Shown piece by piece: positions 1-64,000 of a stretch of DNA of 64,000 nt (positions are counted from its first letter, which is position 1; the number at the start of each line of letters is the position of its first letter). Location of the stretch: positions 12,146,614 to 12,210,613 of the forward strand of contig CM028328.1 in the NCBI GenBank assembly GCA_016647705.1, given 5' to 3'. The notes under the pieces were generated by a model that was given only the letters and a program-made list of their open reading frames with translations, searched no databases and was not told the origin of the DNA. Source of the DNA: Eucommia ulmoides (taxonomy: Eukaryota; Streptophyta; Magnoliopsida; Garryales; Eucommiaceae). Both the position numbers and the translations under genes were made by a program.

Positions 1-1539
1 TTAGTGTGGGAATTGGATTGATCGGGTAAAGGACCCTCTTGCGGTTGTGGGATATAGGCGAAAGCGTTGAGAAAAAGTAGTGATGATGAGGGAGAATGTT
101 GAAGAAAGAGAGATAGAGTGTCGGTTTGGCAACAAACAAAATGACGGATATGCCACTATTTTTTATCACGAGAACAAAATAGGCAATGTGATAGTTGTAA
201 GAGGGAGAGAAATGAAGTTCACACGACTCAATTGAAGGTATAGTGATTCAATAAAATGTGAGACTAAAATCTATTTATATTCGAGTTGAACCTAAATAGA
301 AATTTTTATTATTTTTTTCTTTACTATACATTTCCACTCAAATTAATCTCCTCTCTTCAAATCAAATTTCTTCTAAAAAGTTTCTAAACATTTTATAAAA
401 TGACTAAATTTTTAAAACGTTATTGAATACTATATATTTAAAAGACAAACTTTAATTTTAAAAAGTAATATGATTTATTTTTCTTAAAAAAGGGAAAAAA
501 AATATTAAAGAGAGAGAGAGAGAGAGAGAAAAGCATACATATTAAAAACCAAGAATAGCCAAAGAAAAATATTGTGTAATTTGTATGGGACCAGTATGCC
601 CATCAATTTACTACGTAACACCACTTTTGTTCTTTTAATTAAAATAATATCTCAGTTAAAAAGGAGTCAATTTTAATAAAAAAAAACTCATGTCTCATTT
701 ATATGGTTCTTTCTCTATAACCTACAAAAATAATAAAAAATTGTATTAAAAATATAATATAATATTTGCAAAATTAATAAATCTGTTTAAAAAAAAATAG
801 CTATTATTTTCATTAAATGTCCTTGACCATGGAGTTGATATTATATAAACACTTAAAAGTGGATTTATCCTAAAAAGAAAATCTAATAATTGAATAAACA
901 GGTATGTTTAATCAATAATAGTTAATTATTATTTTATATATAATGATATTTTTATTTAATAGTCTTTATTTAAGAGTTGATGTTTTTTTTTTAAACAGAT
1001 ATGTTGTAATATAACCCTTTGTGAAACATTGTCAGCGTTTAGTCATTCGACCGTTGATCAATTTAATGAATAGACATTTATACCATTTATATATCTATTA
1101 TATAAAATATGACGACTTTTTGGCTGATTAGAACAAACTTATGACTAGGATAAAGAAAATATGATTAGGACAAACAAAATGCTGACTGGGACAAACAATG
1201 ATGTCTAGGATATTTATGCAACATTAATTAAGGATATAAAAAGAAATTAGGTTTGTCAAAAAATAATTAAGGTTATATATATATATATGGACGTTTTGGC
1301 GTATAAGGATATATATAATAACAAAAAAAAAAGTATATAATTTCTTAATTACTTAATTTTCTCTCTCTCAACCTTAATTCCCTAAATAGAGACATCAAAA
1401 TTAATTAAAAAATTTAGTCACCTTTTTAATTTATTATATTATAACTAATCAATTCCTAATTTCTCTACACCTTTAATTATTTCCTTCTTTTCTTTCTTTC
1501 TCACTCTAATTATCTCCTTATTATTCTCACTTCCTCTCT

Positions 1540-2640
1540 CATCAGTCGTAATTGATAAACGCTCTCTCTCTCTCTCTATTGTCTCACTCGCTTCAATCTC
1601 TCTCCCTTCCCCGCCCCACATCGCTCTCGACGCCTCCCCATCCATCGCCGTCACGCCTCACACGTCGTCATGCATCCATTGCCTTGCCATCACCATCACG
1701 TCCACCGAATTTAAGACTCCCTTATTCTTCTCCTACTCTTCTTCGTTGTTCACTTCTAATTGTTTTGTTTTTCACTTCTTCGTTATTCACTACAGCCTGA
1801 TGATTACCGCTCCGTTGCCGTCTCTATCTCCATCGCCATCGCCACCGCCATCTCTCAGATAGATCTATCTATGAGTATGAGGTATATTATTTCTGATTTC
1901 ATTTGTGTGTGTGTGCGCATGTGTGTGTGTGTGATAGAAGATACCAAATGGTGGCAGAGGAAATGGATTCGGGAGTTTCAAGGGATCAATCAATGAAGAG
2001 GCACTGACATGGGCTGCGATTGAGCGAAAAAATCTTGAACAAACAAATTGAGATATCTGAACGATAGGTAAGTTTTTATGTTGTGTTCCCATCGATTAAA
2101 CTTAAAAAATCGAAAATCTGGGATTAATTGTTCTTAATTGTTTGTTTTTTGCTCCAATTTTCTCAAAAATCTGGGAATTAATTGTTCTTAATTAGGAATA
2201 GTTTCATGAAATTACAGATTCACAGGTTTACCGGTTCAAAAATTGCTCTTGCTAACGTTAACCCCTAGATGTCTTTGGGTAAGTGATGAATTCTTTACAT
2301 GTCTTTTAACAATTTGCAAAGTTGGTGTCGTTCGTCCACCTTCCTCCCAAGCCCCAGCTTTATCATATAATTCTTTTACGTATGGGTTGGTATAATCATC
2401 CAAAATATGTGGATTTGTGTGCAATTGAGAATCGTCATGAACCGGATCTTCGGAGTTCAAAAGGAAGTGGGTTTCTCTTTGATTCCCCTATCTCTCCTCC
2501 TATTGTAGATCTGAAGGTAAAGTTCATTTCAAAAGCTTCAGCATCGGAGTGTTTCTTTACTATAGCTTTTGGAATGAACTGTCTATACTGTTCAAATTTG
2601 TCTAAAACGGAAACTGATCCATTCTTTGCTTAAAAAATCT
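1540..2640. other. Gene-like cargo inside Helitron A
   Basis: This part is richer in C and G than its surroundings. It begins with a CT-rich leader-like run (1555-1750) and has possible splice donors (AG/GTAAGT near 2069, GG/GTAAGT near 2279). A 103-codon open frame lies at 2322-2633 on the plus strand and a 74-codon frame at 2236-2460 on the minus strand. Neither protein is recognisable. It looks like a captured host gene fragment, but which strand was coding and from which gene cannot be told by eye. Confidence 0.35.
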
Positions 2641-3066
2641 GGGAAGTGCTAAAACAAATCTGGAAAGTCTCGTAAGTTTTGCATGTGTTCATTTCCAGTT
2701 CTAATTTCAATCTGATGCTAAAGTTCAAGTAGCCAATTTCCAGTTCAGTTATCCTTCTTTGGTTGAATTGCCTACAATAAAAATCTTTTAAAATATCCCA
2801 ATTACATTCCTGATACTGCATGGTTTTGAAAGAGAGTTAATATATTTGAAAATGGTATTGCATATGTTCATCTGTTTTGCTCTGCATATGTTTATATAGG
2901 CATCTGTTTCTGGGTTTTGCAGATTTGGATTTTTCTCCATGGGGTGTTATAGATCTTATTTGTAAATGCTTTTTTGAACTGGATATCTTCTGTTGATTTG
3001 TATATAGATTATCTCTACTGATTTGATGTTGAATAACTGAAATGTGGCAGTTATATGTACTAATTT

Positions 3067-3490
3067 TATGGATTATTTTGATTTTCTGCAGTTAGTTTTG
3101 GTTGATTTCTCAATTTTTAGGTTGAATTTGACAGTTTGTTAATTATTTTATCTTTATGGATTATTTTGATTTTTTGCACAAAGTCTTGGTTGATTTCTCA
3201 ATTTTTAGGTTGAATTTGACAGTTTACTGACTGTTTTAAGGATTATTTTAATTTTCTGCACTTACTTTTGGTTGATTTCTCTATTTTTAGGTTGAATTTG
3301 ACAGTTTGGTGATTGTTTTAAGGATTATTTTGATTTTCTGCACTAGGTTTTGGTTGATTTCTCAAATTTTAGGTTGAATTTAACAGTTTGGTGATTGTTT
3401 TAAGGATTATTTTGATCTTTTGCGCTCACTTTTGGTTGATTTCTCAAAATTTAGGTTGAATTTGACAGTTTGTTGATTGTTTTTGTTTTA
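3067..3490. repeat. Tandem repeat, about five 84-bp units
   Basis: Units begin near 3069, 3156, 3239, 3323 and 3403. Each has GGATTATTTTGATTTTCTGC, then TTGGTTGATTTCTC, then GGTTGAATTTGACAGTTTG. It lies in the second half of Helitron A. No protein coding is apparent. Confidence 0.85.
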
Positions 3491-4520
3491 AAGACCTTAA
3501 CAACACATTATTTTCAAAACAAAGCATAGGCATGAACTTTCTGTGGAACAATTTTGGAACAAAACAAAATGTGGGAGAAATTGTTATGTTTATCTCTAAT
3601 CTCTAATTTAAAATTTTTGCTTCTAACATTACATTAGGTCTACTTAGATTTATTTTCGATGTCTTACTTTCTATTTATGTATCTATCTTCCAAAACCTGT
3701 TTGTTGCTCTACGATGAATTCTGGATATTTGCCCTCAATGACGATGAACGACTTAGAAGCAATTTTTATTATGCCAAGTAGTTAAATCAAAGATGAAGTT
3801 AAAGTTGACATTTATTTATTTATTTTTATTTTTTGTTGTGAGAACAAAATTGGTGTTGTAGAGGAAGCAATATGGGTTTTTTGTTTTTTTTTTTATCCAT
3901 TTTAAATTATAAAGTTTTTTTTTTTTTTTTTTAATTTTAATCATTTCCTATGGAACTATGTTTTGGTTTTTGAATTGCTAATTATTTTGTTGCATATGCG
4001 AAATGTAACATTGAAGTAATAAGATTTGGACAGATAATAAATATTTTTGCTATTAGTTTGTTTCGGTGTCTATCTCATGTTTAGTGTGTTATTATTTTAA
4101 TAGTTGAATATTTATGTTATTGTATACTAATTGTGTTGTATTTGTATTAGTTGGTGATGATATTTAAATGTTAATTATTATTGAATTTTTTTTTTTAATA
4201 AAATAAATGTAGAATGTTATATAAATGGAAATGATTTATTAAAAAACTAGGTATATAGATAGTGTATTTATAAAGAATATATAATATATATTTTTCTCTT
4301 ATTAGGAATCAATAATAATGGGGAAGACATGGGTTTCTTTTTTAATTATTTATAGTATAATTTATTTATTACTATCATATCGGTAAAAGTTTCTCATAAT
4401 TCTCAATTGTTATTGATGTTTAACGGTTAGTTATTATTGATATTCAAATGAAATATGTGTAGAATATTATATAAATAAAGATAATGTCAAAAAAATCAAA
4501 AGATTATTTTTTTCGTTTAT
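3491..4520. other. AT-rich 3' half of Helitron A, no gene seen
   Basis: Low-complexity AT-rich DNA with T runs and no credible open frame. It leads into the terminal hairpin at 4534. Confidence 0.6.
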
Positions 4521-4562
4521 TTGTTTTACACCTGTGCCTTCAGGCACGGAGTTATACGCTAG

Positions 4563-5041
4563 TATTGGAATAAATTAAGAAAACCCTAGCTACCTCTCAT
4601 TTTTCTCAAGTTTAGCCGCAGAACCCTAGCCCTCTCTCTCTCATCTCTCTCGTTTAGCCACTAGTGAACCCTAGCCATGAAGAAGATGTCCATGGAGATC
4701 AAGACAGGAATTTGCTAGCGTTTTTTCAGTAAACAGACGTCCATACTCGCCGGCAAACAGAATCTGCTCACGTCTGTTCGCCTGCTCAAGTGTGTTCGCC
4801 GATTTTTGGTTCATGGACTTGAATTTGGTTTTTTTGATCTATTCGCGTTTGTTCGTCCATGGACTCACTTTTGGGTTTTTATCCAAGACCACCCCTTTTT
4901 TGGTCATGGACTTGATTTTGGTTTTTCTAGTCCGTTCGCATCTGTTCATCCATGAATTGCTTTTGGTTTTTTTTTTTTTTTTTAATCCAAGGCCACCCCT
5001 TTTGGTCATGGAATTGATTTTGGGTTCTTTGGTTATTCTTA
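4563..5041. other. CT-rich leader-like stretch, no gene recognised
   Basis: It has repeated AACCCTAGC words and CT runs typical of plant 5' leaders (4580-4680), then a repeated phrase with GTTCGCC and CATGGACTTGATTTTGG. The longest frame (4792-5199) is phenylalanine- and leucine-rich, runs into the next element and is not a recognisable protein. Confidence 0.5.
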
Positions 5042-6286
5042 GGTCACGTTTGATACATGGGATTCATCTTAAAATTATAATGAAATTAGAAATGACCATT
5101 TCATTCTTACGTTTGGTTGGTAGGATTTGTTTTCATTTTCATTCTCAAGTAATGACTAATCCCACAACTCATGAGATTAGTCAATTCCAAATGAAATGAG
5201 GTATTAAGTAATTCTAGGATTACCTAATTCCAAATAAAATGAAGAATTATGTAAGAAGAATGACCTATACTTATATTTCCGTATTTTTCACAACAAAAAA
5301 TAAAATTATGGGAAAAAAAACAAAAATATGGTGGTGTTGCTTTCATGTTTCTATTCCCAGAAAACATGGAACGGAAATAAAAAATATGGGAACGAAATCT
5401 GGGAACAAAAACAAAAACAGAAATCTGGGAACGAAAACAGAAATCTGGGAACAAAACAAAAAACAGAAATATGGGAACAAAAATAGAAATCTAAGAACAA
5501 AAATGGAAATTTGGGAACAAAAACAAAAACAAAAATTTGGGAACATATTTCTGTTTTTGTTCCCATATTTTTGTTTTTGTGCCCAGATATCTATTTTTTT
5601 TTCCCAAATTTATGTTTTTGTTTCAAGAAAACCTGAAATATAGATATAAAACTCGGAATAAACAACTTTCCCCTATATGTTTATTTGTATTCCCAATTTT
5701 ATGAGAACATAAATACTAAACAAGTGAAGTATAAGTGAGATTTGATGTTTCTATATCTTAAATCTGTTAACAAAATGATTTGAACATAATCAGTAAAATA
5801 GAAAAATATTTGTTTTGTTTTGTTCTCAGATTTTTACAACAAAATCCTGGAATCAGAATATAAACAAATCATTTTTTATTTTTTTTCAATTATAAGTTTT
5901 TTTGGGAACAAAAAAAAAAAAAAAAAAAAAAAACAGAAACACGAAAGTACTTCTAAACCCTTTAGTTTGTCGGGTTAAATGATAACTTATGTGACATTTG
6001 TTTAGTGTCTCTGAATAATTCTGTTATGTTCCCAAAATTTTGTTCTAAAATTTCCGAATATTTAAGAATATTATTTCATTTTTATTTATCGATTATTCCA
6101 ATACTATATTTAATGTATTTTGTAACCAAACGTAGGAATGCTAATGGTCATTCCAATACCATGTTTAATCTCGTTTGTCACCAAATATAGGAATAGTAAT
6201 GGTCATTCCATTCTAATACCATATTCATTTCAATACCACATTCATTTAATTTCATTTTATTCCATTCCAGTGTATCAAACGTAGTG
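5042..6286. mobile_element. PIF/Harbinger-type non-autonomous element
   Basis: The ends are inverted: GGTCACGTTTGATACA at the left, and the right end read in reverse is CACTACGTTTGATACA. A TTA lies directly outside each end (5039-5041 and 6287-6289), the 3-bp TSD of this superfamily. There is no transposase. The subterminal parts (ATTCCAATACCATGTTTAAT and similar) are also inverted. The middle is a separate A-rich repeat block. Confidence 0.65.
5385..5640. repeat. Short tandem repeat followed by its inverted copy
   Basis: Between 5385 and 5545 a 20-25-bp unit of the type GGGAACAAAAACAGAAATCT recurs about seven times. From 5548 to 5640 the complement (TTTCTGTTTTTGTTCCCATA) follows, so the block can fold back on itself. 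The open frames here are by-products of the repeat. Confidence 0.75.
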
Positions 6287-6289
6287 TTA

Positions 6290-7114
6290 GGGTTTAGTTA
6301 TTACATTTTCACCCCTTATTTTGTTTTTTTAAATTGTTATTTTTTTTTTTACACTTTCTTCCTAAACATTAACTTCTGTTTAATTTTTTTCACACTTTTT
6401 TTTTTTTTCTAAACATTGATATTGTCGTTTCAAACTTGTTATATAATTTTATATTCATAGTGAATGTTTATAAATTTGTGAATACTCACAGCAATCACTG
6501 AAGTAAATGTTTATAATTTTGAGAATGTTCATTGCGGTTTGGTAAATGTTCTCATTAGTGTCTTTTTCATTGATCTTAAAGTTTTTTTTAATGTTTTTTA
6601 TTTTACTTTTGAAATATGGAGTGAATATTCATACTGAATTGTGATTTGATAAATGTTCACAACGTTTTGTTTTCGCTAATCTTATGATTTTTTTAAATAT
6701 TTTTTATTGTTTTGAAATATTAAGGGAACATTCACATATGAACTATTGTAAAGTGAAATATTGAGTAAACTGAAGTTTTTGTTTTGAAATACTGAGTGAA
6801 CATTTACATAGAACATGTGAACTATTATTAAGCGAAATTTAAATGAATTGAAATGTTTTCTTTTGAAAATACTAAGTGAACATTCACACAGAACGTGTAA
6901 ACTATTGTTAAGTGAACTGAAATATTTGATATGAAATACTAAGTGAACATTCACACAGAAATTTTAGTGACACAGTTCGTAAATAAAAATAAACAAGGAG
7001 ACCATTTGTTAGAGGCTTTTTTCTATAGCTTCTTTGAAGACTATAAACTTAATTATTTGAATCAAATGTCTTTTTTATAATTTTATCTTTCTCGGAGGAC
7101 GAAATAATAAATTT
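6290..7114. repeat. AT-rich spacer with about 75-bp degenerate tandem repeat
   Basis: Between 6715 and 6960 a unit containing GTGAACATTCACACAGAA and AACTATTGTTAAGTGAA recurs about three and a half times. The same GTGAAC...GTTCAC vocabulary occurs at 7980-8420 and 16090-16390. No gene is seen. Confidence 0.6.
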
Positions 7115-9585
7115 CTCTTTTATAATTTATAATCAAGGAGATACATAAGATAAGAAAAAAAAAATCAAATTTGTAACGAGTAGAGTAAGAAATAGAATTA
7201 ATATGTAACAAAGGTTATAGTGGATTATGAATTTTTAATTTTTCTTTCCCATACTATATATTTTTTAGGATTTTTTATAATTTAGCTCTTAAATGTTAGT
7301 TTAGTAAATAAACCTTTTAAACAGTATTGTTGTAATTTAGTGTTTTTTGAAAATATTGTTATGTATAGTCCTTGATAATTAACAAAAAGTGGTGCATGAG
7401 CATTTATACCCATATGTATCTAATAGAGAAACCCTAATCTCTCTCTCTCTCAACCACAACCTCCACCATCATCACCGTCAACGTCAAAGCCAAGCGAACC
7501 AAGGTTGTTGCCTCCTCTCGTGCCACAACCCTAGATTCCAAATTTGGAAACACTGTCATACATGTTCGTGCACCACCATTTGTGTTCGCCACTGTCGTTT
7601 ATGTTCTAGATCTGTTGTATTGTAAGTCGCCATTGCCTTTCGTGTTTGCGCACCGCCGTTCATGTTCGCTCACCGCCGGTCATGTTCGCCACCGCCGAAT
7701 GTATTTGAAATCGTCGTTCATGTTTCCAAATCTATTGAATTGTAAGTTCGCCATTGCTATTATTGTTTTCCAAATCTATTGTAATGTAAGTTCACCAAAC
7801 CATTTATTTTCGCCATCGCCATTCATGTGGTTGGTCATTGACTGAAGAAATCTATTCTTCCGACGTCGTTTTCTCAAGACATCATCATCTTTCTCTCTTT
7901 ATTTTTCAGATCTGAAAAATTTCAAATCTGGTTCGTTATTATTATTCTTGTTTGATCTTCTATTTTTAGTGAATCACCAAATTGGGGTTTGCATCCTGGT
8001 GGATGTTCATTTTGGTTTGCTGAATGTTCACACCAATTTGTTTTTCATTGATCGTAGTGTTTTTGATTTGTTGTTCGCCACTTTTCGAAATATTGAATGA
8101 ACAATTACAATAGTTGCATAAGTATAAATGTCCAGCACCAATGTATCTCTAGTTTTTGTTCTATAAATGTTATTCTTGTTGATCTTTCTATTTTTTGTGA
8201 ATGCTCATATAGGCATCGTGAACATTCAGAGTTTACAATTGAGGCGTTAGGGTTTCTTGTTGGACTGACAGAGATCAATCGAGGTGTTAGGATTTTCTTG
8301 TAATAATCATATATTACACTTTTTCCTAAATGTTCACAACTATTTAAATAGTAGTGTGAATATTCATAACAAAGTAACATAAAAATAGCAAATAAAAAAT
8401 GTGAACGTTCACATCAGCACAATTAATCTCGTTAGCATGTATTAAATGTTTAAAAAAAACAAAATAAAAATATGAATGTCATATATTCTACAGAATGACA
8501 TTTTATGTAAATTAGGAGAAACGATGGTCAAAGAATCAATACCATTTTCTAAAAAATCTTTGAAGATTAAAAATTTTATTACAATAATTGGGAGTCTATT
8601 TTCTGATTTTTATATTTTTTGAGGACTAAATAACAATTTTTTCTATTTTTTTAAATAATCAAGAAACTAATAGAAGATAACATATTTATTGGGATTAATA
8701 CAAAATTTAACTACAGTGTAATTATAAAGTAGTAAAAAATACTATTTAATATTTTCAACGTGTAAAATTATGACTCAATATAAAATGTATACATTGACTA
8801 ATTAATCAAGTATACGTTGAATAACTTTATAAAAATACATTTTAAAAACAAAGGGAAAATAATTATCATATTTTTAAATAAATCCCGTGTATCACATGAA
8901 TTCTCATAATATTTAATTATTTATAATATATTTTAAAAGTTTTTTCTCTTAAAATTTTCAAAAAGTGAATTTGTTACATATTTTGAGGGCAAATTAACTT
9001 TGTTTTTAAAAAAAATGTTATAATTATTATACAAATCAACAATAAACTAAACCTTTCCTGAAATATAGGTAAGAATATTTAATTATTATTTTGTTATTTA
9101 AATTTAAATTTATTTTTTCAGTCAATTATATATATATATATATATTGCTGCAAAAAATGGGAAATTTAGACCATTTTTGGTGGCGAATATAATATTTAGC
9201 GGTTGTAATTTGTTGAGTGGGTCCCACCTTCAGTTTTAAATCAATCTTTTCTAATCCACTAATCATTAACAAATTCACATCACTCACACTCCATACTTCC
9301 TCTACTCATCAGAACATTACGGATAAGATTTTTTAGTTACTTTATTAAGATTTTTAAAAAAAAAATAAAAAATTGATTAGGCTTAGATACACAAATTTAA
9401 ATTAAATTAACATTAAAAAACTTTTCAAATTTTCAAAATAAAAAAATAGGTGAGTTCCTCAATTATGAAAATTAGGTCTTTACTATTTATTTTTTTTATT
9501 TTGAAAATATATCAAGCTCTTAAGTGGTTTTCTCAAACAAGGATAAGATGATTGACAATTTTTAAACTTTTAAAATTGATGAAAG
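7115..9585. other. Duplicated spacer of copy A, no gene
   Basis: It matches 15325-21449 once the insertions private to copy B are left out. A C-rich leader-like part (7430-7860) has repeated TTCGCCATTGCC-type phrases and frames that do not resemble proteins. The empty sites for the copy-B insertions lie at about 8341 (696-bp MITE), 8810-8822 (SINE), 9005-9040 (second SINE) and 9170 (2.35-kb MULE). An (AT)n run lies at 9127-9146. Confidence 0.7.
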
Positions 9586-9996
9586 AAAAAATTACATTTT
9601 TGGCGTTTTAAGTTTAGGGTAGATGTTTAAGTGGTCCCTAATATTTTAGATTTGACATATTTGATCTCTAAACTACTAAATTAGTTTCAATGTTGTCCAA
9701 TTGAAAATTTTATTGGGTTAATTTGATGAAATGTCATTTGTGCGGGAGTGGTCTTTTTAAGTTCAAAACGGAATCTCCATTCACTCTCTCTCTCTCTCTC
9801 TTCAAAAAAAAAAAAAAAAAAACAAAGCCCACTCTCGCATTATTTTTATACTCTTTTTTTCAATAGTTAAATAAAAATTAAATAAAGTACAAAAGATAAA
9901 AATTACACAAAAATAAAAATAATAATATATATACAATATTTTGTCAAATTGGTCTAAAGGATTTTCTTATTGAACCATATTCAAACTAATTTTCTC
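9586..9996. mobile_element. MULE-type MITE, copy A version (3' arm partly lost)
   Basis: The left arm (AAAAATTACATTTTT...) and centre match the complete copy at 21450-21975. Most of the right inverted arm is missing. The right flank TTGATAAAA (9997-10005) survives, and the left flank TTGATGAAA is a mutated version of the 9-bp TSD. Presence in both duplicates shows it inserted before the duplication. Confidence 0.75.
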
Positions 9997-10039
9997 TTGA
10001 TAAAAATATTGACAAAGTGGGTGATAAATTATTTGAATT

Positions 10040-10362
10040 AAAAATTTTAAGAGGGGTTTGTTTGTGTGCATGCCATTTGAACTAAAGACAAATGAATCTT
10101 TTAATACTAAAGCTATTCTTTCTATCATTTTGCTTTATAAATATTAGTGTCATTTTCGTGGAGAATTGAGGACATAGAAGAAGAAGATAAAAATAGCAAA
10201 ATCAATAGAGAGATCTCCCAAGATTTGTAACTTAAGAGATATATAGCTCACTTCCTTTGTACAAATTCTAGAGTTTAACCCCCAACATATGTATCCAAAA
10301 AAAAATCAGTAGAAAGAGAGAGAGATGAGAGAGAATGAAGTACTAACCTCCTGACAAGATTT
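10040..10362 (+). promoter_or_regulatory. Orphan copy of the CCCH-gene promoter and first exon
   Basis: It matches 21998-22194, including TATAAATA at 10136-10143 and the leader GAGAGAATGAAGTACTAA at 10330-10347. It has a 50-base extra piece inside the leader. The bases matching the first-exon donor (CTG/GTAAGATT in copy B) read CTGACAAGATT here, so the splice donor is lost. No CCCH coding exon follows. It may still start transcription towards the 10480-11010 region, but that is inference. Confidence 0.7.
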
Positions 10363-10487
10363 TTTTTTAAAACACAATGAATAATTTTTTATTTATTTTT
10401 ATTCAAATAGAAAGATACAAAAAAATTAAAAAATAAAATAAAATAAAAGAGAGAAGGAAAGGTGAAGAATTCACTGTTTATTCACCT

Positions 10488-10692
10488 TTGCTGACCGCTT
10501 CTGTTTTTTTTCCCGTAGCTTTCTGCCTTGTGGATTTGGACCTCAATTTGTGTGTGGAAACAGTCTCTACAAATAGCACATTTGGTCTTGCATTTTCTAT
10601 GCACCCTCTTGTTATGATATTCAAGTCCTTTGGCTTTTTCAAAAGTTTGCTTGCAAACAATGCATTCATAGCCACCTTCCATTCTGAAAGAA
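10488..10692 (-). pseudogene. C2H2 zinc-finger exon fragment
   Basis: On the minus strand a frame of about 65 codons begins MEGGYECIVCKQTFEKAKGL and ends at a stop near 10481. It holds one good C2H2 finger (C-x2-C-x12-H-x4-H, ending KRVH) and a second half-finger (CAIC...H) without its last histidine. A T-rich tract ending CTTTCAG stands just before the ATGG, as a splice acceptor would. It lies directly after the transporter remnant and shares bases with it, so it may be a chimera made by capture or a by-product of decay. Parent gene not recognised. It could equally be the last exon of a small gene read from copy A. Confidence 0.4.
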
Positions 10693-10975
10693 TGAGAAGT
10701 TGTGAGAATAAATAAATGGCCATACCGATCATGCTCAGCTACAGCAATGGCTTCTGACCCAGTTTGTCTCGATGAAGAAAATAGCGACCAATATGAATGC
10801 AGTCTTTGAAATTTCAACAGCCACCGTCGTCGCCAGAAACTTCGAGTTACCCTTGATTCCGGCCTCTTTGAATATCTCTGGGCTATAATTGATCGTCGCG
10901 TCGATTCCTATTATCTGCCGGTAACACTGGATTCCAAAACTGGTGATAAACATTCTAAAAATTGTTGGCAAAGTG
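10670..10975 (-). pseudogene. Polyol/monosaccharide transporter fragment (MFS)
   Basis: Minus-strand translation gives about 75 residues with the words GIQCYRQIIGIDATINYSPE, IFKEAGIKGNSKFLATTVAV and KTAFILVAIFFI. These match the loop and transmembrane helix after the central loop of plant polyol transporters (PLT/PMT, major facilitator superfamily), which read GIQ.FQQ.TGIDA...YSP.IF. After AIFFI the match moves to another frame (KLGQKPLL, for the family's GRRPLL motif) and meets a stop, then continues as LSMIGMAIYLFS. The N- and C-terminal two thirds are absent. It is a broken fragment lying at the junction of the two duplicates. Confidence 0.7.
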
Positions 10976-12089
10976 GGTGAGTAATTTTTTAAGTATAATC
11001 CAAATATTAACAAATCTCGTTATTATTTTTTTGAAATTAAAAGTTAATTAATTTTAGAAAATGAGTGGTTGTGGTCCGTAATGTTTTTAGTGTGGGTTGA
11101 TTGGGTAAAGGCTCCTATTGTGGTTGTGGGAGATAGGCGAAAGCGTTGAGAAAGAGTAGCAATGGTGAGGGAGAATAGGCAATAGACAAAATGACGGATA
11201 TGCCTCTGTTTTTTATCGTGAGAACAAAATAGGCAATGTGATGGTTATAGGAGAGAGAAATGAACATACGAAATTCACAAAAGTCAATTGAAAGTATAGT
11301 GATCCGACAAAATGTGAGAGTAAAGTCTATTTATATTCAGATTGAACCTAAATAGAAAATTTTATTTTTTTTATCTTTACCATACATTTCCACTCAAATT
11401 AATCTTGTCTCTTTTCTTCTAAAAAGTTCCTAAACATTGTATAAAATGATTAAATTTTTTTAAAATGTTATTGAATATTATATATTTAAAAGAAAAATTT
11501 TAATTTTAAAAAGTAATATATTTAATAAGTAGTTATATTTTGCCCCAATCAAAATAAAATAAGAAAAAAGTTATTTTTTAATAATTTTGTTTGATTTATT
11601 TTCTTAAACAAAAAAAAAATATCTATTATATAAAACAAGACGGTTTTTTGGCTAATTAAGACAAACTTATGACTAGAACAAAAAAAATATAATTAGGACA
11701 AATAAAGTTGCTGACGAGGCTAAATAAATTTGCTGATTAAGACATTTTGGTGGCATTAGATAAAGACCATGAAAGGAAAATAGATTTATCGAAAAGGAAA
11801 CAAAGTTAAATATATATGGACATTTTGGCGTTAAAGGAATTAAAAATAAAAAAAAATAAACATTCCCTAATTCTCTCTCGGATTTAACGGATTATACATG
11901 GACATATATATAAATATATGTTTATGGTTATTGAAATCAGGTTATTTAAGGAAATCAATTTAATTTAGGCATTTGCCCAATTTAACCTAATTAAAACACT
12001 AATTAAAATTTAATTAATCATTACTTAATTAACCATTTCCCCATTTTTACCTTAATTCTATCACTCACTCTATAAACTATAACCTAACC

Positions 12090-12900
12090 CTCCATGTCTG
12101 GGCTTATATTCATCGCTTCAAAAACCCATCATCGCAGATCACCGACGACAATGGCGGCTTCTCTCCCTTGCACACTCACAGACCGTCGCAGATCCAGCCC
12201 ACTCCATCTCCCTCATCCATCGTTATCGCGTTGTCTAGCCATCACCATCATTCACCTTCCTTTGAGCCAGAGCCATCGCGTCGCCATCCTCCACTATCGC
12301 CGCTGCATACCCTCAATCTCACTAACCCTAACACCCCACAACACAAAACACATTAGGTACGTCATCACTTTCTATTCCTCTTTCTTGCTCTGTCTTAGAT
12401 TGATTTTGGTTTTCATCATAAAACATGTTCTTTTAACTGTAATTAGAACAATATTCATTGTATTTGTTGAAAACATCTAATTAATTTCAACCTAATCCCC
12501 CATCTTTCTCTTTCAGGTACTTCACTATTGTTGACCACACCTTGTTGCATCTTCATACTCAAAAAATACGGTAATTTTCTATTAAAATGTTATGGTACTA
12601 TATTATATATGAATCCCCAACACGTAACGTCTAGTAAGGTGTGCATGAATCTATCTGTCCCTGGGTGTTTCTATGTATGTGCAAGGTGTTGTTCGCCATC
12701 TAATCCAATTCCCTTAAAGCCATAAACTGCAGTGCTCCTAATGTTTCTGAGTTTTATTTGTTTCAGTTCTCTTGGAAATTGAAATGGGCAATGCTGTTCT
12801 GAACAGAGTAGAGCAAGAACCGTCATTGTCGCCAAGTACGCCTCTTTCTATTTCACCATTTAAATCAAGTTTTAAGTTTCAAAAACCTGCAAATAGGTAT
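12090..12900 (+). other. Gene-like cargo inside Helitron B
   Basis: The C-rich stretch 12094-12356 is open in two frames, as expected of a 5' leader or first exon. It ends ...CATTAG/GTACGTCATC, a plausible donor. T-rich tracts ending TTTCAG at about 12517 and 12766 could be acceptors, and ATGGGCAATGCTGTTCTG at 12784 could be a start. The product is not recognised. It differs from the cargo of Helitron A apart from the general leader-like composition. Confidence 0.35.
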
Positions 12901-14213
12901 TAGCAGAAATTAGAAACTAAGTTTTTAAGTAGCGGCCAAACTCGGTCTTATTTTGACATTCCGACATGTCAAAGACTGGGGCCATAAAATTCTTGCAACT
13001 AACCGAAGAAAATGTTCTTTCCACATTTATACAGGTAATTACTTTGTCTTAACCCTTAAATTTCACTTTTCATCTGTGTAGTTTGAATAAAGTGACATTT
13101 TGCCCCTAAATGTGTCATTACAATTTACCGCTTATTTTTTCTTTTCATATCAATTTGGTCTGATATCGGTTTGTTCGTCAATTTTTCTTTTGTGATTTCA
13201 CATGGAATTGGTGGATTTCCAACAAGAGTAAGTACAAATTAGAATTAACATGTTTGTTTGATTCTCTGTTTTGCCAATGATATATTATTTTCATATAGCC
13301 TACCTATTTAAGACACAAGAAACAGTTTTTAAGAATTTGGAATTGCACATAATATAAGTTCATTAGCGAGCATATTATTCTATTGAGTCTAGACTGTTTA
13401 TTTATGTGAAAATGTGACATTAACTTAACACAGTCAATACAATAACTATGTAAAGTTCAACAATTCTATCAAAAATTCAAAATAAGTATAAGACATGAAA
13501 ATCACTGCAATTTTTTATGTGAAAAAATTGTGGTGACTTTCATGCAATGCAATAACTTTAGACTTCTAAAAAATTATTGTATCGCGTTGACTACATGAAC
13601 AAAAATTTTAAGTTTGTGGACTTTATATGATGGGGGACATACATTATCAAGTTTTTAGCCTTTTATATTTTATGGTTGCGTGTCATGTTCTGGGAATTTA
13701 TTTAAAACTTGGATTTTGGATGTTGTTAATAGTTTACAATTTCCTTTTATTTTTTTTCTAACCTAATAGAGGTTAGTTTTTTGGGACTTCTAGGTTACAA
13801 TGGATTTGAGACTTATGTTGAAGAAACGATTTGTAATGTAACATCAAAATGAAAGTACATGTAATCTTAGTTTCTTACTTAAATTTTGTTTATTCGTACA
13901 TATGCTTTTATATTACTCTAATGGTATTTTTTTTTTTTTTTTTTTCTTTCATGCACATTCAATTAGGTTGATTTTTACTAATTGTAAATCAAAAGGAATT
14001 GTAAACTTTTATGAATTTGTTTGTTCTAAAATGTGTTTCTATTTTAGTTTCTATTCATGTCTAATTTTGGTGGACTAAATATGTTTTAAAACATTTGTAA
14101 TTTTTGTTTCTATTCCAATTCTATTGTTATGCTTTCTAAAGTGCAAGTATATAATGTCTAAAAAAAAATTAGTGTCTTTTGATTCGATATCCCAGTAGTT
14201 TCTTATAAATTAA
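12901..14213. other. AT-rich interior of Helitron B, no gene seen
   Basis: No frame above 60 codons with protein-like composition. It contains T runs (13928-13946). Confidence 0.5.
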
Positions 14214-14802
14214 GGTGGCATTTGGTAACCATTTCTGTTCCCATCTCAGCAGTGGGATGTGAATGGGATGGGATGAGATGAGAATTTTATTTCCTTCTTA
14301 GGAATAGAATCGCGTTTGGTAACGATAATTTTCTTTTTTTTAGAACAGAATCGCGTTTGGTAACGATTTTATCCTAAAATAAAAAAAAATGTTTTGAGAA
14401 CATTTTTTTTTTGTTTTGGCCAGCTGGTGGCGGAGGTTGGACGGTGACCAGCGGGTGGCTGACGGTAGCCGGCCGACGGCGCCGAAAGTTGCCGGACGAT
14501 GGCCGGCTGGCGATGCCAGAGGTAACCAGCGACAGTTGCCGGAGATGGCTGCCGGCGGCGATAGCGGTCGGTCGACGGCACTGGCCGGCGGCGGATGAAT
14601 AGTGGCAATAGTTTTTGGGAATGAGATGAGAATAATGAAAAATAACTTTTTTTTTGTTTCTAATTTCTTGAAAAACAAGTGGACACAATTCTCAAATAGG
14701 AATGGGAACAAAAATTACCAAACGCTATTCTCAAACAGAAATCCCAAAAATCTGGGAATGTGGTGGGAATTTCTGGGATGGAAACGGTTACCAGACAGGG
14801 CC
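14214..14802. mobile_element. PIF/Harbinger-type MITE nested in Helitron B
   Basis: The ends are inverted: GGTGGCATTTGGTAACC at the left and, read in reverse, GGCCCTGTCTGGTAACC at the right, with more inverted words inside (TTCTGTTCCCA, GGAATAG). A TAA flanks each end (14211-14213 and 14803-14805). The centre (14417-14600) is unusually GC-rich, full of GCCGG and CCGGC, and open in several frames on both strands without resembling a protein. Confidence 0.75.
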
Positions 14803-14919
14803 TAAACATCTAGACCAATCATTATTTTTTCTAAGATAAAATATATTGTTGTTTATAATATTAGGTTATAATCATAGTTTAATTTTAAATAGTGTATTCA
14901 GCCACGGATTATGCGTTAA

Positions 14920-16004
14920 TATATATATATATATAAAAGAGAGGGAGAGAGGGAGAGAAAAGCATAAATAATAAAAACTAAAAATAGGCAAAGAAAAATA
15001 TTGGGTAATTTGTATGGGACCATTAGTTTACTACGTAACACCACTTTTGTTCTTTTAATTAAAAATTATCTTCCAATTAAAAAAGGGTCAATTAATACTC
15101 GTCTCATTTATATGGTTCTTTCTCTATAACCTACAAAAAATAATATATAAATTTTAAATTGTATTAAAAATATAATATAATATTTGCAAAATTAATTGAT
15201 ATGTAAAAAAATAATTAGCCATTTTTCCATTAAATATCCTTGACCATGGAGTTGGCAATATATAAACACTTAAAAGTGGATTTATCTTTTAAAAAAAAAT
15301 CTAATAATTAATTAAATGGTTCCGTATTCATAATCGAAGGAGATACATGAGATAAGAAAAAAATTAAATTTGTAATGAGTAAGAAATAGAATTAATATGT
15401 AACAAATGTTATAGTGGATTATGGATTTTTAATTTTTCTTTCCCATATTATATATTTTTTAGGATTTTTAATTTAGCTCTTAAAAGTTAGTTTAGTAAAG
15501 AAACTTTTTAAAAAGTCTTGTTGTAATTTAGTATTTTTTGAAAACATTATTAGTATATAGTCTTTGACAATTAACAAAAAAGTGGTGCATGAACATTTAT
15601 ATCCTTGTGTATATAATGTAAAAATCCTAATGTTCCCCTTTATTTTTTAGCCACAACCTCCACTATCACCACCGCCGACGTCGAAGCCAAGTGAACCAAG
15701 GCCATCGTCCTCCATTCACATCTGTCATGCTGCAATCCTAGATTTCAAATTTGGAAACATCGTCATTCGTGTTCGTGCATCGCCATTTGTGTTTTCCACC
15801 GCTGTTCATGTTCTAGATCTGTTATATTGTAAGTCACCACTGCCGGATATGTTTGTCATCGCCGTTCGTGTTTCCAGATCTATTGTGTGTAAGTTCGCCA
15901 TCGCTGTTAGTGTTTCCAGATGTATTTATGTAAGTTCCCACAGCCATTCGTGTTCACCATTGATTGAACAAATCTATTCTTCTGACGCCGTTTTCTCAAG
16001 ACGT

Positions 16005-16050
<46 letters not shown>

Positions 16051-16500
16051 TTTTGAAATCTGAAAAATTACAAATCTAGTTCGTTGTGAGTGTTCTTGTT
16101 CGATCTTTGTTTTTTTATGAATGTTCAAATCGGGTTTGTGTTTTGGTGAATGTTCATTGTGATTTAGTGAATGTTCACAACGGTTTGTTTTTCACTGATC
16201 TTAGGGATTTTTTCAATATTTTTGATTTGTTGTTCTCCACTTTTCGAAATATTGAGCGAACAATTACGACAGTCGCAGAAGTGTAAATGTCCAAAACCAG
16301 TGTATCGTTAGTTTTTGTTCCGTAAATATTATTCTTGTTGATCATTTTATTTTTTGTGAATACTCACATAGGCATTGTGAACAATTGAGGCGTTGGATTT
16401 CTTGTTGGACTGAAGGAGATCAATCAAGGCGCTATGATTTTTTTTTTTTTTGTAATAATCATTAATTACACTTTTTCCGGAATGTTCATAATTATTTAAA
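14920..16500. other. Duplicated spacer of copy B, no gene
   Basis: It continues the match to copy A (14920-15325 with 500-900; 15325-16500 with 7115-8341). It includes the leader-like C-rich stretch 15650-15990 and a (CT)n run at 16009-16048. Open frames are short and interrupted relative to copy A, so there is no sign of selection for protein. Confidence 0.65.
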
Positions 16501-17196
16501 GGGATAATGGGTAGGAGGTCCTATATTTAAGCTCTAATTGGTCAAAAGTCCTACATGTGATAAAAACTTTTGATTTAGTCACATCTCTTTTAAAAACGCA
16601 GAAACCTTATTCATGTGATAATCACGCGTTAGTTACATGTAACTATTTTCTGTGTAATATCATTGTATTAGTTACAGGTAACTAATTTTTTTTTTTTTTC
16701 CAATTACATATTCCAATAATATGTAATTTTTTAGTTACATGTCTCTGATATGTAACTAAAAAGTTTGATATTTTTCAGTTACGTGTTTTAATAATATGTA
16801 ACTTTTTAGTTACATATCTCTGATTTGTAATTAAAAAGTTTAATATTTTTTCAGTAACGTTACAAAATATTATACATACATACATATATATATATATATT
16901 GTAACATGTAACTAATATTAGATAAACATATATAACTAAAAATGCTCAAATATGTGTGAAAAGTAACAATTATGAAATTATAACTAACATTAGTTACATG
17001 TAACAGAATTCACTATAAAAATCGAATATACTCACTAAAAAACTCCCTACAATCCCTGCAATATCCCTACAATTCCTGCAATGCGGGACTAAAACACAAG
17101 TGGAATCTAACTTAAAGCATTAAATCAAAACCTAATAATACAAAAGAACTTTTCACCAATTAGACTTAAAAAAATGGACTTTTCACCAATTTTCTC
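16501..17196. mobile_element. MULE-type MITE, 696 bp, private to copy B
   Basis: Flanked by an exact 9-bp TSD TTATTTAAA (16492-16500 and 17197-17205); copy A has a single CTATTTAAA there. The inverted ends run about 80 bp: left GGGATAATGGGTAGGAGGTC, right in reverse GAGAAAATTGGTGAAAAGTC, both continuing to a TCTAATTGGTGAAAAGT-like word. The interior has repeated TTACATGTAACTAA phrases in both orientations. There is no coding. Confidence 0.85.
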
Positions 17197-17205
17197 TTAT
17201 TTAAA

Positions 17206-17929
17206 TGGTAGTTTGAATGTTCATAACAAAATAACGTAAAATAGCAAATAAAAATGTGAATATTCATAGCAGCACAATCTCGTGAACATGTATTAAATGT
17301 TTAGAAATGTAAAAATAAAAATATAAGTGTTCCCATGTGACTATATTTTACAGAATGTTATTTTATATAAATTAGGGGAAACGATAGCCAAAGAACAGAG
17401 ACCATTTTTTATTTTTATTTTAAATCTTTGAAGATTAAAAACTTTATTATAATAATTGAGGGGTCTACTTTCTAATTTTTATATTTATTGAAGACTAAAT
17501 AATAAATTTTTCTATTTTTTAATATAATGAAGAAACTAATGGAAGATAACATGTTTAAATGTTTAAAAATAGCAAAATAAAAATATAAATGTTCTCATGT
17601 GCCTATATTTTACACTATGACATTTTATGTAAATTTGGGAAAACGATGGCCAAAGAACAGAGACCATTTTTTTAAAAAAACTTTGAGGATTAAAAATTTT
17701 ATTATAATAGTTGGGAGTCTACTTTCTAATTTTTATATCTATTGAGGACTAAATAATAATTTTTTCTATTTTTCAATATAATTAAGAAACTAATAGAACA
17801 TAACATATCTATCGGGATTAATACAAAATTAATCAGAGTGTAAGTATAAAATAGTAAAAAATAATATTTAATATTTCAACGTGTAAAATTCTGACTTAAT
17901 ATAAAATATATACATTGCCTAATTAATCA
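17206..17929. other. Duplicated spacer of copy B with a local repeat, no gene
   Basis: It aligns with 8345-8808 of copy A. Within it 17281-17540 and 17550-17800 repeat each other (TAAATGTTTAGAAATG...GGGAAACGATAGCCAAAGAA and so on), a local tandem duplication of about 260 bp that copy A lacks. Confidence 0.6.
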
Positions 17930-17947
17930 AGTATTTGTTGAATTTGA

Positions 17948-18087
17948 GATTCAATGGTGGGTTAGTGGTAAGGCCTACCCTTCCCAGGCTGGATGACTGG
18001 GAATCGAATCTCATCGGGTATGTGAGTGGGTGTGTGAGTTAAAAAAAAAAAAGGAAAAAAGGAAAAAAAAAAAAAAAAAAAAAAAAA
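17948..18087 (+). mobile_element. tRNA-derived SINE with 18-bp TSD
   Basis: A body of about 90 bp has a box-A-like GGTTAGTGGTAAGG and a box-B-like GGGAATCGAATCTC, followed by an A-rich tail. The 18-bp repeat AGTATTTGTTGAATTTGA lies on both sides (17930-17947 and 18088-18105). Copy A has the unoccupied site AGTATACGTTGAATAAC (8809-8825). Confidence 0.85.
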
Positions 18088-18282
18088 AGTATTTGTTGAA
18101 TTTGAATAACTTTATAAAAATACATTTCAAAAACAAAGGGAAAATAATTATCATATTTTTAAATAAATCCTGGATATCACACAAATTCTCATAATATTTA
18201 ATTATTTATAATATATTTTAAATGTTTTTTCCTTTAAACTTTCAAAAGTGAATTTGTTATACATTTTGAGGACGAATTAAAC

Positions 18283-18440
18283 TTTTTTCTTTTAACCATG
18301 AGTGTTCCTACACCCACACAGAGTATGTGACTAATCTCGTTCGGGGTGCGTGACTATTCCTCACAATAAATATTTTTTCTCAAGCTCGAACCCCTAATTT
18401 TTCAGAGATCTCTCAACTATTTTAACTCAAACGAAACCTA
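18283..18440 (-). mobile_element. SINE-like insertion, minus strand, private to copy B
   Basis: In reverse it reads GTTTGAGTTAAAATAGTTGA (box-A-like), then GGGGTTCGAGCTTGAG (box-B-like), a GTGTGGGTGTAGGAACACTC body and a short A-rich tail. The matching place in copy A (9003-9040) has only AT-rich DNA. Flanking repeats are not clear. Confidence 0.6.
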
Positions 18441-19399
18441 GTACAAATCAACAATAAACTAAATCTTTGTTATAATATAGGTAAGAATATTTGACAATTA
18501 TTTTGTTATTTAAAATTAAATTTACTTTTTCAGTCGATTATATATATTGCTGCAAAAATGAGAAATTTAGACCATTTATTTATTTGGGAAAAATTTTGAG
18601 GGGTCTTATTTGTTCAAAAAATAACTTTCTAGGTCCCATATTTTTGGGTTCATTCCAAAAGTACCATCATAGTTATTCTTCCTAAATTACCCTCAATAGT
18701 TACAAACTTTAAAAAAATGTCATTTTGACCTTTTTTTTTTTTTTTTTTTTCAAAACTCCTAAAATTTATATATATTTAAAATTTCACTTGTTTTCAAATT
18801 TCTCAATTTTATTTTTTAATAAAAAAATTCAATTAATTTTATTTTTCCTAAAAATATTTTTTTTTAAATATCATAAATACCCTAATTATATTTCACTTAA
18901 TTTTATTTTAAATTTAATTTATTTTTTTAAATATTCTATGAATATTTTAAAATATAAAAAATTAAATATTAAATTCCATTTAGATTAAAAAGTCCTTTAA
19001 AATATTTAAAAATCAATTAAGTGGATATCTACTTAGATATCTATTAAGTGGATATCCACTTAATTATATTTAGTAAATATTCATTTACATTATTTTTTAC
19101 TTGATTTAATTATAATTTTAGCTTATTTTTTTAAATATTCTATGAACATTTTATAATATAAAGAATTAGATAAATCAAAAAATAAAAAATTCCACTGAAT
19201 ATTAATCTTCAGTTACATTCCACTAGAAAATTACATAAATCCACCTATCCCCTAAGTGGAAATAAAAAAAAAAAAAAAAAAAAAAAAAAATTAAAGTGGA
19301 AATCCCCTAAAAATTATGACGATTGACGTCCGTCGTCTTCGCTAATCATCACACCGTCGCACTCCTTCCATCTTTATCGGTCTTCAATAAATAGATAGG

Positions 19400-19875
19400 T
19401 GTATATCTACTAAAAATCAATAAGTAGATATCCACTAAAAACAATTAGTCGATATCCACTGAACTAAAAATAACACAAATATTTAAACAATCAGTAGTTA
19501 TCCACTGAACTAAAAAAATAACACAAACATTTAAATAATCAAATTAAACAATCAGTAGATATCCACTGAACTAAAAAAATAACACAAACATTTAAATAAT
19601 CAAATTAAACAATCAGTAGATATCCACTTAACTAAAAAATAATACAAACATTTAACCAATCAGTAGATATTTACTGAACTAAAAAAATAACATAAACATT
19701 TAAACAATCAAATTAAACAATCAGTAGATATCCACTGAACTAAAAAATAACACAAACATTTAACCAATCAGTAGATATCCACTGAACTAAAAAAATAACA
19801 CAAATATTTAAACAATTAAATTAAACAATCAGTAGATATCCACTGAATTAAAAAATAACACAAACATCTACACAC
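19400..19875. repeat. Tandem array around CAGTAGATATCCACTGAACT
   Basis: About nine units of 40-60 bp, each with CAGTAGATATCCACTGAACT then AAAAAATAACACAAACATTT, spaced by extra ATTTAAACAATCAAATTAAA. Related GTGGATATCCACTTAA words recur at 19020-19070 and 20035-20100, so the motif marks both sides of the MULE interior. Confidence 0.85.
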
Positions 19876-20299
19876 AAATGATAAAAATGACAAATAAATC
19901 AAGAAATCGTTAGAACTTAAGTTGAATCTAATTGGGCTATCCTAAATAATATCAAAATTCTAATTCAACTTCATTTATCATCCTTCATCTATCAAGCAAT
20001 GGACATCCACTAAACAATAACACATTATTGATTTTCAGTGGATATCCACACAAAATCAGTCAGTAGATATCCATACGAACCAATCAGTGGATATCCACTT
20101 ACCTCTAGTTGTTGAATCAAAACACAAACACCCAAACAACAACCATGGAGATAAAAAATACAACACCACCCAAACAGCAACCAAAAAAAAAAACAACCAA
20201 AAAATACAACCATGGAGATGTAAAATACAACAGCACCCAAACAACAATCAGCACATCTCAATACAACAGCACCCCAAACAGCAACCAAATAAAAAAAGG

Positions 20300-20720
20300 A
20301 GAAAAATACCTAAAATCGGGCGGCGGTGGTGGTGAAAACTACCCAGATCTGGCCAAATCTGAGTAGATCTAAGCAACGAACGACGACCATTGGCGAGCAG
20401 CGACGGCAGGAACGACGAGCATCAACAACGAGCACTGAACGACGAGTAGCAAACGGAGACGATGAATAATGGCGACAACGAACCGTCGCCACTGCCATTG
20501 ATGCCATATCCTGGCTGGTCTCTCTCAATTTGGCCATATCTGGCCAAATCGGAGTTCTCTCCCTCTCCATTCCTCGATTCGGTGACGCCACCATCCAACC
20601 TGTCGTTGCTCTCTGTCACGCCTTGTCGCCACCATGCCTTGCCGTCCAGATGCCGTCACGCCTCGCCGTCGAATGAGAGAGGGTGGAGGTTGGCTGTGCC
20701 ATTTTAGGATTCCCGTCGGA
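20300..20720. other. GC-rich gene-like segment in the 2.35-kb MULE
   Basis: Much richer in G and C than the surroundings and open in several frames on both strands (for example 20310-20594 minus, 20462-20707 plus). It contains the near-inverted words AGATCTGGCCAAATCTGAG (20344) and ATATCTGGCCAAATCGGAG (20537). No protein is recognised. It could be a captured leader or exon (Pack-MULE-like) or simply the element's own GC-rich core. Confidence 0.35.
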
Positions 20721-21449
20721 TGAGAGAGAGAGAGAGAGAGGGGAGGAGGAGGATGGAGGATAAAAGAGGGTAGGGGTCAAATTTTATAGAGTTACAGTTT
20801 AAAATGAGGAAGGGTATTTTTGTCATACAATTCTTGTAAGGCTGCCAATTTTTTTTTTCAAAAGAGGATTAAAAAATTATTTTTAATTATATAGGACTTA
20901 AAAATTGTCCATTTTTAGAGTTTTGGAAGAAAAATCCTATTTATTTTTGGTGGCGAATATTATATTTTGCGGTTGTAATTTGTTGAGTGGGTCTCGTAAA
21001 TTTTGAAGAGTGGGTCCCACCTTCAGTTTTGAATGAATCTTTTCTAATTAACTAATCATTAACAAATACACATTACTCACACTCCATACTTCCTTTACTC
21101 ATCAGAACATTAACAATTAGATTTTTCGGTTATTTTTATTTTTTAAAAATAGATTAGGCTTAGATACATAAATTTAAATAAAAAAAATTAACATTAAGTT
21201 TTTTTTTTCAAAATTTTCAAATAAAAAAAATAGGTGAGTTCCTCAAGGATAAAAATTAGGTCTGTCATTTTTCCCTTTTTTTATATATATTTTTTAAAAA
21301 TATATCAAGCTCTTAGATACATAAATTTAAATTAAATAAACAAAAAAAAAATATGTTTTAAGCTTTTAAAAAAAAAATAAAAAAAATTAGGTTGGTTTCT
21401 CAAAACAAGGATAAGATGATTGACGATTTCAAATTTAAAATTGATAAAA

Positions 21450-21975
21450 GGAAAAATTACATTTTAAGTCTTTTAAGTTTAGGGTGAATGTTTAAGTAGT
21501 TGCTGATGTTTTAGATTTAATATATTTGATCCCTAAACTATTAAATTAATTTCAATGTGGTCCAATTGAAAATTTTGTTAGGCCAATTTGATGAAATGCC
21601 ATTTGTACAGGTTTTTTTCTCAGTATTTTCAAGTTCAAAATAGATTCCCTGTTCAATCTCTCTCTTCTCTTATTCTAGGTATCTCTCTCTCATATGTCAA
21701 AAAAAAATCCCACTCTCTCATTATTATTCATTTTAATAGTACTTATTTTTTTATTTTTAATAAATAAAAAATTAAATAAAGTACAAAAGATAAAAATTAC
21801 CCAAAAATAAAAAATAATATATATATATATATACAATATTATGTCAAATTGGTCTAACGGATTTTTTAATTGGACCACAATGAAATCAATTTAACAGTAT
21901 AGGGACCAAATGTATAAATATTAAGAGTCACTTAAAATTCAATCAAAATTTAAAGGATAAAAATGTAATTTTCTG
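21450..21975. mobile_element. MULE-type MITE, 526 bp, complete copy
   Basis: Exact 9-bp TSD TTGATAAAA at 21441-21449 and 21976-21984. Inverted ends: GGAAAAATTACATTTTAAG left, and CAGAAAATTACATTTTTATC right in reverse. The arms stay complementary for over 150 bp (for example TTTGATCCCTAAACTATTAA with TTAACAGTATAGGGACCAAA). It lies about 100 bp before the TATA box of the CCCH gene and has an older partner in copy A. Confidence 0.85.
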
Positions 21976-22096
21976 TTGATAAAACAATTGAGAAAGTGTA
22001 AAATTTTGAAGAGGGGGATTGTTTGTGTGCGTGCGATTTGAACTAAAGACAAATGAATCTTTTAATATTAAAGCTATCATTTCTGTCGTTTTGCTC

Positions 22097-22104
22097 TATA
22101 AATA
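22097..22104 (+). promoter_or_regulatory. TATA box of the CCCH gene
   Basis: TATAAATA about 30 bases before a purine-rich leader. The same octamer is kept in the orphan promoter of copy A at 10136. Confidence 0.65.
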
Positions 22105-22127
22105 TTGGTGTCGTTTTTTCGGAGAAT

Positions 22128-22185
22128 TGAGAGGAGAAGATAAAAATAACAAAATCGGTAGAGAGAGAATGAAGTACTAAACCTG
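22128..22185 (+). other. Non-coding first exon of the CCCH gene
   Basis: The leader ends ...ACTAAACCTG/GTAAGATTCT. The next exon begins after a 27-base T run and TGCAG at 22905, so a 720-bp leader intron (22186-22905) precedes the ATG. The start at about 22128 is inferred from the TATA box. A long first intron in the 5' UTR is common in plant housekeeping genes and often raises expression. Confidence 0.6.
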
Positions 22186-22922
22186 GTAAGATTCTGTTCT
22201 TTCCGCCGAGATTTCTTGGCTCGTTATTTTTTCCAAACGGATAATTGCTGGAGATATATGTAAACTTCGCACAAGGGTTTCTTTATTGCTTTAATTTCAT
22301 GTCGATTATTCACATTTTTCGTTTTCACTTGGGTTTTAGATGATCGACGACAATTAATTCTCAAATCCTGGCATTTTGGATGTTTTTAGTTCATTAAATC
22401 TTAATATTTCTGGATTTTAGTTATTTATTTTTCCTTTTTTCTCCTGAATTTCTAAGAATTTCTGTCCGCTCTGAAGACTGAATACACGATTGATGCATTT
22501 TCAGAGAGGGGAAAAAAAGGTTTTTAGGGTTTTCTTCGTCAATTGTATGTGCATGTTTTTTCCTTCGCATGAGTTTTTGATTATTTATTTATTTATTTTT
22601 GTTGATTAATAGTAATTGCGAAGGGTAGAAATTATGATATTTATTTATTTTTAATTTGTCCTGCTAATGCTGTTCTGGAATTGGGAATTTTCCGGTACTT
22701 GTTCTCAGTAAATGCTGAAATCTCAAGCTTAGCTGTTCTAAAGCAAATTCTGGATTTCCGAACCGCAGTTTCATAATCCCCAATCCATTCTGCCAAACAG
22801 GCCCTTATCATTTTTTTTATTGATTTTCCAAAATTTTAATGATTTAAATTCTAAAACCCCATCTTCAATCTTCAATCTTTTTTTTTTTTTTTTTTTTTTT
22901 TGCAGGCTAAAAAATATTCGAT

Positions 22923-25900
22923 ATGGACTTTCCTGAATCAACAAAAGTCGTATTCAATCGAATCCAAACCCTAGAACCGGACAATGCATCAAAAATCATT
23001 GGCTATCTCCTCTTACAAGATCACAACGAGAGAGACATGATCAGGCTCGCTTTTAGCCCTGATACAGTGATCCAATCCCTGATTAATCGGGCCAAAACCC
23101 ATCTCAATCTGGCCAAAACCCATCAATCAGGTCCGATCTCTCCTTCCCAATCAAGCCCAAAACCCGTCTCTGATCTTCCTTCAAACTTCACCCCCTTTTC
23201 ACCATCTCCATTCACTCAATTCAATCCATACTATGCTTATTTGGATTCAAACGCCGACAATTATCATTTAAACACACAATTTCAGTTAGATTCCGTTAAT
23301 TCAATTAATTCGGTTAATTCCGATTCATATTATGTCCCTGAACCGGCTTTAGGTCCTAGAACAAGTAGAAGATCCCCGAGCTTGCCCGATTTTCCAGTTA
23401 AGGTTTGCCGTTACTTCCTTAAAGGGTTTTGTAAGCACGGGAACAACTGCAGGTACTTCCATGGCCATGCGACACACGATAGCTTTCCTCAAATCTTAAG
23501 TCTGGGTTCGGGTTCAAATTCAAATTCAAACGAGGATTGTGTTTTTTTGCCTGGGTCACTCGATAAACTTGAGATGGAGTTGACTGAGCTTTTGAAATCG
23601 AGGAGGGGAGTGCCTGTATCAATTGCTTCTCTGCCAATGCTCTTTCATGATAAGTATGGGAGGCATCTTCAGGCCGAGGGGTATTTAACCGAGAGCCAAA
23701 GAAATGGGAAGGCCGGTTATAACTTGGCTAAGCTTCTCTCCCGTTTGAATAGCATTCGTGTCATTGATAGGTACAAAAAAATATCTCTGAAAAAATCTGT
23801 TTTTTGTTTTCGGAATAATTCTGTTCTGTTACCATAAATTTGAAATTTTGAACTAAAACTCGGGGTTGAAAAGGTTAAAAGAAACAGAATTTTTTTGTCC
23901 CGTGTTTCTGTTTCTATTCCCGTTTCTCTTGGAACGGAAACAAAAGATGCAGAAAGAGAAACAGTAAACAAACACCACCTAAGGCTCATAATTTGTCTGG
24001 AAATACTAATAGCAGTCGTCTCATTTTGTGTTACTAGAGCAGAGAAACAAAAGATGCAGAAAGAGAAACGGTAAACAAACACCACCTAAGGCTCATAATT
24101 TGTCTGGAAATACTAATAGCAGTCGTCTCATTTTGTGTTACTAGAGCAGAGAAGGCTCGTATTTGTTTTTTGTTCCCATGTTTCTGTTTCTGTTCTTGGT
24201 TTTCTAGGAACCGGAAAAAAAAATGAAGACAGAAGTGCTAAACAAATGTTACCTAGGATTCATGATTTGACCAGAAAGGTCGGTTTTTTTATTTTTTAAA
24301 AGCAATTATTATACAATTATTGTTGTTTTATTGTAGGCCTCACGGTCAGCATTCGGTGATTTTGGCGGAAGATTATCTGAAATATGTAGATTACAACGGG
24401 GAAAGAAGTGAGCACGGGCCGATTGTGGTTGGATCAAGGCAAATATATCTCACTTTTCCTGCTGAAAGCACTTTTACGGAGACCGATGTTTTTAACCATT
24501 TCAGGTAAAGGAGCTTGAACGTTGGTTTTTTTTTTTTTTTTAATTATTATTTTTATTTTTAGGGTCGGTTTGGTTTTACAACTCAAAAACGTTATGAAAA
24601 TTTTGAAAGCAGTTTCCGAAATTACAGAGAAAACTTTACTAACTTTTTTTTCACATTTACGGAATATTTGACAGCATGTTCGGACCGGTTCAAGATGTTA
24701 GAATACCTTGTCAGCAGAAGAGGATGTTCGGTTTTGTGACTTTTGTTTCTCCAGATACAGTCAAGTTGATTCTTGCTAAGGGCAACCCTCATTTTGTTTG
24801 TGGAGCCCGTGTTCTCGTGAAACCTTATAGAGAGAAATCAAAAGCCCTCGACAGGTTGATACTTTTTTACCCCGTATATTTTAAATTAAAAAATCCTCAA
24901 TTTTTTAATTGAAAATTTTCTGAAAAAAATACATTTTCTTTTCTGCAGGAAATATGTGGATAAAGTTCATCAGCCAAATTACTATGGTTCGCAATTTCTT
25001 GATCAAGAATCCGAGTTTCATCCAAGTCGATATAAATCTTAAATCAACTTGAACTTTTCTAGTACATTTAGGCCCTATTTGTTTAGGTAGCGTTTGGAAA
25101 CGGAGAATTGGAGCCTTGGAATTGGAATTAAAAATGAAAGCATGTAAATTTTTAAATTTTTGGATGCGTTCTTTTCTAGTTCCTAGTCCAAAGCTCCAAC
25201 TCCATGCGACCAAACACTATCTTAGTGTTCAAAAAAATTGTTTCTGTTCTCCTTCCGGTGTTTTTGAACAGATTTCTGGGAATTAATGTTCACAGATTTC
25301 TGTTTCTGTTCTAAGTTTTTTGGGACAAAAACCAAAAAAAAAAAAAAATCTAAACAAAAGCCACCTTAATCTTTTGGTGTGCTATTTATTTATTGTTTTA
25401 TTTTCGTGCAGTGCCCAGTTTTCGCGATGATTCGAGATTTCTGAGGCAACATTTTATGGAAGAACATGAGCAGGCTCTAGAACTTGAGAGTTTACGCGTA
25501 ATGGAATTGAGATTAGCCAATGAACAATTGAATCGACATCCCCATTTTGGATACTCGGTCTCAATGGATGAATTGGAACCCTCTAAAGGTCTTTTATTTC
25601 TTACAATTGAAATTTCTCAAAAAATAAAAGAACCCGAATTTTATTTTATTTTATTTTATTTTTCAATTTTTTACCCATAGGTCTGGGCAGAATGGAGAAT
25701 TCTTCCGCCGAGAGCATTAATTTTCCACCAGACGCTTTTGACAATGGTTTTACTAGTGAGGAAAAAGTTAGGGAAGTAAAGACTAAATGCAATGAACAGG
25801 AAAGGTACGACATATTTTTTATTTTTAACCCTGATCGTATGTTTTTCAAATTAAGCCCTAAAATCTTGCCAGCTAGTCATTCTTCTTGGCTTTTTGGGTG

Positions 25901-26402
25901 GTTGAGGATCTGTTTGGCTTCATAATTGAAAAAAAAAAACACAGCTTCAGGATATGTTTATATGTGAGAGTAACATAAAACAAAAGTTCTGCAGTTGCAG
26001 AACCGGTAAAAAAAAGGAAAAAATCCAAATAGATGGTTTTTTTTTTTAGATGATTTTAATTATTACGTTTTTCTCCTTTTTGTCTTTTCTCTCACATATA
26101 TGTATAGTAAATATTAGAGAGAACCCCATTTTTTCCATTAAAATTGAAATGGGCTACCACATTCAAGTCCATATTGAGAAAATACTATTTATATATTTAT
26201 TATTTAAAATAAATCAAAATACATATTCTCTCACTATATCAATTGCAACATAATAAATGAAGAATTACAAATGTTACTACCTAACAACAATGTTAATATT
26301 AACATAATGAATGGAAAATGCAAACGTTGTTATACATTAACAATGTCAACAACAACATAATGAATAGAGAATGTAAATGAAACAATTACTATATGTCAAT
26401 TG

Positions 26403-26478
<76 letters not shown>

Positions 26479-26959
26479 TTTGTTCTTTATATACACAGAA
26501 TATGTAAGTATTGTTCCTTTCTTGTGCAATAAATCAAGCTTAACGTTTTGTTGCTCTATAGTTGGTGACTAGTGCATTTTTTTTTTTCGGGGTGGTTAAC
26601 GCTCTGTTTGGTTTTCTTTTCATCAGAAAAACAATTGTTTGAAATCATATGCCCTGCTTGTTTAATGTTTCTGTTCTCAGATTTCAGTTGAGACAGGAAT
26701 ATGAAAACAAAGAAAGAAAAAAGGAACTGTTTCCAGTCCGCTCCCAGATTTAGGAACTGTTCCTAAATTTCTAATCATTTCACAAGTTATTTGGGAACAG
26801 AAACAATAAACAAACATGGCATATTTTTCTATATATTACTGATTTTTTTTTTTTCAATTTCGGTTTATTTTCTGAAAAAAATTCAGCAGCCCAGGATTAA
26901 ACCTGCCGGATAGCCCATTTGCATCTCCGATAGGGAGTGGAATTTCCACAGTTGCGTAG
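22923..26959 (+). CDS. CCCH zinc finger, OST-HTH and RRM RNA-binding protein
   Basis: Coding exons: 22923-23770, 24337-24504, 24675-24854, 24949-25025, 25412-25588, 25681-25804 and 26887-26959. All introns are GT-AG, the total is 1647 bases, and the frame closes at a TAG (548 aa). Order of parts: a conserved N-terminus (residues 8-62, with [14 protein letters not shown]), a CCCH finger (C162, C170, C176, H180), a winged-helix-like OST-HTH/LOTUS region (about 214-283), an RRM (about 317-395, RNP1-like KRMFGFVTF), and a charged helix with [20 protein letters not shown] before the conserved tail LPDSPFASP. This is the order in the plant family that includes Arabidopsis AtC3H46 and AtC3H53. Binding to RNA in nucleus or cytoplasm is expected from the domains; targets are unknown. 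The exon at 24949-25025 ends at GTCGAT, a weak donor; without it translation stops four codons later, so an alternative short product is possible. No coding damage is seen. Confidence 0.93.
23938..24151 (+). repeat. 107-bp tandem duplication in coding intron 1
   Basis: Two adjacent, nearly identical copies of a unit starting AAACAAAAGATGCAG and ending in TTACTAGAGCAGAG (units at about 23938-24044 and 24045-24151). Only a base or two differ, so the duplication is recent. Confidence 0.9.
25086..25221. mobile_element. Tourist-like MITE, 136 bp, in an intron
   Basis: GGTAGCGTTTGG at the left and, in reverse, GATAGTGTTTGG at the right, with TTA on each side (25083-25085 and 25222-25224). Further inverted words (GGAGAATTGGAGC with GCTCCAACTCC) lie inside. 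It sits in the intron 25026-25411 of the CCCH gene. Confidence 0.75.
26407..26476. repeat. (TA)n microsatellite
   Basis: About 34 TA units in the last intron (25805-26886) of the CCCH gene. Likely variable in length between individuals. Confidence 0.95.
26645..26826. mobile_element. MITE-like inverted repeat in the last intron
   Basis: ATGCCCTGCTTGTTTAATGT at the left is matched by ATGCCATGTTTGTTTATTGT read in reverse from the right end, and both continue to a TTTCTGTTC word. The TSD is not clear. Superfamily uncertain, most like the Harbinger MITEs elsewhere in the window. Confidence 0.5.
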
Positions 26960-27360
26960 AACTCAGAAACCGAAGGAAATATTTGTAGAGTTAGAAAGAA
27001 AAGACTCCGTACAGAAGAAGAAAAAGCACTTTCTTCCCCCCTCTTTTAGCATTTTGATTCGGGTAGGCAGCTGAAGAAGAAGAAAAAGACGACAAATGAT
27101 TTTATTTTATTTTTGATAGAGAAGTTCTAGATGTAAAGAGCAAAAGTAATTTTAGGTTTGATATTGATTTAGGGCAGGTATTGCTTATAGAATGGTTTAG
27201 GAGAAGAAAGGAAAGGAAAGGAAATTGCAGGTTACTGAAAGTAAAGGTGAAAACAAAAACAAGTGTAGGTATTTCTTTCTAGGAAAGTAGGTAGTGGTTT
27301 ATATTCAAATAATGTGTCAAAAGATACTTCGTTTTGAGTTTTTCTTTACATGCTAGGCAC
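26960..27360 (+). other. Probable 3' UTR and end of the CCCH gene
   Basis: AG-rich transcript-like sequence after the TAG. A canonical AATAAA is not obvious; A/T-rich signals near 27305-27330 could serve. The end point is a guess. Confidence 0.45.
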
Positions 27361-27610
27361 TTTGTTAGATTTGTTTGGTTTCAAATTTGAAAACAGTTTG
27401 AGTTTATTTTATTTTTTAATTGTTACCCTCTTCCCCCACCGCCACTCGCCGCCACCGAAACAAATGAATTTCCTCTTCTCTCCTTGAATTTTTTTAACTG
27501 AATTCGCCATTTCTCCTCCCCTCCCCCTCTTAAAAAAGTGATTTTCACGAGGGGGTTTCTTATGTGATTGAAGAAGAACGACCTCCCTTCCACTTTTACA
27601 ATGATCTAGG

Positions 27611-28461
27611 CAGTGTTGTAAAATGTTTAGGGGTTTGGGGGGATATTTTGGCATGTCCGATGCGGGGCATAAGTTCCGGGGCATGGGACGTAAGCCTCAC
27701 GATATATGAATTTTTAATATTTAAAAAATATTATATATAATTAAAAAATAACAAAAAATAATTAAAAGGGATATAACATCATAAGATGGCAAAAAAAAAA
27801 AAAATAATGGACAAAAGAGTATTGAGACTAAAAAATAGAAAAATAAGATGGGGAAAAAACAAGACACTAATTGAAAAAAATAAAAATAGAGAAATTTAGA
27901 GATAATAAATAATATAGAAAAATAAACTGTAAAATGAAAAGAAACAGAGAAATATAAAGAAAAAATAAAAAATAAAATAATAAATAGAGTTTAAGAGAAA
28001 AAAATAAAAGAGAGAAATTCATAGCAAAAATAAATAATGGAGGAAAAAAAAATAAAAAAATAGACCAATATAAAGAAAAAACTAAAAAACAAACAGAGTA
28101 ATTCAAAGCAAATAATAATAATAATAATAATAAAACATAGAAAAACAAAGCAATAAATAGGGATTAAGAAAAAGAAAAAAATAAGAAAAACAGAAGAGAA
28201 TACATGTGTAGTGTCTGCTTTGTTTTAGAATTAGAAGACAGAGCTCCGAAATTATTGAAGCTGCTGATTCTGGTTGAAATCACAGGTGTAGAAGAGTTGC
28301 AAAAGAATTTTAAGCAGAGTTGCAGAATATTTTTGGAGTCGCAGTACAATGAGCTCACCCCAATCAGCATTAAAAAAAATAAAAATTGTAGAAACCCAGG
28401 GCTTGCGCCCCGCCCCTGGGCGAGCCCCAGGCGCGCCCTGCCGGCGCCTATGACAAAATTG
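27611..28461. mobile_element. hAT-like non-autonomous element
   Basis: The left end is CAGTGTTGTAAAATG and the right end in reverse is CAATTTTGTCATAGG. The flanking octamers GATCTAGG (27603-27610) and GATCCAAG (28462-28469) agree at six of eight positions, as a worn 8-bp TSD would. The GC-rich run near the right end (28398-28450) resembles the GC-rich subterminal parts of this plant MITE family. In between are an A-rich stretch (27780-28200) and a 91-codon frame (28204-28479) that is not recognised. Confidence 0.5.
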
Positions 28462-28469
28462 GATCCAAG

Positions 28470-28900
28470 TATATTATGAACCGAATCAAATAGTAGTGAT
28501 CATCACTAGTTGGGCTTTTACATGCTACACCAATAATAGTTTTAAGGGCTGATAAGCCTTGTGGGCTGAAAATAGATATAGGCTTGTTTTATAAAGGCTT
28601 GTTTGGTGTACAACTATAAATTAATTTTCTCAGAATTGAAATTCCTTCTTAAAACCCTTTTTTTTTTCTTTTTCCAAATGGTCATCAAGAATAAAAAGAT
28701 ATTTGACTTCATCTCCATTTGAAATAGAATTCAACCAAAAGAAAATTTTAGTTCATTTGTACTTTTGGCCCCATTCTATGGTCCTTAACTTATGCTACAA
28801 GTTTAAAATTTTATCAAAGTCAAAATATATGTAACTTGAATTGGAATTGACGATATATGAGAATTAAGACCATAAATTTTTCATAATTACATACTTTTAT
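28470..28900. other. AT-rich spacer, no gene seen
   Basis: No protein-like frame, no repeat structure. Confidence 0.5.
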
Positions 28901-28914
28901 TTATGTTGTAAACT

Positions 28915-29129
28915 ACCCAAAAGGTGTTAGTTCGGTTGATAAAGGAGGTGTCCCATTTTCTTGTCAATATAGGTTCGATTCTCCTGAGGAGCACTATGAA
29001 AATTAAAATCTTGAATGCACCAGGCTGATGTGGGAGGAGTGCGCTCTTAAGATCATAAGGTGAGATAATTAGTTGAGGTGCGCGTAAACTGATCTGGACA
29101 CACCTTACTGTTAAAAATAAATAAAAAAA
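28915..29129 (+). mobile_element. tRNA-derived SINE with 14-bp TSD
   Basis: Box-A-like TTAGTTCGGTTGATAAAGG and a clear box B GGTTCGATTCTCC, then a body ending TTACTGTTAAAAATAAATAA. Exact repeat TTATGTTGTAAACT at 28901-28914 and 29130-29143. A diverged relative lies at 33722. Confidence 0.88.
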
Positions 29130-29143
29130 TTATGTTGTAAACT

Positions 29144-30891
29144 CATTAGGTTTTTGGTGAATAATCAAACTTAAATTTTTTTTTGCTTATGCGGTTCACG
29201 TTTTACAATAATTTTTTCAGAAGTACAAAGTTACTGTAACATATATATGGAAACTAGTATAATTTTTCATATAAAAAATTACAATAATTTTGATATTCAG
29301 CAGAGAACTTAATTTTTTGACATAATTATTAGATTTGGTAAAAAAATATTATATTGAGTCAATTGGATAAATATTGCAAATTCCGGGACCATGCCAACAC
29401 ACCCTAAATTTGAATTATTGTCTTAGATCCTTAGGGAAGGGGGTGTTTGGCTTGTATAAGCATTGGCAAAATAATTGGAATGAGAATAGAGGATTGCATG
29501 CCATTAACATATAAAAGAAAGTGTGGAACAAGTTGGCCCTATGCATGGTTAATTAGACCAGGCAATAGGCATTATCAAGCATGACTTTGAAGTCCCATGA
29601 GATGACTTTTTTTTTTTTTTTTTTTTGTGATTATTAGTACTATTACTATTTATACTATTATTTAGGTTGATTGTCTTGTTTGCCTGTATTTTTATTTTAT
29701 TTTATTTTATCTCTTTTACTTTAAAAATTATATTTTATCTCGTTCTACTGATGATAATTAAAAAATTATTTTTTTAACTGAACAAAATAGGTTAAAAAAG
29801 GGAAAAAAAATTAAAAATTTTAACTTCAATTTTATATGAAATAGACAAAACAATCATTTCTTTTATTTTTATTTTGTCTTTATTAAAAAAATAAGGTAAG
29901 AAAGAGAGTTGGAGGGTGAAAATTTTAATTTTTTTTTATTACTTTTAAATATTAAATTTAAATTTTAAAAAATAATAAATAATTAGGTCACTTTATATTT
30001 TGTTTTTCCTGCAATCAAGAATAAAAATGAATAATGTAGGTTAAAATGAAACAAGACCAAAGTACAGGATAAAAAACCAATTAATCCTATAAGAATTCTA
30101 TAATTGTTTAAAAGGAAAAATAGGGTAGAAAGAGAGAGGGGAGGGAGGGGGAGGAAGACTTTTTTTTTGGTCGAAAAGAGAAGAATTGAATTCCAAGAAA
30201 TTGGAAGATGGGCTGAACAAGAGGCAGTGAAGTGGGCCCATTGATACCCAAAAACGCAAAACAAGAATAAGAGTTGCACTCTTTTTGTCGTTCGGAAAGC
30301 ATATCACTTTGGAGAAGGTTCAGACAGAGTCCTATTTACGAGATTAAATTTGCATGGTAAAAAAAAAGAAGCCACATGTTATACAATCATGAATCGCATA
30401 TATATTTACACGTGGTTTGGCATAATTATTAACTACAAATAAAGGATAATTAAGTAAAAGTGATTGGTTAGGAGGTTCCTAAAAACTTTGTTAACTCATA
30501 ATTACCTTTTTCCTAGTTGTTATCTTGCAAAAAAAATAAATCGTCATAAGAAATGTTCTTTCAGATTCAGAATTTGATTTTCCTTAACTTTAGGTTCCTA
30601 CTAAACAATGGGATGACTTTACTCGTGTTGTACTTCTTCGTGAGAATTAATAAAATCTTCTGAGAGAATTTTTACGGACTCACGATTAAAAGAAAATATC
30701 TTCGCGAGACTCTACTTGTAGTATTTATAGCATATGGATAATTTGTTTGACAAGTCTTTTAAAAATAGTGAAATCCTCATTAATGCCCCGAATTTTATGG
30801 ATTTGATTGTTCTTTCCTTATTTAGTGGAATACAGTAACGAATCCCGAACATAGATTAGTCGTTCCCGAGCACAGAGTAGTCGTTCTCGAG
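29144..30891. other. AT-rich spacer, no gene seen
   Basis: Contains T runs (29607-29625) and purine-rich tracts (30120-30160). The frames at 29983-30307 on the minus strand overlap each other and have low-complexity composition. Near 30845-30891 a phrase with GTCGTTCCCGAGCACAGAG is repeated, and the solo LTR inserted into it. Confidence 0.5.
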
Positions 30892-31304
30892 TGAACGCGC
30901 CCCGATTTTCCAGAGAAAATCAGAAAATATAGATATATGCTTTATATATGCTTGGCGCTGGTAAAATGAGAAGGGTTTTAAAAACGTCGATTTTCTCATT
31001 AAAATATACTTAAGCCTGTTTTAGAAAAAGGAGTCGTCACCTAGCATTGGGTTTAAATGATGTGCTAGGTCACCATATTTTTCTTTTTTGAAAATAATTT
31101 AAAAAAATGGCTTAAGTAAAATTTGACTCCAAAAATAACATGGTCTGACCAGAGATTCGTTTAAAGAGTTCGGGGGTCAGTTACGCTCGGGGAAGGTGTC
31201 AAGCACCCCAAGACGCCCGTCCAAAGACGGTACCTTATCCGATTAAGTCCAATTAGAATTTAAATCCGAATGTTTTTATTTTATTTTTAAATCCTCCTTA
31301 TATA

Positions 31305-31640
31305 CACATATACACATACCCACACATTGAGGGAAGTGATCTCCCTTCTAAACCTAGGCCGTTCTGATGGAAGGCTGGGAATTTTTCACCTCATCTTGTT
31401 AATACATTATATTTAATACAAATTAAATAAAACACCCGCACACACGCATCGAGGAGAGTAATTCCCTTCTAAATTTTAGCCATTCAAATTGAAGGTTGGG
31501 AATTTTCCACCTCGTATTGTTAGCACATTATATTTAATACAAATTAAATAAAACACCCGCACACACGCATCGAGGAGAGTAATTATCTTCTAAATTTAAG
31601 CCGTTCAAATTGAAGGTTGGGAATTTTCCACCTCATTTTA
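31305..31640. repeat. Three tandem units of about 120 bp in the solo LTR
   Basis: Units contain CACACGCATCGAGGAGAGTA, CCCTTCTAAA, GAAGGTTGGGAATTTTCCAC and TACAAATTAAATAAAACACC; the last two agree almost base for base. Confidence 0.85.
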
Positions 31641-32040
31641 TTTACTCAAAAAAAAAAAAAAAAAAAAAGAAAATAAAAAGTAATAAATAAATAATAAAGG
31701 AAGAAAAAAAAGAAAAAAAATCTAATTTACAAAAAAAAAATTAGTATAATAACAACTTAAAAAATAAGAGTAAGATTTACAACAGATGAAAATTTACTAC
31801 CTTCTTGGAGATTTTTCTTCTTCAAAATTACAATAAAATGAAAATAATATTATTTTCTTCAAAATTTTTCTCCAGATTTCCCCCCTCCCTTACAAAAATT
31901 CCTCTCAAAAATTTCTTCCCCTCAAAAATTCACCTCCTCTTATTGTGAGCCTTCATTCCTATTTATAGGAATGAAGGCTCAAACATCGTCTGAGAAAAAC
32001 ATGAAAAAGGTAAGAAAAATATTAAAAAAAAAGGAGTGGG

Positions 32041-32194
32041 TGCACCGAAATTCGGTGCACCCACCAGCTTTTGGGTGCACCGAATTCGGTGCACCCAAAA
32101 GCAGGGAGGGAACACCCCCCCCCCCTGCTGGCTGCACATGCGGCCAGCCTACTGGTCGCACCAGCGACCAGTGTAGCTGGTCGCTGGTGCGACC
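32041..32194. repeat. Cluster of long palindromes in the solo LTR
   Basis: A perfect 36-bp palindrome at 32067-32102 is centred on CGAATTCG. A 24-25-bp near-palindrome with the same words sits just before it (32038-32062). A hairpin with two 18-bp perfect arms (32154-32171 and 32177-32194) has a 5-base loop. Confidence 0.9.
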
Positions 32195-32491
32195 TTTTTG
32201 CACCCTCCCCCCGCGTTCGGTCCAGGCCTCTCTCGTTCTCGTCTGTTTCTCGTCCATTTTGTTCCGAATTAACGCGTTTTTATTCCACTTTGAAAAATCT
32301 ACAAAACCCAAAAAAAAAAAAATCAATTACTAATATTTAATTTACTTAAGAGATTAATAAAACTTAATTTAGCAGTATTAAACCGCATAAATGCAGTACA
32401 ATCAAAACAAAATAAATAAATAAAAAAAGGTAACTATAAAATAAAGTATGATTTTTTTGCGAGGCGGTCAAAATGCCGTGTCTACATCGAG

Positions 32492-33300
32492 CATAGGGGA
32501 TTCTTTGGATCGTCCTGGTCAGTTTCAAGGACGATCCTTCCTGGATATGTCGTAACTCATGCTCGAGTTGCAGGTAAATAACCGGTATAATCGATGTTCT
32601 CGGTTTTGTTGGGGATTGAACTCACTTCTAACAACACAAAAGAACACCAAAGATTCACGAACAATAAGAGAAACGACACAAAAATTTAGCGTGGTTCGAC
32701 GAATGTTTAATTCACGCCACAAAAATAAATAACTATATTCAAAGAAAGAAATATTTATAAGGAATTGTATACAAGTGAGATTATTATTTCTCACTTCACT
32801 TGACACATATAATACTTATGCATCTCTCTTCCTATTTATAATCTCTGAAAATGAAACAATGAGTATTATGAAAAATTCAAAACATGAAATTGTTCAAACG
32901 GTTCACTGTGCACGTATATGTAGTTCACTATTCACGTGTATACGATTTATTGTTCATGTGAAAAATTGACTATTCATGCATTTTTCAAGGTTCACTATTG
33001 GTAGAACCGCGTACTATTCATGCATACAACACTATTCACATGTTTATACTAATAACCATACCCATATTTTAGGCTTCAATTCCGAACAAATTTTATCCAA
33101 AAGAACCTGGGCAGGATCTTCAGGTCAAAAAATTGAGCTCAAAGCCATATACTATGCACATAAATCTTATCTAATTTGCTATGGAGATACGCGTATGCCA
33201 ATTAAACAGTATTGTTACACATGACACTGACAACACAATAATCATGGTCGAAAATCCCCTCACGAGGTTCTAAAAAATATATTTGGTTAAGTTTAAGCAT
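32492..33300. other. Old repeat-like sequence, possibly LTR-derived
   Basis: It contains TTAGCGTGGTTCGACGAATG, a phrase seen in LTRs of plant copia elements, and a run of loosely repeated TTCACTATTCACGTG words (32900-33050). Boundaries and coding are not visible. Family uncertain. Confidence 0.35.
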
Positions 33301-33721
33301 GTCATAATTGAATTGAACTCAATTTTTTTTTGCCGAATTTATTAAAATATATAATTGAATGTTGCAAGTTGATTCTAAAAAGTTGTAACTTCATCTAAGA
33401 ACTCGTAATTCCTTAAAAAATTATTGATATATTGATTTTTTTTCCAAAATATATAATAAGAACCACGCTGAAGTATTCTAGTATCCCTTGATGGGATGGC
33501 TCCTAACAATTTCACGTTTTTAGTCAAATTTGACATTAGAATATGTCTATCGTTCTTTTGAATTCAACGAAAGATTTAGGTGCTAAAATTTCACTACAAG
33601 ACAAAATTATTTGTCCACAATTTCAACAACTAATTACAAAAACTTTTAAATAAAATAAGATTTTAAGGAATTAAAGAAAAAAAAAACACACAAATCACAA
33701 AATATTATATACATAGAGAGA

Positions 33722-33924
33722 CTCAAAAGGTGTTTGTTCGGTTGGCAAAAAAAATAAATGTCTCATTTTTTCGTTAATTAGGATTCAGACTTTCTAAAGA
33801 GCACTCTAATAATTAAATATTGAATTTAATCCTAAAACTATTAAGTCAATGCGGAGGAATGTATTTTTAAGATTGTTCGAAAAGATAATGTGTCAAAGTA
33901 CTCATAAACTGGTTCGGGACAAGA
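33722..33924 (+). mobile_element. Diverged SINE copy
   Basis: It aligns with the SINE at 28915: AAAAGGTGTTTGTTCGGTTGG for its box A, AGAGCACTCTAATAATTAAA for its middle, CATAAACTGGTTCGGGAC near its end. Box B is worn. A second piece of the same family's 3' end (GTGTAAACTGTTTTGGACAT then TTACTGTAAAAAT) lies at 34212-34279. Confidence 0.6.
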
Positions 33925-34679
33925 GGGAAGAGGGGAGGAGAGGGAAAATAATTTACTTTAATATAATTTATTATTTTACCTTCATCTATTACAAAAATAA
34001 ATTAAAATTATATTATTAATGGTATAATTATTATTTTATTCATTTTTCATCACTTTTCTCTATTTTTTGCCATATTTGTGAGAAAAAAATTAACTCAAAA
34101 ATTATATTTTTTTTCATCCTATTTTTTTTTTCCATTTTTCATCCAACCAAACAAAGTTTTTTTTTTTTTTTTTTTTTCATCTATTTTTTATCTAATCAAA
34201 CGCACCCTAAAATTATCTAGAGAGAAGATATGTCGAGTAATGTGTAAACTGTTTTGGACATATTTTACTGTAAAAATATGGGGGCGGAAGAGGAGAGGAG
34301 AGGAGAGGGGAGGGACAATGTCTAAAAAGACATGAAATTGGTCGGCATCTCGACAGGGAAAACAGTGTAGAAAGTCAAGCTTATTAATGGGATTTGCGCT
34401 TCTTATTATTCCTTTTATCAAATGTGTTGTTCCATGGTTTTTCGAGACATTTACGTTTGAAAAATATACGAGTGATAGTGCCTTAACTTGTTCTCTTCTG
34501 ATGGCACAAACCATGCGCGTTACCATTGGGTCCCATGGACTCTGCCTTTCCAGGGTGTGGAGGAGTCACCAGCCACCTGATTTTTAATAAATAAATTAAA
34601 GTAATAAAAATAAATAAATAATTCTTGCAAAATCTATTTTTATATATGCCTAGATACACAATTCATTTTTCATGTCTCT
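33925..34679. other. AT-rich spacer with purine runs, no gene seen
   Basis: Includes GGGAAGAGGGGAGGAGAGG (33930) and a similar run at 34290. The 34212-34279 SINE tail lies inside. Frames at 34188-34587 are not protein-like. Confidence 0.45.
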
Positions 34680-35030
34680 CTATCACGAGTCCTCTATGAG
34701 ATCTCACATCAAGATTATTTTATTTTTTTTCTTATGAAATATAAAGTATGCTATCTTGTTTTAAGTATTTTAAATCATGTGGATTCGGTTTAAAAGTTGC
34801 TAAACCAGCGAATCACATGGAGCATTATAAATGGTATCAAAGTCAACCCTATTAAAAAAAACGTCATTGTTGTAGTGTCGATAGAGGAGTAGAGACTCGA
34901 GAGAGAATTAGAGACCCCAGGATAAGTGCCCTATGTTTGCTGATAGATTCCTATCTACACCACCAAGGGGACGAATTGGGTCATCGCAATGTGAAAGTTG
35001 TGTTGAGTGGGGGATATTGTGAGCAATGGC
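34680..35030 (+). mobile_element. TRIM-like remnant
   Basis: An LTR-like stretch with GATCTCACATCAAGATTATT ends near 34830. Directly after it TGGTATCAAAGTC (34833-34845) resembles a methionine-initiator tRNA primer site. About 170 bases on, GAGTGGGGGATATTGTGAG looks like a polypurine tract followed by the start of a second LTR that is cut short. Short terminal-repeat elements of this form are common in plants. It is a broken fossil. Confidence 0.45.
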
Positions 35031-35303
35031 GGAGCCAAAAAATTAGTCAAATCACACAAAGTGATGGGAAAAATTATTGTCTGATTTTTTCTAGAAGTAT
35101 TTTTTAACGATACTTTTAAAGAAAATCAAGATTCACAGTTAATCTAAAAATCTAACTAATAAATCCAAACAGCGTTTAATCCTTATGATTGTTAAAATTC
35201 GTAACTGGAGAGAGTTTCAGAATATGATATCTATTCAGATGTATAATTGATTAGAGTTACAGAATATTAACTCTTTATTGTTAATTCAAGAGTTATAAAG
35301 TAA
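35031..35303. other. AT-rich spacer, no gene seen
   Basis: No feature recognised. Confidence 0.4.
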
Positions 35304-35639
35304 CGTTGCGTTCGGTACGTTAGAATTTGAACGAAATGACAATACGATTGGAATTATTATGGTAATGGAATGAAATTGTCATTTTCATTCATATATTTGG
35401 TGACAAAAGGGATTAGATGTGGTATTGAATTGATCATCCTTAGTCCGATGTTTAAGTAGTATTGGAAATAAATCAAGAATGGAATGCATTTGTATAATAA
35501 AGGTTTCCTTTGAAAAACGTACAATTTTTTTAAATAAAGAATATTCGAACATAAATCAAATCAAATACCAAGTAAGAGGTATGTAGAGTTCTTAACCAAA
35601 AATGTTTATTAAAAAAATAATTTCTGAAAACGGTATACT

Positions 35640-36110
35640 TCAAACTTATTTACGGGAGTAGTGTAAAACGCAATAACGAAATGCGTTTTTCGAAAAACGC
35701 ATTTTCAAAATGCGTTTTTAAATAGGGAGTTTGAACGGTTAAAAACGCAAAACCGATTTGCGTTTTTAAAAAACGCAAATCGGTTTTGCGTTTTTCAAAA
35801 CCCAAAAAAAAAAAAAAAAAAAAAAAAGTAAAAACGGAAAAAAAAAAAGGAAAAACGCAAAACCGATTTGCGTTTTTTAAGAAACGCAAATCGGTTTTGC
35901 GTTTCTTAAAGCCCCCCCCCCCAAAAAAAAAAAAAAGTAAAAACGCAAAAATAGAAAAGGAAAAACGCAAAACCGATTTGCGTTTTTTAAGAAACGCAAA
36001 TCGGTTTTGCGTTTCTTAAAAAAAAAAAAAAAAAAAAAAAGGCTCTGAAAAAGGAAAAACGCAGAAGTGTTCTGCGTTTTTAAAAACGCAGAACACTTAT
36101 GTGTTTTTCA
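35640..36110. repeat. Left subterminal hairpin array of the MULE
   Basis: At least five successive fold-backs. The repeated form is AACGCAAAACCGATTTGCGT followed by its inverse AACGCAAATCGGTTTTGCGT (35750-35790, 35855-35905, 35963-36018). Others are built on AAATGCGTTTTTCGAAAAACG (35680-35720) and GCAGAAGTGTTCTGCG (36060-36100). They are separated by long A or C runs. Confidence 0.9.
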
Positions 36111-36750
36111 ATTACACCCCACCACCGACAGCTTCTTCTTCCTCACTTTGTCACTGCCGTTTTCACCCGTTTTCACCGCTACGGTAAAAACACAGAAGAA
36201 GAAGAAGAAGAAGAAGGGAACTGCCGTCAATCGATCCGCCGCCGCCGTCGCCATTTTCGTCGTCTGTCGGGTATGTAACACGTACACGATATATATATTT
36301 TTTTTGTTCAGTTGTTTTTTTTTAATTTTTTTTCTTCGAAAATGTAGATATATATCGGCTCTCCGTCGCCGTCACCCACTCTTTCGCCGCCGATCTAGCT
36401 CCTTCAAGGCTGTTTGTCTCATTTTGGTGAGTAAACCAATTTTTATTTTTATTTTTCGGTTTTTTCGTAATGTAGATCTAGATTTATATAATTTGAAAAT
36501 AGTTTTTTGGTAATGTAAATCTAGATCTGTAGATGTAAAACAATTTTTTTCTTTTAGTGGTTTCGGTTTTTTTTTTTTTTTTTTCCGATTTTTTTGGTTT
36601 TATTTTGTGTGTATGTGTGTGTGTGTATATATATATATAAGTATTTCGGTTTTTATGAGGTAGATTGGATAATTTAATTTTTTTTAGTAATATAATTGAT
36701 AATCATAATAATACGTTACATGTTTTATTTTGATTTGTGAAATTGTAGTT
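36110..36750 (+). promoter_or_regulatory. Promoter and leader exons of the transposase gene
   Basis: A CT-rich then GC-rich leader (36115-36268) ends GTCTGTCGG/GTATGTAACA. A second leader exon of about 78 bases follows an AATGTAG acceptor near 36347 and ends CATTTTG/GTGAGTAAAC near 36426. A third begins after GAAATTGTAG at 36749, nine bases before the ATG. These splice calls are by eye. Confidence 0.5.
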
Positions 36751-36757
36751 ATTTGAA

Positions 36758-39448
36758 ATGGAGAATGTTACATTATATTTGTATTGGGGTGGAAAGATAT
36801 TGGAAGGAACTGAGTTTGGAGTGTCATATAGCATGTTTACGGTCAAATCGTTGGATGTTTGTCGGGGGATTACGTTAAACGAATTAATTGCGATGTTACG
36901 ACCATATATCTTCGAGGATGGAGTTGATGGAACTTTAAAGTTACAATGTAGGTTGCCGATAGCTACTATTGGTCCTGGGAATTATAGACACATGTTGTAT
37001 TCAATCGGTGACGATGCGGCATTAGACCATGTGCTTCAATTACCTCTTAGGGTGCCCTCACTACTTGGTGTTGAGGTGTATGTGGAGGTAGAACGAGCTT
37101 TTAATCACGCTCCAATATTTTCTTCTCAACCTGGTCTTTTTACCCAATTTTTAAGTCAAAATTTCAATCCTCATGTTACCGCGTTATCTCTTATGTTTGA
37201 CCCTCAAGTTGTTCAATCCAGTTACACTCACCGGTCGCCTTACATTCCTAAAGAATATCATCCCCATATAGTGACTGATCATGATTCAGGCACCAGTTCT
37301 GCCGCTCCACCGCACGAGAATGTGGAGGGTGGGACGAATACAGTCGATAGTTTTCACGATGTTGAACAAACAGAGTTAGATGGTGCTTTTGCGTTAGAGG
37401 AAGATGAGAATGGTGGGGATGAAGATGAAGATGAAGATATGGATGTCGAGCCGACAATGGATGGGAGTGAACAATTACCGTTACACAAGGTTCCTTCATT
37501 CTATAATCAGTTGGAATGGGGTGATGATGATGATATGGCAAAGTATGAGCCAAAGTTGCGAAAGAATTTTTGGACCCCGGAAATGGACGAATTTAATTGT
37601 GGCATGGTCTTTAAGGACAAGAAACATATTCAAAATGCCGTGAAATATTATCATGTTATGAAAAATAAAGAGTATCGTGTGGTAGAGACGAACCAGAAAA
37701 TTTGGTCGATTAAATGCAAGCATGGTTGTGGGTGGCGGATGCGGGTGACTCTAAAACAGAGTCACGGAATGTTCCAAATTACGCAGTACAACGGGCGACA
37801 CATGTGTTTCTATAATCATACGGCATTGGATCATGGAAACTTGGATTCGGGTGTCATTTCTGACATGATACTTGGACAGGTCGAAGAGGATCCAGAAGTG
37901 AAGATGGGTGTTATCGTTGCGTCCGTGAAAGAGTCTCGGGGATTCACTATCTCCTACCAAAAGGCTTGGTTGGCTAGATCTAAAGCCATCGAGACCTTGT
38001 TCGGCGATTGGGATGAATCGCATCGAAAGTTGCCGAAATTCATGTCGGCATTGCAGCACTTTAATCCTAGGACAATTGTCGAATGGAGTATTGTTTCGAC
38101 TACTGTAGTTGGTTATTCGACATTCGACATGGTCTTTTGGGCATTCGAACCTTCTGTGGTCGGATGGAGATATTGTCGACCTGTCCTCACGATTGACGGG
38201 ACCCATCTGTATGGTAAGTACGAAGGAAAGATCTTGATCGCTATTGGGATGACACCGTCCAATAAGTGTTATCCTATGGCGTTTGCGGTGGTACCGACGG
38301 AGGACCACCGCTGTTGGTCCTGGTTTATTTTGATGCTGAAGCGCCATATTGTTAAAGACCGGCCGGAAGTCACGTTGATATCTGACAGACAGACTGGCAT
38401 TCTTAGTGCAGTAAGAACTTTATGGCTTAATCAACCGAACGAGCCCGCTCGGTATCATCGATTTTGTTTGCGGCATCTTTGTAGTAATTTTAATAACATC
38501 TTTAAAAATCAACAACTAAAAGATCTTGCGTGGAATGCCGGTGCTGCCATACAAGTTCGAAAGTACAACGCTATCATGGAAGAGATTGCGAAAATAAAAA
38601 TGGGGGCGTATACATGGTTGGATAACGTAGCCAAAGATAAATGGACCAGGTCACACGATAATGGTAAACGTTGGGGCGTGTTGACAACCAATTATGCCGA
38701 AGTATTCAACAACTGTTTGAAAGGTGCAAGGAATGTCCCAATTACAGCTGCCGTTTCAATAACTTTCTATAGGTTGGTCAAATACTTTGATCTCGGTCGA
38801 CAGGAAGCTCTAAAGGATATGGGCATGGGTTTGGGATACGTAAAACATGTTGTTGAGAAAATTCAGAAATCCCAAGCGAAGTCTAAAACATACGACGTCC
38901 AAATATTCAATCGGTAAGGTTTTTTAACTTGCAATTTATTAATTAGTAATATATATTTTTTAACTGATCATCTAATTTGATTTATAAATATATTTAATAA
39001 TAGGGAGAATGCACGTTACCACGTGAAAACGAGAAAGACGTTGTCCGGTGGTATTGTTACACACAAAGTTACTTTAGGTGATAACCCTGATTGTACTTGT
39101 GGGAAATATAAGACTTTCAGATATCCATGCTCACACATGCTTGCGGTGACGGAGTATTGTGGTACAGATGCGTTTCGCTACATCGCTGATGAGTACACAA
39201 TAGCAAACTTGTTGAAAGTTTGGGAGTCATCATTTGAACCGATCATTCACGAGGACTATTGGCCGATGGTTAACTTTCCGATCTTTCTTCCTAACAAGAA
39301 TAGACTTCGAGTTGTGAAGCGCGGACGACCTAAATCCACTCGCATTCGAAACGAAATGGATGTGTCGCAGCAGACAATGACAAATCGGTGTGGGTTGTGT
39401 TCTCAAACTGGCCATGATAGGCGAACATGTACATCCCGACCCCAATGA
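36758..39448 (+). CDS. MudrA-type MULE transposase
   Basis: Two exons, 36758-38913 and 39004-39448, joined by a GT-AG intron of 90 bp (CG/GTAAGG...AATAG/GG), give 866 aa with a closed frame. Parts in order: an N-terminal region with LYLYWGGKIL; an acidic stretch (about 212-236); the MuDR DNA-binding domain (about 281-350, with the cysteine cluster IKCKHGCGWRM); the MULE transposase core with D480 (LTIDGTHLYG), D543 (LISDRQTG) and the C570-x2-H573 motif (FCLRHL); the block TTNYAEVFNN; a SWIM zinc finger (C749-x-C751, C761-x-H763); and a C-terminal CCHC knuckle (C848, C851, H856, C861). It should bind the terminal repeats and catalyse cut-and-paste transposition in the nucleus. The third catalytic acid was not assigned. 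No stop or frameshift is seen. The ATG follows the leader acceptor by nine bases. Confidence 0.93.
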
Positions 39449-39661
39449 GATAACAATTGTAATGGAGACAACAATTTTTATTTTTTATTTTTAATTTACT
39501 TTATGGTTGGAACAATTTTAGTATATTGTGTTGTATTATATTTTCGTTTAGTATATTGTTGTTTAGTATATTGTCATTTAGTATATTGTCGTTTAGTATA
39601 TTGTGTTGTAATATATTTCCTATATTACTACTTCATATTTTAGTTTCAGATTATTGCTGCT
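39449..39661 (+). promoter_or_regulatory. Intergenic region between the two MULE genes
   Basis: 213 bp. A short tandem repeat of TTTAGTATATTGT words (39540-39600) precedes the second gene. There is no obvious TATA box beyond these T/A runs, so the second gene may have its own promoter here or be made from a read-through transcript. Confidence 0.4.
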
Positions 39662-41991
39662 ATGGCTGAACCTGGTCCCGTCGATCAGTCGTTACTTTAT
39701 TTGCAGAGAGACCACAGATCTGGGACTGTCTGGGAAGAATGCGGAGTGCAGGTCATATTAAAAAAATATTTACCCAGTCTATTCATTTTTTTTTATTTAG
39801 TAATTTTTAAATTAATTGTCTTTTAATTTATATTTCAGCATTCTTCTCGGCTTGACTGCTCCGGAGCCGGACGGTTTCCAGGGGAATGGACGAACCATGT
39901 ACCTGGTCGTGTGGTACAATTAATAGAAGCCGTCGGACTTTATGGAGCCTTTCGGTTAAAGAAAAAGCAGTTAGACCACGCATTGATTACGGCGTTGGTT
40001 GAGAGATGGCGTCAAGAGACGCATACGTTTCATCTGCCGATTGGTGAGATGACAGTGACACTGCAAGACGTAGCAGTGTTATTTGGGCTGCCCGTGAACG
40101 GACGACCAGTTACCGGGTCTGACGACACCTTGCCGACCGTACGTTGGCAGGAACTTTGCCAAATCCTACTCGGTCACACACCGCCGGAGGACAAAATCAA
40201 AGGAGGTTGTCTGAAACTGAAATGGTTACAGTTCACTTTCGATCGAGTACCCGCCGACGCCGATGAGGACATTATGCAGTGTTATGCTAGGGCGTACTGT
40301 CTGATATTTATCGGGACAATATTGATGCCTGACAAATCTAATAATTTGGTTAAGTTAAGGTACTTACCATTGTTGCGCGATATGTCTGGGTCGCATCAGT
40401 ATAGTTGGGGCAGTGCAACTTTAGCGGTACTGTATCGAGAGCTGTGCAAGGGACGTTGTAAGGAGACGAAAAAAATTTCAGGGCCCTTATTTTTATTACA
40501 GTGTTGGGCATGGGAACGACTCCCGAGACTACGGCACGTGTCTCTCTCTACTACCGGCGATTGGATGGGTGACCTACAGATAGGGGACATGAGGTTCCCA
40601 GGCGCCCCTTGGGGGTCTCGGTATGTTATTATATAATAAATGTTTATGCAATTCAAATATTTCATTTCATGTAGTAATAATTAATTTTTATGGCTGCATA
40701 CAGTTGGAAAGTATCATTCAACTTAGATAGCGAGCCGATGCACGTATTGATTGTGTATCGTGATCAGTTAGATCGTTTACAAGATTATGAGGTCGGTTAT
40801 ATATTTACGTAAGATGTTACTAATGTTTTATATATGATTATATTTATTATTTAATTAATTTATTTGTATGTTGTTTGCAAGGTTATTTGGATGTCGTATC
40901 CAACTGATCTCTTGGACCAATTACCACAATATTGTCGTGATGGCGAAGAAATTTGGATGGCGTCTGTGCCCCTGATATGCTACGAAATTGTAGAGTATCA
41001 TTACCCCCATCGCACACTACGACAGTTTGGTTTTTGCCAAGGAATTCCCTGGCTAAGCGACACATATAAAGATATGCATTTCAATAGCCGGAGGGGGAAA
41101 TTTGGCACAGACTGGTCGATAGTGCACGGGGCATATATACGAGCGTGGGATAGCCGGCGACCACCAGATTTAAGTAACCTTCAGGTTGGTACATATGTAT
41201 TTGATGATTACATGCCTTGGTATTGGGGAGTCACAAGGCGGTTTATAGTGAACCCATCTTACCGACCGAACTTCGACTATCATGCAGTAGGAGGTCGTCC
41301 GATGATAGAGGTATAATTTAATTAGAACATATATTTATTATTTTGTATAATGTTCATTTACTTAGGTGTAATTAACTTTATATTGCAGGAACCCGATATT
41401 TCAAACCTGATGCGAATGAGTGAACTTGCAATTCAAACAAGACAACCAGAGGATTTTGAACGGGTTACATACTTATCGTGCGACATTTGTTCCCGTGCCT
41501 ATCGTCGGCAGTTGCCACACCAGATGCCTAGTTCGGGACACCAGATGCCGAGTCCGGGACACCTGATGCCGACGCCGCCGTTGGATACGCGAGATCAGCC
41601 GTTGGATGACGACGCCAGTGCCGGACCATCTACCTACGGGATGGATAATTTCTTTTCAGATTATGGTACCGAACTGGGTGTCAGTTCCGGATGGTCAGTG
41701 GGTAACACATTTGTCACCCCGATGATAGATGTTCCATCATCGAGCTCAGTATCTGTTACTCGTGTGACACATGGTGTACCCAGAGGAATTGGAAGACGCG
41801 TGTCACCAGTCCCATGGGAGCGAAATGATGAATATTTGTTGCCCATCGTGGAGGAACCAACATATCCATCTACTATGGACTTGGGACACATTACTCAAGT
41901 TGATCATCTCCAGACAGAGGACACCGAAGATCTTCCACTTCCTTTACGGCGGCAACGGAGAAACATCAGACGTAGGGGGTGTGGTACATAG
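39662..41991 (+). CDS. Plant mobile domain (PMD) protein carried by the MULE
   Basis: Five exons (39662-39751, 39839-40620, 40704-40791, 40882-41310, 41389-41991), all GT-AG, total 1992 bases, closed frame, 663 aa. Residues about 45-460 match the plant mobile domain, the aminotransferase-like family that includes Arabidopsis MAIN and MAIL1: GLYGAFRLKKKQLDHALI, FHLPIGEMTVTLQDVAVLFG, YARAYCLIFIGTILMPDK and WGSATLAVLYRELC are its usual words. The tail (464-663) is proline/serine-rich with a three-fold HQMPS-GHQMPS-GHLMPT repeat and a basic end (RRQRRNIRRRG) that could act as a nuclear signal. No phosphatase domain follows, unlike some host members. It shares strand and termini with the transposase. 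MAIN and MAIL1 act in silencing and genome stability; a role here in transposition or in countering silencing is speculation. Confidence 0.88.
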
Positions 41992-42099
41992 AAACTTAAT
42001 GACGACATGTATTATAATTTGTAAAAATATATTATATATTCATATGTAATTTTATTTTAATTTCAATTAGTATAATTTTTTTTAAAAAAAACGCATATA

Positions 42100-42238
42100 T
42101 TATTTTCGTTTTTTTTGGAATCATTTCATACTAATCAAAAAATGGTTCTTCTAAGCCAAATATGAATGAGGAAAACGGTGGGAAAATGGCGAAAAAAAAA
42201 CAAAACGCTCTTGAAAAAAAAAAAAAAACAAGCTCTTG

Positions 42239-42271
<33 letters not shown>

Positions 42272-42360
42272 AAAACAGGAAAACGCACACTGCTGAAGAA
42301 AAAAAAAACCACACTGATCATTACTCTCTTTTATTTTTTTTTATTTTTTTTTTGAAAAAC
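42100..42360. other. A-rich tract after the PMD gene
   Basis: Long A runs (42219-42269) and T runs inside the MULE; no gene. Possible 3' end signals for the PMD transcript lie at 42020-42060. Confidence 0.5.
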
Positions 42361-42610
42361 GCATAAGCTTTATGCGTTTTTCAAACGGTTTTTTTTTTTT
42401 TTTTTTTTGAAAAACGCAGAAAGCTTCTGCGTTTTTCAAACTTTTTTTTTTTTTTTTTGGTTTCAAGAAACGCAAAACCGATTTGCGTTTTTAAAAAACG
42501 CAAATCGGTTTTGCGTTTTTAACCGTTCAGACTTCCTATTTAAAAACGCATTTTGAAAATGCGTTTTTCGAAAAACGCATTTCGGTATTGCGTTTTACAC
42601 TACTCCCGTA
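42355..42610. repeat. Right subterminal hairpin array of the MULE
   Basis: Mirror of the left array: GAAAAACGCATAAGCTTTATGCG (a near-perfect fold-back), GAAAAACGCAGAAAGCTTCTGCG, then the AACGCAAAACCGATTTGCGT pair (42468-42520) and the AATGCGTTTTTCGAAAAACGC fold-back (42545-42590). It merges into the terminal inverted repeat. Confidence 0.9.
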
Positions 42611-43015
42611 AATAAGTTTGAAGTATACCGTTTTTAGAAATTATTTTTTTAATAAACATTTATTTGGTTAAGAACTCGAGGTATGTATATAGAGAGAGAG
42701 AGAGAGTAGTGAAAGAAGAAGAAAGAAGAAGAATAGAGAGGTGGTGGATAGGGATTTTTCTAATCCTATTCCAATTTTTGGTTGGCGATTGGTCGCGTTT
42801 TTTGAATGATGAAAAATTAGAACCTAACCCTATGTAATTATGATTACCTAATACTAAGTTTATCTTGAGATTAATTAATCCTATATTTTGTGGGATTAAA
42901 AAATTCTTGATAATAAGAATGAAATTTAATCCCATGAATCAAATCTACGAATGAAATAATCATTCCCTTAAGCATTCAAATCCCTTACCAAATTTGTGTA
43001 CCAAACATGCTGTAA

Positions 43016-44576
43016 GTGATTTTGTAATTACTTCTTTCTGTTTATTTGTTCCTCATTTTGTACTTAGTTTATTTATTGCATTCTTTATTCATGTTCTGGA
43101 CTTCTATTGTAATCTACTAATCTGAAATATTTCTACAACCAATGTCCTATTTTAATTATTTTTTTGGGATAATGACATGATGGTCTCATTAAACGTACAA
43201 ATCTACAAATTATTACATAATCAATTAAATTTATTTTTAAAATTATAATACCGGTTAATCTCAAATTTAAATTCCAAAAAAAAAATAAAAAAATACCGAT
43301 GATGCCCTTCCGGTATTTATATGGAGAAATCTTGAATTGCTAGAAGAAGAATAAATGTACAGTCACACCATATCACAAGAGAATAAATTTGCAAAAAGAA
43401 GGAAGTGCAAGAAATGGACAAAGAGATGTTGAAGGTACGATAGTGGGCCATGCCAATGGGGTACACTCACTTCGGGGGGACAAAGGAGCCAACATGATTC
43501 CCATTTTTTTCTTAGTTCCATGGGGGCATTGATTCCAAAACATATTTTAAAAGGAGAATAGTTGCCTCATTACATACTAATAATTATCATTATTTTAATC
43601 TTAATTATTTTTTGTCTCATGCACATCTCGATTAATCATCTCATCGTCAATTTTAAAGGTGCAATTTTTCACATCAATTTGATGCATTCAAAATTTAATT
43701 TTTCAAGTACTTTTCATGAGTGTTTAATCTTAATTGACAAAAAAATGACACTTCTCATCGTTAACTGGACTAACATCTCTCCGATACTTTATCTTGACAA
43801 TGCTATAATTATTATTTTTTGTTTTAAATTTTTTGTAGTTTGTAGTATAGTGCAATCGTGTCATGCTTTCATTGATGGTGTTGTACATCAAATAATGCAC
43901 TTGAGAAACAAACAAAATTAAGATCATTCGAGTAAGGGCACATTTTTTAATTATATTTTGTAAAATAAAATGCATTGGTTTGAGAGGAATATTTGTTAAA
44001 AAAAAATAAATTTATTATTATTTTTTAATTCTCATAAAGCATCATAAACATTTAAAAATTGGAATAACTAATATTTTATTCCTAATTAAAGAAACGAATT
44101 GTTGTTTTAAAAAAATGTTGGAGGGCAGTGTGGTCAATCCACAGGGAAGGAAATATCATAAATTAAAAATAGTGGAAGGGTATTTTGGGAACTAGGAAAG
44201 TTTATGTGATTGTTATCTGAAGTGGAAGGCACTTCTTCCGACGTCATCTCTATCGTTAGAATCTTAATAACGAAAGGTGCTAACCGTGTGGGTCACGGTC
44301 ATGTGCCCAGATGCGGGCCCTCTAATTTTATACCAATATTACCCCTCGATTTCGGTTGAATAATGATATTGCCCTTGATTTCAATCTGTATTCTGATTCC
44401 AACTATATGCCGTGGTCGTGTAACATTTGAAAGGGGGGAAAAGTGATTCTTCCAATGTTTTTCCTTTTTTTGGCGGTATGTGTGAAGTAAAAGTTTGATT
44501 CTGGGTGTTTATTTTTCAATTTGATGATATAAATGACAACTAACTTTTTAGGTTGAATTTGATAATTTGGAGCTGT
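43016..44576. other. Spacer, no gene recognised
   Basis: AT-rich, with two less AT-rich parts at 43380-43540 and 44120-44420. The frame at 43562-43921 is hydrophobic low-complexity and not convincing. Confidence 0.45.
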
Positions 44577-45167
44577 TAAGGCCCCATTTCGTTAGTGTTT
44601 TCTTTTGAATCCATCCAACTCAATCTAAAAATTATGGGATTCATTTTTTAGAACGTGTTTGGCAACACAAAACTCAACTTAACTCAAAAAATGATAATTG
44701 ATTCTCAAAATTCTAAGAAAATGAAAAACAAAAAAAATATGTTTTACTTTTTTGTCCAAAAAATTGAACCCCAAAAATGAGAACATGCTCGGAATTATTA
44801 GAGTTGTTAGTAAGTCATATGTTCAACTTTTGTTAAACTCAAAACAAAAAAAAAAAATTCTTTTTCTTTTTTCTCTCTCCCATTTCTATCGTCTTCTTCG
44901 TCTTCGCCAAACTCCTCCTTGTTCGACGTCCATCTCCCGCTCGTTGTTCTCCTCCTCTCCTTGCAATCTTCTTCGCCATCGTCACATCCTCTCCTCACAA
45001 TCATCTTTACAATCGTTCCTCCTCCTCCTCTCCTACCCATCGCTGTCATCTTCCCCATACTTCGCATAGCCATCGCCTCTCGTCGAACTCGTCACCATCA
45101 TTTTCGCCGAACAGGCTTTCGAAGCTCAAATCACTCGATAGTTGATGCGCGATTCATGGTAGTGGAC
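44577..45167. other. Possible truncated Harbinger end and C-rich leader-like stretch
   Basis: TAA then GGCCCCATTTCGTTAGTG at 44577-44597 resembles a Harbinger-type left end, but no matching right end is found. 44870-45160 is CT-rich and open in two frames (44919-45242 and 44807-45073 minus), like the leader-like stretches elsewhere. No protein recognised. Confidence 0.35.
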
Positions 45168-45762
45168 TGTTTATTAGCGTATAATTCCCCCGACTGCTCA
45201 AAAGAGAGACCGGCCAAGGGGGAGGAGAAGGGGTATTTATAGCCAAAATATCCTAAAAATATCTCAAGACTATGCAGGAGAAATCCATCTAGGCGAAGAA
45301 AATTTCGCCTAGGCGAATTTAAGGCGGTTCGGCTGGTTGTTTAGGCAGTGAAGTAGACGGTGGACTGGGAGAACATTCTGTTGGATTTTCGCCTAGGCGA
45401 AGTTTTCTTCTTCGCCTAGGCAAGTGGCTGTCAGTAGCCCATCTTCGTTTTCTACTGGATTTCTGCCTAGGCGATGGAATCTTCGCCTAGCTGTTGTCCG
45501 TCAGTAACATTTTGCTCTTTTCTCAACTTCTAGGCGGTGGGCCTGTTTCTTATTTTAGCCTCCGAGCTTGTTTATCTACCGTAACTTCGAACCGCTTTGG
45601 TTCGATCTCATCGTTTTCGCTCCAGTTTCCTATCTTTTTGCCCCACACACCTGATTTATACAAAAAGAATAAAAACATATTAAAACATATAAAAATAACT
45701 ATAAACGTACTCGAAAACTAACAAATTCGGATTGAAAATACGTAGGTAATTTACACCTATCA
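45168..45762 (-). mobile_element. Solo LTR, 595 bp, minus strand, with 5-bp TSD
   Basis: In reverse it begins TGATAGGTGTAAATTACC and ends ...CGCTAATAAACA. TGGAC lies on both sides (45163-45167 and 45763-45767). It contains a TATA-like GGCTATAAATACCCC (reverse, about 45234-45248) and repeats of a CGCCTAGGCGAA word. It shares its first part and the TATA region with the plus-strand LTR at 49215. No coding region; fossil. Confidence 0.8.
45290..45500. repeat. Scattered palindromic TTCGCCTAGGCGAA repeats
   Basis: The 14-bp palindrome TTCGCCTAGGCGAA and close variants occur about five times in 200 bp inside the minus-strand solo LTR. Confidence 0.8.
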
Positions 45763-45767
45763 TGGAC

Positions 45768-47390
45768 ATAACTTAGCACCTCGGGAAGGGAGATATCATG
45801 GACCCCAAGGTCGAACAACCACATCATTTAGTTAAATATTTAATTAAAAATCTATGTTTATTAATTACTATATAATAATAATAATTAAAATAGACTTTTA
45901 ATTAAAATATGATTTAATTAAACATAGGATAGTATCAAACTTAAATAATTAATTATAATTTAATTATTTAAATAAAGTTTAAAATTTAAAATTTAAATAA
46001 AATACTAAATCTGATTCGATAGTGTTTTTCAAATAATATTTTAAAAGATATCAAATATGATACACACAACTTAAATTTAAATCAATATGCCTAGTCAACA
46101 TTTTAGTTATCTTCCTAAATATTTGAAAGGCCAAATCAACAGAATTTAAAGAATTGAATGTAGTTCAAATTTTTTTAGAATGAAAGTCGAACAACCGCAT
46201 CGGGAACCACCATCGAACCAACACGCTGTTGCATAGTTGTAGTGGTCCATATCATCGCAACTGCACCGGTGTGGTGCAGGCACAGACCAATGGACAACAC
46301 ACCGTTGGTTCGTGTTGGCAGCGCCCCCACAGAGGGCATCGCTGCAGACATCTAGACCCTTTGTCTCCTATGGTTTTAGCTGCAATGTCATTCTCTCAAT
46401 TTTCTCAATTTTTTATTTTTAAAATTATTTTCAAACATTATTTTTATATAATTAATTTAAAAGAACGTTTTCAAATTTACATGAAATCGATATATCATCA
46501 ATATTCTTACGATCCAATAATTTAAAAAACATAACCAATAATTGTTTTAATTTAATTACAGGTGAGTGTAATATCACTTGAAGGGATTGAAAATTAAAAA
46601 GAATAGATTTTTGCAATGGAATAAAAAATTAAATCACAATCAATATTTTATTCCTTAAAGCTGGATCTAACCGTATTAACATTAAATAATAAAGCAAGTT
46701 ATATTAAATCATACTTAAATATAACAGTTACCTCATCTGGTGTTTCAGCCTCGAAGTTGACAGTTTCGAAGATGTGATCTGAGTAGGCTCTTCTGAGAAC
46801 ATCTAAACACGAACATTGTTGGCACGGGAGAATTAATTCTCTTAGAAGTGACACAAATGTCTCACATCTACTAGTATCCACACATAGGATGTATGAAAGA
46901 AAGTGTTCTTGAATTTTGTAAGATTAAATTTAATTTCAAGACTCTAGTATAACTCTGATTTGAACTTAGGAGGTATCAAGATTCCAATGAGTAAGTGAAT
47001 TACGAAAATTCAGAATTATTATCTGTTCCTTTTTCAAAGACTCTTCTAACTTTAATTCTCTATTGTCTGTGACCCATTAAGTTCATATCAAACGCTGAAT
47101 GGTGAAAATTATTGGCCCAAACTTGACACAAGAGGAGGATGAATTGGGTCATAAACCTTTTCATTTTTTCTTTTATCTTTACAAATTCTCATCACTTCGA
47201 CCAATCCATTTTGTAGATAATTAATTATAAATATAATGTGAAGGGATTTGATTAATAGATTATTTGTCTCATTGTGGTATATTTAACAATATAATGCATA
47301 GGAATAAAATAATCACAATTCAAACAACATATAATTGTAAATCATAGGCAGATAGAGATAGAGACAATCAACAACGTTAAACAAAATATT
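45768..47390. other. AT-rich spacer with one exon-like piece
   Basis: A less AT-rich part (46190-46380) has no recognised coding. On the minus strand 46699-46881 is open for 60 codons beginning MDTSRCETFVSLLRELILPC and reaching TPDE/GTAACT, a possible splice donor near 46732. The protein is not recognised. Confidence 0.35.
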
Positions 47391-48250
47391 TTTATAATAG
47401 TTCGAAAAAATAAATTTGCCTACGTATACTCCTCCGACCTCTTGCGGAGATTTCTAATCCACAACGTATACGTATCTTCTTCCCGGGCGAACACCAAACC
47501 ATTACAATCTCTTACATTACAAGTTCGCTTATGTTCTACCACAACTCTCGTAAGGCAACCTACGTTTAAGCTTTGCAACTCTCTCACCAGGTAAGGTACG
47601 TTTATAAATTGCTACAATCACTACAACAAAAACTGCCTATAAGGGCACTTCTGTTAAGACACTATAGGGGCTCTGTCGCGACACTTTTTCGTGCGCCGAT
47701 AGACCATTTTGTTGTAGTGAATTCTCTCACAAAACAAGTTGCGTTTAAGTCTTTCTACTTTCTTACTAGACAAGCTATGTTTACGCCTACTCTCTCACTT
47801 GACGATAAATTTATGTCTTGGTACATTCTCTCACTCTACAAGGCACTTTTATGTCTAGGTACAATATATCATAAGGCAAGCTACGTCTATGCCTTGCTAC
47901 ACTCTTACCAAGGTTTACATTTCTTGGATTTCTTCATACCTTTCCCCAGGCAGAGATCACGCATTACCAAGGTTCACCACGTTGAATTTTTCAAGTACAA
48001 CAATAATCAATACAACTCTCAAACAAACAAATATATTTACAATAATAAGTACTCAAACTCAACTATTATGTATCTACTCTTGAGATATGGAGATTCTATC
48101 TCCCGAATAATCTTTTCCCTACAGAAATTTGGCCAGTGCTTATTGATTGATTATTCCCTTTGCGTTCTTCATCACTCAGCTCAATAATGTTCTATCTATC
48201 ATATTTTGGATAGTGCCCCAACAAGGTGTAGATATAATATGCAAACACTA
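47391..48250. repeat. Degenerate tandem repeat region
   Basis: Between 47500 and 47930 phrases such as CTCTCAC...AGGCAAGCTACGTTTA...CTTGCTACA recur every 45-60 bp with much divergence. TTCGAAAAAATAAATTTGCC and the nearby GCCTACGTATACTCC resemble LTR sequence of plant copia elements. The frame 47573-48187 crosses repeats and a MITE and is not a gene. Confidence 0.5.
47619..47719. mobile_element. CACTA-type MITE, 101 bp
   Basis: Perfect 13-bp ends CACTACAACAAAA and TTTTGTTGTAGTG, and a 3-bp TSD AAT on both sides (47616-47618 and 47720-47722). The interior has GCCTATAAGGGCAC and GCGACACTTTTTCGTGCGCC. It is too short to code. Confidence 0.92.
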
Positions 48251-48382
48251 GGCAATCTAAGTTGACTGGATAGGTGACTTCAAACTTCGTGATCTATCCC
48301 AAAGTCTAACGAAGCTTCTAAACACTCCCTTAAGATGTATATCACAGAATATGTTGTCTAGTGTTTTGTGCTCACATGTAAT

Positions 48383-48720
48383 GTACGTTTTGTTTCATGA
48401 ACGTTCTTGACATTTTATTTCATGCAATCTACATTTTATTTAATTCAATGTACGTTTTATATCACATAATAAGTGTAAACTAGACAAATGCTATTCACAT
48501 TAAGGTTAAATTCAAGTTCTAAGGTTTAGCCCATTAAGGTTAAATGCAACGTACATTTTGTTTCATGAATGTTCTTGACATTTTATTTCATGAATATACA
48601 TTTTATTTCATGCAATCTACATTTTATTTCATTCAATGTACGTTTTATGTCACATAATAAGTGTAAGCTAGACTAATGCTATTCTCATTAATGTTAAATT
48701 CAAGTCTAAGGTTTAGCCTA
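48383..48720. repeat. Tandem duplication of about 170 bp
   Basis: GTACGTTTTGTTTCATGAAC...AAGGTTTAGCC (48383-48530) is repeated as GTACATTTTGTTTCATGAAT...AAGGTTTAGCC (48551-48720). Each unit holds sub-repeats of ATTTTATTTCATGCAATCTAC. Confidence 0.85.
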
Positions 48721-49214
48721 TTTACGTAAATGTTTGATTACTTTTATTTCTTAATCACAGAAGAGGATATGGCATGAATACATGATGACACTGATTATGA
48801 TACGCATAAGTAAGAGCAAGTAGGAAGTCATAACATCATGTTAGCGATACTTGATTAGCCTTTTTTGTTTTTTAAACTAAAGGCAATTTTACGTTCGCCA
48901 ATTGCTTGGGATATAATGCATACATAAGCGCATATAAGATGTTATCAATAAGTACATGTGACATTAAAAATCACTTTATTAACTCTTCTCAACATATAGC
49001 ATGTATGATTCTTCTCAATGTGAAGTTACGACAATTTTCAAGAAAACCATTAACTCTTATAAAGTTTGATAAAATGTCCAATTCAGCTTATCCCTTTTTG
49101 GAATGGTACGTGGAGGATTTAAGATCTCGATGAGTAACTTAATGTCGTCGACTGTGCGAGTTCTTCCCGTTTCTAATATACCAATTCTAATGAATTCGTG
49201 ATTAAGTAGACAAC
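48721..49214. other. AT-rich spacer, no gene seen
   Basis: No recognised feature. The last five bases, ACAAC, are the left TSD of the next solo LTR. Confidence 0.4.
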
Positions 49215-51451
49215 TGATAGGTGTGATCTACTTATCTATTTCAAATCGAAATTGTTAGTTTTTTAGCACGTTTATTATGTTTTTAATACGTTTTAATATA
49301 TTTTTATTCTTTTTGTATTAAAACAGATGTGTGGAGTGAAAAGGTAAGAAAACGGAGCATAAACGATCAAATCGTATCAAGAACGATGAGAAATTGAGCA
49401 AGGAGGAAAGATTCTGAAAGAAGCCCACCGCTGCGGCGTCCAGACCTCCGTCGTGGCGGTGAAAATGCAGAGAATGGCTATTTTGCTGAACTTCCACCAC
49501 CGCAGCACTGAGAATGCAGGATGGTCTCCATTATCCATCGCCGCGGCGCTGAATCCCACAGCCACGACGGTCAGCTCCGCATAGTCTTAAGATATTTTAT
49601 TAGATATTTTGCCTATTTAAACCCTTTTTTTCCTCTTCTATTCCAGTGGAATCACCCCCAAGGTCTTAGACTATATTTTAGGGTGAGTTTGAGAGATTTT
49701 TGAGGGAGAGCTTTCAACCCGAGGTAGAAGATGAAGGAGGAAGCGATCGATCAACGGTTTTAGTACCAAATGTTCAGATATCAGCTAAGTCGTTTATTTC
49801 TTTTCTTTATTTTCTTCAGTTTGGTAGTTGTTGAGCATGTTTACGACATTTTACATTGTATACATAGTTATGGTCATTAGCTAAACATAGGTTGTTTAGG
49901 AATTATTAATAAATTTATGAATACGTTGTTTAGTTGAATTTATGTTTCATTTGCAGTTGTTCTTCGATGTTTGATTGTGTTTATCGTTTTTGTTTCTTGA
50001 TTATGCTTAGATAGATATATTTAGAATTCAAGGTTTGACAAACCCCGAATTTGGACTGGGGTTAACGAACACCACGATCCAATAACCCGAGAGAGAATTG
50101 GATTGTGTACAATGGATGACATTGGGGCAAGACTCACGCGACCTAGGGTCGTTAAGACGTTGAGGGGGACTTCTTCGTTGACACGAAATCACGTATTCCC
50201 CCGTCTTACACTCGGTAGAAGTGGTAGGGGAGTTTTAGAACTAAATTTGTCGATAGGGTAAATACAACGCGACGATCCAATAACCAGGGAGAGAGTTGGA
50301 TTGTGCGCAATCAATGACGTTGGGGCGAGAGTCACGTGACCTAGGGTCGTTAAGACGTTGATGAGGACTTCGGCGTTGACACAAAGTTGCGTATTCCCCC
50401 GTCTTACACTCGGGAGAGGTGGCGGGGGAGTTTAAGAACTGAGATTATCGGATATGTCGAACGTCATTAACATAAACTAAAACGAGATTCAACACGTATT
50501 CGTAAACGAAACTAATCCTAGACAATCTATTCTCTCAAAACTATCTCAATTTAGTATTAGTATAGTTAAATTAATATTTTGGTATCAGTAATAATAAATT
50601 TATGAATACGTTGTTTAGTTGAATTTATGTTTCGTTTGTAGTTGTTCTTAGATGTTTGATTGTGTTTATCGTTCTTGTTTCTTGATTACGCTTAGATAGA
50701 TATATCGAGAATTCAAGGTTTGATAAACCCCAAATTTGGATTGGGGTTAACGAATGTCACGATCCAATAACCCGGGTGGGAATTGGATTGTGTACAATAG
50801 ATGACGTTGGGGTAAGAGTCACGTGACCTAGGGTCGTTAAGACGTTGAGGGGGACTTCTTCGTTGACATGAAGTCTCGTATTCCCCCATCTTACACTCGG
50901 GAGAGGTGTCGGAGGAGTTTTAGAACTGCAATTGTCGATAGGGAAAACACAACGCGACGATCCAATAACCCGGGAGAGAGTTGGATTATGCATAATCAAT
51001 GACGTTGGGGCAAGACTCACTTGACCTAGGGTCGTTAAGACGTTGAAGGAGACTTCGACGTTGACACAAAGTCACTTATTCCCTCGTCTTACACTTGGGA
51101 GAGGTGACGAGGGAGTTTACGAACTGAGATTGTTGGATATGCCGAACGCCGTTAACATAAATTAAAACGAGATTGAACACGTATTCGTAAACGAAACTAA
51201 TCCCTAGACAATCTATTCTCTCAAAACTATCTCAATGTAGTATTAGTATAGTTAAATTAGTATTTTAGTATTAGTATTAAATTATATTCCATTTTTATCG
51301 CCTAGATAAAATTAGGTTATGATAATCGCGGTAGTCAATAGTAATCTTAACCAATCCCTGTGGATACGATACCTGACCGAAAGGTTCATTATATTAAAAC
51401 TTGACCTGTACGCTTGCGGTGAAAGTAGCAACGTTTAAATTGTGGCCACCA
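49215..51451 (+). mobile_element. Solo LTR, 2237 bp, plus strand, with 5-bp TSD
   Basis: It begins TGATAGGTGTGATCTAC and ends ...GTGGCCACCA. ACAAC lies on both sides (49210-49214 and 51452-51456). The first part matches the minus-strand LTR at 45168-45762 in reverse. The later part, absent from that copy, holds a 685-bp tandem duplication and ends with the phrase CCCTGTGGATACGATACCTG found near the ends of some plant gypsy LTRs. No coding region. Fossil. Confidence 0.8.
49908..51270. repeat. Two 685-bp units, each with two about 190-bp sub-units
   Basis: AATTTATGAATACGTTGTTTAG marks the start of each large unit (49912 and 50597). Within each, CGATCCAATAACCC...GGGTCGTTAAGACGTTGA occurs twice (near 50076, 50271, 50760, 50956), giving four diverged sub-units in a two-level order. 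Confidence 0.85.
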
Positions 51452-51456
51452 ACAAC

Positions 51457-51949
51457 CTCTTTGATTTATCTTAGAAAACTCTCTTGGTTTTCTCAAAATG
51501 TTTTATTTTAGAAGTAATGAATTTAACTCTTAGATAGGCCAATTTGAAAATCCAATTCAATTTATTTTTTTTAATCACGAGATCAATTTCATGTACTTTA
51601 ACATCTAGGAATGTAGATATGATCAATATAAACAACTTCTAGATATATTAGTGTGCATACAAGTAAATTAATCATATCATCAAGCATAGATATACATAAA
51701 GTGGCTATACAAATAAGATGGAGTATGTAAAACATGATCTAGACTTTGTCAATTAAGCATATAATAAGCATGTTTCAAGATTTAAACAATGAGGCGCAAA
51801 GTAATGTGTAATAGAACAAACTCACCAGATGTAGTAATAATAATTCGGGTGTGTTTCATCTTCCAGGATGACCAATTTTCTTCCTTCTCAAGTCCCTTAC
51901 AAGCTTAGAGCATCACAAGATTCGGGTGTGTTTTTGTAGTGTTTCTTCT

Positions 51950-51987
<38 letters not shown>

Positions 51988-52442
51988 GTTCAAATCATCA
52001 TCCTTCTCAAATTTGTGCAATTATGTGGGATTTATATGGTGTTGGTCAAGATAGTGACTGTTGCGCCAAATCTAGGATCAAAAGGCGATTAATTTATTCT
52101 AATTAATAATTTGAACATTAGGTGCATATCTATAACATTTAATTCTAACTTTCCAATTTAATCAAATTGGACAAGAACCTGTAGGGAGACAAGGTGCATC
52201 AAGAAGGCCTGCAATTTTGGGTTCAAAAAATACAAACATTTAAACATCAAATTTGCCCTTTGATTTTGATCCATAATTTGTAATCCTTGATTCAAATGAT
52301 AGAAAATATATTCAATGAAAGATAAAAATAATTTTGAATCAATTTGGTATTCAAAACAAGGTTGAATTTGATTTTTTCCTCAATGTATAATAATATATCC
52401 CGTAAATTGGTTGATTCATTTGTGTAATTGATTGAAAAATTG
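51457..52442. other. AT-rich spacer with (TA)n, no gene seen
   Basis: (TA)n at 51953-51983. GATTCGGGTGTGTTT occurs twice (51844 and 51921). No gene. Confidence 0.45.
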
Positions 52443-52688
52443 TAACGACCCAGTTTCTCAGGGTTGGCACGTGATTTCTCCCATTGGAGAATTAACACTA
52501 AAACCGAACGGTCAATATTTTGTCTTATAAATCGGAGATTTTTTTTGCAACATGATGGCGACAATTACAATTTGTTAATTTATCAAATCAATTTTACAAC
52601 AGTGAATAATCGATTCGATTATTTCGAATTCAAATACAACTACTATTAGAATACAAGTAAGTAAGCCCATTAAAAATTGGGGGGTAAA
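52443..52688. mobile_element. Fragment of an LTR related to the LARD-like element
   Basis: TGTAACGACCCAGTTTCTCA onwards follows the first 250-300 bp of the LTR at 52689 with many differences. It ends directly at that LTR in TTGGGGGGTAAA. It is an older truncated relative; orientation unclear. Confidence 0.5.
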
Positions 52689-53857
52689 TGTAACGGCCCG
52701 GTTTCCTAGGACCATTACGCGGTTTCTCCTATTGAGAATTTAACTGAAATCGAATCACCAGTATTTTTAGTCTATACATTTGGATAAATGTTACAAACAA
52801 CGGTGACGGTTTTATTTATCAATGACGATAATTTTACTAAATAAATAATATTTTAATTAACAAAAACATGATAAATTTTATATGCGACAACGATAATTAG
52901 AATTATCAAATTTATAATTTATCAATTTATCGAATCGAATTTATGACAATAAATAATAAATACAACTATTACAAATTTTAAATAGAAATTCAACTAAAAT
53001 TTATATCGCCGTTTCGCTCCTACCGGGCCAGCAATCTAAACTGTGAGGTTGTGAGCCAATGCTCAGTAGAACTCTAACTTCTCTAATACATGCATTTAAT
53101 TAACGCAACAAATAAAACACATTGGCATAATTTTCACATAGTCATAATTATTTCATCAAAATTAAACAATTAAAATTCCACAACAATAACAATAATAAAT
53201 CACACAATAGAAAAATTAAATACATGTATTAAAAAAATTAGAAATTCTACCTGAAATCTGAAGCCGGAATCCGAAATGGAATCAGAATAATTTTTCTCAC
53301 CAAATCATTCCACATATATATATATGGAAAGTAAAATCTAACTTAATATAATTGTCCTGCTTTTATCCTGATCTCAATTCCTTGTGTATATATATATAAT
53401 TCTTTTATTATTATTATTATTATTATTATTATAAGTGTCATATATATGTTTAAACGAGTTGTGTTGTCTTCTTAATATGAAGACAACACAATTTAATATT
53501 TTATTATTATTATTTACAGTTAGATCCCTCTTAAAATAAAATAAAAATTAATTACATCCCGAAACTCTTAAAAATATATTTTAAATAGCACATTGGTCCC
53601 AAAACTTCTAAAATTAATTTAAAATTAATATTAAACTCCCAAAATTTATCAAATATTATTTATACCATCAATTTACAAAATAACCCAAAAAAATATCACA
53701 CTTATGTAAAATAATATTTTCAAAAAATATAAATTTCACGTTTAACTTCAAAAATTATTATGTATTTGTATTGCCAATTCACAAAATCGTCCTTAAAAAA
53801 TATTAGACTTATATATATATATATATATATTTTAAATATAAATTTTGGGATATTACA
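52689..53857 (-). repeat. Downstream (3') LTR of the LARD-like element
   Basis: 1169 bp, TG...CA ends, with (ATT)n and (AT)n runs near 53400 and 53813. It gives the reference for where its partner at 56822 is cut (after base 53716 equivalent). Confidence 0.8.
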
Positions 53858-53873
53858 ATTTACCCCTCTTAAA
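53858..53873 (-). other. Polypurine tract of the LARD-like element
   Basis: Reads AAGAGGGGTAAAT in reverse, directly before the LTR start. Confidence 0.65.
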
Positions 53874-54527
53874 TAAATTTTATCCTCGAAATTTCATTCA
53901 AAATAATAATAATTCAGAACGCACCGCACGGTCATGTTAGTCACACTCAATTCTAAAATAATAGTTCTCTATGTAGGGTCTCATAACCGAAAGTCGCCCA
54001 TAATTCACATTCGTCAACATTCATTCCACTTATCGCAACATTCTCATTCGCAGTGGCCTACATTATATCCAACAATCTACGGACCGGGTGCACTTTGGTC
54101 GGTAACACCTAGCAAAGATAACCAATTGTCAAAGAATCTTATGTTTCTAAACGCTTCCGTTGCACTACTCTGATAAAAATAGTAATAAATAACAATATAT
54201 CTTTAGAATATCATGGTAGTCTCATTGGATTGGGTCAATCTCAATTCCAACAAGTCTACGACCTCAATAATTTTTTCACTTGGCATGACTTTTTCGTCTA
54301 CTACCATATCCCATGGCCAACATTTATCAATTTCATTCAACATTTAAGCCAATATGTTTGCAACCAGTATCTTATCCAACAGATAGTCCAAATTCCTAAT
54401 GGACTATCCTGAGAGACTAAAAATGACTACCTCTAATATTCACATTAAACTTCCAATAATCCCATAAAAATTTTCATAAAATCAAACCATTCAAATTTCA
54501 GGTAATAAATTTTTTTCACAATACGTC

Positions 54528-54795
54528 AAAAATACATAAATATTTCTCAAGCACATAAATACATCTCAAAACACCTAAATACGTTAGAATCATATAAATA
54601 CCCTTCAAAACACATAAATACCGCCGAACCACATAAATACGTATCAAATTACATAAACACGTTTTCACCACCCAAATATGTATCGAAACACACGAATACC
54701 TATGAATCACATAAATACGTGTCAATCTCGTAAATACAGGTCGAAATACATAAATATATTCCAAACCACATAATTATCTAGAAATACATAAATAT
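54528..54795. repeat. Array of about 18-bp CACATAAATACGT-type units
   Basis: Some 14 or more units of ACATAAATA plus 8-10 variable bases, in the internal region of the LARD-like element. Confidence 0.85.
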
Positions 54796-55283
54796 GTTAC
54801 CAACATGTAATCATGTCGCCAAAGTCGCGTAACCTAACAAGTTCAATACTGAATTCAATACTCACGTGAAATGTATATAAAAAATATTATATAAAATCCC
54901 AACTCGCATTTCTACAATACTAATTAAGCTCAAAATTTCAAATTAATATTTCAAAATAATAATTGGCTCTCGATAGTTTCACAATGACCCCACACTCCAC
55001 CTCTGTCAATCGTTACTAATAGACCAATATCTATCCGAATTATTTTTATCAGTGTACTGTTTTCGTAATGTAGAAGCATTTTATGAATCAAGTATTTTTT
55101 ATCAACATCCACTTTCCAATAAAATATTGCTACACTGGGTAGTATTCAAATCTTAACAAAAATATCATCGTAATAGAACAACCGAATTTAAATCAACTAG
55201 CCAACTCATTTGTATATAATAAAATAACATACTTCCTTGCCAGCCATATGATCGTTTTACCTTACGATCGGGAATGATCATAT

Positions 55284-55640
55284 CCACCCTGTAGGACTTG
55301 CCTAACAGGTAACAACATATATAATATATCCATCCTGTAGAACTTGCCGGACAGGTAACAACATATATAATATATTAATCTTGCAGGACTTTCTTGACAG
55401 GTAACAACATATATAATATATCAACCCTGCAGAACTTGTCTGACAGGTAACAACATATATAATATATATAATATATCCATCCTGCAGGACTTGCCCAGTA
55501 GGTAACAACATGTATAATATATCCACTCTGCAAAACTTGTCTGACAGGTAGCAACATATATAATATATATATAATATATCCACCTTGCAAGACTTACTTG
55601 GCAGGTAACAACATATACACACATCTCGCAGGACTAGCTC
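55284..55640. repeat. Array of about 45-bp units with GACAGGTAACAACATATA
   Basis: Seven and a half units of the form CCATCCTGCAGGACTTGCC, then GACAGGTAACAACATATA, then TAATATAT. Frames on the minus strand across it are by-products of the repeat. Internal region of the LARD-like element. Confidence 0.9.
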
Positions 55641-56805
55641 TCTTGACGAGAAGACAACTATGACATAACAGAATAATAAAATTATTTTTCACCTTTAAAA
55701 TTTTTCTTGATCCATTAATCATCGTAAAACTGTCAATGTTCATCAATACCTATTTTTTCCCAAATTTAATACGAAAATATAATTTGATAATTTATATAGA
55801 AGATAGTAAATACCTTTAAATTGATACTTTCAATTCAATGACTATTCATGTGGTCCACGGCTAACACAACACTCACCTAGACTTATTTAACTTACTATTA
55901 GTAAGTTGTATTAATTAAACACCACCTAAAATGTTAGTATGTTAAATTTGAAACTTATAGGGACCAACCTGAAATAATGGTAACAACACATGGGTACAAA
56001 TTGTCAAACCACCAAAACAAAACGGAGACGTCAATGCATACAAATGTGGACCAACCTACAATCCTTGCACATATGTATAAGCATCACACCATAATTATTT
56101 CGTTAATGGAGGCAACGCAAACAAGGCGATCTTTCTCCATCCTTTTTTTTTTTCCCTCTTTATTTATTTATTTATTTATTTAAGATTATGATATTAATCT
56201 GTGCTTTAACAACTTTGCCATTATATCGATGATCTAATAACATAATCTACAACATGATCCTCATCTCTGTTTTTTTTTCTCTTTCTTTCTCTTTTTTTTT
56301 TTTTTTTTTTTTCAGTGTAATGAGCGTTTGGCTACTAGGAATTGGGGCCTCAAACTTTGGAATTAGGGATAAAACTAAGGTACAAAGTGCAAGAATTGCA
56401 ACATTTATTTATTTATTTATTTTTAAAACAACAAACACAACAATAGCATACTTAAGACCTAAATGAAGAATGTAGTATCATCTACTGCCAAAGTTGAAAA
56501 TAGATCATGTATTGCATCAATCAAATTAATCTTGATTAAATGATGATGAATTAGAAGGATAGACAATTCATGGTGCATACAGAGAATTATAATAGGGCCA
56601 AGAGAAATCATTGAGTTAGCTACCAAAAAAAGAAACTCTAAAATTTTTCAATTGTATAGTTTTATTAGAAACTGTAGAGTTTTTTTATTTTCTTCAGGGT
56701 TCTGTTTGTTTTTTATTTTTAGAAGATAAAAATTATTATTTTTAATATTAGTTAATTTATTATGAGTAATGGGTACCATAACCCAGGCCTAAAGCAATCA
56801 CAAAC

Positions 56806-56821
56806 CCGCTCTGATACTACC
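56806..56821 (-). other. Primer-binding site of the LARD-like element
   Basis: In reverse, the LTR end CATTACA is followed by GGTAGTATCAGAGC, close to the initiator-methionine tRNA primer site (TGGTATCAGAGC) used by many plant gypsy elements. Confidence 0.7.
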
Positions 56822-57547
56822 TGTAATGGCCCGGTTTTCTAGGGCCGTTACGCGATTTATCATATTGAGAATTTAACTGAAACCGAATCAAACTGAAACC
56901 GAATTACTAGCTAGTATTTTTATTATATATATTCGGATAAATTTTACAAACAACGGCGACAGTTTTATTTATCAACGATGATAATTTTACTAAATAAATA
57001 ATATTTTAATTAACAAAAACCTGATAAATTTTACACACGACAACGATAACTAGAATTATCAAATTTATAATTTATCAATAAATCGAATTGAATTTACGAC
57101 GGTAAATAATAAATACAATTATTACAAATTTTAAATATAAATTCAACTAAAATTTGTATCGCCGTTTTGCTCCTATCGGGCCTGCAATCAAAACTATGGG
57201 GTTGTGAGCCAACGCTCAGTAGAACTCCAACTCCTCTAATATGTGCATTTAATTAACGCAACAAATAAAACACATTGGTATAATTTTCACATACTCATAA
57301 TTATTTCATCAAAATTAAACAGTTAAAATTCCACAAAAATAACAACAATAAATCACACAATAGAAAAATTAAATACATGTATTAAAAGAGTTATAAATTC
57401 TACCTGAAATCTGAAGTCGGAATCCGAAACGGAATCAAAATAATTTTTCTCGCCAAATCATTCCGTATATATATAAAGTAAACTCTAACTTAATATAATT
57501 CTTTTACTTTTATCCTGATCTCAATTCCTTTTGCATATATATAATTC

Positions 57548-57583
<36 letters not shown>

Positions 57584-57645
57584 CGTGTTATATATATGTT
57601 TAAATGAATTGTGTCGTCTTCTTAATACGAAGACAATACAATTTA

Positions 57646-57681
<36 letters not shown>

Positions 57682-57885
57682 TATTTACAGTTAGACCCCT
57701 CTTAAAATAAAAAAAATATTAATTATACCCAAAAAATTTTAAAAGTATATTTTAAATAGCATATTGGTCCTAAAACTTCTAAAATCAATTTAAAATTAAT
57801 ATTAAACTCCCAAAATTTATCAAATATTATTTATACCATCAATTTACAAAATAACCCAAAAACATATCACACTTATGTAAAATAA
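56822..57885 (-). repeat. Upstream (5') LTR of the LARD-like element, cut by an insertion
   Basis: It matches 52689-53716 and stops in TTATGTAAAATAA, where the plus-strand Tat-lineage element begins. It includes (ATT)n, (AC)n and (AT)n runs (57551-57680). Confidence 0.8.
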
Positions 57886-58567
57886 CCGATATAGGGGAAT
57901 CTCGTAAGATACATCACGGGGTCAAAAGTTCACCCAATCATAGAAGAGCGGCTGGAATGAGAGCTAAAAAATCCCTCAGTACCGAGCTGGAGTGTCCCCT
58001 AGCCGAACTGAGGGTCATCTCAGTGAAGAAGTCAGGACTGGCAAACTGAGGTTCGACCTTCCGAACTGACGATCTGCGGCACCCTTTGCTCGCCACCTCA
58101 ACACTCGGGAGTTCGCCAGGCTGTAATAGGGCCCTGGCCCATGGGCCTCCAGTTGTGGGCTTAAAAGCCAGCCCAGGCGATTATAGGACTAACCTGTTTG
58201 CTCATTGGTTGCCTAGCAGATCAGGGTAATTAACCTGAGCTGGCCCCCTAATTTCGCGGCGCTAATCAAGTACTGGCACCTATAAATACACCAGAACACC
58301 CACTGCCCAATGGTATGTGACTACTACTAAACCCAATATAAATTTTCAGCCCTCCATCTCGGAATACTTATCCTCACGCCAGAGGGACTTTATTGGGGAT
58401 AACCCCGGTAGGTCTTTGTGCAGGTGTTGAGCGCAGAAGAATGGAGCTCAGCTCGGAGATCGTCACCACCCCTGAACGCAACTTGCTACAGCATTAGTGG
58501 CCGCCCTGTGTCCCAGGTATCCTCCCGAACCATACTGTTGACCAGCAACTACTTTTCGGTATCAACA
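57886..58567 (+). repeat. 5' LTR of the Tat-lineage element
   Basis: The left edge is set by the point where the match to the LARD LTR stops; the right edge by ...TATCAACA before the primer site. TATAAATA at 58281-58288 is a credible promoter. The left TG end is not evident. Confidence 0.7.
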
Positions 58568-58569
58568 GT

Positions 58570-58588
58570 TTGGCGCCGTCTGTGGGAA
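58570..58588 (+). other. Primer-binding site of the Tat-lineage element
   Basis: TTTGGCGCCGTCTGTGGGAA, the form common in Tat/Ogre elements. Its first nine bases, TGGCGCCGT, would pair with the end of plant tRNA-Asp. Confidence 0.65.
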
Positions 58589-58635
58589 CACACTAAAAGC
58601 CTCCCTTAATCATCAACTTCCCACGAGGTTAAGAT

Positions 58636-60600
58636 TTGATGATCACAAGGTTTGGGAAGGAAATCCGCCAGGCCGACCAAGCGCCCGCCACCAACAGCAA
58701 TCCACCCCCCATATCCGTGCATGATATGTTTAGAGTTCCCAGGTCGGATCCCTCGGTACCTCCTGAGGAGGGGATCCACCTGTCCGCCATCCCACCGTCC
58801 GGGCTGGAGGGACCGACCACTCAGCAAGCCACCCGAGTAGGACCTATCTTGTCTCCAGAACAGCTTGTTGGGCAGGCCTCTAGAGCGCCTGAGGCAGCCC
58901 GCGTCGATTTTTTGGAGCGTCAGCTCAGCAAATTCCAAACCTTCTTCCACATCGTCCTGACCCGCTTGCTACTAGTCCCTCCGATGGACCTTCCTACAGT
59001 CCAAGTTGCGAGCAGGGAGGGTCGAGCGGTCGTGGGTGAAGAACGTATCATCCGTTCCAACGGACGTGACCTGCCGCCTCGGATCCGCAACGTTAATCGG
59101 AGGGAAGTGGAGGTGGCACCCCCTGAGATCTCGGGATCCCCGTCATCACCTCCACCACGGCGAAGGAGAGGCGACTGAGCCGAATCACCCCTCGCCCATA
59201 GCGCTACCATGTGGTCCGATCATCACCCCCGTCGCTTTCGGGAGGTCGATTCACATTTCTTACCACGACAGCTCCCATCTCGGGCCACTTTCAGTTAAGC
59301 TCGGGCCCAGCCAGGGGCTAAGATGGTAGTAGAAAGGCGCTTAGCTAACATGGAGGTGGCCTTGCAACAGATCCGGGGAACCAGGGGCCTGTCTAGGCTT
59401 CCCTCAGAGGTAAGATCTCCTTTCATCAATGAAATTTTGGAAGAGCCCTTGCCCGCGCGATACACCTATCCCCAAATGGTCCTATATGACGGTGTCACTG
59501 ATCCGGAGGACCACTTGTCCATCTTCAGGTCGTATATGGATCTACACTCCGCCTCAATAGCAATGAGGTGTAAGGCATTTCTCCTCACCCTCACGGGGGC
59601 CGCCGGGGCTTGGTTCCAAACTTTGGCACCAGCTTCCATCTCCAATTTTCACGAGTTAGAATTATTATTCCTTTCGCGATTCGGGCGATCGCGACGTAGA
59701 CCAAAAACCATGGCCCACATTCTCGCACTCCAACAATTACCCGATGAGTCGCTGGGGGATTATGTGGAGAGGTTTTACAAGGAGATCATCGGGTGTGATG
59801 AGCTCAGTGACATGGTCGCGATGAGCGCATTCATCGACGGCCTGAAACATCAACGCCTCATGTATGACCTCTATTCTAACCCAGCTCCTACTCTGGATGC
59901 TGCCCTAAAGAGAGGCACGAGGTTTCATAATGCTGATGAGCGGGAAGCAGCGAGGAAGGACCAAGGAGGTAGTCACAAGAAGAAAGGAAAGGCAGAAGAA
60001 AGGCCGAACAAACACCATGGATCCAAAAGGCTACAGGCAGAAGGGAGGCTGGGGCCGTTGCCCGGAGATCGGAGATCGTTCCCGCCCCAGGGAAACCGCC
60101 AACAGAACTACACGCCTCTCACCGTCTCGGTGGCCACCATCTTAGCTGAGAATGCAGGGAGGGATTTTTTTCCTCCTCCTCTTCCACCCAGCGGAAAACC
60201 GATGGGGAGGTCTATGGACAAATACTGTGAGTTCCACAAAGACCGGGGACATTCTACCGAGAATTGTTTTCGACTTCGGGAAGAAATTGAAGCCCTCATT
60301 AGCAGGGGGTACCTCGGTCGCTATGTTCGAAGGGATGGCCGAGCTCCCAAAACGGAGGAGCGTGACTCCCGCGAAGAACATAGGGGTCGCATAAGAAAAA
60401 GAAATAGAAGTCACCCCCCTCCTAGGTCAGATGCAGGGAGGGACGATGACGAGCACAGGATTGATGGCGAGATTAACGTCATCCACGGAGGATTGGGCCT
60501 TGGGAGAGAGACCCTCTCATCCAAGAAGAGGTACGAGCACAAAGCCAAAAGAAAAGTGAGCGAAGACGTCTTCACGGTCAGCACGGTTAACGCTGCAGAG
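58636..60600 (+). pseudogene. gag region of the Tat-lineage element
   Basis: It contains the plant retrotransposon gag domain (MVLYDGVTDPEDHLSIFRSY, GAAGAWFQTL, LPDESLGDYVERFYKEI) at about 59450-59900 and a knuckle-like KYCEFHKDRGHSTENC near 60220-60270. The part before 59180 is proline-rich leader protein. It would form the particle core. Fossil, not intact. Confidence 0.85.
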
Positions 60601-63100
60601 CACAACGTTATTTCATTCAGTGAGAAAGACCTTAGGGATGTGCATGTGCCCCCACGACGACGTCCTCGTCATCATGGTGATCATCCATCACTACAAAATG
60701 GGACGGATCCTGGTAGATGGTGGTAGTTCCGCTGATATTATCTTCAAATGGGCATTTAAGAAAATGAACGTAGATCTCAGCGCGATAAAACAGTCGATGG
60801 CCCCTAGTCGATTTTGGAGGGGATGTTGTGAACGCCGCCGGGTGGATCTCGCTTCCAGTAACAGTCGGGGCCCATCCACGGACCTCCACTGTTTGGACCA
60901 AATTTCTGATCATAGACAAGCCCTTGCCCTATAACGCAATCATGGGTCGACCCACGGTGGCTGCCCTTAAAGCCGTCTGTTCCCCATATCACCAAGCGAT
61001 GAAGTTTCCCACCGAGGGAGGTGTGGGAGTGGTGAGGGGTGACCAAGAATCCTCCCGGGCTTGTGCACGGAGGGCATTGGAGAAGAAGAAATAGCAATCA
61101 TAGACGGAGCTAAAGCTCAGAGATTCCGAACTCATGGCTCTAGGTCGGGGGCTAGTGCCTATGCCCATCGATGATCCAAGAGAGGAGGAGGCTGGTCCCC
61201 GACCTCATGAGGAACTGGAGGAGGTTTCCATACACCCAACCATTGAAGAGAAAACTGTTAGGATCAGTGCTAGTCTCCCGTCCGAATAGAGGGATAAACT
61301 CATCCAACTACTCCAACGCAATTACGATGTCTTTGCCTAGTCCCATGACGAGCTGTTGGGTATTGATCCGAGCGTGGCAATGCACCGCCTCCATGCTGAT
61401 CTACATCATTCTCTCGTGCGGCAAAAATGGCAGAAATTTCATCCGAAACGCCAGAAGTTAATTGAAACAGAGATGGATAAATTGATTAGCTCTGGCGTCG
61501 TTGAAGAAGTTAAATTCCCGGACTGGTTGGTGAATGTGGTCTTGGCTTCCAAGGCTGGAAACAAGTGGCACCTCTGTGTTGATTTCAAAGATCTGAATAA
61601 AGCCTGCCCGAAAGACTTCTTCCCCCTACCCCAGATTGATATCGTCATAGACGCCACAACGGGGTATGAGCGCCTGAGTTTCCTCGACGCCAATGCTGGG
61701 TACAATCAAATTCCACTGTTTTCTCCCGATAAGAGCAAAATGTCGTTCATCACTGATAGGGGTACATACTGTTACAAAGTAATGTCGTTTGGCTTGCGCA
61801 ACGCCGGAGCCACTTATTAACGACTGGTGAACAAAATGTTCAAGGAAGAGATCGGAAGGACGATGGAGGTTTACATTGATGACATGTTGGTCAAGAGCTC
61901 GAGATCCCTTGACTACACACAACATCTCCACGATTGCTTTGAGAAACTCCGGGTCCACTGCATGAAACTCAACCCAAACAAATGTACTTTTGGGGTTTCT
62001 GCTGGAAAGTTCCTAGGGTACATGGTCTCCCAGCACGACATCGACGCTAACCCCGATTAAATACACGCGATCCTCAGAATGGCCTCCCCTCGGAACAAGA
62101 AGGAGGTACAGAGTGCTAAGGGGTAGCGACAATTTTGGGTGGACCAACGAGTGCGAGTCAGCTTTCTAAGCGCTCAAGAACTATCTGTCCTCTACTCCTC
62201 TGCTCAGCACCCCGAAGGAGGAGAAGACCCTTTACCTATATATTGTCGCGTCTGCAACAGCGGTGAGTGCTGCTCTTGTGAGGGATGACGTCGGGGCCCA
62301 GTATCCGGTCTTTTACTCTAGCAAGGTCCTCTCGGATACCAAAACGAGGTACACCAAGTTTGAGAAACTGACTTATGCTCTACTGGTGGCTTCTCAGAAA
62401 CTGAAACAGTATTTCCAAGCACACTAGATCGTCGTCCTCACAGACCAGCCAATAAGGCAAATTTTGCATTTACCAGACATCTCGGGGTGGTTAATGAAGT
62501 ATAGCCTTGAGCTGGGTCAGTTTCATATTGAATATCGCCCTAGGACGGCCATTAAGGGTCAGGTCCTAGTAGATTTCATCACTGAGCTCACATTTCCTGA
62601 GGACCTCGAGCCACCCGCCACTCAACCAGAAGTAAGAAGGGTGGAAGAAGGGGAAGTGCAGGGTGACTCCAGCCCAGATAACGATCTGGCGACATGGAAG
62701 CTGTTTACCGATGGATCATCCAACACCAGTGGTTGTGGAGCGGGGATGGTGCTCGTTGCCCCAGGCAATGAAGAAATTGAGTACGCCCTAAGACTGGGGT
62801 TTAGAGCAACTAATAATGAGGCAAAATACGAGACTCTACTGGCCGGGCTCTGTATGGCCAGGGAATTCAATGTGACGGTATTGTCCGTCTTTTGCGACTC
62901 TCAGCTGGTCATCAACCAGGTCAATGAGGAATACTTAGCGAAAGACCCTAGTATGACTGCGTATCTTGAGAGGGTCAAAACCCTGATGGGGGAATTCAAA
63001 GAAATCAATGTATCCAAAATACCACGAGAGGAGAACCGGCACGCCGATGCCTTGGCAAACCTTGCCTCGGCAGTAGCGTTAACCCTGAAGCGAAGTGTGC
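60600..63100 (+). pseudogene. pol region: protease, reverse transcriptase, two RNase H domains
   Basis: Protease-like words lie near 60640-61000 (with ILVDGGSSADII), reverse transcriptase at about 61390-62060 (WHLCVDFKDLNKACPKDFFP, VYIDDMLVK), the first RNase H at about 62210-62480, and the second RNase H-like domain at about 62690-63060 (LFTDGSSNTSGCGAG, NNEAKYETLLAGL). Two RNase H domains in tandem point to the Tat lineage. Fossil, several interruptions. Confidence 0.88.
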
Positions 63101-64000
63101 CAGTTGAGTATCTCGATGCTCCGAGCACGACAGTTTCTGACCGAGTGGCTCCAATCTGTGAGCTTAATAACCATCCCACTTGGATGGACCCCATCCGTAA
63201 ATATCTGAAAGACAGAACGCTCCCCGACGATCGCAACGAAGCAAGAAGGATGCGATACAGGTCAGCCAGATATTGCATTCTGGACGGGGTCCTGTATCGA
63301 CGTTCCTTCTTTGGACCATACTCACGGTGCTTGTGGCCGGAAGAAGCCGACTATGTAATGAGAGAGACCCATGAGGGAATCTATGGCAATCACTTGGGGG
63401 GCAGGGCCTTGGCTCGAAAACTCCTCCGCCAAATATATTTTTGGCCAAAAATGCTAGAAGACGCGAGTGAGTTCGTAAAAAAAATGTGACAAATGCCAAC
63501 GTTTCGGTCCCCACCCTTATCTACCGCCAATGACCATGGTGCCCATGGCGAGTCTGTGGCCCTTTGCCCAATGGGGAATCGACTTGTTGGGCCCTTTTCC
63601 ACAGGCCACTGGTCAAAGGAAATTCCTCGTGGTCTCTATCGACTATTTCACTAAGTGGGTGGAAGCCGAACCCCTGGCCTGCATTACCAAGGAGAAAGTC
63701 CGGGACTTTGTCTGGAAGTCCATGGTGTGTCGGTTCGAAATCCCGAGGGTAATCGTGTCCGACAACGGCACTCAATTTGACAATAACTTGTTTACTTCTT
63801 TTTGCTCCGGCCTGGGTATCTGAACACACTTTGTGTCTCCTAGTCATCCGCAAGCTAATGGACAGGTAGAAGTCACGAATCGAACGGTTCTACACGGTTT
63901 AAAGACCAGACTTGACAAAGCTAAAGGGAGGTGGGTGGAGGAACTTTACTCGGTCCTCTGGGCATACCACACCACTTCCCGGACCCCGACTGGAGAGACA
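63100..64000 (+). pseudogene. Integrase region of the Tat-lineage element
   Basis: A zinc-binding HHCC-type part (about 63350-63500) is followed by the catalytic core, with WGIDLLGPFPQATGQRKFLV, VSDNGTQFDN and SHPQANGQVEVTNR, running to the window edge. Fossil. Confidence 0.88.

Follow-up and report, generated by a model that had tools for sequence, protein, structure and literature searches.

PMD-bearing MULEs are already in print. The available part of Dupeyron 2019 (PMC6446971) places the plant mobile domain (PMD) in the plant MULE groups VANDAL, MuDR-9_OS, MULE-Monocots, MDR, MUDRAVI2, MUDR and others, and Ikeda 2017 (PMC5418596) describes PMD-C MULEs of grasses and Amborella that, like the element presented here, unite a PMD and a MULE transposase. 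Our element from Eucommia ulmoides, found in a window of 64,000 nucleotides (the whole stretch of DNA analysed), adds a new member; the sequence-only reading had presented it as a clear case for the PMD as a transposon-encoded accessory protein, but it is not the first, given the many such MULEs in these two papers. Like the PMD-carrying MULEs of PMC6446971, it has a SWIM-containing transposase, a PMD reading frame and inverted ends within the lengths listed there, and its target duplication of 10 bp agrees with the 9-10 bp given for the group MUDR. It differs in arrangement. In the table on these groups in PMC6446971 the PMD lies "in antisense for most" in MUDR and is "often antisense" in MUDRAVI2, whereas here the PMD and the transposase are distinct genes that share a strand; the PMD-C MULEs are described in the accessible portion of PMC5418596 as fusion proteins, whereas here the transposase ends in its own stop codon and 213 bp of spacer lie between it and the PMD gene. 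A transposase, an accessory gene and short repeated non-coding motifs also occur together in the VANDAL/VANC anti-silencing MULEs (Hosaka 2017, PMC5735166). As reported there, VANC21 binds YAGTATTAY; in our element the accessory protein is a PMD protein and the motif a 23-bp dyad, known from sequence alone. Repeat arrays just inside the ends are shared with Muta1 of Aedes (PMC5225508; called a type 2 Foldback), but in Muta1 the repeats are direct ones of 12 bp, nine in number, and the transposase gene is the one gene described, with no PMD mentioned in the available text, whereas the present element has dyads and a PMD gene. MAIN and MAIL1, which act with PP7L in silencing according to the part of PMC7156037 at hand, carry the same type of domain, as do MAIL2 and MAIL3; unlike the gene described here, these four are host genes and not mobile. 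We conclude, with a probability of about 0.88, that the window holds a member of a plant MULE family that was active recently and looks autonomous, and that selection maintains the PMD gene as its second gene, because of its ends and target duplications, its two same-strand genes, its many copies and the purifying selection on both genes.

The complete-looking element occupies positions 35586-42677 (7,092 bp), and its inverted ends, target duplication and two uninterrupted genes lie where the sequence-only reading had placed an intact two-gene MULE. The target-site duplication is exact, as had been claimed: GAGGTATGTA at 35576..35585 is identical to its counterpart GAGGTATGTA at 42678..42687 (both unstranded). 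The left terminal inverted repeat (35586..35805, plus strand; tip GAGTTCTTAACC) aligns to the right one (42456..42677, minus strand). Perfect inversion, also claimed, holds for the outermost 15 bases, which are identical between the two ends, but not for the whole repeats, which have 9 mismatches and one 2-nt gap over about 222 columns (96% identity). The tip is present at 58 of 60 ends in 30 copies. Terminal inverted repeats are a feature of most MULEs, if not of all. The element also has the target duplication of 8-11 bp that marks the MULE superfamily, exact here at 10 bp, and a MULE-type transposase in which PF10551, PF03108 and SWIM each score above cut-off. It is not a Pack-MULE, which carries a host gene fragment without a transposase, since it encodes one; nor is it a Ty3/gypsy PMD-A element, in which the PMD lies within an LTR retrotransposon, since its ends and its transposase are those of a MULE.

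The two genes, whose exon models were drawn by eye from the window sequence, lie head to tail on the plus strand. The transposase gene has two exons, 36758..38913 with the DBD_Tnp_Mut and MULE domains and 39004..39448 with SWIM, a C-terminal CX2CX4HX4C pattern and the stop codon TGA. In the spliced protein of 866 aa, Pfam finds MULE (PF10551) at 2.6e-16, DBD_Tnp_Mut (PF03108) at 1.3e-6 and SWIM at 2e-6, and we take residues within TIDGTH, SDRQTG and NYAEVFN to be the putative DDE site. The PMD gene has five plus-strand exons: 39662..39751, 39839..40620 (PMD profile positions 1-192), 40704..40791, 40882..41310 (profile positions 239-346) and 41389..41991, which encodes a tail with a 21-nt repeat and a basic C-terminus; this repeat is shorter in the window than in 18 other copies. 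The spliced protein of 663 aa matches PF10536 at positions 1-346 of 347 (1.6e-84; 284.5 bits against a cut-off of 34.9). Both genes indeed splice in closed frames, as the sequence-only reading had it; all five introns are GT-AG, 78-90 bp long, with 14-20% G+C compared with 43% and about 49% in the coding parts of the two genes. Scans that reach close relatives only revealed no relative of transposase exon 1 among viral or prokaryote contigs and none of PMD exon 2 among viral contigs, and neither exon had a sequence match to a solved structure. The genes are separate reading frames and not a PMD-transposase fusion: the stop codon at the end of the transposase is kept in all 18 other copies (17 TGA, 1 TAA), and the spacer that follows (39449..39661, plus strand, 213 bp) holds five copies of TTTAGTATATTGT, which is found in 2-5 exact copies in each of these 18. 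The uninterrupted frames and the motifs suggest that the element may be autonomous, in line with the earlier description of it as young and possibly autonomous.

Copies in the same genome were chosen by the likeness of their ends to those of the window element (40 of 770 candidates scored). Of the 20 further loci first fetched, 18 are copies of 6.8-7.4 kb with two ends and both genes, 97.4-98.2% like the window across the gene region. Target duplications at the 20 loci are 10 bp and exact in 12 and have one mismatch in 3, with none found in 5; at 10 further loci they are 10 bp and exact in 7 and 9 bp in 1, with none found in 2. By the exon model of the window, 6 of the 19 full-length copies (window included) carry both genes without interruption. 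Every splice dinucleotide present is kept in 17 of the 18 other copies; L018 has one changed splice acceptor, and in L011 the PMD reading frame lacks its first 206 nt, and one splice pair with them. The PMD gene is retained with the transposase, a check that the sequence-only reading had suggested, in all 18 two-ended full-length copies. A further search (147 of 1,830 candidates scored) contributed to a count in which all 62 transposase places scored in this genome, out of 5,698 candidates, have PMD sequence downstream in the same orientation. Members that lack the PMD gene and yet keep their mobility would have counted against the sequence-only reading; in the part of this genome covered, the fetched members without the full gene pair were 11 short derivatives of 1.6-1.8 kb, which lack the transposase too, and L019, a rearranged copy with parts of both genes. 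One apparent transposase copy without a PMD, at C8:3194844, was rejected: PMD exons 1 and 2 are both present in the fetched DNA, where exon 2 is split between two frames and so carries a frameshift.

The PMD gene could be a passenger, a host gene captured once and now drifting while the transposase alone matters. MULEs do capture host genes, and such captures are inferred for the PMD in Ikeda 2017 (PMC5418596, seen in part). Its presence at every scored transposase place argues against this, and the same is true of the variants among the 19 full-length copies, which we divided into private ones (in one copy) and shared ones (in several copies) and counted as N:S. Private variants are near the expectation without selection in both the PMD (166:50, binomial p 0.87) and the transposase (144:52, p 0.08), whereas shared variants are depleted of amino-acid changes (PMD 31:34, p 2.7e-7; transposase 19:25, p 3.1e-7). 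The difference between private and shared is significant by Fisher's test for PMD (2.1e-5) and transposase (2.6e-4), also after removal of CpG transitions (1.2e-4 and 1.4e-4) and, for PMD, of the repeat region (6.5e-6); in PMD exons 2-4 alone it is 106:29 versus 20:31 (p 9.8e-7). The tail, exon 5 minus the repeat, looks unconstrained, as a passenger would (private 41:12, shared 9:3), on few sites. If the comparison is restricted to the six copies with uninterrupted genes, the PMD contrast between private (39:32) and shared (4:4) variants disappears (Fisher p 1), since in this set even the private variants show a deficit of amino-acid changes (p 4.6e-5). In comparisons of the window with single copies the ratios reach 1.11 (L009, transposase) and 0.91 (L010, PMD). 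Since the shared PMD variants are depleted as strongly as those of the transposase, the PMD gene is a selected component, and a passenger, rejected by this test, is extremely improbable. The proposal that the PMD is a transposon-encoded accessory gene is thereby supported by co-retention and purifying selection together. In the literature searched, which took in few subscription papers, we found no earlier selection test on the PMD among MULE copies, and as far as these searches show the test is new.

A related PMD lies in the same genome at L039, a MULE locus of a different type, where it is opposite in orientation to its transposase. Its exon 2 is about 61% identical to that of the window (pN 0.26 versus pS 0.78), and transposase exon 2 differs from that of the window by dN 0.18 and dS 1.22; that a related PMD is retained despite near-saturated synonymous sites again argues against a passenger. 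L039 had been considered a PMD-only element between inverted repeats, which was rejected when 0.9 kb more sequence revealed the transposase on the opposite strand; what had looked like an inverted repeat is a second copy of the transposase's 3' end. PMD loci are many in the genome, with at least 117 scored out of 2,460 candidates, and several of those inspected lie in MULEs. These numbers would suit the suggestion of the sequence-only reading that MULEs of this type were the source of domesticated host genes of the MAIN/MAIL type. A tree of 12 PMD sequences from this genome (without L042, which had 73 aligned residues, and L048) cannot decide on this: it does not resolve the deep branches (support 0.19 and 0.78; 56 and 66) and includes one likely host gene, L043, presumably of the MAIN/MAIL type. 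The phylogeny in the available part of Ikeda 2017 (PMC5418596) argues for the reverse, as MULE PMDs are nested within the host PMD-C clade, which its authors explain by capture of host genes by MULEs. An origin of the host genes from such MULEs is therefore very unlikely.

Both ends contain arrays of the dyad AAACGCA-N9-TGCGTTT (unstranded), nine exact copies and one with one mismatch on the left (35666..36106) and six exact copies on the right (42357..42595), with an outlying dyad with one mismatch at 42089-42111 near the right array. The 15 dyads with identical arms have a fixed 9-bp spacing and differing cores. No comparable dyads in MULE ends were found in the literature searched, mostly outside subscription journals, and to the extent of these searches they are new. 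A 25-bp form of the dyad has 12 matches compared with 0 in shuffles, and the predicted fold of the left array (DNA parameters) is much more stable than those of shuffled sequences (z -15.6). Both values would be expected if the ends were nested palindrome arrays that make hairpin RNA and draw small-RNA silencing, which the PMD merely offsets. Folding alone is no proof of function, however, and in our judgement the fixed spacing and the differing cores would be more natural for a binding site than for plain hairpins, so that we consider the hairpin explanation quite improbable. It may be that a dimer, either of the transposase or of the accessory protein, binds at the 23-bp dyads. Diversity is 0.027 in the dyad arms and 0.058 elsewhere in the ends, but in the label-shift control 26 of 206 shifts were as extreme, and this constraint on the arms is not significant.

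Going by established MULE biology, the transposase would excise the element and reinsert it at a cut staggered by 10 bp. Less certainly, the PMD protein may be an accessory factor that helps the element to persist. Selection alone does not tell the possible roles apart, because any useful role would leave the same signal. Our leading guess, for which we would give somewhat less than even odds, is that the protein interferes with the host MAIN/MAIL1 silencing pathway, whose PMD proteins it resembles. The PMD could also act directly in transposition and not against silencing, perhaps as a cofactor that assists integration or binds the ends, along the lines suggested for maize mudrB. It is selected and travels with the transposase, as such a cofactor would, and two-gene MULEs exist whose second protein is reportedly essential for integration (Dupeyron 2019, PMC6446971, in its accessible part); the host proteins MAIN and MAIL1 are, however, reported in silencing and gene expression, in the portions of those reports available, and we consider the direct role rather unlikely. 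The remaining weight falls on roles that we do not name.

In a wider reading, a whole branch of plant MULEs would long have had the PMD as its second core gene; the PMD protein would mimic MAIN/MAIL1 and disarm silencing, with the AAACGCA dyads as address tags of this protein or of the transposase. This reading is unlikely as a whole; if true, the mimicry would parallel the VANC anti-silencing system, with a PMD protein in the place of VANC. A counter-silencing role of MULE PMDs was something "tempting to speculate" on in the text at hand of Ikeda 2017 (PMC5418596). The use of the PMD to MULEs has thus been a guess, and the copies of this family permit a test of selection. The PMD is kept as faithfully as the transposase, and the family, with its many copies, offers a defined system for direct tests of a role in anti-silencing or as a cofactor.

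The MULE at 35586-42677 of the window is 7,092 bp long and is flanked by an exact 10-bp target duplication, GAGGTATGTA. Its inverted ends extend over about 222 bp with nine mismatches and one 2-nt gap, and their outermost 12 bases, GAGTTCTTAACC, are present in 58 of 60 ends from 30 copies. The element carries a transposase and a PMD gene on one strand. The former has two exons encoding 866 amino acids with the domains MULE, DBD_Tnp_Mut and SWIM and a CX2CX4HX4C pattern at the C terminus; it also has the three acidic residues that, going by the family pattern, we take to be the catalytic site. The PMD gene has five exons encoding 663 amino acids and is matched end to end by the PMD profile PF10536 (1.6e-84). 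Introns of both genes are 78-90 bp long with 14-20% G+C; the coding parts have 43% and about 49%. The genes are not fused, being separated by a stop codon and 213 bp. This spacer harbors a 15-bp tandem repeat (39517-39617) that varies in copy number among copies and contains TTTAGTATATTGT, found five times in the window and in 2-5 exact copies in each of 18 other copies. A 21-nt repeat lies in the PMD tail (41517-41572), where the 18 other copies have 21-84 extra nt; the 55 extra nt in one of them, L013, are out of frame. Elsewhere in the window there are a piece of a CCCH zinc-finger gene of the AtC3H46 type, likely a host gene (22911-23837), and Ty3/gypsy pieces encoding gag, reverse transcriptase, an RNase H-like domain and an integrase zinc-binding domain (58633-63489).

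The window corresponds to C4:12146614-12210613 of a 946.7-Mb genome, which was searched with the end sequences of the element (40 scored among 770 candidate places). Of twenty loci fetched for comparison, 18 carry both genes and two ends spaced 6.8-7.4 kb, one of them (L011) with the PMD start missing; the gene regions of these full-length copies are 97.4-98.2% identical to that of the window. The other two are a 1.6-kb derivative (L016) and L019, which is rearranged and retains a single end and pieces of both genes. Ten further end matches are derivatives of 1.6-1.8 kb in which nothing but the final portion of the PMD gene is kept; this portion is retained in all short derivatives (L016 and L029-L038). 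Since they have no transposase, their movement, if any, must depend on help. Exact 10-bp target duplications were found, besides that of the window, in 12 of the 20 first and 7 of the 10 further loci; three of the 20 have a duplication with one mismatch and one of the 10 has a 9-bp duplication; none was found in five of the 20, including the one-ended L019, and in two of the 10. Scored on the exon model of the window, six of 19 full-length copies, the window included, have no stop or frameshift in either gene. Transposase exon 1 occurs in at least 62 places (62 scored of 5,698 candidates) with 92-100% identity and is stop-free in 16 of those scored.

The sequence-only reading had regarded the PMD gene as a transposon-encoded accessory gene and proposed to test whether it is kept with the transposase across copies and species and whether its dN/dS is below 1. 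At 54 of the 62 scored transposase places, PMD exon 2 is matched on the transposase strand, 662-1,033 bp downstream. At seven of the remaining eight the last PMD exon is found downstream, six times at 2.4-2.6 kb (the window has 2,478 bp) and once at 6.2 kb, and at the eighth (C8:3194844) fetched DNA shows PMD exons 1 and 2 in their normal position, frameshifted. Thus, counting presence, intact or not, PMD sequence accompanies the transposase at all 62 scored places in this genome. The dN/dS check agreed as well: in the six uninterrupted copies, mean dN divided by mean dS equals 0.33 (PMD) and 0.42 (transposase), and in all 19 it equals 0.44 and 0.36.

Selection was examined in the window and 18 copies, excluding 12 short or rearranged loci. 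Private variants, present in one copy only, have nonsynonymous:synonymous counts of 166:50 (PMD) and 144:52 (transposase), close to the ratios of 3.4 and 3.7 expected from site numbers, whereas variants shared by at least two copies, which came down through ancestors that transposed, show 31:34 and 19:25 (Fisher, 2.1e-5 and 2.6e-4). The contrast holds without CpG transitions (1.2e-4 and 1.4e-4), for PMD without its repeat region (6.5e-6) and for PMD exons 2-4 alone (private 106:29, shared 20:31; 9.8e-7). The signal is absent from PMD exon 5 without its repeat (41:12 private, 9:3 shared). It is also absent from PMD in the six uninterrupted copies alone (39:32 versus 4:4), because their private changes are already depleted (p 4.6e-5); the transposase in these copies gives 42:21 versus 1:4 (p 0.057). 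Ratios for the window against single copies range from 0.26 to 0.91 for PMD (highest L010, 0.91, then L017, 0.73) and from 0.29 to 1.11 for the transposase (L009, 1.11; L017, 0.78; L010, 0.69); L010 and L017 are the nearest relatives of the window element, and private changes weigh most in those comparisons. Transitions from C to T and G to A make up 178 of the 216 private changes in PMD and 156 of the 196 in the transposase, an excess that would match the decay of silenced, methylated copies. The PMD gene is under selection, as is the transposase.

PMD sequences are not confined to this family. A PF10536 search gave at least 143 matches in the genome (117 of 2,460 candidates scored), whereas 14 control genomes gave none. 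At L039/L045, PMD exon 2 is about 61% identical to that of the window and the transposase is on the opposite strand; a 94% copy of the end of a transposase gene precedes PMD in sense direction (L039 3026-3228; counterpart, L039+L045 7350-7551), which we interpret as a remnant of an older transposase-then-PMD order. Long repeats arrayed in tandem come before this copy. Such loci seem abundant, as many PF10536 matches have the same profile range and frame length; L039 is the one fetched, together with short similar pieces (L046, L047, L049). Between window and L039, PMD exon 2 has pN 0.26 and pS 0.78 (saturated), and transposase exon 2 dN 0.18 and dS 1.22. In L040, whose PMD is 54% identical over the best stretch, a piece of transposase C terminus (34% identical) lies just upstream of PMD where the fetched stretch begins. 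L041 belongs to a cluster at C4:2507473-2604771 of nine PMD matches on one strand whose domains are intronless; six of them cover the profile from end to end in a single open frame. The PMD of L042 is more distant, and L043 may be a host PMD gene. In a tree of 12 sequences, L043 groups with L040 (0.995; 95); the deep branches are weakly supported (0.19 and 0.78; 56 and 66).

The non-coding ends of the element harbor 15 exact dyads AAACGCA-N9-TGCGTTT (35666-36106 and 42357-42595) and two with one mismatch. The spacing between the nearest 7-bp arms is invariably 9 bp, though the cores form about nine types. With two mismatches allowed, no dyad was found elsewhere in the 64-kb window; 2,000 shuffles of each end contained none. 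Each of the 18 other full-length copies carries 8-17 exact dyads, or 15-22 if two mismatches are tolerated; apart from one in L013, all are located at most 700 bp from an end. CpG observed/expected is 2.2 and 2.6 in these ends versus 0.87 outside the element, and the left array folds more stably than shuffles, with z -15.6. Arm diversity is lower, but not significantly. We infer that the dyads are putative dimer binding sites; repeat arrays just inside the ends are also described for the MULE Muta1 (PMC5225508).

The presence of PMD in plant MULEs is already known: the first description concerned a rice MULE (Babu 2006, cited through later papers), and further reports cover PMD-MULE fusions in grasses and Amborella (Ikeda 2017, PMC5418596) and many MULE groups (Dupeyron 2019, PMC6446971). 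Our literature search, of incomplete coverage and thus weak evidence of absence, gave no earlier within-family test of selection on PMD and no such dyad arrays.

Beyond the observed structure, copies, target duplications and selection on both genes, the transposase would, as a member of the MULE family, move the element by cut-and-paste. PMD could be a cofactor of this transposition, which we rank second and consider rather unlikely. The host PMD proteins MAIN and MAIL1 work with PP7L in silencing (PMC5418596, PMC7156037), and Ikeda 2017 (PMC5418596) and a 2021 review suggested that transposon PMDs may counter host silencing. Such a countering of host silencing is the most likely role of the PMD described here, with a probability of about 0.4.
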